Shown here piece by piece: positions 1 through 48,592 of a stretch of 48,592 nucleotides of DNA. The position numbers and the translations under genes are program-made. How positions within the stretch are numbered: the first letter of the stretch is position 1; each line of letters starts with the position of its first letter. Where the stretch lies: positions 1 to 48,592 of the forward strand of contig DUNK01000017.1 of NCBI GenBank assembly GCA_012839355.1, given 5' to 3'. This stretch comes from Acholeplasma sp. Lineage in GTDB: Bacteria > Bacillota_I > Bacilli_A > Acholeplasmatales > UBA5453. Below the pieces are notes generated by a model. The model saw only the letters and a list, made by a program, of their open reading frames with translations, did no database searches and was not told the DNA's origin.

Positions 1-330
1 AAACAGATATTTCTATGTTATAATTTTTTTTGCTGTAATTATTTTACCACGTGTACCACGCCAAAAATAAGGGTTATCCCCAAAACTTATCTACACATAA
101 GTTGCTATTTTCCCGTCTTTTTTCAAATTTACCATGAATCTCCATCTTTGATTACTATTTTTGTTTATCTGCAAATAAGTTTATTTCAAACAGGAGTGTA
201 GACCCTAAATGACTAAAAAGATAACTAAAATGTGAAAATGGAAAGTGCAAATATCAACTGATTTATAGTTTTAATAACGATTTTAATAATTCAACTGATT
301 TTGGAACATAGGAGAAACTTCCCTTTCAGT
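1..330. other. Non-coding stretch with DnaA-box-like nonamers
   Basis: I see no credible gene here. Three nonamers resemble the DnaA box TTATCCACA: TTATCCCCA at 74-82, TTATCTACA at 87-95 and TTATCTGCA at 165-173. The middle one sits in a perfect inverted repeat, AACTTAT/ATAAGTT, with a 6-base spacer (86-105). No dnaA, dnaN or other origin gene is visible nearby. The boxes are each one or two mismatches from consensus in an AT-rich background, so a role in replication is only a possibility. Confidence 0.25.
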
Positions 331-333
331 ATG

Positions 334-380
334 AAAAAAAGGCATGATACATGGGCGAATGGTAATTCGCTTTTGTATCA
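334..380 (-). terminator. Intrinsic terminator after tRNA-Leu
   Basis: Read on the minus strand, a long hairpin (TGATACA, internal loop, GCGAAT, 4-base loop, ATTCGC, internal loop, TGTATCA) is followed by TGCC and seven T. It lies 17 bases past the CCA end of the tRNA-Leu gene and probably ends the argS to tRNA transcript. Confidence 0.75.
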
Positions 381-397
381 AACCATTTAGTGTTATA

Positions 398-484
398 TGG
401 TCCCTGAGGCCGGACTCGAACCGGCATGCTCGTTAGAGCGCTTGATTTTGAGTCAAGTTCGTATACCAATTTCGACACTCAGGG
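398..484 (-). tRNA. tRNA-Leu (anticodon CAA)
   Basis: The minus strand folds as a class II tRNA. The acceptor CCCTGAG pairs with CTCAGGG, the discriminator is A and CCA is encoded (398-400). The D arm is closed by TCG/CGA. The anticodon stem CTTGA/TCAAG encloses the loop CTCAAAA with anticodon CAA, which reads the leucine codon TTG. There is a long variable arm, and the T arm is GCCGG-TTCGAGT-CCGGC. The gene begins 7 bases after the stop codon of the upstream glycosyltransferase, so it is probably transcribed from that operon unless a promoter lies inside the coding sequence. Confidence 0.95.
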
Positions 485-491
485 ACAATTA

Positions 492-1667
492 TTATTGATT
501 GATTGCTTTTTTATATACTTCTAAAACATTTTTGACAAACACTTTATCTTCGTATTTTAAGACTGATTTTAATGTGTTCGCTTTTATTTTATTGTATAGT
601 TCTTTATCGTTATATAGTTTTAAAATGTTTTCTGTTAGTTCTGGAACTTCATGAAAGAATAATCCGTTTTCGCCATCTATAACAACATTTTCTAAAACCT
701 TATCATATTTAACAATTAATGGTTGGCCTGAAGCTAGTGCTTCAATATAAGCTAAGCCTTGCGTTTCACTTATACTTGCGTTTAAGAAAACATCTCCTAA
801 CTGATAATATAAACCAATATCTTCCCACGGAACGATTCCTGTGAAAATAATCTTATCTTTTAAGCCTTCTTTTTCTACTCTTTCTTTAATATCTTTAAAG
901 TGTGGTCCGCCACCAATTATTACGAACTTAATATCATCTTTGTTTATTTCTTTAAAGCCATCAATAAGTTTGTCAATACCTTTTTCTAAACTAACACGAC
1001 CAACAAATAAACAAACAAAATCATCTTCTTTTAATCCTAATTCTTTTCTCAAGTTTAAAACATCTTCTTTTTTGTGTGATTCTTCTTTAAATACATCTAA
1101 ATGAATTCCTGTTGGAACAATATTATACTCTCTATTGATGTTATAAGATAACATTAGATCTTTAATCTTTTGAGATGGAACGATTATCTCATTAGAATTC
1201 AAGATGTGCTTTCTCATTATTCGTTTAACTATTCTCATCATAGGTTTGCGGAAAGTCTTGGCTAGTTTCTTTGAAACAAAATGCAAATATTCTTCATACA
1301 TCGTATGAACTGTATAAACAAGCGGGATTCCTAATCTTCTTCTAGCCTTAATCGCTAATTTTCCCATTGATAATTCGGTATGAAAATGAATTATATCAAG
1401 ATTAAGTTTTTTAAGTTTTCTCACATAACGACCAACAAAAGGAATATACTTTAAAAATCTAACACCCTTTTTTGGTAAAACAATTCCGCCACTGACTCTT
1501 TTTATATAATCATAATCTTTATCATACACTTTATAGCCTTTATATTTAGGAGTAATTATAAAAACCTCATGTCCTTCCTCAATCAAACCTTCTGCTAAGA
1601 TATGAATTGATGTTGACACTCCGCTCATATATGGCATATAAGAATCTGCAAGAATACCTATTCGCAT
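492..1667 (-). CDS. GT4 glycosyltransferase, 1,2-diacylglycerol glucosyltransferase-like
   Basis: 391 residues with a GT-B fold of family GT4. The N-terminus (MRIGILADSYMPYMSGVSTS) and the motif HFHTE at 94-98 are typical of diacylglycerol 3-alpha-glucosyltransferases of Acholeplasma and Firmicutes, which make membrane glucolipids from UDP-glucose. The C-terminal half holds the nucleotide-sugar segment with the E-x7-E motif (SETQGLAYIEALASG, around 303). The start overlaps the end of the flippase gene by 10 bases, so the two are translationally coupled. The pairing with a YbhN-type membrane protein and argS points to membrane lipid synthesis. Sugar and acceptor specificity cannot be fixed from sequence alone. 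Confidence 0.85.
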   Translation of the reverse strand: MRIGILADSYMPYMSGVSTSIHILAEGLIEEGHEVFIITPKYKGYKVYDKDYDYIKRVSGGIVLPKKGVRFLKYIPFVGRYVRKLKKLNLDIIHFHTELSMGKLAIKARRRLGIPLVYTVHTMYEEYLHFVSKKLAKTFRKPMMRIVKRIMRKHILNSNEIIVPSQKIKDLMLSYNINREYNIVPTGIHLDVFKEESHKKEDVLNLRKELGLKEDDFVCLFVGRVSLEKGIDKLIDGFKEINKDDIKFVIIGGGPHFKDIKERVEKEGLKDKIIFTGIVPWEDIGLYYQLGDVFLNASISETQGLAYIEALASGQPLIVKYDKVLENVVIDGENGLFFHEVPELTENILKLYNDKELYNKIKANTLKSVLKYEDKVFVKNVLEVYKKAINQ

Positions 1668-2698
1668 ACCGTTTCACCTCTCCTTCTTATTATTAAATAT
1701 GAAAAAAATCCAAGTATTAATGGTAAAAAGTAAGTAATACCACGCCAAAACAACATCGTAGTTACAACTACACTAGAGTTAGCAATAACTCCTACAAACA
1801 ACATCGTAAAAGCCCACTCTACCCCACCTGATGCTCCTGGTGTTGGTACCCATAACATAAATGTGCATGAGAATGCTGTCATAAAAATAACGAACCAAAC
1901 ATCTGCGACTTCTACATGTAATGCTGAAAAAATAAATACTGGTATTGAATAAAATACTATTAAATCTATTACCCTTAATAATATTATATCAAATAAAACC
2001 TTTTTGTTATACAACAGATATTTAGCACCTTTCTGAAATCTTTCTACAAAGGTAAAAGTCTTTTCTTCCAATTTTGTCATAGGTTTGTTTAAAAACTTGA
2101 TTTTCCCTAACAATCTAAAAAAACCTCTTAACAACCTTTTAAAACCATCAACTGTCGCAACTAATATTAATCCTACTAATATTATAGTGTTTATTACAAA
2201 CCCTACAACAATAATAAATGCATATTGACTTATTGTCTCATATATACGACTAAAATAAATGATTAGACCTGTAGTTGAAAATATCGTCAAAATAAATTGA
2301 TACACAATAAAATTCACAACTAAAACACTCATAGATTCATCGCCACTCAATCCGTTTTTTATCAAATAATAAGCTTGGATTGGTTGTCCGCCTGAAGAAA
2401 ATGGTGTAATCGCATTAAATAAATGTTCAGTATTTGCGATATGCATTGCAGGCCAAAAAGGTAGACTGTTTTCTACCTTGCTTTGGATAGCATACAAACT
2501 TAAATTAGTTAAAGTCATATGTATTAATACTAAAACTACCGCAATAATAAGATAACCTATCTTAGCTGTCTTAGTATGGTTTATTATTTCATTTATGTCG
2601 TTAATATTAAATATAATAACTCCTAAGACAATTATTACAATAAGGAAAAATATTATATTCGCTATTAGTTTCTTCTTGCTGCTTCTTTCTTCATTCAT
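1658..2698 (-). CDS. YbhN/LPG-synthase transmembrane-type flippase family protein
   Basis: 346 residues, very hydrophobic, with about eight membrane segments and a short basic N-terminus. The pattern (conserved SSGGQP around residues 100-105, then a GASGGVEW-like segment near 290) matches the lysylphosphatidylglycerol synthase transmembrane family (UPF0104, YbhN), which lacks the cytosolic aminoacyl transferase domain here. Members are thought to move or assist glycolipids in the membrane. It starts 3 bases after the argS stop and overlaps the glycosyltransferase downstream, forming one transcription unit. A role in translocating the product of that glycosyltransferase is inferred from the coupling. 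Confidence 0.8.
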   Translation of the reverse strand: MNEERSSKKKLIANIIFFLIVIIVLGVIIFNINDINEIINHTKTAKIGYLIIAVVLVLIHMTLTNLSLYAIQSKVENSLPFWPAMHIANTEHLFNAITPFSSGGQPIQAYYLIKNGLSGDESMSVLVVNFIVYQFILTIFSTTGLIIYFSRIYETISQYAFIIVVGFVINTIILVGLILVATVDGFKRLLRGFFRLLGKIKFLNKPMTKLEEKTFTFVERFQKGAKYLLYNKKVLFDIILLRVIDLIVFYSIPVFIFSALHVEVADVWFVIFMTAFSCTFMLWVPTPGASGGVEWAFTMLFVGVIANSSVVVTTMLFWRGITYFLPLILGFFSYLIIRRRGETVCE

Positions 2699-2701
2699 AT
2701 A

Positions 2702-4372
2702 TTACATCTCATCTAATATAGACATACCTAATAAACGCATTCCTTCATTTAAAACTATTCTAACAGCTTTAATTAAAGTTAGGTTTGCGTTTCTTCTTTT
2801 TTCATCTTCTACTAACACTTGATGGTTAGCATAAAACTGATTAAACACTTTTGCTAAGTTAAGTAGGTATCTACTTATTACAAAAGGAGCATTTTCATTA
2901 ACCGCTCTTATTAACACTTCACTAAACTTAGATAATTCTAAAATAAGTTCATAAGCAATATCATCTTCGTATAATTCTATGTCTTTTTCTTTACCTATCT
3001 CTTGGTTTTTCAAAATAGAATAAATTCTAACACTGCTATACTGCAAGTATGGTCCTGTTAAACCTTCATAACTTAACATCTGTTCTAAGTTAAATTCGAT
3101 ATCTAAATTACGGTCATTTTTCAAATCATTAAAAATAACTGCACTAACGCCAATTTTTTCTGCCACTTTCTCTTTATCTTTCAAGTTGGGATTTTTCTCT
3201 TCTATCGCTTCTAAGGCTAAATCTTTCGCTTCAATTAAAACATCTTTTAAATTAACAACATTACCTTCTCTTGATCTCATCTTCTTGCCGCCTAATAAGA
3301 CTAAACCAAAATTAACGTGTTCAATCTTAACATCATCATAGCCCATCAACTCAACAACTTTTTTAAGTTGTTCAAAATGGAGTTTTTGTTCATTACCGAC
3401 AACATATAAAATCCGTTTAGAATTATAAGTTCTCATACGATATAAAACAGCTGCGATATCTCGCGTTAAATATAATGTTGCCCCATCAGCTCTTTTAATT
3501 AATGCAGGTAGTAAATCATACTCTTCTAAATCAACGATTTGTGCGCCTTCATCTAGTTTAAGCAATTTTTTGTCTTCTAATATTTTAACTACTTCAGCAG
3601 TTTTATCAACAAAGAATGCTTCGCCATCATAACTATCAAAATTAATATTTAAAATGTCATATATACGTTTAAACTCAACTAAACTTAAATCTCTAAATTT
3701 CTGCCAAAGTTTAGTTGTTTCTTCATCGCCATCTTCTAAGTGTTTAAAGACTTCTCTAGCTTTATCTTCTAAACTAGAATCTAAATCTGCTTCATTATGA
3801 AATTTTATATATAATTCTTGTAAGTATTTAATTGGATCTTCATTTAAACCTTTTTCATTACCCCAAAGATTATATGCAACAATAAGTTTACCAAATTGTG
3901 TGCCAAAATCTCCTAAGTGATTTATCTTTATAACATCATAACCTGTTTTTTCGTATATTTTTGCGAGTGAAGCACCAATTACTGTGCTTCTTAAGTGACC
4001 GATGTTAAAGTTCTTCGCAATATTTGGGCTAGAAAAATCAATACTTACTACTTCATTTTTCTTTTTAAACTTTGGATACTCTTCTTGTTCCTTAGTTATT
4101 ATATCAATAACTTTATTAGCATATTTTTTGCGGTCAAAATAAATGTTTAAAAAACCTCTTTCAAATTGAAGTTCTTTTATTACCTTTATGTCCTTTAAAT
4201 GTTCTTTGATTTCTCCTGCTACTTCTTGAATGTTTTTATTAGTTTCTTTCGCAAGTTTAAATAAAGGAATTGCTAAATCTGATTTTTGCCTTGGTGATGC
4301 TTCAACAACTAGTTCTGTCTGATAAATATTTTCTAGTTTTTCTTTTATATCAGCTTTAATATCTTTAAACAT
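2702..4372 (-). CDS. argS: Arginyl-tRNA synthetase
   Basis: 556 residues, a class Ia synthetase that charges tRNA-Arg. It has the N-terminal Add-1 domain (about 1-90), a HIGH-like signature in SPNIAKNFNIGHLRST at 115-130, the KMSKS equivalent in KKMRSREGNVV around 360, and a C-terminal DALR anticodon-binding domain from about 440, ending in RLLGMSILDEM. Length is normal. It is the first gene after the terminator of the thioredoxin-like gene and heads the unit argS, flippase, GT4, tRNA-Leu. I see no T-box leader in front of it; the leader is only about 25 bases. Confidence 0.97.
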   Translation of the reverse strand: MFKDIKADIKEKLENIYQTELVVEASPRQKSDLAIPLFKLAKETNKNIQEVAGEIKEHLKDIKVIKELQFERGFLNIYFDRKKYANKVIDIITKEQEEYPKFKKKNEVVSIDFSSPNIAKNFNIGHLRSTVIGASLAKIYEKTGYDVIKINHLGDFGTQFGKLIVAYNLWGNEKGLNEDPIKYLQELYIKFHNEADLDSSLEDKAREVFKHLEDGDEETTKLWQKFRDLSLVEFKRIYDILNINFDSYDGEAFFVDKTAEVVKILEDKKLLKLDEGAQIVDLEEYDLLPALIKRADGATLYLTRDIAAVLYRMRTYNSKRILYVVGNEQKLHFEQLKKVVELMGYDDVKIEHVNFGLVLLGGKKMRSREGNVVNLKDVLIEAKDLALEAIEEKNPNLKDKEKVAEKIGVSAVIFNDLKNDRNLDIEFNLEQMLSYEGLTGPYLQYSSVRIYSILKNQEIGKEKDIELYEDDIAYELILELSKFSEVLIRAVNENAPFVISRYLLNLAKVFNQFYANHQVLVEDEKRRNANLTLIKAVRIVLNEGMRLLGMSILDEM

Positions 4373-4393
4373 TTTATCACCTTTATTTTTTAT

Positions 4394-4420
4394 TAAAAAA
4401 GCACTTCAAACAGTGCTTTA
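4394..4420 (-). terminator. Intrinsic terminator of the thioredoxin-like gene
   Basis: On the minus strand AAGCACT/AGTGCTT with a 6-base loop is followed by a run of T. It starts inside the stop codon region of the thioredoxin-like gene and lies between it and argS. Confidence 0.8.
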
Positions 4421-4966
4421 CTTTTTTAATTGGTATAATACCTCTTTTAAGAATAAATGAATGTTTCCTTGTGTAGTTTGACCGCTTGTAAACATATATC
4501 TATCTATCGCTAATTCACCTTCAGCAAAGTATAAAAATAATGGCTGTTCAGGTGAATAGAAATATTCATTTGTTATTTCTTCGGTTTGGCTAGAACTTAA
4601 CTTTCTAGTATCTACATAATATATACAATCTAAATATTCTCCAATGTTTAAATCTTCAGCAGTAAATTCTTTGTCGTATAGTGGTACTTCGTCTATACAT
4701 GCTCTACAAGTCGGAGCACCAATATAAACTAACAATTTTTCTTCTTTATCTATCTTTTTCTTAAGTGTTTTATAACTGATTTCTTTAAATACATGTTTCT
4801 TTTCTAATTCTTTAGCACCATAAGCTGTATATTCGTTATAAAATTTTTCTTTTGGTGTTTCTCTTAAAACTAATACTAAAACTATTACTGCTACTAATAC
4901 TACTCCGATTATTATAAATGGAAGTGGTTTTAATTTAGGTTGTATTTTCTTATATCTATCTGGCAT
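4418..4966 (-). CDS. Membrane-anchored thioredoxin-like protein
   Basis: 182 residues. A basic N-terminus is followed by one strong membrane segment (about 16-34), then an outward-facing domain. LLVYIGAPTCRACIDEVPLY contains a CxxC motif (CRAC at 87-90) in the thioredoxin-fold position, so a thiol-disulfide or peroxide-related redox role at the cell surface is likely. It has its own promoter and terminator and is divergent from glgA. I cannot name the partner; it is also possible that it acts as a bacteriocin-accessory-type thioredoxin. Confidence 0.7.
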   Translation of the reverse strand: MPDRYKKIQPKLKPLPFIIIGVVLVAVIVLVLVLRETPKEKFYNEYTAYGAKELEKKHVFKEISYKTLKKKIDKEEKLLVYIGAPTCRACIDEVPLYDKEFTAEDLNIGEYLDCIYYVDTRKLSSSQTEEITNEYFYSPEQPLFLYFAEGELAIDRYMFTSGQTTQGNIHLFLKEVLYQLKK

Positions 4967-4998
4967 TTATTACACTCCTCCGTAAAAACACTAATATG

Positions 4999-5027
4999 AT
5001 TATATCATAAGCATTTTTTATTTACAA
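4999..5027 (-). promoter_or_regulatory. SigA-type promoter of the thioredoxin-like gene
   Basis: On the minus strand TTGTAA (5022-5027), a 17-base spacer and TATAAT (4999-5004) precede a GGAGGAG ribosome-binding site and the ATG at 4966. Confidence 0.8.
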
Positions 5028-5041
5028 TTCTTTTTATTATG

Positions 5042-5058
5042 TGAAACATTCCGTTTCA
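5042..5058. promoter_or_regulatory. Palindromic operator candidate upstream of glgA
   Basis: TGAAAC, five bases, GTTTCA forms a perfect interrupted palindrome that ends two bases before the glgA -35 element. Its GAAAC...GTTTC core is reminiscent of LacI-family sites, but the 5-base spacer departs from the usual cre or MalR operator. The site could serve glgA, the divergent gene, or both. The regulator is unknown. Confidence 0.4.
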
Positions 5059-5060
5059 TC

Positions 5061-5089
5061 TTGTTAAAATGCCTACTTTTAGGTATAAT
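5061..5089 (+). promoter_or_regulatory. SigA-type promoter of glgA-glgC
   Basis: TTGTTA (5061-5066), a 17-base spacer and TATAAT (5084-5089). Only 18 bases separate the -10 box from the ATG, so the 5' leader holds little more than the GAGGTGA ribosome-binding site. Confidence 0.8.
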
Positions 5090-5107
5090 TGATGTTGAGG
5101 TGAAATC

Positions 5108-6544
5108 ATGGGTAGGAAAAATATATTGTTTTGTTCATCTGAAGTTGCACCCTTTTCAAAAACAGGCGGTTTAGCCGATGTAGCGGGCGCTTTGCCAAAA
5201 TATGTTGCGAAACATGAAAATGTTACTATTATAACTCCGCTTTATAACGATTCAATTTTGAAAGATTATGAAGCAAAACACATCGGGAAGAAAAGCTTCG
5301 GAATGGGTGATGAGAAAGTTACTGTTAACTATCATTCTTTTTTAAGGGATGGTGTTAACTATGTTTTTGTTGAACACGATTCTTTTAAGCGTGATTCATT
5401 GTATGGTTATTTAGACGATAATAGACGTTTTTTCATCTTTGATTATGCTATCTTAGAATATATTGGACTAGCTAATTTAAAGGTTGATTTACTTCACTTA
5501 AATGATTGGCAAACAGGAATGGTTCCTTTCCTTTTAAATAATCATTATCGTAAACAACCATTATACAAAGACATTAAAACACTAATAACTATCCACAACT
5601 TACAATTCCATGGTTCCTTTGATAAATCAACTTATAAATATACTAACTTAGATTTCAGTTATGATTATATTCACTTTGATAACTTTAACTTTTTAAAAGC
5701 GGGTATTTTATTGAGTGATGCAATCAATACTGTTAGTGAAACATATAAAGATGAAATTCAAACAGAACATTACGGCTATATGTTAGATGGACTTCTAAAA
5801 GATCGTAGTGCGGATTTGTATGGTATTGTAAATGGTATTGATTATGATATTTATAATCCTGAAACTGATCCAAATATTGACTTTAACTATAATAAAAGCA
5901 AGTTCGTCACAGGTAAAAGAAACAATAAAGCCTTATTTTTAAAGACTCATGGTTTAGACCAAGTAACGAGCATTCCTTTAGTGGCATTTGTTAGCAGACT
6001 TACTAAACAAAAAGGAATCGATTTAATGCTTGCGACGCTTGAAGAAGTTATCGCTCAATCAAACGCTAACTTCGCAATCTTAGGTAGCGGCGATGAAGTT
6101 TATGAAAACTTCTTCAGCTATTTAGCTGCTAAATATCCTAATAGAGTTTATGCATATATCGGCTTTTCTCACAAATTAGCCCAAAAGTTATACGCTTCTA
6201 GCGATATCTTCATGATGCCTTCAGAATTTGAACCTTGCGGTTTAAGTCAAATGATGGCAATGCGTTATGGTTCCCTTCCTGTTGTAAGAGAAACTGGAGG
6301 ATTAAAAGACACAGTTATCCCTTACAATAAATATACAAACGAAGGCGATGGCTTTAGTTTTAGAAATTATAATGCTCATGAATTTAAAAATACACTCTTA
6401 AGCGCTATTGATTTATACAACAATAATCAGACAGCGTTTAGAACAATTCAACAACACGCAATGGAAAAAAACTTCAGTTTAGAAGTTATGGGAGATAAAT
6501 ACTTAAGTTTATACAAAAAAACATTACAAAAAAACAGGAGGTAA
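5108..6544 (+). CDS. glgA: Glycogen/starch synthase (ADP-glucose)
   Basis: 478 residues, family GT5, extending alpha-1,4-glucan with ADP-glucose. The ADP-glucose binding motif SKTGGLADV lies at residues 17-25 (KTGGL at 18-22). HLNDWQTG and the C-terminal EPCGLSQMMAMRYGSLPVVRETGG region carry the other conserved positions. Length is typical. glgC follows after 3 bases, so substrate supply and polymerisation are co-expressed. No branching enzyme, phosphorylase or debranching enzyme is seen in this window. Confidence 0.95.
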   Translation: MGRKNILFCSSEVAPFSKTGGLADVAGALPKYVAKHENVTIITPLYNDSILKDYEAKHIGKKSFGMGDEKVTVNYHSFLRDGVNYVFVEHDSFKRDSLYGYLDDNRRFFIFDYAILEYIGLANLKVDLLHLNDWQTGMVPFLLNNHYRKQPLYKDIKTLITIHNLQFHGSFDKSTYKYTNLDFSYDYIHFDNFNFLKAGILLSDAINTVSETYKDEIQTEHYGYMLDGLLKDRSADLYGIVNGIDYDIYNPETDPNIDFNYNKSKFVTGKRNNKALFLKTHGLDQVTSIPLVAFVSRLTKQKGIDLMLATLEEVIAQSNANFAILGSGDEVYENFFSYLAAKYPNRVYAYIGFSHKLAQKLYASSDIFMMPSEFEPCGLSQMMAMRYGSLPVVRETGGLKDTVIPYNKYTNEGDGFSFRNYNAHEFKNTLLSAIDLYNNNQTAFRTIQQHAMEKNFSLEVMGDKYLSLYKKTLQKNRR

Positions 6545-6547
6545 ACT

Positions 6548-7774
6548 ATGAAAACTCTCGCAATAATTTTAGCTGGTGGAAAAGGTTCAAGGCTTGATTT
6601 ATTGTCAGAAAAAAGAAGCAAACCGGCAATGCCTTTCGCTGGTAAGTTTAGAATTATTGACTTTACACTTTCTAACTGTTCTAATTCTGGCATATATGAT
6701 GTTGTTATTCTAACTCAATATTTACCACTATCACTAAATGAACACATTGGTGCTGGTAAACCTTGGGATTTAGATAGAAGAGACAGCGCAGTCACACTTC
6801 TCCAACCACACGCATCTTGGTATGGTGGTACAGCAGACGCAGTACTTAAAAACATTGATTTCTTAAAGAGAAGAAATCCAAAATACTGCTTAATCTTATC
6901 TGGTGACCATATCTACAAAATGAATTATGATTTAATGGTTAAGGAACACGAAAAAAATGGTGCAGATTTAACAATCGCTACTACTACTGTTCCAATTGAA
7001 GAAGGTTACAGATTTGGAATTTTATCATCTGATAAAAATAATCGTATTGTTGATTTTGAAGAAAAACCAGCTCATCCAAAATCTGATCAAGCTTCAATGG
7101 GTATTTATGTTTTTAGTACAGATGTATTAATTGACTCATTAGAAAATCTTCGTGAAGGTGAAAACGACTTTGGTAAACACATCATTCCAAAACTAATCTT
7201 TGAACAAGGCGCAAAAGTTTATTCTTATCCTTTCTCAGGCTACTGGAAAGACGTTGGTACAATTGATTCGTACATTGAAACATCACTTGAACTTTTAAAC
7301 CCTGACACACGTTTAGATTTATATGATGATAAGTGGAGAATCCATACAAGAAGTGAAGAAATGCCACCTGTTAAAATCGGCTTTGATGCTAAAATTTCTA
7401 ACTCGTTAATTAGTAATGGTTCAATTATTGAAGGTACAGTTATTAACTCAATCTTATCACCAGGGGTATATGTTGGTAAAAACTCAGTTGTTAAAGATAG
7501 TGTTATCTTCAACCAAGCTCATATTGGTGATAATGTTCAAATTGAACGTGCGATTATCGATAAGAAAGTTATGATTGGCGATAACGTGAAAATCGGCTTT
7601 GGTAATGACTATACACCAAACCAAGAAAAACCTGAATTACTATCAAGCGGCGTTAATATTTTCGCTAAACACGCTGAAGTTCCTGCAGGGACTCATATTC
7701 CAAGAAACGTTAGAGTTTATGATACAGCTAAATTCACTAAAAAAGAAGTTAAGAGTGGCGAAACAATTAAGTAA
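6548..7774 (+). CDS. glgC: Glucose-1-phosphate adenylyltransferase (ADP-glucose pyrophosphorylase)
   Basis: 408 residues. The nucleotidyltransferase loop GGKGSRL is at 10-16, followed by KPAMPFAGKFRIIDFTLSN, the substrate region that includes the fructose-1,6-bisphosphate-type allosteric lysine area. SGDHIYKMNY and FEEKPAHP are further active-site blocks, and the C-terminal third is a left-handed beta-helix with hexapeptide repeats. It makes ADP-glucose for GlgA from glucose-1-phosphate and ATP. It has a good AGGAGG ribosome-binding site at the end of glgA and is followed by a bidirectional terminator. Confidence 0.95.
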   Translation: MKTLAIILAGGKGSRLDLLSEKRSKPAMPFAGKFRIIDFTLSNCSNSGIYDVVILTQYLPLSLNEHIGAGKPWDLDRRDSAVTLLQPHASWYGGTADAVLKNIDFLKRRNPKYCLILSGDHIYKMNYDLMVKEHEKNGADLTIATTTVPIEEGYRFGILSSDKNNRIVDFEEKPAHPKSDQASMGIYVFSTDVLIDSLENLREGENDFGKHIIPKLIFEQGAKVYSYPFSGYWKDVGTIDSYIETSLELLNPDTRLDLYDDKWRIHTRSEEMPPVKIGFDAKISNSLISNGSIIEGTVINSILSPGVYVGKNSVVKDSVIFNQAHIGDNVQIERAIIDKKVMIGDNVKIGFGNDYTPNQEKPELLSSGVNIFAKHAEVPAGTHIPRNVRVYDTAKFTKKEVKSGETIK

Positions 7775-7790
7775 TTAGTAATAAAAAAGA

Positions 7791-7818
7791 AACCGATTCA
7801 ATTTCGAATCGGTTTTTT
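7791..7818 (+). terminator. Bidirectional terminator between glgC and the hexosaminidase
   Basis: AACCGATTC, a 6-base loop and GAATCGGTT are followed by a T run on the plus strand and preceded by an A run that serves the opposing gene. Confidence 0.85.
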
Positions 7819-7824
7819 ATTTTC

Positions 7825-9558
7825 TTAAAAGACTTTCGTTCCATAAAATGTATCAGTAAACTTAGGTGATAAATAAGGTTCTTTTTTGTCAAGCGGTTCA
7901 TGTAAGAATTCAAGTTTATCAATTTGTTTATTATCGTACTTTTCAAATAAGTATTTAGCATCTTCTATTCTTGCATAAAATACATATAATCTTGATTCTA
8001 TTACTTCCAAACCATAAAACTTATATCTTCTTAACCAGTTTTCTCTAAATCTCATTATTACATAATCTAAATTCACTCTTATGTTTTCAAGTAGTGGAAG
8101 TAACTCTTTTAATAAAGGTTTTTTGTTTTGATAATTATATAAAAGTTTTCTTCTAAATTCTAACTTGCTTAAAATTAGTTTTGCAAAATCTATAATAACT
8201 GCGTGAAGACGATTTTTTTCTAGCCTATTAATATATTCTTTATAGTTATTAATTGTCTCATCAAAGTTTTCAGGTTCATAACCAAATATTTCATTTACAT
8301 ATATTCCTAATAAAATATCATCCCATAGATAATTAATTGGCGCGCCTTTAAATGTGTTTATTTCTGAATATATTATTGCTGTATCATAATTACTTCCTGT
8401 TATATTATTAAATACTTCTTTACTAATTGTATTATTAACTATCTTATTCATTACATCATATAAACCAACATAAATTGAATCATAATCACAGTAAGCACCA
8501 TCGTCTTGCCATTGCGTGAAACAAATCTCATCAATGTTATATTTTTTGGCGGCATTGATATGTGCAAATGCCGTTCTATCTGTTTTACCCTTGTCGTAAG
8601 TTAACTTAGTCCAAATCCAAGTTCCTGAGGCAAAGATTAATTTACGTTTTAATTTTTGATGTGCTTCAATCATCGCTGATATTTTGGCTTCATCTTCATT
8701 ATAATAATCCCAATAAACTATCCCAACATTTTTAGGAATTTGCTTAACATAACTATCATCAAAGGTTATTGTTGGATCATAATAAGATTCTGTCTTAGAA
8801 TACATTCTAAAAAACATATCACTCCAAATATACACATCAACAAATCCGTTATCTAAACAAATTTTATTAACTTTAATTAGATGTTCCATAAATAGTTCTG
8901 GTTGTGGTGTATAACCATTTTCTTTATAATATCTACCAAATCCAAAACCGAATGTTTCATCCATACCAACATGAATTTTATTTGTTTCAAACACTTCTCT
9001 CATTGTTTTAATTATGTCTGTTATTAGTTCATATGTTTTATCGCTTCTAACTTTTAAAACATCAAAAGTATCTTTGTATGGTGCGCTACTAAACCATCTT
9101 AAAAACTGCGAAAAATGTCCTAGCGTTTGAATGCATGGAATTAAAGTTATACCTAATTTTTTCGCAAATAAAACCATGCTTTTTAATTCTTCTTTACTAT
9201 AACTTCCACGCATATAACCAAACTTAGGTTCAGTACTTATCTTAAATACATCTTCCATATATAACCATACTTCATCAAATCCTAATAATGCGTGTTTAAT
9301 CATCGTATCTTTAAAATACTCTAAATTCATCACTGCGTTTCTTGATAAATCAATCATTGTCGAAGTATGTTTAAAAGTATTTTCATCCATAACTTTCCCA
9401 GCAGCTTTATTTTGAATATATAAAAGCCCTTCAGGAATATTTTTAATGTAAAGCACATTATTTTCTTCTCTTGTAGAATTACTTAATACCACTTTTTCAA
9501 ATGGATTATTAATTTCTACCCCATGTTTTTTTAATAGTGCTAAAGTTTCTTTTAACAT
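7825..9558 (-). CDS. GH20 beta-N-acetylhexosaminidase, apparently cytoplasmic
   Basis: 577 residues. HVGMDETFGFGFGRY contains the GH20 catalytic pair Asp200-Glu201, in which the Glu is the acid/base of substrate-assisted cleavage. The upstream segment WLYMEDVFKIS...FGYMRGSYS (about 98-122) and FTQWQDDG are typical of the Firmicutes GH20 subgroup that removes terminal GlcNAc or GalNAc. There is no signal peptide or membrane segment, so it probably works inside the cell on imported oligosaccharides. It diverges from nagA, which would use GlcNAc-6-phosphate, so the pair suggests chitin, glycan or peptidoglycan-fragment use. Confidence 0.85.
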   Translation of the reverse strand: MLKETLALLKKHGVEINNPFEKVVLSNSTREENNVLYIKNIPEGLLYIQNKAAGKVMDENTFKHTSTMIDLSRNAVMNLEYFKDTMIKHALLGFDEVWLYMEDVFKISTEPKFGYMRGSYSKEELKSMVLFAKKLGITLIPCIQTLGHFSQFLRWFSSAPYKDTFDVLKVRSDKTYELITDIIKTMREVFETNKIHVGMDETFGFGFGRYYKENGYTPQPELFMEHLIKVNKICLDNGFVDVYIWSDMFFRMYSKTESYYDPTITFDDSYVKQIPKNVGIVYWDYYNEDEAKISAMIEAHQKLKRKLIFASGTWIWTKLTYDKGKTDRTAFAHINAAKKYNIDEICFTQWQDDGAYCDYDSIYVGLYDVMNKIVNNTISKEVFNNITGSNYDTAIIYSEINTFKGAPINYLWDDILLGIYVNEIFGYEPENFDETINNYKEYINRLEKNRLHAVIIDFAKLILSKLEFRRKLLYNYQNKKPLLKELLPLLENIRVNLDYVIMRFRENWLRRYKFYGLEVIESRLYVFYARIEDAKYLFEKYDNKQIDKLEFLHEPLDKKEPYLSPKFTDTFYGTKVF

Positions 9559-9658
9559 CTTTTTTACCCCCTTAAAACATCCATTTTCAATTATACTTTA
9601 TTTTTGATTAAATAGCGATTTATTTTACATATCTATTTAATTTTACTTAATTTTAAGT

Positions 9659-9679
9659 TATAATAACTTTGGTGATAAT
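9659..9679 (+). promoter_or_regulatory. nagA -10 box with near-minimal leader
   Basis: TATAAT (9659-9664) is followed by only 15 bases before the nagA ATG, and these contain the GGTGAT ribosome-binding site. A weak TTTAAT at 9636-9641 sits 17 bases upstream. A start about 7 bases after the -10 box would leave a 5' leader of about 9 bases. Confidence 0.6.
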
Positions 9680-10807
9680 ATGAGACAAATTAAAAATATT
9701 AATATCGTTTTAGAAGATAAGGTTATTTATGGAAATCTTACCATTAAGGATAACCTTATTCTAAAGATTGAAGAAAAAGGCCACTACAAAAAAGGTAAAG
9801 ACATTTTAATTCCTGGTTTTGTTGATATACATATTCATGGTGGTTATTCTTATGATGCGATGGATGGCGGGGATGCAGTAAAAAATCTAGCACTTAATCT
9901 TCCAAAAGAAGGTACTACTGCTTTCTTACCTACAACGATGACACAAAGCTATGAAAAAGTTTTAGAGGCTTTACAAGCAATTAATAACTATTCATTAAAC
10001 CAAGACGAAAATGCAGCAAGAGTTTTAGGTGTCCATTTAGAAGGTCCATACATTAGCCCAAATGCTGCAGGCGCTCAAAACCCTACTTATATTAGAAAGC
10101 CTAATATTGTTGAATTTGACAAGTGGAATAAAAACGCTGGAAACATTATTAAAAAAGTTACTGTTGCACCCGAACTTGACGAAGACTTAAAGTTCGTTAA
10201 ACACTTAAAGAAAAATAATATTGTCGCTTCTATTGCCCACACAACAGCTAATTATGAAACAACTAAAAAAGCAATCGCTGCTGGACTATCATCATTCACG
10301 CATACATATAATGCAATGACAAAACTTCATCACAGAGATATTGGTGTGGTTGGCGCAGCACTACTTCACACCGATGTATTAAGCGAATTGATTTTTGATA
10401 AGATTCATACAAGCGTTGAAGCTGCTAAACTTTTATACAAAAATAAAGGTGCGGAAAATATTGCGTTAATAACCGACTCGATGAGAAACAAAGGACTTCC
10501 TGATGGAATTAGTGAACTAGGTGGATTAAAGGTTATCGTTAAAGGCAATGAAGCAAGACTTGAAGATGGATCTCTTGCCGGTTCAATTTTAAAGATGATT
10601 GACGGTTATAAAAACTTAATTACTGCACTTGATTTATCGTTAGTTGAGGCATCTCTTTCTAGCAGTTTAACACCAGCAAAATCTTTAAAAGTTGATGATA
10701 AAATCGGTTCAATTAAAGTTGGAAAATATGCTGATTTACTAATTTTAGATAAAGATTTAAATCTCAAAGAAACAATTATTAATGGTAAAACAGTTTATCA
10801 GAAATAG
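9680..10807 (+). CDS. nagA: N-acetylglucosamine-6-phosphate deacetylase
   Basis: 375 residues of the amidohydrolase superfamily. It removes acetate from GlcNAc-6-phosphate to give glucosamine-6-phosphate. Visible blocks are the metal-site motif GFVDIHIHGG (46-55), HLEGPYISP (119-127) with the metal Glu, the His of SIAHTTANYE, HTYNAMTKLHHRD and the catalytic Asp in LITDSM. Length is normal. A glucosamine-6-phosphate deaminase (nagB) is not found in this window. Confidence 0.95.
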   Translation: MRQIKNINIVLEDKVIYGNLTIKDNLILKIEEKGHYKKGKDILIPGFVDIHIHGGYSYDAMDGGDAVKNLALNLPKEGTTAFLPTTMTQSYEKVLEALQAINNYSLNQDENAARVLGVHLEGPYISPNAAGAQNPTYIRKPNIVEFDKWNKNAGNIIKKVTVAPELDEDLKFVKHLKKNNIVASIAHTTANYETTKKAIAAGLSSFTHTYNAMTKLHHRDIGVVGAALLHTDVLSELIFDKIHTSVEAAKLLYKNKGAENIALITDSMRNKGLPDGISELGGLKVIVKGNEARLEDGSLAGSILKMIDGYKNLITALDLSLVEASLSSSLTPAKSLKVDDKIGSIKVGKYADLLILDKDLNLKETIINGKTVYQK

Positions 10808-10821
10808 GCTTAATTATGCGA

Positions 10822-10854
10822 AAAACCATCAGTTTGACTGATGGTTTTTTTGTT
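10822..10854 (+). terminator. Bidirectional terminator between nagA and degV
   Basis: AAAACCATCAGT, a 3-base loop and ACTGATGGTTTT, with T runs usable on both strands. Confidence 0.85.
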
Positions 10855-10866
10855 TTGTAGAACTTC

Positions 10867-11733
10867 TTATTTGTGTGTAGCTGTAAAGAATAGAGCCATT
10901 GTTCCTGGGCCCGAATGTGCTCCAATAACAGGGCCGATATGATTAATGATTTTGATATCAACATCTAAACCTAATTTCATTATTTCATCTCTTAAATAAT
11001 GAGCATCTTCTAATGCATCTCCATGAGAGATAAATACTGTTTTAGAAATACTTGTATCAATTGTTTCTTCTAGTTTTGAAGCTAGCGTTCTTAATGCTTT
11101 TTTTCTGCCGATTGTTTTTGATTTAACGATTAGTTTTCCTGCATCATCTACATGCATAATTGGTTTAACATTTAAAATTGTACCAATTCTCGCAGAAAAT
11201 CCTGAAACTCTTCCGCCTCTTCTCAAAAACATTAAATCATCAACAGTAAACCAGTGAGCCAAATGGGGAACTAAATAGTTCGCATAATCATAAACCTCTT
11301 CAATAGTTTTACCTTCTTTTCGTTGTAAAGCTGTTAGATAGACTAGTAGTCCTTCTCCTAACGATGCAGCTTTAGTATCAACTAATAAAACTTTTTGTTT
11401 ACTATCTTTAAAACTATCTGCCGCTATCCTTGCGGAATTGTAAGACCCCGATAATCCACTAGAAAAGGATAATATTAAAACATCTTTTCCTTTATCTATT
11501 TCTTTTTGGATCGCTTCTTCATACTCGTAAACATTAATTTGTGTCGTTGTTGCTAGACTTCCAGTTCTAAGTTTGTGATAGAACTCTTTGATATCATATT
11601 CTCTGTGATCTAAATAGTTAGCATATGTTTCTCCTTCAATAGTAAATCTTAAAGGTACTAACTTTAAATTAAGTTCATCAGCAACTTTTTGTGGTAAATC
11701 TGTGCTTGAATTAAATAATATTGTAAAACTCAT
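10867..11733 (-). CDS. DegV family fatty-acid-binding protein
   Basis: 288 residues. The start MSFTILFNSSTDLP, the ligand loop in LILSFSSGLSGSYNSARIAAD, and FLRRGGRVSGFSARIGTILNVKPIM are diagnostic of the DegV/FakB family. These bind one fatty acid and present it to the fatty-acid kinase FakA for incorporation into phospholipid. The upstream GGAGG at a normal distance supports the start. It follows nfo on the same strand after a 187-base spacer with unusual folding potential. No fakA is seen here. Confidence 0.9.
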   Translation of the reverse strand: MSFTILFNSSTDLPQKVADELNLKLVPLRFTIEGETYANYLDHREYDIKEFYHKLRTGSLATTTQINVYEYEEAIQKEIDKGKDVLILSFSSGLSGSYNSARIAADSFKDSKQKVLLVDTKAASLGEGLLVYLTALQRKEGKTIEEVYDYANYLVPHLAHWFTVDDLMFLRRGGRVSGFSARIGTILNVKPIMHVDDAGKLIVKSKTIGRKKALRTLASKLEETIDTSISKTVFISHGDALEDAHYLRDEIMKLGLDVDIKIINHIGPVIGAHSGPGTMALFFTATHK

Positions 11734-11739
11734 TTTTCT

Positions 11740-11921
11740 TCCTCCTATTTTTATTTTTTTTACAATACCAATGGTGGCTCACAACTCCACCTATGAAACC
11801 AACAGATTTCATCATACATTGCTTGCTGCGCTCTTGGTCTTTCATTAAAGTCGTTTGTATAACTTGCGCACAATTTAAATTTTATTTTAATAACCCTATC
11901 AGTTTTAAAAAAACTGGATGC
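11740..11921 (-). other. Foldable, GC-richer spacer between nfo and degV
   Basis: About 11764-11880 is clearly richer in G and C than neighbouring spacers. It can fold as a three-way structure: ACCAA/TTGGT closing (11767-11771 with TTGGT near 11839-11843), GGTGG/CCACC (11773-11791) and ATGAAA/TTTCAT (11793-11812). The minus strand also carries a frame of about 45 codons ending in WFHRWSCEPPLVL with no ATG start, so a gene remnant is an alternative. Another palindrome, CAGTTTT/AAAACTG, lies just after the nfo stop. I match it to no known RNA family. Confidence 0.4.
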
Positions 11922-12812
11922 TTAACTTAATTCTTCTTTTAAATTAGGGTTAAACTTGTTTTCTTTAATCATTATTATTTCTTCTTTATAAGGTGCGTTT
12001 TCTCCAACATATGGTGTTTCTAATATTTTGGGAATATGTTTAAAATCTTCATGATAAATTATTTTAACAAGTGCTTCAAAACCTATTTCACCAAAACCGA
12101 TGTTTTCGTGACGATCTTTCGCTGCACCTCTAACATTTTTAGAATCATTAACATGTACTACACTTATTCTTTCTTTACCAACAATTCTATCAAATTCAGC
12201 AAGTACTCCTTCAAAATCATGTTTGACATCATAACCTGCATCGTGCGTATGACATGTATCAAAACAAACACTTACTCTACTTTGATCTTCAATCAAATTA
12301 ATAATATCTCTTAACTCTTCAAAAGTTTTACCAATCTCATTACCTTTACCAGCCATAGTTTCTAATGCTATTTTTACTTTAGAACCTTTTGTGCGAGAAA
12401 TAACTTCATTTAATCCTTCAGCAATCCATTTAATTGCCTGTTCGCGTGATGAACCTACAGCACTGCCCGGATGGAAAACAATTTGGGTTGCTTTCATCTC
12501 GTCTGTTCTTTCAATTTCGCTAGTTAAAAAATCAATTCCAAAATTTCTTTTTTCTATATTGGGATTAGCTAAATTCATAATATATGGTGCATGCACAACA
12601 ACATGTTTAGGAGAAATATTATTTTGTTCCATCAACTTCAAAGCTTCCGCAATTCTCATTTCTTCCATTGGTCTTCTTCTTGTGTTTTGTGGAGCACCTG
12701 TATATACCATAAAGGCATTAGCACCATAACTAATTGCTTCTTTTACACTTCCTAAATACATCTCATCGCCTTTTAACGACACATGCGAACCTAGTAAAAT
12801 CATTTTTCTCAT
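11922..12812 (-). CDS. nfo: Endonuclease IV (deoxyribonuclease IV)
   Basis: 296 residues, a TIM-barrel AP endonuclease with three zinc ions that cuts 5' of abasic sites. GSHVSLKG at the N-terminus, [45 protein letters not shown] and VVHVNDSKN...[12 protein letters not shown] are the family blocks carrying the metal ligands. The ATG overlaps the cshB stop as ATGA. The order cshB-nfo beside ispH is the same as yqfR-yqfS near yqfP in Bacillus subtilis. Confidence 0.96.
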
Positions 12813-14041
12813 CGCTTCCTTCTTACTTTTCTAAGAGCTTTTTCGATTTTTTCTTTATTTTTCTTTCTATAGCCTGGTTTTACTTTTGTAGGTTTTTTTA
12901 TCTTCTTAATTGCTTGTATTTCTTCTTCTTTTAATCTATCTTTCCTAGATTGATATGGAACTAATTCTCCATCATTTGATATTCTAATTTTCTTAAATTT
13001 AATTCCACGTTTTTCCAAACTCGCAAACTTTCTTGAAAACTTATCTTCATAAAATGAATATACTTCTCCATGAGCACCCATTCTCCCTGTTCTACCACTT
13101 CTATGGATATAAAAATCAAGTTGATATGGCAAATCATAATTAATAATATGTGTGACTCCTAAAAAATCTATTCCTCTTGAAGCTAAATCAGATGCAACTA
13201 TATATTGATACTTTGAAGTTCTTGCTTCATTTATTATATTTTTGCGTTCTTTCATTGATAATTTAGAAGAAACTCTAGTTACATTATAACCTTTTTCTAA
13301 TAACATTTGGTAAACTTCAGTAACCATCTCATTTTTTGACACAAAAATAATACATAAAAACGGATTTATAACTTTTAATAATTGTAAAAGCCGATAATCC
13401 TTGTCCATTCCTGCCATTAAGATATAATGGTCAATATTTAAATTTACTTCATCAGTTAAGTCTATTAAGTCGGCATAACCGAAATATTTATTAACCCAAT
13501 TTAATAAGTTTTTAGGCATTGTAGCAGAAAACACAAAAACCTTGCTAGTCAGTTTGTGCACAATCGGATCTATTTGACTCATAAAATCAAAATCAAACAA
13601 CATATCCGCTTCATCTAATATTAAGTATTTTGTCGTATACGTTTTTAATGCGTTTTCTTTTACAACCAAATCTAACAACCTGCCAGGTGTACCTATAACA
13701 ATCTGAGGTTGTTCGTTCTCTAAGGATTTAATTAGCCTTTTCTTATCATCGTTCGCTCTAAATAGTTTAACTGTTATTTCACCTTTAATTGGTTCTAACA
13801 TTCCTGCTACTTGATTAACTAACTCATTGGTTGGAACAACAATTAATATTTGCACTTCTTTTAAAGATGGATCGATTCTCTCAATTAATGGTATTAAGTA
13901 TGCGTGCGTCTTGCCTGTTCCTGTTGGACTAATTACTACAGCTGATTTTTCATGGTCGAATTGTTTAAAGACTGTTTGTTGAACTAATGATGGTTCATTA
14001 AATCCTAACGACTTGATTGCTTCTAAGTATTTTTGGTTCAT
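12809..14041 (-). CDS. cshB: DEAD-box RNA helicase, CshB-like
   Basis: 410 residues from the ATG at 14041, chosen because AGGTGA lies 6 bases upstream; a TTG 6 bases further out is less likely. Motifs: SPTGTGKTH (Walker A, about 38-46), LDEADMLFD (motif II), SATMP (motif III), [11 protein letters not shown] and [10 protein letters not shown] (motifs V and VI). The C-terminus is a lysine/arginine-rich tail suited to RNA binding. Synteny with nfo and ispH supports CshB (YqfR), a cold-associated helicase acting in ribosome or RNA turnover. Confidence 0.92.
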
Positions 14042-14108
14042 AAGCAATCACCTAATTAATTATACCTTACTTTTAATTATTTCCCTAATAAAATAATTAT
14101 TTATTGTG

Positions 14109-14129
14109 TATAATAGTTTTGGTGATAGT
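14109..14129 (+). promoter_or_regulatory. ispH -10 box with near-minimal leader
   Basis: TATAAT (14109-14114) is followed by 15 bases containing GGTGAT and then the ATG, the same spacing as at nagA. No good -35 is seen. Confidence 0.55.
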
Positions 14130-15053
14130 ATGATTATTAACGAACTTAAACCGCAAGGGTTTTGTCATGGAGTCGCAAAAGCTTTAAAAATAGTTAAAGA
14201 CGCAATTAAAGATAAAAATGTAAAAAAGCCAATTTACATTTTAGGTTTAATCGTCCACAACAAAAAGATTAAAGAAGCATTAGACCATTATGGCGTTATT
14301 AGTTTTGATAATCCAAACATGACAAGACTAGAAATGGCAAAGAAAATAAATGATGGAACAGTAATCCTATCAGCTCATGGCACTTCACTAGCAGTAAAAA
14401 AAATGTTAGAAACTAAAAACATTCAAGTAATTGATGCTACTTGTAGCGATGTCTATAAAGTTCATACACAAATTTTAAAAAACAAAGATGATTATGAGAT
14501 AGTTTATATTGGCAAGAAAAATCACCCTGAAGTTGAAGCCGTACTTAGTTTAACTAATGATATAACTCTTGTTTCATCTATAAGCGATGCCAGAAAATTA
14601 AAAAAGAGAACTAAAAAGCCTCTTTATATTACTAATCAAACTACTCTATCTTTGTTTGAGGTTTTAACCATCGTTCAAGAACTTAAAAAGAAACATCAAT
14701 TAATCTTTAATAGCGATATTTGTATGGCTACCACAAAAAGACAGGGAGCCGTTATTGAACAACCAAAAGCTGATTTATTAATCGTTGTTGGTGATACATA
14801 TTCTTCTAACACTAATAAATTAAAAGAAGTTTCAGAAAGAGATGCGAAAATTAAATCCTATCGTGTTGAATCTATTAGCGATATTGACCCAGAATGGTTT
14901 AAAGATGTAAAAATCGTTAATGTTACAAGTGGTGCTAGCACCTCAAAAGCAATTACAAGCGAAGTTATAAACTACTTAAAACAGTTTAATTATAACGATA
15001 AATCTACATGGGATAACACTTCTAAAGTATCATATGAAGAAATATTAAGTTAA
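14130..15053 (+). CDS. ispH: 4-hydroxy-3-methylbut-2-enyl diphosphate reductase
   Basis: 307 residues from the ATG at 14130. GGTGAT stands 6 bases upstream and TATAAT at 14109-14114, so an in-frame ATG at 14106, upstream of the -10 box, is not used. It makes IPP and DMAPP in the last step of the MEP pathway. The three iron-sulfur cysteines are visible in GFCHGV (Cys12), DATCSDV and SDICMATTKRQ. With dxs at 18774, this shows the organism uses the MEP route. The stop runs straight into a terminator. Confidence 0.95.
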   Translation: MIINELKPQGFCHGVAKALKIVKDAIKDKNVKKPIYILGLIVHNKKIKEALDHYGVISFDNPNMTRLEMAKKINDGTVILSAHGTSLAVKKMLETKNIQVIDATCSDVYKVHTQILKNKDDYEIVYIGKKNHPEVEAVLSLTNDITLVSSISDARKLKKRTKKPLYITNQTTLSLFEVLTIVQELKKKHQLIFNSDICMATTKRQGAVIEQPKADLLIVVGDTYSSNTNKLKEVSERDAKIKSYRVESISDIDPEWFKDVKIVNVTSGASTSKAITSEVINYLKQFNYNDKSTWDNTSKVSYEEILS

Positions 15054-15073
15054 GAGCCTCAGGCTCTTTTTTT
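15052..15073 (+). terminator. ispH terminator
   Basis: AAGAGCC, TCA loop, GGCTCTT and a T run. It overlaps the end of dinB on the other strand. Confidence 0.85.
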
Positions 15074-16174
15074 ATCCAACTCTTCATAGTTAAATAATGT
15101 TCTATCTTCTTTATAATCTGCTTTTCTAATAATATTACTAAACCCTACACCAATTAATCTAACTGGTGTACCATTATAATGGTTTTCTAATAATTCGTTT
15201 GCGATAAATTTTAACTGATCATAATCATTATTGTAATCACTTAAAGACACTGTTTTAGTTGTCGTTTTAAAGTTAGAATATCTTATTTTAATAAAGACAC
15301 TCTTACAAATTAAATCTTCTTTTACTAATCTTCCATAAGTTTTTTCAAAAAGTTCATCCAAACGTTCTTTTAGTACTTCTAATATATCTATATCATGAGC
15401 TAAAGTCGTTTCATTAGATATGCTTTGCGGAATTAAATGTTTATTAACATCAACGAAGTCTGTTGAATCACCATTTAAATCGCAAATTGTAGAATAATAA
15501 ATATTTTCTCCAACTGCTTCAATGATTTTATTTTTATTTTCTAAATTAGCAAAATCAGCAATAGTAATAATATCAATATCATTTAATCTTTCTTTTGTTT
15601 TTACACCTATCCCAAAAACGCTACCGATAGATTTAGGAAATAGTTTCTTAGGCACATCTCTTTTTCTCATTACTGTAATACCTAAAGGTTTCCTATAATC
15701 ACTACCCATTTTCGCTAAAAAGAGCGTTGGCCCAATACCGATACTAACAGGTAGACCATGGATCTCGTTGAGTTCTGTCTGAATCTTTTTCGCAAGCTCC
15801 AGCGGATGAATTTCTTTTGATATTTCTGTCACATCCATATAAACTTCATCAATTGATGCTTTATATATTTGATTAGAATATTGTTTTAGGTAGTTATAAA
15901 AAATATTTGAATATTTATGATAAGCAGGAAAATTATTAGGAACGATAATAAGTCTTGGATATCTATTTAATGCCTCATTTATTGACATTCCGCTTTTTAT
16001 CCCATACTTTCTTGCCTTATATGAAGCAGTCGTTAAAATACCATCGCGAAAATAACTCCCTTTGCCACCAACCGCAAAAACCCGGTTCTTAAGATGCGGG
16101 TCTAAGATCATTTCAACGCTAGCATAAAAAGCGTTCAAATCAATATGAAAAATTATTTTCGGTTTGTTATTCAT
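15059..16174 (-). CDS. dinB: DNA polymerase IV (Y family)
   Basis: 371 residues, a translesion polymerase. The catalytic blocks are HIDLNAFYASVE (10-21) with the first Asp, and ASIDEVYMDVT with the Asp-Glu pair. LGITVMRKRDVPKKLFPKSIGSVFGIGVKTKERL is the thumb with its helix-hairpin-helix, and the little-finger domain follows. The C-terminal RTLFNY before the acidic-basic tail could be a weak clamp-binding site. It is divergent from the small membrane protein gene and convergent with ispH. Confidence 0.95.
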   Translation of the reverse strand: MNNKPKIIFHIDLNAFYASVEMILDPHLKNRVFAVGGKGSYFRDGILTTASYKARKYGIKSGMSINEALNRYPRLIIVPNNFPAYHKYSNIFYNYLKQYSNQIYKASIDEVYMDVTEISKEIHPLELAKKIQTELNEIHGLPVSIGIGPTLFLAKMGSDYRKPLGITVMRKRDVPKKLFPKSIGSVFGIGVKTKERLNDIDIITIADFANLENKNKIIEAVGENIYYSTICDLNGDSTDFVDVNKHLIPQSISNETTLAHDIDILEVLKERLDELFEKTYGRLVKEDLICKSVFIKIRYSNFKTTTKTVSLSDYNNDYDQLKFIANELLENHYNGTPVRLIGVGFSNIIRKADYKEDRTLFNYEELDKKRA

Positions 16175-16237
16175 AAAAAGCCTTTCAAATAAAAATATTT
16201 ATGTTATAATTATTTATGCATATTAAGAGGTGAAAGT

Positions 16238-16423
16238 ATGAGTAATAAACAAACTAAGAAAAACTATCAAAAACCAAACACACAAAAGAAACAATATGAA
16301 GATGTACCTGCATTCAAAAGCCCTGCTAAAACATTATGGGGTAAAATAATTATTTTAACTATTGTTATTGCAATGGTAGGAGCTTCAATTGCTGGTTTAA
16401 TAGTTGCATTAATTAATTTTTAA
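16238..16423 (+). CDS. Small single-pass membrane protein, DUF4044-like
   Basis: 61 residues. A polar, lysine-rich N-terminal half with NQKKQY/PAFKSPAKTLWGK is followed by one membrane segment from about residue 36 to 60, so the N-terminus should lie in the cytoplasm. The layout matches the DUF4044 family of Firmicutes. TATAAT at 16205 and GAGGTGA upstream support expression. Function unknown. Confidence 0.7.
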   Translation: MSNKQTKKNYQKPNTQKKQYEDVPAFKSPAKTLWGKIIILTIVIAMVGASIAGLIVALINF

Positions 16424-16445
16424 AGCCTATCTAGGCTTTTTTGTT
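16422..16445 (+). terminator. Bidirectional terminator between the DUF4044-like gene and recN
   Basis: AAAGCCTA, 2-base loop (4 when the outer pair opens), TAGGCTTT and T run. Confidence 0.8.
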
Positions 16446-18086
16446 TAATAGCGTCTTAGCGTGACTAATTGCACCATCTGTAATATTTTTACCAGAGAGC
16501 ATATACGCTAAATGATACACTCTTTCATCATAATTTAAATTTTTAATAACTGTAGTTGTCCTGCCTTGGACAACTTTTTTTTCAATATTGAAATGTTTTT
16601 CTGCTCTTGCAGCTACTTGTGGTAAGTGTGTGATTGTAATTATTTGTCTTTCTTTTGACAAATTATAAAGTTCATTTGCTACTTTACTCGCTGCGTCACC
16701 TGAGATGCCTAAATCAATTTCATCAAAGACCATTAAACCTAAATTATAAATCTTTCCATATAGAATTTTTAAAGCTAACATGCTTCTAGATAACTCTCCA
16801 CCAGATGCTACTTTATAAAATGGCTTCAATGGTTCTCCTTCATTTAAACTAATTAAAAACTCAACCTCATCAATACCATCTTCTTTTAAAACTTTATTCG
16901 TATCAATAAATTCCACTTTAAAATTAACATAATCAATCGCTAATCTTTCTAAAACTAGAATAAATTCTTTTTCTAATACTTTAGCGATTGTTTTTCTTTT
17001 TTCTCTTAAATCTAACCCTTTTTTATACGCTTTATTATAAGCATCTTCTTTTACTTTTAATAATTTTTCTAAAAAGAGATCATAATTTTCCGCTTTTAAG
17101 ATTTCATCTTTTAATTCTTCTTGATAGCTAATTAACTCTTCAATACTCATGTTATATTTCTTTTCTAAATCTAACAAGAAATAATATCTATTTTGAAGTT
17201 CTTCTAATTCATCAATTTTAAAATCATAAATTACATTAAGTTCATCATATAATAATACTTTTATATCTTCTAACTCATAGTTTAAAGAGTTTATCCTTTC
17301 TAATAACTCTTTATATGTTAAAGAATATTCGCTTATCTTTTCTAACTGTTTTACGCCCGTATAAATGGCATTTTCATCAGAAATATTTTTAAACGCTTGA
17401 TAGGCTAAATTTAACGCTTCAACAATTTCTTTTTGATTAGATAATGTTAAAATTGTTTCTTTTAATTCTTCTAATTCGCCTAAGTTTAACTTGGCTTTTT
17501 CTAGTTCATCTAACTTGTATTTTAACTCATCTAATAGTTCGTTTGTTTCGCTTGTTTTTTTGAGTGCTCCTTCATATTTATCTTTCGCCTCTAAATAGTT
17601 ATATCTTAACATCACATACTCATTTAATGTGTTTATTGTTTTCCCTAATTGATCAACCATCAGTAATGCAGTTTTTTCATCTAACAATTTTTGTGTGTCG
17701 TGTTGTTCGTGAATATCACCAAGTAAAACTCCTAACTCTTTTAATTCACCAAGAGTTATGTTTTTATTATTGACTGTTATTTTATTCCTATCCGTTTTAC
17801 TAATCACTCTTTCAATAGTTAAACTTTCATCTTTTATTGATAGCACACTTAAATAGTCTTTAACTTCTTTGTTTAAGTTTTTAAAGACTGCAGTTACTGT
17901 CGCTTCTTCTTCATTGTAACGAATGTAATCACTATCTGCTCTTTTACCGAAGATTAACTTTAAAGAATCGATCACTAAACTTTTACCTGCGCCTGTTGCA
18001 CCAGTTAGTGCGGTAAAGTTTTCGTTAAACTCGATTTCTAAATCTTCAATAATCGCTAAGTTTTTAATTATTATCTTTTCTAACAT
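16431..18086 (-). CDS. recN: DNA repair protein RecN
   Basis: 551 residues, an SMC-like ATPase acting early in double-strand-break repair. N-terminal Walker A in LTGATGAGKSLVIDSL (about 28-43), a long coiled-coil middle (about 150-400), then the ABC signature in VASGGELSRSMLALK and Walker B in LMVFDEIDLGISG. Its start overlaps tlyA by 23 bases. In Bacillus the arginine repressor gene sits between these two; it is missing here. Confidence 0.95.
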   Translation of the reverse strand: MLEKIIIKNLAIIEDLEIEFNENFTALTGATGAGKSLVIDSLKLIFGKRADSDYIRYNEEEATVTAVFKNLNKEVKDYLSVLSIKDESLTIERVISKTDRNKITVNNKNITLGELKELGVLLGDIHEQHDTQKLLDEKTALLMVDQLGKTINTLNEYVMLRYNYLEAKDKYEGALKKTSETNELLDELKYKLDELEKAKLNLGELEELKETILTLSNQKEIVEALNLAYQAFKNISDENAIYTGVKQLEKISEYSLTYKELLERINSLNYELEDIKVLLYDELNVIYDFKIDELEELQNRYYFLLDLEKKYNMSIEELISYQEELKDEILKAENYDLFLEKLLKVKEDAYNKAYKKGLDLREKRKTIAKVLEKEFILVLERLAIDYVNFKVEFIDTNKVLKEDGIDEVEFLISLNEGEPLKPFYKVASGGELSRSMLALKILYGKIYNLGLMVFDEIDLGISGDAASKVANELYNLSKERQIITITHLPQVAARAEKHFNIEKKVVQGRTTTVIKNLNYDERVYHLAYMLSGKNITDGAISHAKTLLNKKA

Positions 18087-18777
18087 TCATATCACCAATA
18101 AATATATACTCTTGATTACCTTTTTTACCTTTTAGAGATACTTGTAAATAGTCTCTTAAATTAATTTCTTCTTCCTTTAAAAACTCTTTAAAACTTAAAA
18201 TTGCTTCTTTTAAAACTTTCTCATTTTTAATTATTCCACCATATAAATTATCGGGCCCAACTTCAAACTGAGGTTTAAACAACATTACATATACTTTAGC
18301 TTTACCCTTTAAATGTTTAATGATTGGCTTTATAGAAACAAACGAGACATCAATTAAACAAATATCAACTTCTTTAACATCAGCAGACAAGATATTTGTT
18401 TGTTCAAAAAGATGAATCCTTTTATCTTTTCTTAACTCTTCATCCATTTGATCTTTACCAACATCATAAGCATAAACAGTTTTCGCTCCATACTTTAAAC
18501 TCACTTCAGTAAAACCACCAGTTGATGAACCAACATCTAAAACTGTTTTATCTTTAAAGTCTAAATTAAAATAATTTATTGCTTCTTCTAATTTAACGCC
18601 TGCTCTGCTTACATATTTAAGTTTGTCGTTAATTTTTATTTTATCCGTTTCGCTTACTTGTTTTGATGGTTTTAAAACCACCTCTCCATTAACATATACA
18701 GAGCCAACTTTAATTAAGTCTATCGCTCTTGAACGTGTATATCCAAAGTTATCTACAATGTATTTATCTAATCTCAT
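18064..18777 (-). CDS. tlyA: TlyA family rRNA 2'-O-methyltransferase
   Basis: 237 residues. An S4 RNA-binding domain (about 1-60) precedes an FtsJ-like methyltransferase with the SAM loop LDVGSSTGGFTEV around 80-92. Family members (YqxC/TlyA) methylate ribosomal RNA cytidines. The start overlaps the dxs stop as ATGA. The K-D-K-E tetrad residues are plausible in the conserved segments but I did not verify each. Confidence 0.9.
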   Translation of the reverse strand: MRLDKYIVDNFGYTRSRAIDLIKVGSVYVNGEVVLKPSKQVSETDKIKINDKLKYVSRAGVKLEEAINYFNLDFKDKTVLDVGSSTGGFTEVSLKYGAKTVYAYDVGKDQMDEELRKDKRIHLFEQTNILSADVKEVDICLIDVSFVSIKPIIKHLKGKAKVYVMLFKPQFEVGPDNLYGGIIKNEKVLKEAILSFKEFLKEEEINLRDYLQVSLKGKKGNQEYIFIGDMNVRKDNN

Positions 18778-20633
18778 AATATCTCTTTTATTGCTTTAAC
18801 AATATCTGCTTTTCCCATCTCAGCGTCACTTCTATTATCGCTAACAAAACCATGTCTAATCACTTTATTATAAGCACTTAAACTCGTGATTTTATTATGA
18901 TATTCATTATTTGCCATAAACTCTAAAATCTTTTGGTAAAGCGCACCACTAGCGTGTGTTTCTTCATACACTACAAGTGGTTTTCCCGTTTCTAAAATAG
19001 TTCTTAAAAGTTTTTCATCAAGAGGATGAATGTATCTTGCGTTGATTAATGAAAAGTCTAATTTTTCTTCTTCAATTACTTCTTCTAAAAAGTTTAAAAC
19101 AGGACCATAACTTATTACATATCCTCTGGTTTTATTTGTTAATTGTTCCCAAGATGGACCAATCGGTTTTACATCATTATTAATTTCTTTTTTAATGTTC
19201 GCTCTAGGATATCTAATTACGAACGGACCATCATGTAAATCATACGCATATTTTAATAATCCCTCTGCTTCTTTTAAATCTTTTGGCATCGTAACTGTCA
19301 TATTAGGCATACTTAAAAACATTGAAACATCATATAAGCCTTGATGTGTAGAACCATCTTCACCAACAAATCCTGCTCTGTCTATTCCAATAACTACTTT
19401 TAAATTGGTTCTAGCAATATCATTTAAAATTTGGTCATATGCTCTTTGACTAAATGTTGAATAATAAGATAAAAAAACATTAATTTTATTTAAGGCAAGT
19501 GCCGCACTCATTACAGCGGCATGCTCTTCAGCTATACCAACATCAATTATTCTATTAGGATGTTTTTCTGCAAACTCTAAAAACCCTCCACCAACAATCA
19601 TCGCTGGGATTAAAACATAAATATCTTTTTCTTCTGCATATTTATCTAATATGCTTGCGATACCTTCACTCCAAGTGATTTTACTATTACCATTATTGTT
19701 TAAAAGACCTGCTTTTTTATCAAAAGCTGGAACGCCGTGATATGATCCTTCTTCATCATATTCTGCAAACGCATATCCTAAACCTTTTTTAGTGACTGCA
19801 TGAATTACTACACTTTTATTCATTTTCTTGGCAGATTTTAATGTTTGAATTACTCTTTTAATATTATTACCATTTACTGGTCCAATATATACATATCCCA
19901 TATCTTCAAACATATTACGTCTTTGAAAAATTCCTTTTAAAGCTCTTTTAATTCTTCTTCCGATTCTAAAAAGGAAATTAGGTAGTATTTTATCAAATAC
20001 TTTTCTCATACCTTTTGAGAATTTTGAACCTCTTAAACGCGCTAGCATAACTGACATTGCCCCACGAGTTTTACTAATACTCATATTGTTGTCATTTAAA
20101 AGAATGATACCTTTCCCGTCATACATATTTCCTAAATAATTTAAGGCTTCCATGTTAGTACCGTTAATTATTGATGCATCACCAACAACGCTAACTACAT
20201 TCCCTTCTTTGTTTAAAACTTTATTGGCTTGTAAGAAACCAACCATCGCTGATATTGATGTACCGGCATGTCCACTTTCCCATTTATCATGAACAGATTC
20301 GTTATAACTTGCATAACCTGATAAACCTTTATGTTGTCTTAATGTATCAAACTCACTCGCTCTACCTGTTAAAATTTTATGAGTATAAATTTGATGACTC
20401 ACATCATAAATAATCGTATCTACTGGTGAATCAAAAACATAATGTAAAGCTAACGTTAATTCAACAGCTCCTAAGTTTGATGCTAAATGTCCACCTGTCT
20501 TACTTATCTTTTCAACTAAAAAAGACCTGATTTCTTGTGCAAGAATCTCAAGTTCTTTTACTTTAAGGTCTTTTAAAAAAGTTGGGTCTTTAATACTTTC
20601 AATATCAAACGATATTTTCTTCTTTTTGCTCAT
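18774..20633 (-). CDS. dxs: 1-deoxy-D-xylulose-5-phosphate synthase
   Basis: 619 residues. It joins pyruvate and glyceraldehyde-3-phosphate with thiamine diphosphate, the first MEP-pathway step. WESGHAGTSISAMVGF and VVGDASIINGTNMEALN (TPP and metal site, GD...N) are in the first domain. The pyrimidine domain holds IAEEHAAVMSAALAL and IDRAGFVGEDGSTHQG. The stop of xseB and the start of dxs overlap as TAATG. ispA, normally between them in Bacillus, is absent. Confidence 0.96.
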   Translation of the reverse strand: MSKKKKISFDIESIKDPTFLKDLKVKELEILAQEIRSFLVEKISKTGGHLASNLGAVELTLALHYVFDSPVDTIIYDVSHQIYTHKILTGRASEFDTLRQHKGLSGYASYNESVHDKWESGHAGTSISAMVGFLQANKVLNKEGNVVSVVGDASIINGTNMEALNYLGNMYDGKGIILLNDNNMSISKTRGAMSVMLARLRGSKFSKGMRKVFDKILPNFLFRIGRRIKRALKGIFQRRNMFEDMGYVYIGPVNGNNIKRVIQTLKSAKKMNKSVVIHAVTKKGLGYAFAEYDEEGSYHGVPAFDKKAGLLNNNGNSKITWSEGIASILDKYAEEKDIYVLIPAMIVGGGFLEFAEKHPNRIIDVGIAEEHAAVMSAALALNKINVFLSYYSTFSQRAYDQILNDIARTNLKVVIGIDRAGFVGEDGSTHQGLYDVSMFLSMPNMTVTMPKDLKEAEGLLKYAYDLHDGPFVIRYPRANIKKEINNDVKPIGPSWEQLTNKTRGYVISYGPVLNFLEEVIEEEKLDFSLINARYIHPLDEKLLRTILETGKPLVVYEETHASGALYQKILEFMANNEYHNKITSLSAYNKVIRHGFVSDNRSDAEMGKADIVKAIKEIL

Positions 20634-20827
20634 TAAACTTCAGTTTCTTCCATTTTTTCAACGATAAGTTCTTTTGATTTTTCTAATTTTTCATAACACA
20701 ACTTCGATAATTCTAAACCTTCATTATATAATTTTATCGCTTCATCTAAACCAATATCTTTGTTTTCAAGTTTTTTAACAACTTCTTCTAGTTCAGCTAA
20801 AGCACTTTCAAATGTTTTATCTTTCAT
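20633..20827 (-). CDS. xseB: Exodeoxyribonuclease VII small subunit
   Basis: 64 residues. FESALAELEEVVKKLENKDIGLDEAIKLYNEGLEL is the family helical hairpin that coats XseA. ATGA overlap with xseA and one-base coupling with dxs. Confidence 0.93.
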   Translation of the reverse strand: MKDKTFESALAELEEVVKKLENKDIGLDEAIKLYNEGLELSKLCYEKLEKSKELIVEKMEETEV

Positions 20828-22167
20828 GTTCTCTTCTCCTTTTTAATTACTTGTGAAATAATCTTTCCATCTTTTACAACTGTTTCAATATTATCATCTT
20901 TATTAACTTCTTCCACTGAAGACAATCTCTTGCCCTCTTTTAGTGTTACAGTATAACCTTGACTCATTAACTGTAATGGGTTTTGATATTTTAATAAACC
21001 AATTACTAAATTTAATTGTTGCTGCTTATTGTTAATCACTTGATTAAAGTTGTTTGTTAGATCTTTTTTAGATTCGTTTAAATTAGTTAATTTAGTTTCA
21101 TATAAATTATTTAAATCTACTCTTCTTAACAAGTTTATTTTAGACTCTAATAAAAACTTCTTATGTTCAATCATTAACTTAAAGTTTCTTCTTAAATCAT
21201 AAACGTTTTTATCTAAACGCTTTTCTATTTCTTTCATTACATTAGTTGGTTTTTGGTTTATTAATCTTTGATCTAAATGAACTAAAAGATATTCTTTAGC
21301 GGCAATGATGTTTTTAATATTTCTATTTAACATTCTTTCATTGTTTTTAACTATTTCATAAAGTGTATTAACATTTGGTGTTGCAAGTTCTGCTGCACCT
21401 GTTGGTGTCGGTGCTCTTAAATCACTAACAAAATCCGCTATCGTTGTATCAGTCTCATGCCCTACTGCACTAATGATTGGAATCTCTGAATTAAAGATTG
21501 CCTCAGCTACAACTAGTTCATTAAACGCCCATAAATCTTCAATTGAACCTCCGCCTCTACCAACAATCAAAACATCAACAATCTTATCTTTATTTGCTTT
21601 TTCAATTTGTTGTTTTATAGAATACTTTGCATTCTCACCCTGAACTAACGCCGGGTAAACATAAAGTTTCGCAAGCGGATATCTTCTGCCGATTGTATTA
21701 ATGATATCTTCAATCGCCGCTCCTGTTGGCGAAGTGACTACACCAATTGCATTTGGATATTTTGGAATTGCTTTTTTATATTCTTCTTTAAAATAACCTT
21801 TTTCTTCTAAATCTTTTTTTAACTTTTCATAGGCTAAATATAATTCACCAATTCCATCAAGTTCCATCGTTTTTACTAGTATTGAAAAATCACCATTTGG
21901 CTCATAAACATTAATAGAACCAAACACTAGAACTTTATCACCTTTTTTTGGTGAAAAATTTAACCTATCAGCGCTGCTCGCAAACATAATCGCTTTTATT
22001 TGCGATCTTTCATCTTTTAAAGAAAAGTATAAATGACCAGAACTATGTCTAGTAAAATTTGATATTTCACCTCTTAAATAAATTGTTTTTAAGTGGTCAT
22101 CACTTTCCAATTGATTTTTAATATATCTAACTAATGCACTGACTGTTAAATATCTTTGTTCACTCAC
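20824..22167 (-). CDS. xseA: Exodeoxyribonuclease VII large subunit
   Basis: 447 residues. It has an N-terminal OB fold (about 1-100, YLRGEISNFTRHSSGHLYFSLKDE) and a catalytic domain with VVTSPTGAAIEDI, VGRGGGSIEDLWAFNE and SAVGHETDTTIADFVSDLRAPTPTGAAE. A long coiled coil follows that binds XseB. It degrades single-stranded DNA to oligonucleotides. It overlaps nusB by 8 bases. Confidence 0.96.
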   Translation of the reverse strand: MSEQRYLTVSALVRYIKNQLESDDHLKTIYLRGEISNFTRHSSGHLYFSLKDERSQIKAIMFASSADRLNFSPKKGDKVLVFGSINVYEPNGDFSILVKTMELDGIGELYLAYEKLKKDLEEKGYFKEEYKKAIPKYPNAIGVVTSPTGAAIEDIINTIGRRYPLAKLYVYPALVQGENAKYSIKQQIEKANKDKIVDVLIVGRGGGSIEDLWAFNELVVAEAIFNSEIPIISAVGHETDTTIADFVSDLRAPTPTGAAELATPNVNTLYEIVKNNERMLNRNIKNIIAAKEYLLVHLDQRLINQKPTNVMKEIEKRLDKNVYDLRRNFKLMIEHKKFLLESKINLLRRVDLNNLYETKLTNLNESKKDLTNNFNQVINNKQQQLNLVIGLLKYQNPLQLMSQGYTVTLKEGKRLSSVEEVNKDDNIETVVKDGKIISQVIKKEKRT

Positions 22168-22534
22168 TTATATCACCAAGATTATTTTTAATATTATCTA
22201 AAACTTTATTCGTGAAAGCTTTTTGTTTATCATCAATATCACTATATTCTTTTGTTAGTTCAATCGCTTCATTAATTATTACTTGTTTAGGTTCTTTCGT
22301 ATAGATCATCTCATAAGTTGCTAGTCGAATAATTGCCTTATCGAGATACGCTAAACGATAAAGTTTATAATTGTAAAGATTGCTTTCAATTACTTCATCT
22401 ATCTTTTCCATTTTACTAATTATATCCAAAGTTGTTTTACCTGCTTCAGTTTCTTTATCAAAATTAGAATTACCCATTAAATCTAATTCATAGAGATTAA
22501 ATATTATCTTTTCGCGATATTTTCTTCTTGACAT
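22160..22534 (-). CDS. nusB: Transcription antitermination factor NusB
   Basis: 124 residues, all-helical. The ending YTKEPKQVIINEAIELTKEYSDIDDKQKAFTNKVLDNI is the diagnostic block (VIINEAVELAK...FVNGVLD in most species). It works with NusE/S10 on ribosomal RNA transcripts. It is first in the operon nusB-xseA-xseB-dxs-tlyA-recN, with GAGGT upstream. Confidence 0.92.
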   Translation of the reverse strand: MSRRKYREKIIFNLYELDLMGNSNFDKETEAGKTTLDIISKMEKIDEVIESNLYNYKLYRLAYLDKAIIRLATYEMIYTKEPKQVIINEAIELTKEYSDIDDKQKAFTNKVLDNIKNNLGDISE

Positions 22535-22592
22535 TAATGTACCTCAAAAGTTTATTTTTAAAACTAAAAATATTATATATATTGATAAATAT

Positions 22593-22621
22593 ATAATACC
22601 ATGTAGAGCCTTAATTGTAAA
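22593..22621 (-). promoter_or_regulatory. SigA-type promoter of the nusB operon
   Basis: On the minus strand TTTACA (22616-22621), a 17-base spacer and TATTAT (22593-22598). Just downstream is a perfect 10-base inverted repeat TATTATATAT/ATATATAATA (about 22570-22597) overlapping the start region. Confidence 0.75.
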
Positions 22622-22631
22622 CAAAAGCAAC

Positions 22632-22665
22632 AAAAAAACACCTCATTATAAACATAATAAGGTGT
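22632..22665 (-). terminator. Terminator of the pot operon
   Basis: On the minus strand ACACCT, one mismatch, ATTAT, loop, ATAAT, AGGTGT then seven T. It follows the potD stop by 13 bases. Confidence 0.85.
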
Positions 22666-22677
22666 CTTCTTTAATTG

Positions 22678-23748
22678 TTATCTTGTGCGGACTCTTGCCC
22701 ACGCATCATCCATAAATCTTTTCACGCTTGGAATATATCTAAATAACTCATCTTTTTCTTCATTATATTCAACCATATAAATATCTCTATGGTCATAAAA
22801 TGCTGAAGTCTCATCTGTAATCATATATTCATAAACTGTTTTAATTGCTGATACATAACATACAGTTTCAGCATTAACTACTGCATTATCATGTTCAGAT
22901 ATGAAGTTAATGAATTTATATGCTAACTCAACATTTCTTGATTTTTTAGGGATAACTAATGCATCTACAAAAACATTTGTTCCTTGCTTAGGTGTGTGGA
23001 AACCAACATTAGGTTGTTGTGTTCTAACATAAACTGCATCACCATTGTATGTTAATGCAATATCGTGTTTTAAGTCTGGCATATCATCCATAATTTGGTC
23101 AGTTAAAAATAATACCTTTCCTGAATCTTTAATTTGATTTAAAAGCGCTTCAGCTGCTTGTAGTTCTGTTTCGTTATTAGAATTAACTGAATATCCTAAA
23201 TATTTTAAGGCTAACGCAAATCCATCTCTTGAAGAGTCATAAACTACTTTTTTAAGGCTAGAATCTAAAAATGCTCCCCAACCTTCTTCTTCTAATAATT
23301 CAGCTAAACCTTCTTTTTGAGCATTATAAATAATTCCTAAACTTCCCCAAAAATAAGGAACTGCATAATCTAATAATGGTACTGGTTTTTCTGCTTCTTC
23401 ATATTCTCTTATAATACTCATAAGCGGTGTTGCATAACCTGTATCTCTATCTAAATCTATCTTATCCCATTCAATTGGTAAAAGTAAGTCTTCTTCAATC
23501 ATTTGTTCAATTGCATAATCGCTTGGAATCATTAAATCAAATGTCTCTCTTTTTAATCTTGAAATAGCTGCCTCATTTGATGCAAAAGAAATTGTCTTAA
23601 CTTTTACTTTATTTTCTTTTTCAAACTGCTTTACTAATTCTTCTTCTAAATACTCTGTTGGAAGCAATATTTTCAAGTCCGCCTCCCCACATGATGTTAG
23701 TAATAATCCTGAAATTAATACTAATAATAAAACCCATACTTTTTTCAT
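22678..23748 (-). CDS. potD: Spermidine/putrescine-binding lipoprotein
   Basis: 356 residues. The N-terminus is a lipoprotein signal, KKVWVLLLVLISGLLLTSC, with the lipidated Cys at about 20. The mature part is a class D periplasmic-type binding protein: VKTISFASNEAAISRLKRETFDLMIPSDYAIEQM, VPYFWGSLGIIYN and DSSRDGFALALKYLGYS are PotD blocks. As a lipoprotein on the outer face of a single membrane it would deliver polyamine to PotBC. It is the last gene of potABCD. Confidence 0.92.
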   Translation of the reverse strand: MKKVWVLLLVLISGLLLTSCGEADLKILLPTEYLEEELVKQFEKENKVKVKTISFASNEAAISRLKRETFDLMIPSDYAIEQMIEEDLLLPIEWDKIDLDRDTGYATPLMSIIREYEEAEKPVPLLDYAVPYFWGSLGIIYNAQKEGLAELLEEEGWGAFLDSSLKKVVYDSSRDGFALALKYLGYSVNSNNETELQAAEALLNQIKDSGKVLFLTDQIMDDMPDLKHDIALTYNGDAVYVRTQQPNVGFHTPKQGTNVFVDALVIPKKSRNVELAYKFINFISEHDNAVVNAETVCYVSAIKTVYEYMITDETSAFYDHRDIYMVEYNEEKDELFRYIPSVKRFMDDAWARVRTR

Positions 23749-24533
23749 ATTCTATTCTCCTTTTTATATTGTTTACTACTCTTAATATAATTTATCACAA
23801 CTACAATTGTTATGACGATAATTATTATTGTTGAAAGTGCATTAATTGAAGGGTTCGCTCCTCTTGGTAAATTGTATAAATATACCGATATATTTTCATA
23901 TGAACCACCCGTAAAATAACTTATTACAAAGTCATCAAAACTCATTGTAAAGGCGATTGCAGCACCCGCTAATATCGAACCTTTGATTTGTGGTAAAACC
24001 GCATGCCTAAGTGCTTTCCAAGGATTAGCCCCTAAATCCATTGCTGCCTCAGTTAAACTTGGATCTAAACTTCTTACCTTCGGATAAACTGTTAAGAAAA
24101 CATATGGCACACAAAATGAAATATGGGCAATTAACATTGCATTAAACGACGGTTCAATAAACATTGTTAAGAACAATAATAAACCTATCGCAGTTACAAT
24201 TTCTGGGTTAACAATTGGAATGCTGTTTAAAAATAAAATTGCGTTTCTAAACTTTCTTTTTCTTCTTGCAACAGCAATAGCCGCAAGCGTTCCAATTACT
24301 GTAGAAATTAATGTTGCTAATAATGCAATACTAATTGATACTTTAACTGAATCTAATATCTTATCTGACTCAAATAATTTTTTGTACCAGCGCATTGAAA
24401 ATCCTGTCCATCTAGTTAAACTTGCTCCATCATTAAACGAGAAAATTATTAAACTCAAGATAGGCAGATAGAAAAACAAAATTACTAATGATATATAAAC
24501 AATATTTATTATTTTGGCTCTTTTAGACGTCAT
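23745..24533 (-). CDS. potC: Spermidine/putrescine ABC transporter permease PotC
   Basis: 262 residues from the ATG at 24533, chosen because GAGGTGG stands 6 bases upstream; a start 15 bases earlier lacks this. It has six membrane segments, with the EAA loop AAMDLGANPWKALRHAVLPQIKGSI that docks on PotA. It overlaps potB by 11 bases and potD by 4. Confidence 0.93.
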   Translation of the reverse strand: MTSKRAKIINIVYISLVILFFYLPILSLIIFSFNDGASLTRWTGFSMRWYKKLFESDKILDSVKVSISIALLATLISTVIGTLAAIAVARRKRKFRNAILFLNSIPIVNPEIVTAIGLLLFLTMFIEPSFNAMLIAHISFCVPYVFLTVYPKVRSLDPSLTEAAMDLGANPWKALRHAVLPQIKGSILAGAAIAFTMSFDDFVISYFTGGSYENISVYLYNLPRGANPSINALSTIIIIVITIVVVINYIKSSKQYKKENRI

Positions 24534-25383
24534 CTTTTTCCACCTCACTTACCTTATCAAATCTTCTTGTGAAGACGATTAAAATCATAATTATTGAGGC
24601 TAATATAATTGCGATAGCTGCTCCTTCATTCCAATTACCTGCTTGGAAAAATCTATCTTCAATTAATGAACCAATTAAATATCTTCCTAAACCTAGTTTA
24701 TTAGGTATAACAATTGTCGTTGCTGCTGGTAATAAAACCATCGTTATACCTGATAGTACCCCACCAATTGAAAGGGGTAAAGTAACTCGCATAAATGTTC
24801 TAAAACTATTCGCTCCTAAATCTGCTGCTGCTTCGTATAGTCTTGGGTTAATTCTTGTTAGTACAGAATAGATTGGTAAAATCATAAACGGTAAATAGAT
24901 GTTTACCATCCCAATAATAATAGCGAAGTCAGTCCCTAAGAGTTTAGGATTAATCAAATCTAATATTTGTACCCATGCTGTAGTTAAAATCAGTAAGTTA
25001 ATCCACATCGGCACAGTTACTGCAAGTATTAATATTGCTTGAACCTTTGGACTTTGTTTACTAATTAAATATGCAGCAGGATAGCCTATTAATAAACAAA
25101 CAGCTGTTGTTATTAACGCAATTTTAATACTATCAAGCATTGTCCTTACAAAAGAACCTTGTTTAAAGAAGTTTTGGAAATGCTCTAATGTAAGTTTGTA
25201 AAACATATTTCCTTCATAGACTGTTATTGAATAAAAGAAGATTAAAACTAAAGGAATAATAATTAAGCCTATTAAAATTACATAATAAGGAATTCCTAAT
25301 AAAGTTCCTTTGTTTTCTATTTTTCTTTTTCTCTTTCTTTTAGGCTTTTCACTTTCAAATGGTCTAAAGTTTTCCATTACCAT
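24523..25383 (-). CDS. potB: Spermidine/putrescine ABC transporter permease PotB
   Basis: 286 residues. A basic cytoplasmic N-terminus (KPKRKRKRKIENKG) leads into six membrane segments. The EAA loop is AAADLGANSFRTFMRVTLPLSIGGVLSG. An alternative in-frame ATG lies two codons downstream of the first. It is coupled to potA by overlap. Confidence 0.93.
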   Translation of the reverse strand: MVMENFRPFESEKPKRKRKRKIENKGTLLGIPYYVILIGLIIIPLVLIFFYSITVYEGNMFYKLTLEHFQNFFKQGSFVRTMLDSIKIALITTAVCLLIGYPAAYLISKQSPKVQAILILAVTVPMWINLLILTTAWVQILDLINPKLLGTDFAIIIGMVNIYLPFMILPIYSVLTRINPRLYEAAADLGANSFRTFMRVTLPLSIGGVLSGITMVLLPAATTIVIPNKLGLGRYLIGSLIEDRFFQAGNWNEGAAIAIILASIIMILIVFTRRFDKVSEVEKDDV

Positions 25384-26567
25384 TTCTCCATAACATGAAC
25401 ATCTTCTTTAAAGAAAGTAATTGATACTTCTTTTCCTTCTGGTTCATAATCTGTTGTATGAATTGTATAAATTCTATCTTTCGTTTTTACATCTATTTCG
25501 TAGTGAACGCCTTTAAAGATTACACTGTCTATTACACCGTTGATTGGCCCTTCTCCTAACGGGACTATGTCTAGATCTTCAGGTCTTAAAACGATATCAA
25601 CAACTTCATTTCTTCTAAAACCTGAATCGAGACACTCATAATCTACTCCATCAAAATGAACTAAATAATCATCTTTCATAATACCTTCAACAATGTTTGA
25701 TTCACCAATAAATGATGCAACAAATTTATTCATTGGTTCGTTATAAATATCTTCAGGTGTTCCGATTTGCTGAACTTCACCTTCATTTAATACAACAATC
25801 TTATCACTCATTGTTAAAGCTTCTTCTTGATCATGTGTTACATAGATGAAAGTAATACCTGAGTTTATTTGAATATCTTTTAACTCATATTGCATCTCTT
25901 GACGTAACTTTAAATCAAGTGCTGCAAGTGGTTCATCTAATAGTAACACTCTTGGTTCATTAATTAGCGCTCTCGCAATCGCAATTCTTTGCTGTTGCCC
26001 ACCAGAAAGTTTATCAACCGAACGAGACTCATAACCTTCTAAACCAACCATCTTTAAATATTTATTAACTTTTTCTTCTATTAATTGTTCTCTTTTTTTA
26101 TTAGTTGCTCTTAATTCTTTTCTCTGTTTCTTTTTAAGTTCAGATTTTTCTTTTTGTAATTCTTTTTTCTTTTTTTCGTCCGCATTAAGAATTTGTTCAT
26201 CAATCTCTTTTAATTTTTCTTCTTGTTCTATTTTCAAATCTCTTATTTCTGGTTTATTCATTCTTAAACCAAAAGCAATGTTTTCAAAAACATTTAAATG
26301 TGGAAATAAAGCATAACTTTGAAATACTGTATTAGTTGGTCTTTTATGTGCAGGCAGAGATAAAATATCTTTACCATCTAACAAAACAATCCCTTCAGAT
26401 GGATCAGTAAATCCACCAATAATACGTAAAAGTGTTGTTTTACCACAACCAGACGGCCCTAACAATGTAACAAACTCATTATGATAAATATCTAGGTCTA
26501 CGCCTTTTAAAACAATATTATCTCCATATGTTTTTGTAACATTTTTTAGTTCAATTAATTTGTTCAT
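25377..26567 (-). CDS. potA: Spermidine/putrescine ABC transporter ATPase with charged insertion
   Basis: 396 residues from the ATG at 26567 (GGAG 8 bases upstream; a GTG three codons earlier overlaps that site). Walker A GPSGCGKTT at 38-46, Q-loop in VFQSYALFPHLNVFENIAFG, signature LSGGQQQRIAIARAL near 188, Walker B VLLLDEPLAALD, H-loop YVTHDQEEALTMSD and a C-terminal TOBE domain. Between the Q-loop and the signature (about 107-165) there is an extra stretch of about 60 residues, almost all Lys, Glu, Asp, Gln and Leu, that looks like a helical hairpin or coiled coil. Typical PotA has only a short link here. Confidence 0.95.
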   Translation of the reverse strand: MNKLIELKNVTKTYGDNIVLKGVDLDIYHNEFVTLLGPSGCGKTTLLRIIGGFTDPSEGIVLLDGKDILSLPAHKRPTNTVFQSYALFPHLNVFENIAFGLRMNKPEIRDLKIEQEEKLKEIDEQILNADEKKKKELQKEKSELKKKQRKELRATNKKREQLIEEKVNKYLKMVGLEGYESRSVDKLSGGQQQRIAIARALINEPRVLLLDEPLAALDLKLRQEMQYELKDIQINSGITFIYVTHDQEEALTMSDKIVVLNEGEVQQIGTPEDIYNEPMNKFVASFIGESNIVEGIMKDDYLVHFDGVDYECLDSGFRRNEVVDIVLRPEDLDIVPLGEGPINGVIDSVIFKGVHYEIDVKTKDRIYTIHTTDYEPEGKEVSITFFKEDVHVMEKW

Positions 26568-26595
26568 TTTCCACACTCCTTTTGTTGTTTAAATA

Positions 26596-26712
26596 GGTTA
26601 AACGAGTTTTCGCGTTTAAGATGTTTACAAAGCCGAAAAGTTCATTTTATTTTTATTACAAGTTTACTAATATTAAACTTTTTGTTAAGTTAAAATAAAC
26701 ATCTCTTTCTAT
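26596..26712 (-). promoter_or_regulatory. Structured 5' leader of potABCD
   Basis: The untranslated leader of about 130 bases contains three perfect inverted repeats: an outer pair AGATGTTTA (26696-26704) with TAAACATCT (26619-26627), an inner hairpin AAGTTTA/TAAACTT (26660-26680), and a hairpin TTAAACG/CGTTTAA (26598-26619) just before the ribosome-binding site. The nested layout suggests translational or transcriptional control, but I match it to no known riboswitch and see no terminator-type T run. Confidence 0.5.
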
Positions 26713-26740
26713 ATTATAATTGCTGTTTTTTGCTTGTCAA
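26713..26740 (-). promoter_or_regulatory. Strong SigA-type promoter of potABCD
   Basis: On the minus strand a perfect TTGACA (26735-26740), a 16-base spacer and a perfect TATAAT (26713-26718). Confidence 0.9.
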
Positions 26741-26759
26741 TAGATATACTAAAATTAAT

Positions 26760-26788
26760 TTGCTTTTACTTTATTTATAGTATATAAT
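26760..26788 (+). promoter_or_regulatory. Promoter of ssrA
   Basis: TTGCTT (26760-26765), 17 bases, TATAAT (26783-26788), 9 bases before the mature tmRNA 5' end. It is back to back with the pot promoter. Confidence 0.85.
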
Positions 26789-26797
26789 TGTCTCGCT

Positions 26798-27170
26798 GGG
26801 GATGTTTATGGATTCGTCAAGGTAACAATGGTCTAATAAGCATGTCTTGGTTACGCAAGTAAAAACGTCGAGGTTTTCTAATAAACGGAAACAAATCAAT
26901 TTATAATTTTGGTGGACAACCAAGATTACAACTAGCAGCTTAAGATAAAGTCTGCGACCAATCTAGAAATGCTTACGGTCTAGTGAGGTAAGAGAGTAAG
27001 ATATATTTGTAGTTCTGCCGCCTTAAGGCTATAAACGAATTTTCAAGGCTCGCTTTATCGTAATGTTCCTTTTCAATACTTTAAAGTTAAAGCCCCTAAA
27101 AGGATAAACATGTAGAAATTTAGATGCATTCTTGTTTTGCACAGGGGTTCGACTCCCCTCATCTCCACCA
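26798..27170 (+). ncRNA. ssrA: tmRNA (ssrA)
   Basis: The 5' end GGGGATG pairs with CATCTCC before ACCA at the 3' end, with one wobble. The T-arm region CAGGGGTTCGACTCCCCT and the 5' block GGTTTATGGATTCGTC-like sequence mark the tRNA-like domain. The tag frame is best read from GGA at 26887: GNKSIYNFGGQPRLQLAA then TAA at 26941-26943. The C-terminal LAA is the usual degron for ClpXP/FtsH-type proteases. CCA is encoded. The element rescues stalled ribosomes with SmpB. An insertion sequence begins 7 bases after the CCA. Confidence 0.95.
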
Positions 27171-27239
27171 AATATTATGATCTTACCCCCAAAAGTTAGA
27201 CTTTTATATTATAATGAAAGTGACTTGGGGGTTTTTTAT

Positions 27240-27731
27240 ATGAAAATTACAAGAAAAGTAAAAATCGATATTGCAAGAAAGTTTTTATACGAAGGAATAA
27301 CTTTAAAAGAGTTATCTTTAGAGTACGACTATAACATTTCAAATGTTAAATATGTTATAGCGTTATATCGTACTCATGGTGAAGATATCTTTTTAGGAGA
27401 TGAAGAATCTAGAGAGCATACTAGAGAAACTAAACTAGATTTAATTTCAAAAGTATTAAAAGATGGAAGATCAATAAGAAGTGTAGCAATAGAATATGGT
27501 TTAATGGATCCAACAATATTAAGTGGTTGGATAAAGATATATAAAAATAAAGGCGAAGACGCTATCCAAACAACAAGAAAAAGGGCTCCATATAAGCTTG
27601 AAGAAGAAAAACTAAAGGAGATTGCCGATAAAGAATTAAAAGAAAGAATAAAGTATTTAGAAGCTGAAAATGAATACTTAAAAAAGCTTCATTCCTTAGT
27701 TCTATCAAGGGCATCACAGAAGAAAAAGTAA
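27240..27731 (+). CDS. IS3-family transposase orfA
   Basis: 163 residues from the ATG at 27240 (MKITRKVKID). An upstream in-frame ATG inside the end of ssrA is rejected, since it would read through the tmRNA end and the IS tip. There are two helix-turn-helix modules (about 10-45 and 62-100) for terminal repeat binding. A leucine-zipper-like helix (KELKERIKYLEAENEYLKKLHSLVL) follows for dimerisation. The heptamer A AAA AAG at 27680-27686 is in phase for a -1 shift into orfB; without the shift, OrfA ends at 27731. Confidence 0.9.
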   Translation: MKITRKVKIDIARKFLYEGITLKELSLEYDYNISNVKYVIALYRTHGEDIFLGDEESREHTRETKLDLISKVLKDGRSIRSVAIEYGLMDPTILSGWIKIYKNKGEDAIQTTRKRAPYKLEEEKLKEIADKELKERIKYLEAENEYLKKLHSLVLSRASQKKK

Positions 27732-28582
27732 TAATTATTGAAGAACTAAGGAGTAAATATAAATTAAAAGATTTATTAATAATAGCAGAAATTAGTAAAT
27801 CAACGTATCATTACTTTATAAAGACCAGAAAGAAAAGGAATGAAACGAAAGCTGAAGAATATAAACTCGTTAAAGAAATATTTGATAAGCATAAAGGTGC
27901 TTATGGATATCCTAGAATAACAATAGAACTTCAAAATATGGGGTATAAGATAAACAAAAAGAAAGTTTACAGGATAATGAAAGAAAATGGATTATATGCT
28001 GGTAAAAAGAAAAGACGATATAATTCATATAAAAACCATTTGAAAATAGAAAAGGATAATTTAATAGCGCAAGATTTCTCGACAACAAGGCCTTTTGAGA
28101 AGTTAGGAACAGATGTAACAATGTTTATAACAAACTATGGAAGATTATACTTCTCACCGATAATCGACTTTCATACAAGAGAAATATTAGCTTATGATGT
28201 GAGTGATAATCCTGATTTTGGACAAACGAAAAGAATGTTAAATCAACTTAAAGAAAAAGGATATGATTTAACAAATACAATAATCCACTCAGATCAGGGT
28301 TGGCAGTATAAAATGAAGTGGTATATAGATAATGTTGAAAAGTTGAAGTTAAAGCAATCAATGAGTAGAAAAGGCAATTGTTTAGACAATAGTCCAACAG
28401 AGAACTTCTTTGGAAGAATGAAAGTAGAAATGTTTTATGGAAAAAGTTTTTCTTCATTAAATCATTTAATTGATGAAATAAAAAGATATATAAGTTATTA
28501 TAATAATGAAAGAATAGTAACAAAGCTTAGGACAAGTCCCGTAAAGTATAGAGAAAATTACTTTAAAAAAGGTGCGGGTTAA
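27686..28582 (+). CDS. IS3-family transposase orfB (DDE integrase domain, made by -1 frameshift)
   Basis: From the shift point the frame reads ASFLSSIKGITEEKVIIIEEL and stays open for 298 residues. It contains an HTH_21-type segment (AYGYPRITIELQNMGYKINKKKVYRIM) and an rve integrase core: TDVTMF with the first Asp, HSDQGWQY with the second, and SPTENFFGRMK with the Glu. The frame has no good independent start before an internal ATG at 27938, which would miss the N-terminal part, so the OrfAB fusion is the likely transposase. It appears intact. Confidence 0.9.
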   Translation, partial: ASFLSSIKGITEEKVIIIEELRSKYKLKDLLIIAEISKSTYHYFIKTRKKRNETKAEEYKLVKEIFDKHKGAYGYPRITIELQNMGYKINKKKVYRIMKENGLYAGKKKRRYNSYKNHLKIEKDNLIAQDFSTTRPFEKLGTDVTMFITNYGRLYFSPIIDFHTREILAYDVSDNPDFGQTKRMLNQLKEKGYDLTNTIIHSDQGWQYKMKWYIDNVEKLKLKQSMSRKGNCLDNSPTENFFGRMKVEMFYGKSFSSLNHLIDEIKRYISYYNNERIVTKLRTSPVKYRENYFKKGAG

Positions 28583-28623
28583 GTTTTATTAAGTCCAACA
28601 ATAAGGGGTAAGGACAAAGATAT

Positions 28624-28656
28624 AGGTCTAATACAGCCGTATTAAACCTTTTTTTT
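28624..28656 (+). terminator. Terminator hairpin beyond the IS, probably the original ssrA terminator
   Basis: AGGT-C-TAATAC, AGCC loop, GTATTA-A-ACCT, then eight T. It starts 8 bases after the right tip of the insertion sequence. Its position fits the terminator that would once have followed tmRNA directly. Confidence 0.7.
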
Positions 28657-28707
28657 ATATAATTAAAGTGATATTTATGGTATAATATTAACAAGGAGAA
28701 ATAACCT

Positions 28708-29790
28708 ATGAAAAAAGATCCATTCATTGAATATTTAAAAGAAAAAGATCCTTCAAAATACCAGAAAAAATACTCTTGGTACACTGCTATTGGGCTGCAA
28801 AAAGTAGATGGTTTAGAGACTTCTAATTATTTAAAAGAAGTCGCAAAAAAGAATATTGAAGGTGAAATCACTTTAAGCGAATCTGAAAAACTGATTACCG
28901 CTTATTATGAACAAACAACTAAATTTGAAAAACAAACTGAAGAAGCAGACAAAGTGGCTATAAAAATAACACAATTACTAGCAAATAAAGCTTTTACCTT
29001 TTCCGCTATGGAATATTTAAACATCCATAAATTTTTATTTGCGGATGTTTATACTTATGCTGGAACAACTAGAAACTATAACATAACTAAAAAAGAATGG
29101 ATTTTAAATGGCGATACTGTTATCTATGGTAATGCTTCTACAATAATGGAAACACTAAAATACGATATAGAACAAGAAAAAAATGTGGATTATTCTAAAT
29201 TTTCTAAAGAAGGTTTGATAAAACATTTATCAAGGTTCGTCGCCGACTTATGGCAAATTCATCCTTTTGGTGAAGGAAACACAAGAACAACAGCTGTATT
29301 TTTAATTAAATATTTAAGAACATTAGGCTTTGATTTAACTAATGATTTGTTCGCTGAAAATGCTTTGTATTTTAGAAATGCGCTAGTACGGGCTAATTAT
29401 AACAACATTAGCAAACAAATATTCCAAACAAATTATTATTTAGAATTGTTTTTAAGAAATTTACTGTATAACGAAAACAATATTCTTTTAAATAGATATT
29501 TACATGTTGATTATAAACAAAAACCGGACATTCAAACTGAAAAACCGGACATTCAAACTGAAAAACCGGACATTCGTTTAGATAATCTTTCCTTAATAAA
29601 CAAAACCAAACAAAACATTATTAAATTATATAAAAGTCTAAAGACTAAGCACTTTGGTAGAAAAGAAGTTATGGAAATACTAAACTTATCTCCATCTAGA
29701 TCATCTGAACTTATTAAACAAATGTTAGAATTTAACTTAGTAATTCCTATAACTGGATTTGGTAAAGGTAAATATATATTCAATTTATAA
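28708..29790 (+). CDS. Fic family protein with VbhA-like N-terminus and winged-helix C-terminus
   Basis: 360 residues. The Fic motif is HPFGEGNTRT at 185-194, intact at the catalytic His, Phe, Gly-Asn and Arg, so AMP or other nucleotide transfer onto a hydroxyl side chain is likely. The flap YAGTTRNYNITKKEW lies at about 118-132. Residues about 25-70 (YTAIGLQKVDGLETSN...EGEITLSESEKLITAYY) resemble the VbhA antitoxin helix, but the inhibitory S-x-x-x-E-G reads LQKVDG, with Asp in place of Glu. Then comes a repeat linker KPDIQTE/KPDIQTE/KPDIRLD (272-292) and a C-terminal winged helix (about 300-360). It follows a terminator and has GGAG upstream. Confidence 0.88.
   Translation: MKKDPFIEYLKEKDPSKYQKKYSWYTAIGLQKVDGLETSNYLKEVAKKNIEGEITLSESEKLITAYYEQTTKFEKQTEEADKVAIKITQLLANKAFTFSAMEYLNIHKFLFADVYTYAGTTRNYNITKKEWILNGDTVIYGNASTIMETLKYDIEQEKNVDYSKFSKEGLIKHLSRFVADLWQIHPFGEGNTRTTAVFLIKYLRTLGFDLTNDLFAENALYFRNALVRANYNNISKQIFQTNYYLELFLRNLLYNENNILLNRYLHVDYKQKPDIQTEKPDIQTEKPDIRLDNLSLINKTKQNIIKLYKSLKTKHFGRKEVMEILNLSPSRSSELIKQMLEFNLVIPITGFGKGKYIFNL
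29521..29576 (+). repeat. 21-base tandem repeat inside the Fic gene
   Basis: 2.7 copies of a 21-base unit starting AAACCGGACATTC; copies 1 and 2 are identical. It encodes KPDIQTE repeats in frame, forming a flexible linker between the Fic core and the winged helix. Identical copies mean copy number can change without loss of frame. Confidence 0.9.
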
Positions 29791-29793
29791 AAA

Positions 29794-29818
29794 AAGAATG
29801 GTTTAATCCATTCTTTTT
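29794..29818 (+). terminator. Bidirectional terminator after the Fic gene
   Basis: AAGAATGG, 6-base loop, CCATTCTT and a T run; A run on the other side. Confidence 0.8.
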
Positions 29819-30162
29819 TCTTCTTTATGTGAACATCCTTCATGTTTACAAGCTACCGCAATAGCATCAATCTCAACTACTACATCCTTAGGTAGTTTAG
29901 ATACTTCTACTGCTACTCTTGCTGGTTTATGAGACTTAAAAAAATCGCTATAAGCTTCATTCATAACTGCAAAGTCATTTAAATCTTTTAAGTATACATG
30001 ACATTTAACGATGTTTTCTTTTTCCATCCCTGCTTCAGTAACTATTGCTAGAATGTATTCTAAACACTGTTTTGTTGCAGCATAAACATCATCAATCTTT
30101 TCACCACTATTTAACTCAACTGGTAATTGGCCTGAAACATAGAGTGTTTTATTTACAAAAAC
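29803..30162 (-). pseudogene. ridA: 5'-truncated RidA (YjgF) remnant
   Basis: On the minus strand the frame VFVNKTLYVSGQLPVELNSG runs on through DDVYAATKQCLEYILAIVTEAG into MEKENIVKCHVYLKDLNDFAVMNEAYSDFF and ARVAVEVSKLPKDVVVEIDAIAVA, which is RidA almost to its end, plus a Cys/His-bearing tail (CKHEGCSHKEEKRMD). A stop codon (30163-30165) stands where roughly the first 20 residues should be, including the conserved GPYSQA, and no start codon precedes an internal Met at 30027. RidA normally removes reactive enamine/imine intermediates. A deletion that joined this point to the epimerase promoter region is likely. Confidence 0.8.
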
Positions 30163-30241
30163 TTATTCTCTTAAATTCTTTATTATTATCTTAAAAATGA
30201 TATAATCATAAATGTACAATATTTAAAGATTTGAGGTTAAT

Positions 30242-31168
30242 ATGATTGTAATTACAGGCGCTACAGGACATATTGGTAATAATGTTGTTAGACTACTAAT
30301 GGAACGCGAAATTCCCTTTAAAGTTTTATTACGCAGAGATGGAAAAGAATTAAAAGGCTTAGATATTGAAAAACATATCGGTGATTTATATAGCACTGAT
30401 TTTTATAATGAACACATTAATGCTGGTGACACAATTATTCATCTAGCCGGTTATATAGACTTAGCCAATAAAGACTATAACCAAAGTTATCAAGCTAATT
30501 ATATCATGACTAAAACTATTGCTGATATTTGTTTAGAAAAACAAGCCCGCTTGGTTTATTCTTCAACAACAGACATCTTATCTCATGGTGATGATGGTGA
30601 ATACTATATCGAAACAGATTTAGAAAAGATAAAATATAACTATCCTAAAACCAAAACAATGGCAACAATCTACATCAAAGAACTTCAAAAAAAAGGCTTA
30701 AATGCCTTAATTTTATATCCAACATCGGTTATCGGTATTAATGATTATAAAGGCTCACAGGCAGGTAAAGAGATTGTTAAAGCAGCAAAGAAAACTTTCT
30801 TACCTTATGTTAGAGGCGGATATGATTTCGTTGATGTGATAGATGTTGCAAATGCGATTATTGATGGCGCTTTAAGTGATATTAATGATGATATTATTTT
30901 ATCAGGCAATTACTATACTCTTAAAGAATTATATAAATTAATTGGTAAATTAACAGGCAAAAGAAAATTAATGATACTCGTTCCTAGATGGTTAGCTAAA
31001 GCAGGTACAAGAATGTTAAAAGGATTCTCGCCAATGATGATTGACGTAGTCGCTAACTCAAAAGAGTTTAATGACCCTAAAACAGCATTACTCTTAAAGG
31101 AACAAACACCAATCAAAGCAACCTTTAAAAACATCATAAACGAAGCTAGAGCGCGAATCAAAAATTGA
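30242..31168 (+). CDS. NAD(P)-dependent epimerase/dehydratase (extended SDR)
   Basis: 308 residues. The nucleotide loop GATGHIG is at 6-12 and the active-site region holds SSTTDIL with Y-x3-K in YPKTK. Members act on nucleotide sugars, flavonoids or sterol-like substrates; the substrate is not evident. TATAAT is at 30201-30206 and GAGGT is upstream. It heads a three-gene run with a Nudix hydrolase and a P-loop kinase, closed by a terminator. Confidence 0.8.
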   Translation: MIVITGATGHIGNNVVRLLMEREIPFKVLLRRDGKELKGLDIEKHIGDLYSTDFYNEHINAGDTIIHLAGYIDLANKDYNQSYQANYIMTKTIADICLEKQARLVYSSTTDILSHGDDGEYYIETDLEKIKYNYPKTKTMATIYIKELQKKGLNALILYPTSVIGINDYKGSQAGKEIVKAAKKTFLPYVRGGYDFVDVIDVANAIIDGALSDINDDIILSGNYYTLKELYKLIGKLTGKRKLMILVPRWLAKAGTRMLKGFSPMMIDVVANSKEFNDPKTALLLKEQTPIKATFKNIINEARARIKN

Positions 31169-31182
31169 TTGGAGTAAATGTT

Positions 31183-31656
31183 ATGTCATATATAAAAGAG
31201 TTAAGAAAACTAATTGGTAATAAAAGAGTTATTTGTGTCGCTGCTGGAGCAATACTTGAAAATGAAAAAGAAGAGATTCTTTTACAACTTAGATCTGATA
31301 CAAAAGATTATGGGACTCCAGGTGGGATAATGGAACTTGGCGAAACAATAATAGATGCTTTAATACGAGAAATAAAAGAGGAAACAAACCTTTCTCTTTC
31401 TCCTAAAAACATCCAACTATTTGGTATCTATTCAGGAGAAAAGTGCCTAACAATTTACCCTAACAATGACGAAGTTGAATATGTAGTTTTTATCTTTTAC
31501 GCGAAAATTACCGATAAACAAACAATCAAAAAAGATAGCGAATCTTTATCATTAGATTTTTTTAAGAGAGATAATCTCCCTAAAAACATCAAAGAAAGCG
31601 ATAAGATTTGGATTAGTAAATGGGTAAATCGCAATTTTGAAGTTGAGGTGGACTAA
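31183..31656 (+). CDS. Nudix hydrolase
   Basis: 157 residues from the ATG at 31183 (GGAG 8 bases upstream); an in-frame TTG at 31165 overlapping the epimerase stop is less likely. Nudix box GGIMELGETIIDALIREIKEETNL at 47-70 has all metal-binding Glu residues; the final Gly is Asn. It would cleave a nucleoside-diphosphate-linked compound. Substrate unknown. It overlaps the kinase gene by one base (TAATG). Confidence 0.88.
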   Translation: MSYIKELRKLIGNKRVICVAAGAILENEKEEILLQLRSDTKDYGTPGGIMELGETIIDALIREIKEETNLSLSPKNIQLFGIYSGEKCLTIYPNNDEVEYVVFIFYAKITDKQTIKKDSESLSLDFFKRDNLPKNIKESDKIWISKWVNRNFEVEVD

Positions 31657-32201
31657 TGAAAACATTAATATTAATTACTGGCGATTTAGCCACAGGTAAA
31701 ACTACACTCGCTAAAGAGTTATCTAATTATCTTAGTTATCCTTACATCTACAAAGATAAAATAAAAGAGTTATTATGTGATAGAATCGGTTTTAAAAATA
31801 GATGCGAAAATAAAACAATTAGCTTTGCAACATTTGATGTAATAAATTTTATTGCAGAGCAATTATTATCTTCTTCTACTAATCTTATTATTGAAAGCAA
31901 CTTTAGACAAAATGAATTAGATGAACTATTTAAACTCACTACTAAATATAACTACAGCCTCTTAACTATCGTTTTAAGTGCTGATATTGATACTCTCTAC
32001 AAAAGATACGAAAATAGACTCTTAAACGAAAACAGACATATCGCCCACCAAAACTTTAACTCATATCCTGAGTTTAAAGAATATGTCATATCGGCAAGAG
32101 AAAGAACTTATTACGGCAAAGTAATTAAAATAGATGCGAACGATTTTAGTTTGTTCTCACCAGACTTTTATCAAAACATTAAAGAACTTTTAACAAAATA
32201 A
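31656..32201 (+). CDS. P-loop kinase-like ATP-binding protein
   Basis: 181 residues. Walker A in ITGDLATGKTTLAKEL (GDLATGKT at 9-16), then an AAA_33/zeta-toxin-like kinase fold: LIIESNFRQ in the position of the substrate-binding strand, and a lid with Arg residues (YKRYENRLLNENRH). It may phosphorylate a small molecule or nucleotide sugar. It is last in the epimerase-Nudix unit; no antitoxin partner is adjacent, so a toxin role is not favoured. Confidence 0.75.
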   Translation: MKTLILITGDLATGKTTLAKELSNYLSYPYIYKDKIKELLCDRIGFKNRCENKTISFATFDVINFIAEQLLSSSTNLIIESNFRQNELDELFKLTTKYNYSLLTIVLSADIDTLYKRYENRLLNENRHIAHQNFNSYPEFKEYVISARERTYYGKVIKIDANDFSLFSPDFYQNIKELLTK

Positions 32202-32230
32202 AAATGCTGAAAACTCAGCATTTTTTTATC
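32202..32230 (+). terminator. Terminator after the epimerase-Nudix-kinase unit
   Basis: AAATGCTGA, 4-base loop, TCAGCATTT and T run; also usable by the opposing DUF402 gene. Confidence 0.85.
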
Positions 32231-32245
32231 TTTTAAAACTTAAAT

Positions 32246-32776
32246 TTAATCCATATTTACCGCAAACTTAAAGTATAAGTCTTCTATATATTTATGGTCA
32301 AATGGTAGTTCTTTATTTTTTATTTGGATAATTAAATCATCTAATGTCATTTGAATTACTTCTTTTAAATCTTCAGAGTAATTATATTTTTCTATGTTTT
32401 CTCGATACTCATCTTGATCAACTATTTCATAAGAAAAATCAGGTTTTACTCTCACATCTAAATCATAGTCAATATATTTTAATCCTTCATCATCAATTAA
32501 TGCCGGACTTGATAAGTTGCAATAAAAATATATCCCATCATCTTTTAACATTGCGATAACATTAAAAAATTTATCATTATAAAAAAAACTTACTGCTGGT
32601 TCTGGTGTAAACCAATTTTTCCCGTTTCCTTCTAATACTTTCGCAAATTTATTCGCAAATATAATTACATCTTCTTGGTGTTCAATCACGCTTAATGAGC
32701 GCCATTTCCTATGCATTTCGCCATTATGTTTATAAGCTGTTGCTTCAATCTTTTGTCCACTAGCTAATTTTTTCAT
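32246..32776 (-). CDS. DUF402 / NtdP-type nucleoside tri- and diphosphatase
   Basis: 176 residues. YKHNGEMHRKWRSLSVIEHQEDVIIF, the WFTPEPAVSFFYNDKFFNVIAM strand pair and the acidic YIDYDLDVRVKPDFSYEIVDQDEYREN match the DUF402 fold of Staphylococcus NtdP / Bacillus YgaC, which hydrolyses nucleoside tri- and diphosphates with a divalent metal. Length is near the family norm of about 180. TATAAT about 30 bases upstream of the start is kept, but the second IS element begins just beyond it, so the -35 region may be altered. Confidence 0.85.
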   Translation of the reverse strand: MKKLASGQKIEATAYKHNGEMHRKWRSLSVIEHQEDVIIFANKFAKVLEGNGKNWFTPEPAVSFFYNDKFFNVIAMLKDDGIYFYCNLSSPALIDDEGLKYIDYDLDVRVKPDFSYEIVDQDEYRENIEKYNYSEDLKEVIQMTLDDLIIQIKNKELPFDHKYIEDLYFKFAVNMD

Positions 32777-32873
32777 ATTACAAAGTCACTCCATATCTTG
32801 TAATAATTATACATTATTTTTAATAAAAAAGCATCCAAACGTGAACTGACCCTTGTCAAGTAGACACGTAATA

Positions 32874-33815
32874 TTAAAAATAATTAAATATTGAATTTTC
32901 ATTTAAAGTCTGGTACCTAACTTCATTTGGTGACAGGCTTTTTAATTTGCTTTGTAATCTATGATTATTGTAATAGTCAATGTAATTATCGATTCTATTT
33001 CTTAAATCCTGTTCGTCTTTGATTTGAACTCCATAATACATTTCTGATTTTAAAGTTCCCCAAAAGCTTTCTATTGGACTATTATCAATACACCTACCTA
33101 CTCTAGACATTGATTGTGTCATATTCGCTTCATCTAATTTTGCTTTAAAAACTATAGATGTATACTGAAATCCACGATCACTATGGAAAATTGGTGTTGC
33201 TCCTAGATTCTTTTCCATTGCTAAATCAAATGTTTTAAATACTAGGTAATTACTATTTCTATTACTCATCTTATAAGCCACTATCGATTTATCGTATAAA
33301 TCTTTGATTGCACATAAATATAATTTCTTATTTGAATTAGGTATTTTAAACTCTGTAACGTCTGAACACCACTTTTCATTTGAGTAGTGCGCTGTAAATT
33401 CTCTGTTTAATGTGTTTTCACCTATTTGTTCAGGCTTATAAGCTTTTCTGTTTACCTTTTTACGTCTTATCCTAGCTTGGTTATTTGAAAGCTTCATTAA
33501 GCGGTGAATGTAGTTAAGAGAATAGTTTGTACTATTAAACCTATTAATAACCATAGTCATTGATCGATAACCTAATGTTCCTTCAGCTAATGTTTGATAC
33601 TCTGTTATTAATAGAATTAGCTGTTCGTCTAGATATTCTTTTTCCGGTTTCACCCTATTTAGCCACTTATAATATCCTGATCTAGATAATCCAAATAATT
33701 CAGTTAGTTCTTTGATGTTGAACTCTTTGTTTTGACTGAGCTCTTTGATTGTTTGATATTCTGATTCATACCTAACTTTTGAGACTCCCTTTTTAACTTG
33801 GCTTGAATCTCTTCG
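32874..33815 (-). CDS. IS3-family transposase orfB (DDE, by -1 frameshift)
   Basis: The -1 frame is open from the A9C run and reads VRYESEYQTIKELSQNKEFNIKELTELFGLSRSGYYKWLNRVKPEKEY, the usual OrfB N-terminal helix-turn-helix. The integrase core follows with WCSDVTEF, HSDRGFQY and SPIESFWGTLKSEMY (Asp, Asp, Glu). Two heptamers are in phase for the shift: A AAA AAC in 33815-33824 and A AAA AGG at 33788-33794. A GTG at 33653 could start a shorter protein without the first domain. It appears intact. Confidence 0.85.
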   Translation of the reverse strand, partial: RRDSSQVKKGVSKVRYESEYQTIKELSQNKEFNIKELTELFGLSRSGYYKWLNRVKPEKEYLDEQLILLITEYQTLAEGTLGYRSMTMVINRFNSTNYSLNYIHRLMKLSNNQARIRRKKVNRKAYKPEQIGENTLNREFTAHYSNEKWCSDVTEFKIPNSNKKLYLCAIKDLYDKSIVAYKMSNRNSNYLVFKTFDLAMEKNLGATPIFHSDRGFQYTSIVFKAKLDEANMTQSMSRVGRCIDNSPIESFWGTLKSEMYYGVQIKDEQDLRNRIDNYIDYYNNHRLQSKLKSLSPNEVRYQTLNENSIFNYF

Positions 33816-34474
33816 TTTTTTTTTAGAGCTTCGATAGCTCTATTTAATCTAGCTATCTCATTTTCTTTCTTTTGTAGTTCTAATTGTAAACGTTCAACCT
33901 CAGTTAGCGGTTCAATCTTTTCCTTTGGTCTTCCTCTTTTATCAATTAGACCCTCTTCACCATCTTTTAGATATTTTTTAAACCAATTATAAACGTTATG
34001 GTAAGGGACCGAGTATTTATCAGCCGCTCCTTTATAGTCTTTATCGTTATCTAAAACATATTGGATAATTTCTAACTTTTCTTCGCAACTTACTTTTCGT
34101 GCTTTCATGGTATAGACATCTCCTTTAGGATCATAATCTTTTATCTCTATACCTTTATTATACTCAATTATCCATTTTGAAATAGTGGCTCTTGAAGGGA
34201 TCCCATATTTTAAGGCTAAATCCAATTGTGATCCTACTCCATTTAAATACTCTAAAATGACCTTTTCTTTAAACTCTTTTGTATATTTTTTGTTCCTTTC
34301 TTTCTTATCAAAAATACTAGGTCCATACTTTTTATACTGATTTACCCATATTATCATTGTTGATTTAGCAACACTAATTTCTCTTCCAATAGAAGTAAAA
34401 CTTCCCTTTCCAGATAAATATTCTTTGCACGCTTTAACCTTTACTTCTTTACTAAACATTGGTTTTCTACCCAT
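33704..34474 (-). CDS. IS3-family transposase orfA, long form with three HTH modules
   Basis: 256 residues against about 100-175 in most relatives. Three helix-turn-helix segments are seen: FSKEVKVKACKEYLSGKGSFTSIGREISVAKSTMIIW (about 7-43), YTKEFKEKVILEYLNGVGSQLDLALKYGIPSRATISKW (about 64-101) and VSCEEKLEIIQYVLDNDKDYKGAADKYSVPYHNVYNW (about 130-166). A coiled coil (LTEVERLQLELQKKENEIARLNRAIEAL) follows. The tail after the shift site is Lys/Ser-rich. Confidence 0.88.
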   Translation of the reverse strand: MGRKPMFSKEVKVKACKEYLSGKGSFTSIGREISVAKSTMIIWVNQYKKYGPSIFDKKERNKKYTKEFKEKVILEYLNGVGSQLDLALKYGIPSRATISKWIIEYNKGIEIKDYDPKGDVYTMKARKVSCEEKLEIIQYVLDNDKDYKGAADKYSVPYHNVYNWFKKYLKDGEEGLIDKRGRPKEKIEPLTEVERLQLELQKKENEIARLNRAIEALKKNEEIQAKLKRESQKLGMNQNIKQSKSSVKTKSSTSKN

Positions 34475-34605
34475 AAAAAAATACCCCCAAAATAAACTTA
34501 AAATAATTTTTCCTTAATTTTTGTTTATTCAACATATTAAGTATTTTTAATTATTTATCGTGTCTACTTTGGGAGTATCATATCACAAGGTGTTTTTTTA
34601 TTGTT

Positions 34606-35571
34606 TTAAAAGTAGTCTTTTGGATCTAAATTAGCTGAAAGGACTAATAATAGCTTCAAACGCGCCTTTTCGCTAGTTAATGATGAACCACTTAAGGTGC
34701 CAAGTTTACGAAGATGATGGCCGCCACCTTCATATGAATAAGAACCTTTAACCATTCCCATCGGACACCTAGATGTTATGACAACCGCAATGTTGTTGGC
34801 AATAGCATCTTTTATTTTATTTGCGACAGCAACTGTAACATTACCACGCCCTAAAGCTTCGATAACAAGCCCATTAACACCTTTATCAATATAATAATCG
34901 ATGATTTCACCGTCTGAACCACTAACAACTTTTACAATCTCAACTTTTTTATTGATAGAAGTTGGTTTAATCGTTTCATTTTTATAAGTAGCCTCACGAT
35001 AATAGTGAACAGTACGCTCATCAACAATGCCTAAAGGGCCAAATTCTAGCGATTTAAACGTATCTAAGGCGATTGTATGTGTTTTTTGAACCTCAACAGC
35101 AGAGTTTATCTCATCATTTAAGCAAACGAGAACCCTTCTATCAGCAGAATTTGGATCTAAAGCGACTAAAATAGCAGAGATTAAGTTGGATAGTCCATCG
35201 TAACCGAACTCATCAAAGCTTCTCATTGAGCCTGTAAGAACAATCGGAATAGGTAAATCAGTATATAAGTCTAAAAAATAGGCAGTTTCTTCCAAAGTAT
35301 CCGTTCCATGGGTTATGACAACCCCGTCAATTTTCTTGTTTTTATATTCTCTATCAATAATCTTACCAATTTCTAACATGTCATTAGGAGTAATTGAAGG
35401 GCTTGGAAGTACAGAATATAAAATAAATTCAAATTCAGCCTCTGGAATCTTTGGTCGAATCTTTTCTAATAACTCTAAATGATTATCATGTAAAATACTT
35501 TTCGTTTTCATTTCGTCAGAACTCATAGTAATAGTTCCACCTGTAAAAATTATTAAAATTGTCTTACCCAT
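34606..35571 (-). CDS. ansA: L-asparaginase, type I-like (cytoplasmic)
   Basis: 321 residues. IIFTGGTITM at the N-terminus carries the nucleophilic Thr, and VVITHGTDTLEETAYFLDL holds the second Thr-Asp pair. There is no signal peptide, which favours the cytoplasmic type. It hydrolyses asparagine to aspartate and ammonia. GGAGGGG precedes the ATG, and TATAAT is at 35591-35596 on the minus strand. A second IS element starts about 26 bases past its stop. Confidence 0.92.
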   Translation of the reverse strand: MGKTILIIFTGGTITMSSDEMKTKSILHDNHLELLEKIRPKIPEAEFEFILYSVLPSPSITPNDMLEIGKIIDREYKNKKIDGVVITHGTDTLEETAYFLDLYTDLPIPIVLTGSMRSFDEFGYDGLSNLISAILVALDPNSADRRVLVCLNDEINSAVEVQKTHTIALDTFKSLEFGPLGIVDERTVHYYREATYKNETIKPTSINKKVEIVKVVSGSDGEIIDYYIDKGVNGLVIEALGRGNVTVAVANKIKDAIANNIAVVITSRCPMGMVKGSYSYEGGGHHLRKLGTLSGSSLTSEKARLKLLLVLSANLDPKDYF

Positions 35572-35619
35572 TTAGATCCCCTCCAATTTAATTATAGCAT
35601 ATTCAAAAATTATTATCTT

Positions 35620-36080
35620 AAGAAGAATTAATAAAAATTTGCAATTTTAAAATGCTTCAAAACCTATAGAATACACACCACCACCTCAAAGAACCCTAAA
35701 TTAAGACCAAAAACTTTCCACACACAATCCACAATTATGCATTTATCGCATACGCTCGGCGCAATCAATTGGTTTACATAATATACATTATAGGAACTAA
35801 TTACAATATCTATAACTTGTCCTTCTTGAGTTTCAACATAGTTGTAATTTGTGTTTTATATAGTTTATCAGCCTTGTTTTAGTTGGTTTCGTTTGATTAA
35901 ATGTGCCATTAAATTGTTTTTTGTATAGTTTAAACTTTTATTCCTTTTGTTCGGTGCAATTTGAGTAAAGTTTAGGTGCACTTATCTCCGTCCAACACTT
36001 TAAAATGATTTTATTATAGATTTGCTTATTTTCTTCTGCTACTACTACTGCTGCCATAGGTATGTGTGTCTTTTTTTTAA
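35620..36080. other. Gene-poor spacer of about 460 bases
   Basis: I find no intact gene, RNA or clear repeat. On the minus strand 35664-35855 is an open frame of about 63 codons (YVETQEGQVIDIVISSYNVYYVN...) with no start codon, which may be a decayed fragment or chance. Short AC-rich patches (35680-35735) differ from the neighbouring composition. Confidence 0.4.
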
Positions 36081-36082
36081 AA

Positions 36083-36117
36083 TAAAAAAAGTGATTCGAA
36101 AATTTCAAATCACTTTT
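36083..36117 (-). terminator. Terminator of the parE-parC-kinase-Fic unit
   Basis: On the minus strand AAAAGTGATT, loop, AATCACTTTT then T run. Confidence 0.85.
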
Positions 36118-37177
36118 AATCTGAAAACAATGAAAGTTGTTCTGGTTTAAATCCTCTGTCTTTTTCTTCCAACCTCTGCCACTGTGAGCTCCTACCTTTT
36201 CCGAGAGGTCTAATGATTCCTTTTTTCCTTAACTCTTGTAAAGTCTTATTTATTGTCGATTCACTAATGAGTGGCAATTGTTCCCTAATATCACTTTTCT
36301 TAAAAATGCTCGGCCCATGATAAATCATATATTCTACACTATTTGATTTATTCATAGTTAATTCAAATTCGTATGCATGTTCTTTAATTCTAACTAAGGC
36401 ATTCAATTCTTCAATAACATTTACAAATATTCTAATTAATGAGTCAGTTTGACTAAGACCATTTTCCCAATCATAATTCGCTTGGCTTAATGCTGTTCCA
36501 AACCTTTCTTTATATTCTTTAAACACTTTAAAGAAACTTTCATAACGGAAAACTTGGAATTCTTTAGCTAACATTGTATATATAAGTATCAATCCAATTT
36601 TTTCATTATATTTATTAAACGGCTCTATCTTGATGAAATCTACATAAAAGTTAGCCACAATTACTAAATATTCATATTTATTGCTTTTTCTTACTGAATG
36701 ATACTGTTCAATTAGTTTTTCTAATTGTTCTCTACTTGAATGGTCTTCAAATGTTTTAACTATTGATCTAGATCTAGTGGCTTGTTTGCGAAGTTTAACA
36801 TCACCAACACCTCTATATAGAATAGTTGAAAGGTCTATTGCTTCGTTTGCGTTTAAAACAAACTCTTTAGCTGACTCTTGAATTTTCATCAACGCTTCTT
36901 TAATATTTAATAAAAACTTCTCATCATTATTCTTTGGAACATAATCCTTTTTGAAGTCCGCAAGCAGTCTTAAGCGCGTAGGTGTGATGTTTAACTCAAA
37001 TATTTCGCCTAATGCAATTGTATCATCTTCAATTGTCTGTTTGGCCATCACTTCATCATCACGTTCAAAAAACTCTTTATAATAAGAGGCTCTCCCTTTG
37101 TTTTCATAAAGTTTGAAAAGTTTCATCATTAAAGTGTTTGTTATTTGAATTCTATCCATGTTTGTTAAACACTTCAT
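36116..37177 (-). CDS. Fic-fold protein with decayed catalytic motif, winged helix and C-terminal QLSLF
   Basis: 353 residues. The helical order and blocks YRGVGDVKLRKQATRS (121-136), EQYHSV and YVDFIKIEPFNKYNEKIGLILIY follow the Fic fold, but the HPFxxGNGR motif reads IEPFNKYNEKIG (184-195). The catalytic His, the Gly-Asn-Gly turn and the Arg are gone. The N-terminal inhibitory-helix position reads AKQTIED. RYESFFKVFKEYKERFGTAL matches the helix after the motif. A winged helix (about 285-335) and GFKPEQLSLFSD end the protein; QLSLF (347-351) is the canonical sliding-clamp-binding pentapeptide. GGGTGAG precedes the start. It lies 17 bases after the nucleoside kinase and shares its transcript. 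Confidence 0.75.
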   Translation of the reverse strand: MKCLTNMDRIQITNTLMMKLFKLYENKGRASYYKEFFERDDEVMAKQTIEDDTIALGEIFELNITPTRLRLLADFKKDYVPKNNDEKFLLNIKEALMKIQESAKEFVLNANEAIDLSTILYRGVGDVKLRKQATRSRSIVKTFEDHSSREQLEKLIEQYHSVRKSNKYEYLVIVANFYVDFIKIEPFNKYNEKIGLILIYTMLAKEFQVFRYESFFKVFKEYKERFGTALSQANYDWENGLSQTDSLIRIFVNVIEELNALVRIKEHAYEFELTMNKSNSVEYMIYHGPSIFKKSDIREQLPLISESTINKTLQELRKKGIIRPLGKGRSSQWQRLEEKDRGFKPEQLSLFSD

Positions 37178-37194
37178 CTAACTCACCCTTTCTT

Positions 37195-38826
37195 TTAAAA
37201 GACGCTTTTGCCGATAAACTCCCTTAAAATTGAGTTGTTTGGAACAACTTCATCATCTATTTCTAAGAAATATTTTAAGAATTTTAAGAGTTTATTAGCT
37301 GTAATAAAGTATTCTGATTCACGATCAATACTTCTTAAACTCTTATAAGCGTGTTTCTTTAATACTAAAAACTCATATGTTAACTCACTATTAAACACAT
37401 AATCAGCTTGCTCCTGGAATGGATAAATCCATCTAAACTCACCCGCACGAACACTTTCCCACATAGCTAATGTGTCTTCAGCACTTGAGTTTCTAAACTC
37501 TTGATCTCTAACCATTCTTCTAAGCAACCTTAAATCTGTAAAACTAATTGGGTTGTGATTATCGATGTGTAATTGTGTTTGTGGTGCGATAAAAATCTTA
37601 TATTTTTGGTTGATTGGAATCCCTGGAGTTAATCTATCGTTTAACGCGTGAATTCCTTCAATAATAATTGGTGTATCTTTATCTAACTTAATCTTTTCTC
37701 CCCATTCTCTGAAACCTGTATTAAAGTTAAAGACTGGTAGTTGAACTTCTTCATTACTAATTAATTTAGTTAAATGTTCGTTAAATAAATCAATATCAAT
37801 CGCTTCAATGTGTTCTAAATCTGGTTTTCCATCTTCATCAAGCGGCGCTTCGGCACGTGGTCGATAATAATCATCAATCGAAATCATATATGGTTTAATA
37901 CCTCTACTTAAGAGTTCGATTTTTAATCTTTTTGAGAAAGTTGTTTTACCACTTGAAGAAGGTCCAGCAATCGCAATCAGTTTAATATCTTCAATATTGC
38001 TTGAAATTAATCTGCCTAATTCAGCTAATTGACGGTTATGCTTGTTTTCGCACATATTTACAAACTCAACTTGTAAATCATCTTCTACATAACGGTTAAT
38101 TCTTGCGATTGTATCGCCATCAATAATTCTGCTCCATTTTGCTGCCTCTTTAATAGTTTTAGTAAAGATTGGTGCATCATCAAATGGAGGTATATTACCG
38201 TCTGCATCACTTCTAGGATACTGAATCATAAATCCTGGGTGATATAATCTTAATTTAAACTTATTTAAATAACCTGTTGAAGGTACCATATAACTAAACA
38301 TATAGTTTTGATAACCTTCACAAATATAGTTATTAACATATTTTTCTTCACGATATTTTAAAATATCAATTTTATCGTAATGACCAGCTTCTTCATAGTT
38401 TTTTATCGCTTCATCAATCGGCACTCTCAGCCTTTTAATCGGCAAATCTAAACTTATCAACCTTTGAACTTCCTTAGCGATTTTATCTAACATATGGTTA
38501 GAAAGCGGTAAATTTAAATCGTGAATTTCCGCTAATATAGATCTTGAGATTGAATAGTTATATATAACTTTAGCTGATGGGTATAAGTTTTTAATTGCCA
38601 TTAAAATGACATATCTTAAACTTGCTTCATATATTCTTGAAACCTCTTTGTTAGTTAAATCTAAAAAGTCTAATGTTGCATTAAATTTCAATTTAAATGT
38701 TAATTCTCTTAATCTATTATTAACTAACGCTGCATAAGCAATAATATTTCTATCATTTTTAATTTCTTCTAAAGTTGTCCCTTTTGGATAACTATATTCC
38801 TCGTTATTTATAATTACTTTAATCAT
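37195..38826 (-). CDS. Nucleoside (uridine) kinase with TGS domain
   Basis: 543 residues. A TGS domain (about 1-60) and a ThrRS second-domain-like segment with the HDLNLPLS...-type region (about 70-200) precede a phosphoribulokinase/uridine kinase domain. That has Walker A IAGPSSSGKTTFSKRL near 290 and the family block SIDDYYRPRAEAPLDEDGKPDLEHIEAIDIDLFN. IIIEGIHALNDRLTP follows. It is a widespread Firmicutes fusion; the TGS/editing-like part has unclear purpose. It starts 3 bases after parC. Confidence 0.88.
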   Translation of the reverse strand: MIKVIINNEEYSYPKGTTLEEIKNDRNIIAYAALVNNRLRELTFKLKFNATLDFLDLTNKEVSRIYEASLRYVILMAIKNLYPSAKVIYNYSISRSILAEIHDLNLPLSNHMLDKIAKEVQRLISLDLPIKRLRVPIDEAIKNYEEAGHYDKIDILKYREEKYVNNYICEGYQNYMFSYMVPSTGYLNKFKLRLYHPGFMIQYPRSDADGNIPPFDDAPIFTKTIKEAAKWSRIIDGDTIARINRYVEDDLQVEFVNMCENKHNRQLAELGRLISSNIEDIKLIAIAGPSSSGKTTFSKRLKIELLSRGIKPYMISIDDYYRPRAEAPLDEDGKPDLEHIEAIDIDLFNEHLTKLISNEEVQLPVFNFNTGFREWGEKIKLDKDTPIIIEGIHALNDRLTPGIPINQKYKIFIAPQTQLHIDNHNPISFTDLRLLRRMVRDQEFRNSSAEDTLAMWESVRAGEFRWIYPFQEQADYVFNSELTYEFLVLKKHAYKSLRSIDRESEYFITANKLLKFLKYFLEIDDEVVPNNSILREFIGKSVF

Positions 38827-38829
38827 TGT

Positions 38830-41610
38830 TTATTCCTCCCAATCATCAAACAAAGATAATTTTTTAATTTTCATTTTCGGTTCTTTTTTAACTGACGCTA
38901 CCTTTTCTGGCGCCTTTTTAACTGTTTCAGTGGCAGAAACAACCTCTTTTTCAATAGGCTTTTCTTCCTCTATTTCATCTTCATCAAAATCAATGTTTTC
39001 ATCTTCAATTATATCATCTATAGTTTCATCCTCCTCACTAACTGAATCTTCTTCATTTTCTGCTCGTAAAAGTGCTAGTTCTCGCTCTTTTTCTAACTCT
39101 TTTTCTCTTTTGATTCTTTCTTTTTCAAGCCTTTTTAAAGATTCAATTAACTCATAGTCAGGTTCCTCAGGGACCTGTTCAAGATTAATAAAGAGTGTTT
39201 TTGAATACTTATTGTTGCTTAAATAAGGTCTTCCGTATTCCGCTACTGAAGGTTTTAAATCTTTAACAAAAGTATCTAAATAACCTTTCTTAGCAGCAAC
39301 TAAGACTCTAGCATTTTCTTTTTTCTGTTCCTTTGAAAGTCTTGCAGCATCCATAACGTAGTGTGGATTTCTTGATCTATCTTCCCATAAAGTTGTTGTA
39401 GCGCGAAGTCTACCTGAAAGCGGAAAATAATCAACTTTTTCTCTTCTTATATGACCTCTTTGCGAGATAATTAATAGTTCATCATCGCTTTTCGCATATA
39501 AAGCTGTTGCAAGTTCGTCTTTTTTATCTAATTTTAAAGCGTTAACGCCTGAGGTTTGAACGCCATAGATTGGCACTTCCTCCTGCAGCATTCTTAAACC
39601 TTGACCACGTTTTGTAAGAACGATGATATTGTTTTTAGTACCGATATCAATACTAGCCAATTCATCATTTTTACTAATATTCATTCCTTTAATTAATCTT
39701 GAATATCTAGAGACTTGATATTCTTTTAATGGCGATTGTTTAATTTTACCTTTTTTAGTAGCCATTAAAACATTAGTATCTTCGTCAAAATCTTTTATAC
39801 AAAAGACTTTAATTACATATTCATCTTTATCAATCGGAATAATATTATTAATATAAGTTCCTAAATCTCCCCAGCGATAATCTTCAAGTTCAAAAACCGG
39901 TTTATAAATATAATTACCTCTTGTTGTAAACATTAGTAAGACATCGTGAGTGCTCACATCAGCATCAAACATTAATGCATCATTTTCTTTTAGACCAATT
40001 GTTTGACTAGCTTTAAAACTTCTTAAACTTGAGCGCTTAATATAGCCATCTTTTGTAACCGCAACTCTAACCTCTTCTTCGCTAATCAACTCTAATTTAT
40101 CAATCTTCAATTGTTCAATTTCTTCTTCAATTTCAGTCTTGCGATCTGTTCCAATATTTCTAATAACTGCTCTTAATTCTTTTTTGATTAAGTTAAGTAG
40201 CATTCTTTCACTTGATAAGATTTCTTTTAATTCTTCGATTTGTTTTTCAAGATCTTTTTGTTCTTTAATAAGAGCGTTAATGTCTGTTGAACTTAATCTA
40301 TATAATTGTAAAGTTACTATCGCTTCAGCTTGCAGTTCAGTAAACTCAAATTTTTTCATTAAATTTTCTTTTGAGTTTTGTTTGTTTTTAGATGCTCTAA
40401 TTGTTCTAATTACATCATCTAAAATACTAACCATCTTAATTAGCCCAAAAACGATATGTAATCTTTTTTCTGCCTTATTCAAAATAAAGTTACTTCTATT
40501 AGTAATAACTTCTTTTTGGTGATTAATATAACTATCTAAGATATCCAAAACGCCCATTAAAACAGGTCTTTGTTGGTTAATCGCAATCATATTATAGTTA
40601 AAACTAATTTGCATTTCTGTATTTTTAAGCAAGTAGTTTAAACAGTTTTCTACATTAGCATCTCTTTTTAAATCAATTGCAATTCTTAAACCATCTTTAT
40701 CTGTTTCATCTCTTACTTCAGCGATATCTTCTAATTTTCTACTAAGTCTAATATTATCAATAGCTTTAACTAAATCACCTTTATTAACTTCATAAGGAAT
40801 CTCAGTAATAACTATTCTATTTGTATCTTTGCTAATTGATTCTATTTCAGTTTTGCTTCTAACAATTACTCTACCTCTACCAGTTAAAAAAGCTTCTTTA
40901 ATGCCTTCTTTTCCTTGAACGATACCACCTGTTGGAAAATCTGGCCCAGGCATTATTTCAATTACTTCATCAACTGTCATAGTTGGCTTGTCAATCCTTC
41001 TAATAGTCGCTAAAAGAACCTCTTTTAAGTTGTGAGGTGGAATTTTTGTTGCATAACCAGCAGAGATTCCGCTCGCACCATTAACGAGTAAATTAGGAAA
41101 TTTAGCTGGTAAAACAGTTGGTTCTAATTCTTCATCATCAAAATTAGGAATGAAAAGAACTGTTCTTTTATCAATATCTTCTAATAGTGCTTCAGCTTCT
41201 TTAGTTAAACGCGCTTCAGTATAACGCATTGCTGCAGCAGAGTCGCCATCGATTGAACCATTATTTCCGTGCATATCAATTAAGCATACGCCTTGTTTCC
41301 ATTCTTGGCTCATTCTTACCATTGCATCATAAATAGATGAGTCACCGTGTGGGTGATATTTACCCATGACTTCGCCAGCAATTCTTGCAGATTTTTTATA
41401 AGGCGCACTGCTAGTCATACCCATCTTATACATTGCATATAAAATTCTTCTTTGAACCGGCTTTAAGCCATCTCTTACATCTGGTAAAGCGCGTTCTTGA
41501 ATAATATATTTTGAGTATCTACCAAATCTATCGCCTAATATATCTTCTAAGTTTTCTTCTATAACTTTTGATTCAATAAATTCATCTAATTTGTTTCTTT
41601 TTTTGCTCAT
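38830..41610 (-). CDS. parC: DNA topoisomerase IV subunit A
   Basis: 926 residues. ERALPDVRDGLKPVQRRILYAMYKMGMTS (about 37-65) and the active Tyr in AAMRYTEARLT near 131 identify the breakage-reunion domain. The C-terminal pinwheel domain follows (about 500-810). Parallel position with parE and the absence of a GyrA box support ParC over GyrA. The last about 110 residues are an acidic low-complexity tail (ENEEDSVSEEDETIDDII...) ending KKLSLFDDWEE, whose LSLF resembles a clamp-binding motif. It overlaps parE by 4 bases. Confidence 0.95.
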   Translation of the reverse strand: MSKKRNKLDEFIESKVIEENLEDILGDRFGRYSKYIIQERALPDVRDGLKPVQRRILYAMYKMGMTSSAPYKKSARIAGEVMGKYHPHGDSSIYDAMVRMSQEWKQGVCLIDMHGNNGSIDGDSAAAMRYTEARLTKEAEALLEDIDKRTVLFIPNFDDEELEPTVLPAKFPNLLVNGASGISAGYATKIPPHNLKEVLLATIRRIDKPTMTVDEVIEIMPGPDFPTGGIVQGKEGIKEAFLTGRGRVIVRSKTEIESISKDTNRIVITEIPYEVNKGDLVKAIDNIRLSRKLEDIAEVRDETDKDGLRIAIDLKRDANVENCLNYLLKNTEMQISFNYNMIAINQQRPVLMGVLDILDSYINHQKEVITNRSNFILNKAEKRLHIVFGLIKMVSILDDVIRTIRASKNKQNSKENLMKKFEFTELQAEAIVTLQLYRLSSTDINALIKEQKDLEKQIEELKEILSSERMLLNLIKKELRAVIRNIGTDRKTEIEEEIEQLKIDKLELISEEEVRVAVTKDGYIKRSSLRSFKASQTIGLKENDALMFDADVSTHDVLLMFTTRGNYIYKPVFELEDYRWGDLGTYINNIIPIDKDEYVIKVFCIKDFDEDTNVLMATKKGKIKQSPLKEYQVSRYSRLIKGMNISKNDELASIDIGTKNNIIVLTKRGQGLRMLQEEVPIYGVQTSGVNALKLDKKDELATALYAKSDDELLIISQRGHIRREKVDYFPLSGRLRATTTLWEDRSRNPHYVMDAARLSKEQKKENARVLVAAKKGYLDTFVKDLKPSVAEYGRPYLSNNKYSKTLFINLEQVPEEPDYELIESLKRLEKERIKREKELEKERELALLRAENEEDSVSEEDETIDDIIEDENIDFDEDEIEEEKPIEKEVVSATETVKKAPEKVASVKKEPKMKIKKLSLFDDWEE

Positions 41611-43553
41611 AAGTTGTCACCCTCAATTTGGTAATCATCTTTTGCGACAAAATCAACGTTTTGCTCAATCCATTCACGTCTAGGTTCAACCTCTTTGCCC
41701 ATTAAAATACTAACGTTCTTTTCAGCAACAGCCTCATCTTCAATCGTTACTCTAATTAATGTTCTTGTTTTAGGATCCATTGTTGTTTCGCTTAACTGAT
41801 CAAAGTTCATCTCACCCAGACCTTTAAATCTTTGAATTCTTACGTTATTGTTATTTTTAGTTATTTCATTTAATTCATCATCATTCCACGCATAATGATT
41901 AGTTACTTCTCTACCTTTTTTAACACTAATTCTATATAAAGGCGGTTGCGCAATATACAACATGTTTTCTTCAATTAATGGTTTCATGTAGCGGAAAAAG
42001 AACGTTAATAATAGTGTCTGAATATGCGCACCATCATCATCCGCATCCGTTAAAATTATCACTTTGCCATAGTTTGATTTTTTTACATCAAAATCAGCAC
42101 CAAAATCAGCACCGATAGTGTGAATAATTGTATTAATTTCTTCGTTTTTAAGAAGTTGTTCGACAGATGTTCTTTCGCTATTGATAACCTTACCTTTTAA
42201 AGGTAATATCGCTTGGAATTCTCTATCTCTACCTTGCTTAGCAGAACCACCAGCAGAATCTCCTTCCACTAAGAAAAGTTCATTTTTGGCTTTATCTTTG
42301 CCAGTTGCAGGTGTAAGTTTGCCTGTTAAACTAACCTCATTATTACGTTTTGTTTTCTTGCTTCTTGCTTCTTCTCTAGCTTTCCTTGCCGCTAAACGAG
42401 CTTTACTAGCGTTCATTGCTCTTTGAATTAAAGAACTTGCAAACTCAGCGTTTTCTTCTAAATAATATGTAAACTTTTCATGGAAAATATTTTCCGTTGC
42501 GTTTCTCGCTTCTGGTGTTCCAAGTTTACCTTTTGTTTGGCCTTCAAACTCTAAGATTCTTTCCGGTATTCTTAAACTTATTACAGCTGTAACGCCTTCT
42601 CTAATATCTACACCTTCAATGTTTTCATCTTTTTCTTTTAAGATATTATACTTTCTTGCATAGTCGTTAAGCGCTCTTGTCAAGCCACTTTTAAAGCCTG
42701 TTTCATGGTTTCCACCATCTTTAGTTCTAACATTATTAACAAAAGAAATAATGTTTTCTGTATATGAACCTGTAAATTGTAAAGCTATTTCAACTTCAAT
42801 TTTCGTCTTCTTATCTAGCTCATAAACACCTTCAATGTTTTTTATATCATGGTAAGTCTTTTTGTCTTGATTTAAATATTCAACGTATTCTTCAATCCCT
42901 TTTTCATAAACAAAAGAATCCTTTTGACCTGTTCTTTCATCCTTTAATACCATTTTTAAGTTTTTAATTAAAAAGGCATTTTCACGCATTCTTTCTTTAA
43001 TAGTATCATAATTAAAGAGCGTTGTTGTAAAGATGTTTGGGTTTGGTTTAAACAAAACACTAGTCCCAGTCTTTTTAGTTTCACCAATCTGTTTAAGTGG
43101 TTCAACTATCTTACCTCCATCAATAAACTTTTGTTGATGAATTAATCCATCACGGTAAATAGTCACTTCTAAAAATTGACTTAATGCGTTAACGACCGCT
43201 GCACCAACACCATGTAAACCACCAGAAACTTTATAACCTGAATCAGAGGAAAACTTACCGCCGGAATGTAAAGTCGTAAAAATAACTTCCGTAGTTGGTC
43301 TACCGCTTTCATGCATCTTATAAGGTAAACCTCTACCATAGTCTCTAATCTCTATACTATTATCATTTTGAATTGTAACTACTATCTCATTTCCAAACCC
43401 TGACAAGGCCTCATCTATTGCATTATCAAGTATCTCCCATACTAAATGGTGGAGCCCTCTTTGATCAGTTGAACCAATATACATACCAGGGCGCTTTTTA
43501 ATCGCATCAAGACCCTCTAAGATTAAAATGGATTGTTCAGTATAATTACTCAT
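41607..43553 (-). CDS. parE: DNA topoisomerase IV subunit B
   Basis: 648 residues from the ATG at 43553, chosen for GGAG 9 bases upstream and the promoter at 43578; an in-frame start at 43601 would lie upstream of the -10 box. GHKL ATPase: EILDNAIDEALSG, DYGRGLPY, GGLHGVGAAVVNALS. TOPRIM: LFLVEGDSAGGSAKQGRDREFQAILPLKGKVIN and ILTDADDDGAHI. C-terminal GLGEMNFDQL. Together with ParC it decatenates daughter chromosomes. Confidence 0.96.
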   Translation of the reverse strand: MSNYTEQSILILEGLDAIKKRPGMYIGSTDQRGLHHLVWEILDNAIDEALSGFGNEIVVTIQNDNSIEIRDYGRGLPYKMHESGRPTTEVIFTTLHSGGKFSSDSGYKVSGGLHGVGAAVVNALSQFLEVTIYRDGLIHQQKFIDGGKIVEPLKQIGETKKTGTSVLFKPNPNIFTTTLFNYDTIKERMRENAFLIKNLKMVLKDERTGQKDSFVYEKGIEEYVEYLNQDKKTYHDIKNIEGVYELDKKTKIEVEIALQFTGSYTENIISFVNNVRTKDGGNHETGFKSGLTRALNDYARKYNILKEKDENIEGVDIREGVTAVISLRIPERILEFEGQTKGKLGTPEARNATENIFHEKFTYYLEENAEFASSLIQRAMNASKARLAARKAREEARSKKTKRNNEVSLTGKLTPATGKDKAKNELFLVEGDSAGGSAKQGRDREFQAILPLKGKVINSERTSVEQLLKNEEINTIIHTIGADFGADFDVKKSNYGKVIILTDADDDGAHIQTLLLTFFFRYMKPLIEENMLYIAQPPLYRISVKKGREVTNHYAWNDDELNEITKNNNNVRIQRFKGLGEMNFDQLSETTMDPKTRTLIRVTIEDEAVAEKNVSILMGKEVEPRREWIEQNVDFVAKDDYQIEGDNL

Positions 43554-43577
43554 TAAATCAATCTCCGTTCCTTTAAA

Positions 43578-43606
43578 ATTATACCAAAAATAACGCCTCA
43601 ACTCAA
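43578..43606 (-). promoter_or_regulatory. Promoter of the parE operon
   Basis: On the minus strand TTGAGT (43601-43606), 17 bases, TATAAT (43578-43583). The same -35 hexamer occurs at the structured RNA promoter near 48525. Confidence 0.8.
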
Positions 43607-43645
43607 CAAGAATATATCATTTTTCACAATATTACCTAATTTAAA

Positions 43646-43674
43646 TTGCAATTTATAACCATTTCGGCTATTAT
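43646..43674 (+). promoter_or_regulatory. Promoter of plsY
   Basis: TTGCAA (43646-43651), 17 bases, TATTAT (43669-43674), then 20 bases with GAGGTGG before the ATG. Confidence 0.75.
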
Positions 43675-43694
43675 TTAGTTGATGAGGTGGTAAT

Positions 43695-44405
43695 ATGGGG
43701 TTAATTCTCTTAAAAATAGGTTTATTTTTGTTCGCATATTTGCTCGGTTCTATACCGAGTGGTTTAATTATAGGTAAAATATTTTTAAAAATCAATCTAA
43801 AAGAACACGGCAGTAAAAATATCGGTGCTTCTAACGCTTTTAGAGTGATGGGAGTTAAGTTAGGATTGCTAACATTATTCTTTGATGCTATCAAAGGCGC
43901 TATCCCAGTTATTCTTGCCAAATATGTATTTCCAGCCTCCATTGATGGTTTTGAAGTATATTTAACAATGTTTGATAGAACATTTGATTATGCTATTTTA
44001 TTTGGTGTTGCAGCTATTTTAGGTCATACATTCTCAATCTTCTTAAAATTTGAAGGTGGCAAAGCTGTTGCAACATCATTAGGCGTTGTTTTTGCATTAA
44101 CACCGATTATCGGCGTATTAGCACTAATTATTTACTTTATTGTAGTTTTCATTACTAAATATGCTTCATTAGGTTCTACATTCGGTTGTTTGGTTGTTGG
44201 CGTAGGTGCGACCATTCAGTTTTTAATCCAAGGTATCATTGTCGAACAAACCTTCGTTTTAGTTATGTACTGGGCATTAATTCTTCTTATTGTTATTAGA
44301 CATATTCCAAACTATAAGAGATTAATTGCCGGAACAGAAAGAAAGTTAGAATTCAAAAAGAAAAAACAACCCGAAGAAAATAATGAAACTAACGAAAATT
44401 TATAG
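43695..44405 (+). CDS. plsY: Acyl-phosphate glycerol-3-phosphate acyltransferase
   Basis: 236 residues with about five or six membrane segments. Conserved loops: GSIPSGLIIGK (near 16-26), HGSKNIGASNAFRVMG (38-53) and GHTFSIFLKFEGGKAVATSLGV near 113. It makes lysophosphatidic acid, the first step of phospholipid synthesis. A lysine-rich tail extends beyond the last segment. The parE-plsY divergent pair is common in Firmicutes. Confidence 0.95.
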   Translation: MGLILLKIGLFLFAYLLGSIPSGLIIGKIFLKINLKEHGSKNIGASNAFRVMGVKLGLLTLFFDAIKGAIPVILAKYVFPASIDGFEVYLTMFDRTFDYAILFGVAAILGHTFSIFLKFEGGKAVATSLGVVFALTPIIGVLALIIYFIVVFITKYASLGSTFGCLVVGVGATIQFLIQGIIVEQTFVLVMYWALILLIVIRHIPNYKRLIAGTERKLEFKKKKQPEENNETNENL

Positions 44406-44414
44406 TTAACATAA

Positions 44415-44447
44415 AAACTCTCAACCTAAAATGGTTGAGTTTTTTAT
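44415..44447 (+). terminator. plsY terminator
   Basis: CTCAACC, 6-base loop, GGTTGAG and T run. Confidence 0.8.
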
Positions 44448-44455
44448 TTTGATTT

Positions 44456-44481
44456 AAAAAGCGAGCATCGCTGCTCGCTTT
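44456..44481 (-). terminator. Terminator of the CNNM/CBS gene
   Basis: On the minus strand AAAGCGAGCA, GCGA loop, TGCTCGCTTT and T run, overlapping the stop codon. Confidence 0.85.
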
Positions 44482-45913
44482 ATTGATTGTCATTTTCGTT
44501 ATTTAACTTTTCTATTTCTTCTTCATCTACATCAGTAATATCTAAAACAGTTAAATTTAATTCCCGTATTCTTCTGTTTTCAACTTTGACTAACTCAAAT
44601 GTTAGTAAGTATTTTTTGTCAATAAACTCATTATCTACGAAGTTTGTTTTAGCGGAGGTAACAGTAATTGTTTGGCTTTCTTCCGGTAAACCTTCACATA
44701 GTTCGTAAATATAACTACCAACTGTTAAATATCTATCTTCCTGTGGTGAACCTAAATCTAATGTGTCATAAAGTTCATCAAGTTCTAAATCTGCAGATAA
44801 ATAATAAGTGTTTTCTGATTCTTTAATTAAAAACGGATCTTTTTCATCATCGTCGTATTCGTCGTATATTTCACCAACTAACTCTTCCAATGCATCTTCC
44901 ATCGTCACTACTCCGCTTGTTCCACCATATTCATCAGAAACGATTGCGAAGTGTTTTTTCTCATCTTGCATAACTTTAATTAAATCATCAACTTTAGTTT
45001 GTTTACTAACATATAATGGTTCAACTAAAAGGTCTAAAAGATTTATGTCTTTATGATTTTCTGTTTGAATCATCGCAATCAAGAAGTCTTTTACTTGTAA
45101 AACACCAACTATATTATCTTTATCGGTATCATAAACTGGTAATCTTGAAAATTGCGTTTCTAAGAAGACATCTAATATTTCTCTTGGTGTATGATCAATA
45201 CCAACAGCCACTACATCGACACGCGGAGTCATAATCTCAGCTACTTTTTTATTTCCTAACGAAACTGCTCCATGGATAATATCAGCGTGATCTTCATCAA
45301 ACACTCCTTGATCTTCCATTGTTTCAATAATGCTTTCTAACTCATCACCTGTAACTGTGTGTTCTCCATGTTCAGTCTTTTTACCGGCACGCTGCGTTAT
45401 TTTAGTATATATAATTGCGATTGGATAAAAAATCTTATAAAAGAACCACATTAATCCTGAAACTCTCAACGCTAACTTAGTTGCATTAGCTTTCGCATAA
45501 ATCTTTGGTATAATCTCACTAAACGTTACAACAAGAAGCGTCATTACTGCTGTTGAAACAATACTAGCGACACTTGGATTAAGTATTAAATGCGTAAAAA
45601 TAAACGCTGCTACTGTTGAAGCACCAATGTTTACTAAGTTGTTTCCTATTAAGATGGTTGTTATTAGTCTATCGTAATTTTCAATTAAAATTAATGCTTT
45701 TTTAGCGCCTCTTTTATTCTCTTCGGCTAACTTTCTTATTCTAATAGAGCTAACTGTTGATAATGCCGTTTCTGTCGCACTAAAGATCGCAGAAAAAATT
45801 AAAAGCACTACAACTATTGATGTTAGCATAATATAAACCCACAATTCTAAATCAGCTTCTACTGCTGCTAAAACTCTTGTAAAACTCAAAATACTCTTGG
45901 GCAAGGGGGCCAA
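44480..45913 (-). CDS. CNNM/HlyC-CorC family membrane protein with CBS pair
   Basis: 477 residues if the TTG at 45913 is used; GGAGAG stands 8 bases upstream and a promoter fits it. An internal ATG at 45832 (residue 28) lacks a clear ribosome-binding site. A DUF21/CNNM membrane domain (about 28-180; [17 protein letters not shown] near its end) is followed by two CBS domains ([11 protein letters not shown]..., [33 protein letters not shown]) and a CorC_HlyC domain. Family members export or regulate magnesium or cobalt. The ligand is not shown here. Confidence 0.88.
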
Positions 45914-45944
45914 TTAACACACTCTCCTTTTCAATCTATAAGAC

Positions 45945-45973
45945 ATTATATCAAAATTACATGTAAATGTAAA
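45945..45973 (-). promoter_or_regulatory. Promoter of the CNNM/CBS gene
   Basis: On the minus strand TTTACA (45968-45973), 17 bases, TATAAT (45945-45950). Confidence 0.75.
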
Positions 45974-46002
45974 TATTATTTATATATACACATTTAATAA
46001 GA

Positions 46003-46021
46003 AAAGCGATTAAATCGCTTT
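46003..46021 (-). terminator. Hairpin after yneF
   Basis: AAAGCGA, TTAAA loop, TCGCTTT just at the yneF stop, followed on the minus strand by TTCTTATT, a weak T run. Confidence 0.6.
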
Positions 46022-46023
46022 AA

Positions 46024-46305
46024 TTATTTTGCTTTAGCCTTTGCTTCTTTCCCTTTTTTTGGCTTCTTTTTATCTTTGTTCTTATTTGGTGGCGTCATAG
46101 TTGCCATAACTTGTCTAACCTGTCTTTCAGAAGGTGTTCTTCCCATCTGTCTCATCATTTCTCTGACCATTTGTTCAGTAACAGGTGGATTTTTATCTAA
46201 ATAGTTTTTAAACCAAGTTCTAGCAATAAAAAATCCAATGATTCCGCCAGCAAGTAAAACTCCGATTAAAATTAAGACAAATTGCCATATTTTAATATCC
46301 ATCAT
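46024..46305 (-). CDS. yneF: UPF0154 (YneF) small membrane protein
   Basis: 93 residues. One membrane segment (about 7-29, LILIGVLLAGGIIGFFIAR) then NPPVTEQMVREMMRQMGRTPSERQVRQVM, the family signature. The C-terminal tail is extended compared with the usual about 72 residues and is very rich in Lys, Ala and Glu (NKNKDKKKPKKGKEAKAKAK). Function unknown. Confidence 0.9.
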   Translation of the reverse strand: MMDIKIWQFVLILIGVLLAGGIIGFFIARTWFKNYLDKNPPVTEQMVREMMRQMGRTPSERQVRQVMATMTPPNKNKDKKKPKKGKEAKAKAK

Positions 46306-46375
46306 ATTTTATCACCTTTCACGGACTATTTTAGCGTATTTCTTTATATTTATCAACTATTTCTACATTTATCTC

Positions 46376-46404
46376 TTTACATTTTTATCATTTTAGTTTA
46401 CAAT
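46376..46404 (+). promoter_or_regulatory. Promoter of the ferredoxin gene
   Basis: TTTACA (46376-46381), 17 bases, TACAAT (46399-46404), then 18 bases including GAGGTGAT before the ATG. Confidence 0.7.
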
Positions 46405-46422
46405 TAATTGTGAGGTGATAAT

Positions 46423-46590
46423 ATGCCAAGATGGATTAGTGATAGTTGTATAGCATGCGGTTCTTGTGTAGAAGTATGTCCAGTTGATTGTATTTCAGAA
46501 GGAGATATCTACGTAATTGATGAAGATTCCTGCATTGACTGCGGTGCGTGCGAAGAAGTTTGTCCAACTGGAGCAATTTCTGAAAGATAA
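46423..46590 (+). CDS. 2[4Fe-4S] ferredoxin
   Basis: 55 residues: the start MPRWISDSCIACGSC leads into two Cys-x2-Cys-x2-Cys-x3-Cys-Pro clusters (CIACGSCVEVCP and CIDCGACEEVCP). This is the clostridial-type small ferredoxin, a low-potential electron carrier. A GAGGTGAT ribosome-binding site and a promoter stand upstream. Its neighbours give no fixed partner; IspH in the same window needs reduced ferredoxin or flavodoxin, so it could be one client. Confidence 0.93.
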   Translation: MPRWISDSCIACGSCVEVCPVDCISEGDIYVIDEDSCIDCGACEEVCPTGAISER

Positions 46591-46603
46591 TTGCTGCTAA
46601 ATT

Positions 46604-47161
46604 TTACATTTTTTGGTAAATAAAAACATTTTTATTACCATACTTCTTATTGGAAGTTAATTCTAAAGATTTTACATTTAAAAGGCTTGATGAGCTTGTT
46701 CTTTCAAGAACAACTCGTAGGCCTTTTTTTTGCGTTTTATTTAATGTTTCAATGATGACTAATAAATCTTCGTCACTAAAATCATAGGGTGGATCAATAA
46801 AAACTAAATCAAAGAAAATACCCTTTTCTTTATAATATTCAAGGGCTTTTAAGTAATCTAATTTAGTTATCTCTACTCTATTTAAAACATTTAAGTTTTT
46901 TGCGTTTTCTTTAATTGCTTTTACGGATAAATTATCAACATCATTAATATATGCGAAACTTGCACCTCTTGATAATGCTTCAAAGGCATACGCTCCTGAA
47001 CCTGCAAACAAATCCAAAACCACACCATCAATCTTAAAAAGCATATTGAAGACCGCCAATCTAACTTTTTGCGATGTTGGTCTAGTTTTATTACTATAAC
47101 TAATTATTTTTCTTTGATTAAATTCTCCGCCTGTTAAATAAATTATCTTTTTATCCATCAA
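46604..47161 (-). CDS. rsmD: 16S rRNA (guanine966-N2)-methyltransferase
   Basis: 185 residues. YLTGGEFNQRKI, TRPTSQKVRLAVFNML (the R-P-T-...-R-E/AFN block), VLDLFAGSGAYAFEALSRGA (SAM loop) and the catalytic VFIDPPYDF. It methylates G966 of 16S rRNA in the 30S subunit. It overlaps the Fic-fold gene by 11 bases. coaD, its frequent partner, is not seen before the ferredoxin. Confidence 0.95.
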   Translation of the reverse strand: MMDKKIIYLTGGEFNQRKIISYSNKTRPTSQKVRLAVFNMLFKIDGVVLDLFAGSGAYAFEALSRGASFAYINDVDNLSVKAIKENAKNLNVLNRVEITKLDYLKALEYYKEKGIFFDLVFIDPPYDFSDEDLLVIIETLNKTQKKGLRVVLERTSSSSLLNVKSLELTSNKKYGNKNVFIYQKM

Positions 47162-48230
47162 TAATCTTTAACATTCCTTCATTGTAATAAAGTTTTTCAA
47201 AATAGGTTTCTCTTGTTTTTATAATGCCTAATTCTTTTAAGAATCTATATCTCTTAATAATTGTCTTTCTTTGAACATCAAAGCGTTTTTCAAGTGGCTC
47301 GCTTGCTACATATATCGTTTTAAACGATTGATGTAATACTTCATGCAAGCGTCTTTTTTGGTAAATTGTATGGTCTGATTTATCTACTTTTCTCTTTTGC
47401 GAAACTTTTAATTTGTTAAAAGCTAAAATCATCTCTCTAGCATCAATAATCGCCGCTTTTAACGCTTTTAAGAACGCAACAAGGAAAATGTTAATATTGC
47501 TTTTTCTCATCGCTTCATCGCGTCTTCTATCAATTCTTCTTAAATACTTTGATAAAGGAATATAATGCTTTAGGCTCGCAAACTCGCGCAAGTATAACTG
47601 ACTAATAGTTCTTGCAATAATTTCATTACCAATTAAAAATGGTCTGTTAACTATTATTTGATAATACAAATAGGCACTTCTTACAAACGGACTTATATCC
47701 TCTCTTAACATAAATAAATCCATCTCAACCATATTCGCTTCTAAATGATCTTTTGGCGAACTAATAAAAATTGCCTGTTCAATGTTTATTCCACCAATGA
47801 ATGTAATGTTTTTTCTAAATTCACCTGGTGTATATTTTTTATGTTTAGAGTAAAGACTCTGATGTAGAGCCTTTAAATAGTAATTAGAATAACCCATTTT
47901 TTCTAGTTGTATCGGAGCCTTACTAAATATATCTTTTAATTCTAATAATTCTTGATTAAATAAATCAAACTTACTAGGTGCATGTAAATCAGCAAGTGTA
48001 TATTCAGACCCTTCTAAATTTAAAGAATCAATCATTTCTTTATCTTGAATTAAATCATAAAAGAAAAGATTTGATGGTGTAGGCAGTGGAAAAAGTTTAT
48101 GAATTTCTTCAACTAATTGATCAACTTCATAATTTGCGTCAGCTGTGATATGTAATTCATTTAAACTATATGGGCAAAAACATTCAACTTCTTTTGTTCC
48201 ATACATTGCTTTTTTATATTGGCCTAACAT
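47151..48230 (-). CDS. Fic-fold protein with His-to-Asn active-site change and C-terminal winged helix
   Basis: 359 residues from the ATG at 48230 (AGGTGG 4 bases upstream); an in-frame start 22 codons further out would translate a hydrophobic stretch within the leader and is rejected. The Fic blocks are present: inhibitory-helix motif DSLNLEGSEYTL (S-x-x-x-E-G at 69-74), TPGEFRKNITFIGG (134-147) and the motif region YYQIIVNRPFLIGNEIIARTI, where HPFxxGNGR reads NRPFLIGNEIIAR (196-208). The catalytic His is Asn and the last Gly is Glu. A winged helix fills the C-terminus (about 300-350). It lies downstream of a structured RNA and hairpin, and overlaps rsmD. Confidence 0.78.
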   Translation of the reverse strand: MLGQYKKAMYGTKEVECFCPYSLNELHITADANYEVDQLVEEIHKLFPLPTPSNLFFYDLIQDKEMIDSLNLEGSEYTLADLHAPSKFDLFNQELLELKDIFSKAPIQLEKMGYSNYYLKALHQSLYSKHKKYTPGEFRKNITFIGGINIEQAIFISSPKDHLEANMVEMDLFMLREDISPFVRSAYLYYQIIVNRPFLIGNEIIARTISQLYLREFASLKHYIPLSKYLRRIDRRRDEAMRKSNINIFLVAFLKALKAAIIDAREMILAFNKLKVSQKRKVDKSDHTIYQKRRLHEVLHQSFKTIYVASEPLEKRFDVQRKTIIKRYRFLKELGIIKTRETYFEKLYYNEGMLKIIDG

Positions 48231-48267
48231 TATACCACCTACTAATATAATATAAAAAATATACCTA

Positions 48268-48302
48268 AAAAGCAATAAAATTGTGCGTAATAGCACAATT
48301 TT
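48268..48302 (-). terminator. Terminator-like hairpin between the structured RNA and the Fic-fold gene
   Basis: On the minus strand AAAATTGTGC, 6-base loop, GCACAATTTT, then ATTGC and five T. It could end the structured RNA or act as a conditional attenuator for the gene 40 bases downstream. Confidence 0.65.
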
Positions 48303-48355
48303 ACCTTTTATTTTTGCCTTGTTATTTTGTTTACTATTTCATTTTACATAAATAG

Positions 48356-48495
48356 CCCCAGAAAGTGAGTACGATCAAAAAATTAATGGTGGTAATTTTT
48401 TGCTTTGCTTCGTGAGCTCCAACGAGTGGATATTCGAACCCGACAAAACCTCGATTTCCTTTTCTGTGCGTTGGGATCTACCAGACTTTCTGGGT
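48356..48495 (-). ncRNA. Structured RNA of unknown family
   Basis: The minus-strand transcript should begin near 48495 (ACCCAGAAAG). A perfect 10-base closing helix CCCAGAAAGT (48494-48485) with ACTTTCTGGG (48366-48357) encloses CCAACG/CGTTGG (48474-48469 with 48424-48419), a hairpin AAAAAATTA/TAATTTTTT (48377-48401), and a TTCGAAT loop. The 5' CCAGA can instead pair with TCTGG three bases later, a possible switch. There is no SRP, RNase P or T-box signature, and the shape is branched, unlike 6S RNA. It has its own promoter and a hairpin downstream. Confidence 0.65.
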
Positions 48496-48501
48496 ATATA
48501 T

Positions 48502-48530
48502 ATTATAACATAGATAATATATATACTCAA
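48502..48530 (-). promoter_or_regulatory. Promoter of the structured RNA
   Basis: On the minus strand TTGAGT (48525-48530), 17 bases, TATAAT (48502-48507), 7 bases before the predicted first A. The region also forms a 13-base perfect inverted repeat (GTATATATATTAT/ATAATATATATAC, 48494-48526). Confidence 0.75.
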
Positions 48531-48542
48531 ACTTTGCTGCCT

Positions 48543-48592
48543 TTACTTGCGTAGTAACTCTTCCGCTTTTTTGATAATTACAGCCTTATATT
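48543..48592 (-). CDS. C-terminal end of an unidentified protein (partial)
   Basis: The minus strand reads YKAVIIKKAEELLRK then a TAA stop at 48543-48545, and runs off the window edge. The sequence is protein-like but too short to assign. Confidence 0.4.
   Translation of the reverse strand, partial: YKAVIIKKAEELLRK

What the first reader, a model, noticed from the sequence alone, without database searches (positions are those of the whole stretch)
48265..48530. Unassigned structured RNA with promoter and hairpin upstream of a degenerate Fic gene
A TTGAGT-17-TATAAT promoter is followed by an RNA of about 140 bases closed by a perfect 10-base helix with at least two internal helices and a TTCGAAT loop. 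The first helix has a competing local partner (CCAGA/TCTGG), and a terminator-like hairpin stands before the gene at 48230. This is the layout of either a stand-alone small RNA or a riboswitch/attenuator for the Fic-fold gene. I can match it to no family I know.
Basis: partly seen in the sequence, partly recalled or inferred. Interest (0 to 1): 0.75.

Follow-up and report, generated by a model that had tools for sequence, protein, structure and literature searches.

The report
Divergent 6S RNA missed by annotation
The unknown structured RNA is a short, diverged copy of 6S RNA, the widespread bacterial RNA that reins in RNA polymerase; it was not recognised because the standard search model does not find 6S RNA in this group of bacteria (Acholeplasma and relatives).

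Summary
The RNA is real and is a stand-alone gene. It runs on the minus strand from about 48495 to 48356. A covariance model grown from its relatives finds one copy per genome across the order Acholeplasmatales, A. laidlawii included, with heavy compensating changes: 31 of 32 pairs change on both sides, and 0 of 500 shuffles match the score. The same model, followed outward into the class, lands on known 6S RNA genes. Of 20 distant hits, 18 coincide in place and strand with Rfam RF00013 (6S/SsrS), 11 of them above the curated cut-off; f2 genomes of the same order are hit by both models. RF00013 passes its cut-off in none of 61 relatives, so the gene goes unannotated. tmRNA, RNase P and SRP RNA lie elsewhere. 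The riboswitch/attenuator idea for the Fic gene fails: the RNA is found without Fic in most relatives, and Fic has its own promoter after a terminator. The likely mechanism is open-promoter mimicry that sequesters sigma-A RNA polymerase, with release by a short product RNA (predicted GUUGGGAUCUACCA). That is inferred, not tested here. A known kind, newly recognised in this lineage.

The parts
48502..48530 (-). Promoter of the RNA: TTGAGT, 17-base spacer, TG-extended -10 TATAAT
   Evidence: homologues keep a promoter at the same distance
48356..48495 (-). 6S (SsrS) RNA gene, about 140 nt
   Evidence: covariance models R1 and R2; distant members coincide with RF00013
48485..48494 (-). P1 closing stem, 5' strand (CCCAGAAAGU)
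   Evidence: all 10 pairs of this helix have changes on both sides in A6
48357..48366 (-). P1 closing stem, 3' strand (ACUUUCUGGG); in most relatives followed by a T-run, so P1 probably doubles as the terminator
48475..48481 (-). P1b 5' strand (GUAGAUC); together with P1 the closing arm next to the central bubble
   Evidence: the window carries its own compensating change GAAC/GUUC to GAUC/GAUC
48369..48376 (-). P1b 3' strand (GAUC-G-UAC, one bulged base)
48460..48474 (-). 5' strand of the central bubble (CCAACGCACAGAAAA)
   Evidence: position equivalent to the 5' central bubble in the RF00013 alignments
48470..48483 (+). Predicted product RNA (pRNA) GUUGGGAUCUACCA, antisense to the 5' bubble and P1b, with G at positions 4, 5 and 6
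   Evidence: inferred from the conserved CCC and the pRNA rule in PMC8414754; not tested
48454..48459 (-). P4 5' strand (GGAAAU), equivalent to GGGAgcc of 6S
48391..48396 (-). P4 3' strand (AUUACC), equivalent to the 6S CACCC
48443..48449 (-). P2 apical arm, 5' strand (GUUUUGU)
   Evidence: strongest covariation
48402..48408 (-). P2 apical arm, 3' strand (GCAAAGC)
48431..48442 (-). Conserved apical internal loop, 5' side (CGGGUUCGAAUA), equivalent to 6S GGUGUUGAAxGCC
   Evidence: alignment A6, printed
48409..48417 (-). Conserved apical internal loop, 3' side (GCUCACGAA), equivalent to 6S GGAAUCCUAAA
   Evidence: alignment A6, printed
48418..48430 (-). P3 terminal hairpin (UCCA CUCGU UGGA)
48377..48390 (-). 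3' strand of the central bubble
   Evidence: position in alignments A4 and A6
48274..48305 (-). Terminator-like hairpin between the 6S gene and the Fic-like gene
   Evidence: similar hairpins with T-runs in L013, L014 and L017
48247..48275 (-). Separate promoter of the Fic-like gene: TTGCTT, 17 bases, TATTAT (not part of the RNA)
   Evidence: sequence read; equivalents with a 17-base spacer in L013, L014 and L017
47151..48230 (-). Fic-like protein gene, a neighbour and not a target of cis-regulation

Best explanation
This is the 6S RNA (ssrS) gene of an Acholeplasmatales bacterium. It is transcribed from its own sigma-A-type promoter as an RNA of about 140 nt that folds into a rod: closing arm (P1 and P1b), central bubble, apical arm (P4, P2, P3). 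From the family's known mechanism, the rod imitates an open promoter and binds the sigma-A RNA polymerase holoenzyme, keeping it from ordinary promoters when growth stops. When nucleotides return, polymerase copies a short product RNA from the 5' side of the bubble (predicted GUUGGGAUCUACCA). That opens P1b and frees the enzyme. Shown here: gene, promoter sequence, conserved fold, single copy, homology to 6S RNA. Inferred: expression, polymerase binding, product RNA synthesis and physiological role.
For: Model R1 finds one copy per genome in 50 of 199 relatives; R2 in 113 of 395 genomes of the class. In 18 of 20 distant R2 hits RF00013 scores at the same place and strand, 11 above its gathering score, up to 72.7 bits. 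Two f2 genomes of the same order are hit full length by R2 (50.5 and 52.7 bits) and weakly by RF00013 at the same place, bridging the gap. Across 51 distinct sequences spanning the window and bona fide 6S RNAs, 90.4% of cells pair, 31 of 32 pairs change on both sides, 0 of 500 shuffles match, and sliding the pairing collapses it. Shared sequence marks: GGGA after the 5' bubble, CCCAC after the apical arm, GUGAAxGCC...GGAAUCC in the apical loop. SRP RNA, RNase P RNA and tmRNA are elsewhere in the genome, and RF00013 finds no other 6S gene there. The genome has a sigma-70 family factor. The predicted product RNA has the GG at 4/5 reported as conserved (PMC8414754).
Against: The window sequence itself is not matched by RF00013 even at E = 10, so membership rests on intermediates. 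At about 140 nt it is shorter than the 187 positions of the Rfam model. The AA at product-RNA positions 9/10 seen in lactic acid bacteria and B. subtilis is absent. There are no expression or binding data.
Confidence: 0.95

Rival explanations
1. A cis-acting riboswitch or attenuator of the downstream Fic-like gene.
For: The RNA lies upstream of the Fic-like gene on the same strand, with a hairpin in between. Same order in genera g2 and g3.
Against: The hairpin is followed by a separate Fic promoter, TTGCTT-17-TATTAT, with equivalents in L013, L014 and L017. In g4 a helicase gene lies between them. In A. laidlawii, A. granularum and other genera the RNA has other neighbours, such as an aminopeptidase-like gene, and no adjacent Fic gene. 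Most relatives have a T-run right after the closing helix.
Confidence: 0.02
2. A different, unrelated trans-acting housekeeping RNA (a new class, Ms1-like or CoRP-like) that only resembles 6S RNA.
For: Own Rfam score is nil. PMC11077062 argues that unrelated polymerase-binding RNAs exist in lineages where 6S RNA was not found.
Against: A continuous series of homologues leads from the window to sequences over the RF00013 cut-off at the same place and strand, with the same order of helices and the same conserved loop motifs.
Confidence: 0.03

Closest known systems
6S / SsrS RNA (Rfam RF00013), Firmicute type (B. subtilis 6S-1)
   Same: Rod with closing arm, central bubble and apical arm; GGGA and CCCAC flanking the bubble; GUGAA-GCC...GGAAUCC apical loop; single gene with sigma-A-type promoter; intrinsic terminator at the closing helix in most relatives
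   Different: About 140 nt instead of the 187 positions of the Rfam model; scores below Rfam reporting in most of the order; no AA at product-RNA positions 9/10
Ms1 and CoRP RNAs of actinobacteria
   Same: Abundant structured RNAs that associate with RNA polymerase, reported where 6S RNA was not found (PMC11077062)
   Different: About 300-500 nt and not recognised as 6S homologues; no sequence link to this RNA was sought
uORFC-13-1 motif of Acholeplasma (PMC8632094)
   Same: A structured RNA candidate reported from Acholeplasma
   Different: A cis element exclusively upstream of aroF; not this locus

Membership tests
6S / SsrS RNA | Rod-shaped fold: closing stem, central bubble, apical stem | tested here: met
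   Structure supported by covariation
6S / SsrS RNA | Homology to recognised 6S RNAs | tested here: met
   One covariance model joins the window (105 bits) to loci above RF00013 gathering at the same place and strand; f2 genomes are intermediates
6S / SsrS RNA | Stand-alone gene with sigma-70/A promoter, normally one or two copies | tested here: met
   Promoter; one match per genome (the second place in G000 is an overlapping contig end)
6S / SsrS RNA | pRNA template in the 5' side of the bubble with GG at pRNA positions 4/5 or 5/6 (PMC8414754) | tested here: met
   Predicted GUUGGGAUCUACCA; CCC conserved at this place across nearly all of the order's sequences aligned. The start position is inferred, so this is a weak test
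6S / SsrS RNA | Binds sigma-A/70 RNA polymerase holoenzyme and inhibits it | not testable with these tools
   Needs RNA polymerase co-purification or in vitro transcription
6S / SsrS RNA | pRNA synthesis and release | not testable with these tools
   Needs in vitro transcription or small-RNA sequencing
Rfam model RF00013 (a detection threshold, not a biological feature) | Window itself scores at least 46.4 bits | tested here: not met
   No match even at E = 10; the model also misses the A. laidlawii and A. granularum loci and has 0 of 61 relatives over cut-off
Riboswitch/attenuator of the Fic gene | Constant linkage to, and shared transcript with, the regulated gene | tested here: not met
   Linkage not constant. 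Shared transcript judged only from promoter and terminator sequences, not from RNA data
SRP RNA, RNase P RNA, tmRNA | Would have to be the only copy in the genome | tested here: not met
   Each is found elsewhere in the same genome

The most novel reading that the evidence does not exclude
Acholeplasmatales carry a compact, lineage-specific form of 6S RNA that annotation has overlooked across the whole order, and a small-genome genus of the same family (probably the phytoplasmas) has lost it. That would make the group a natural test of what the minimal 6S RNA needs and what its loss costs.
Probability: 0.5. Interest if true: 0.45.

Novelty: new member of a known kind. Interest (0 to 1): 0.35.

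Why it matters
It turns an 'unknown structured RNA' into a known global regulator and shows that 6S RNA extends through Acholeplasmatales, where the standard model passes its cut-off in none of 61 genomes searched. Annotation of A. laidlawii and relatives can be corrected with a better model. Truncated B. subtilis 6S-1 RNAs still work in vitro (PMC8876501), so this roughly 140-nt form could serve as a natural short 6S RNA for asking what the molecule needs.

Tried and rejected
Rfam at gathering and permissive thresholds on the window and its nearest homologues gave only chance hits. SRP RNA, RNase P RNA and tmRNA were rejected because each is found elsewhere. A T-arm or tRNA-like reading of GGTTCGAAT was dropped: the bases lie in the apical internal loop and vary to GTGAA in relatives. 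A GAACCC/GGGTTC pseudoknot suggested by four sequences was not supported once more sequences were aligned. The Fic riboswitch/attenuator was rejected on synteny and promoters. Weak R2 matches in one small-genome relative (G072, E 0.008) and in G006 (E 0.009) were treated as unproven. Weak antisense R2 matches at the true loci reflect the near-palindromic rod; the sense strand scores far higher. Papers on 6S RNA in Mollicutes, Tenericutes, Acholeplasma and phytoplasma gave no hit that by title or abstract concerns this locus (only PMC8632094 was opened). The two surveys most likely to mention it, Barrick 2005 and Wehner 2014, are not held, so an earlier report in their supplements cannot be excluded.

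Full report
Observation. The promoter, the 10-bp closing helix, the internal helices and the hairpin before the Fic-like gene are all in the sequence. The RNA folds better than dinucleotide shuffles, z about -3. Rfam finds nothing in it, at gathering scores or at E up to 10 beyond chance matches.

Homologues. A DNA search of relatives found a 73% identical copy in G005 in the same gene order, galU - RNA - Fic-like gene - rsmD. Looking upstream of the Fic-like gene in other genomes gave two more. A four-sequence covariance model, R1, then found one copy per genome in 50 of 199 relatives. The second place in the window's own genome is contig C5, whose first 291 bases overlap the window's end at 99% identity; it is most likely the same locus, split by assembly.

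Structure. A 23-sequence alignment supports P1, P1b (with one bulged base), P4, P2 and P3: 90.5% of cells pair, 21 of 32 pairs change on both sides, 0 of 500 shuffles reach any of the five measures, and sliding the partners by one column halves the pairing. The structure was chosen on this alignment, so the larger alignment below is the better test. The window itself carries a compensating change in P1b (GAAC/GUUC in relatives, GAUC/GAUC here).

Identity. Model R2, built from that alignment, found one match in each of 113 of 395 genomes of the class, outside the order too; only the window's own genome had two, the overlapping contig ends. I fetched 20 of the distant places. Rfam's RF00013, 6S/SsrS RNA, matched 18 of them at the same place and strand, 11 above its curated cut-off, best 72.7 bits; R2 matched all 20. 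Within the order, RF00013 gave no match over its cut-off in 61 genomes and only two weak ones, in f2 genomes. R2 hits those two at the same place with full-length matches of 50.5 and 52.7 bits. An alignment joining the window to these bona fide 6S RNAs has 90.4% of cells paired, 31 of 32 pairs with changes on both sides and a covariation score of 0.619 against 0.213 in shuffles; it was fitted to the model, which leans towards the structure. The 6S landmarks line up: GGGA after the 5' bubble, CCCAC after the apical arm, GUGAA-GCC...GGAAUCC in the apical loop. SRP RNA, RNase P RNA and tmRNA are present elsewhere in the genome, and RF00013 finds no competing 6S gene there.

Taxonomy. An exact pattern from the 5' part matched 27 contigs among 84,980 species genomes. 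The titles name Acholeplasma laidlawii, A. granularum, Peloplasma aerotolerans and many Acholeplasmataceae, Tenericutes or Bacillota MAGs, and R2 confirmed all 27 (L136 is cut off by its contig end). The order is therefore Acholeplasmatales.

Transcription unit. In most homologues a promoter ends its -10 box 5-8 bases before the RNA's first base; many have a perfect TTGACA. In most relatives the closing helix is followed by a T-run, so P1 probably doubles as the terminator. In the window the T-run is weak (GGCTATTTAT) and the hairpin at 48274-48305 may serve instead. The Fic-like gene then has its own promoter, TTGCTT-17-TATTAT at 48275-48247, with equivalents in L013, L014 and L017. In g4 a helicase gene separates RNA and Fic. 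In A. laidlawii and A. granularum the RNA lies between galU and an aminopeptidase-like gene, and elsewhere next to rsmD or downstream of the ribosomal protein L20 gene (gene names there are from my reading of the sequences). The RNA is therefore not a Fic leader.

Mechanism. 6S RNA mimics an open promoter, binds sigma-A polymerase and is released by synthesis of a short product RNA from the 5' bubble (PMC8876501, PMC8414754). Lactic acid bacteria and reference species have GG at product-RNA positions 4/5 or 5/6. The equivalent here is GUUGGGAUCUACCA, window 48470-48483 plus strand; CCC at this place is conserved in nearly all aligned sequences of the order. The genome encodes a sigma-70 family factor. 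Expression, binding, product synthesis and physiology are inferred.

Distribution. A search with laxer filters of 16 genomes of genus g20 (0.5-0.9 Mb, same family as Acholeplasma) and 8 of g15 found nothing convincing. A stricter-filter search did find one weak hit in g15 (G033, E 1e-6), so absence there is less secure.

Verdict. The RNA is a diverged, compact 6S RNA. Interest is moderate: the kind is known, but the standard model misses it across an order.

Noticed in passing
window 48302-48592 and G000:C5:1-291 (L010): The window's last 291 bases overlap the start of contig C5 at 99% identity; C5 continues into galU, so the two contigs are probably neighbours broken by strain variation. One difference changes the 6S -10 box from TATAAT to TACAAT.
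   Followed up: partly
window 47151-48230 minus: The Fic-like protein (Pfam Fic, E 1.6e-9) has RPFLIGNEIIAR where the Fic motif HPFx(D/E)GNGRxxR is expected, so the catalytic histidine is lost. A relative (L002) has LPFLIGNQEIAR, so the loss is shared and suggests a non-AMPylating role.
   Followed up: partly
genus g20, 16 genomes such as G048 and G097: No convincing 6S RNA in 16 small genomes (probably phytoplasmas), although their family-mates keep it: a likely loss. Most g15 genomes of f3 also lack a detectable copy.
   Followed up: partly
L133 and L145 (A. laidlawii, A. granularum): galU lies directly upstream of the 6S gene as in the window's family, so this linkage spans two families; TPP riboswitches lie about 3 kb downstream in the same loci.
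   Followed up: no
L107, L101, L153: In some relatives the 6S gene lies near the ribosomal protein L20 gene or an L20 leader, hinting at an older gene order for the class.
   Followed up: no
window 26798-27170 plus: tmRNA with tag peptide GNKSIYNFGGQPRLQLAA.
   Followed up: no
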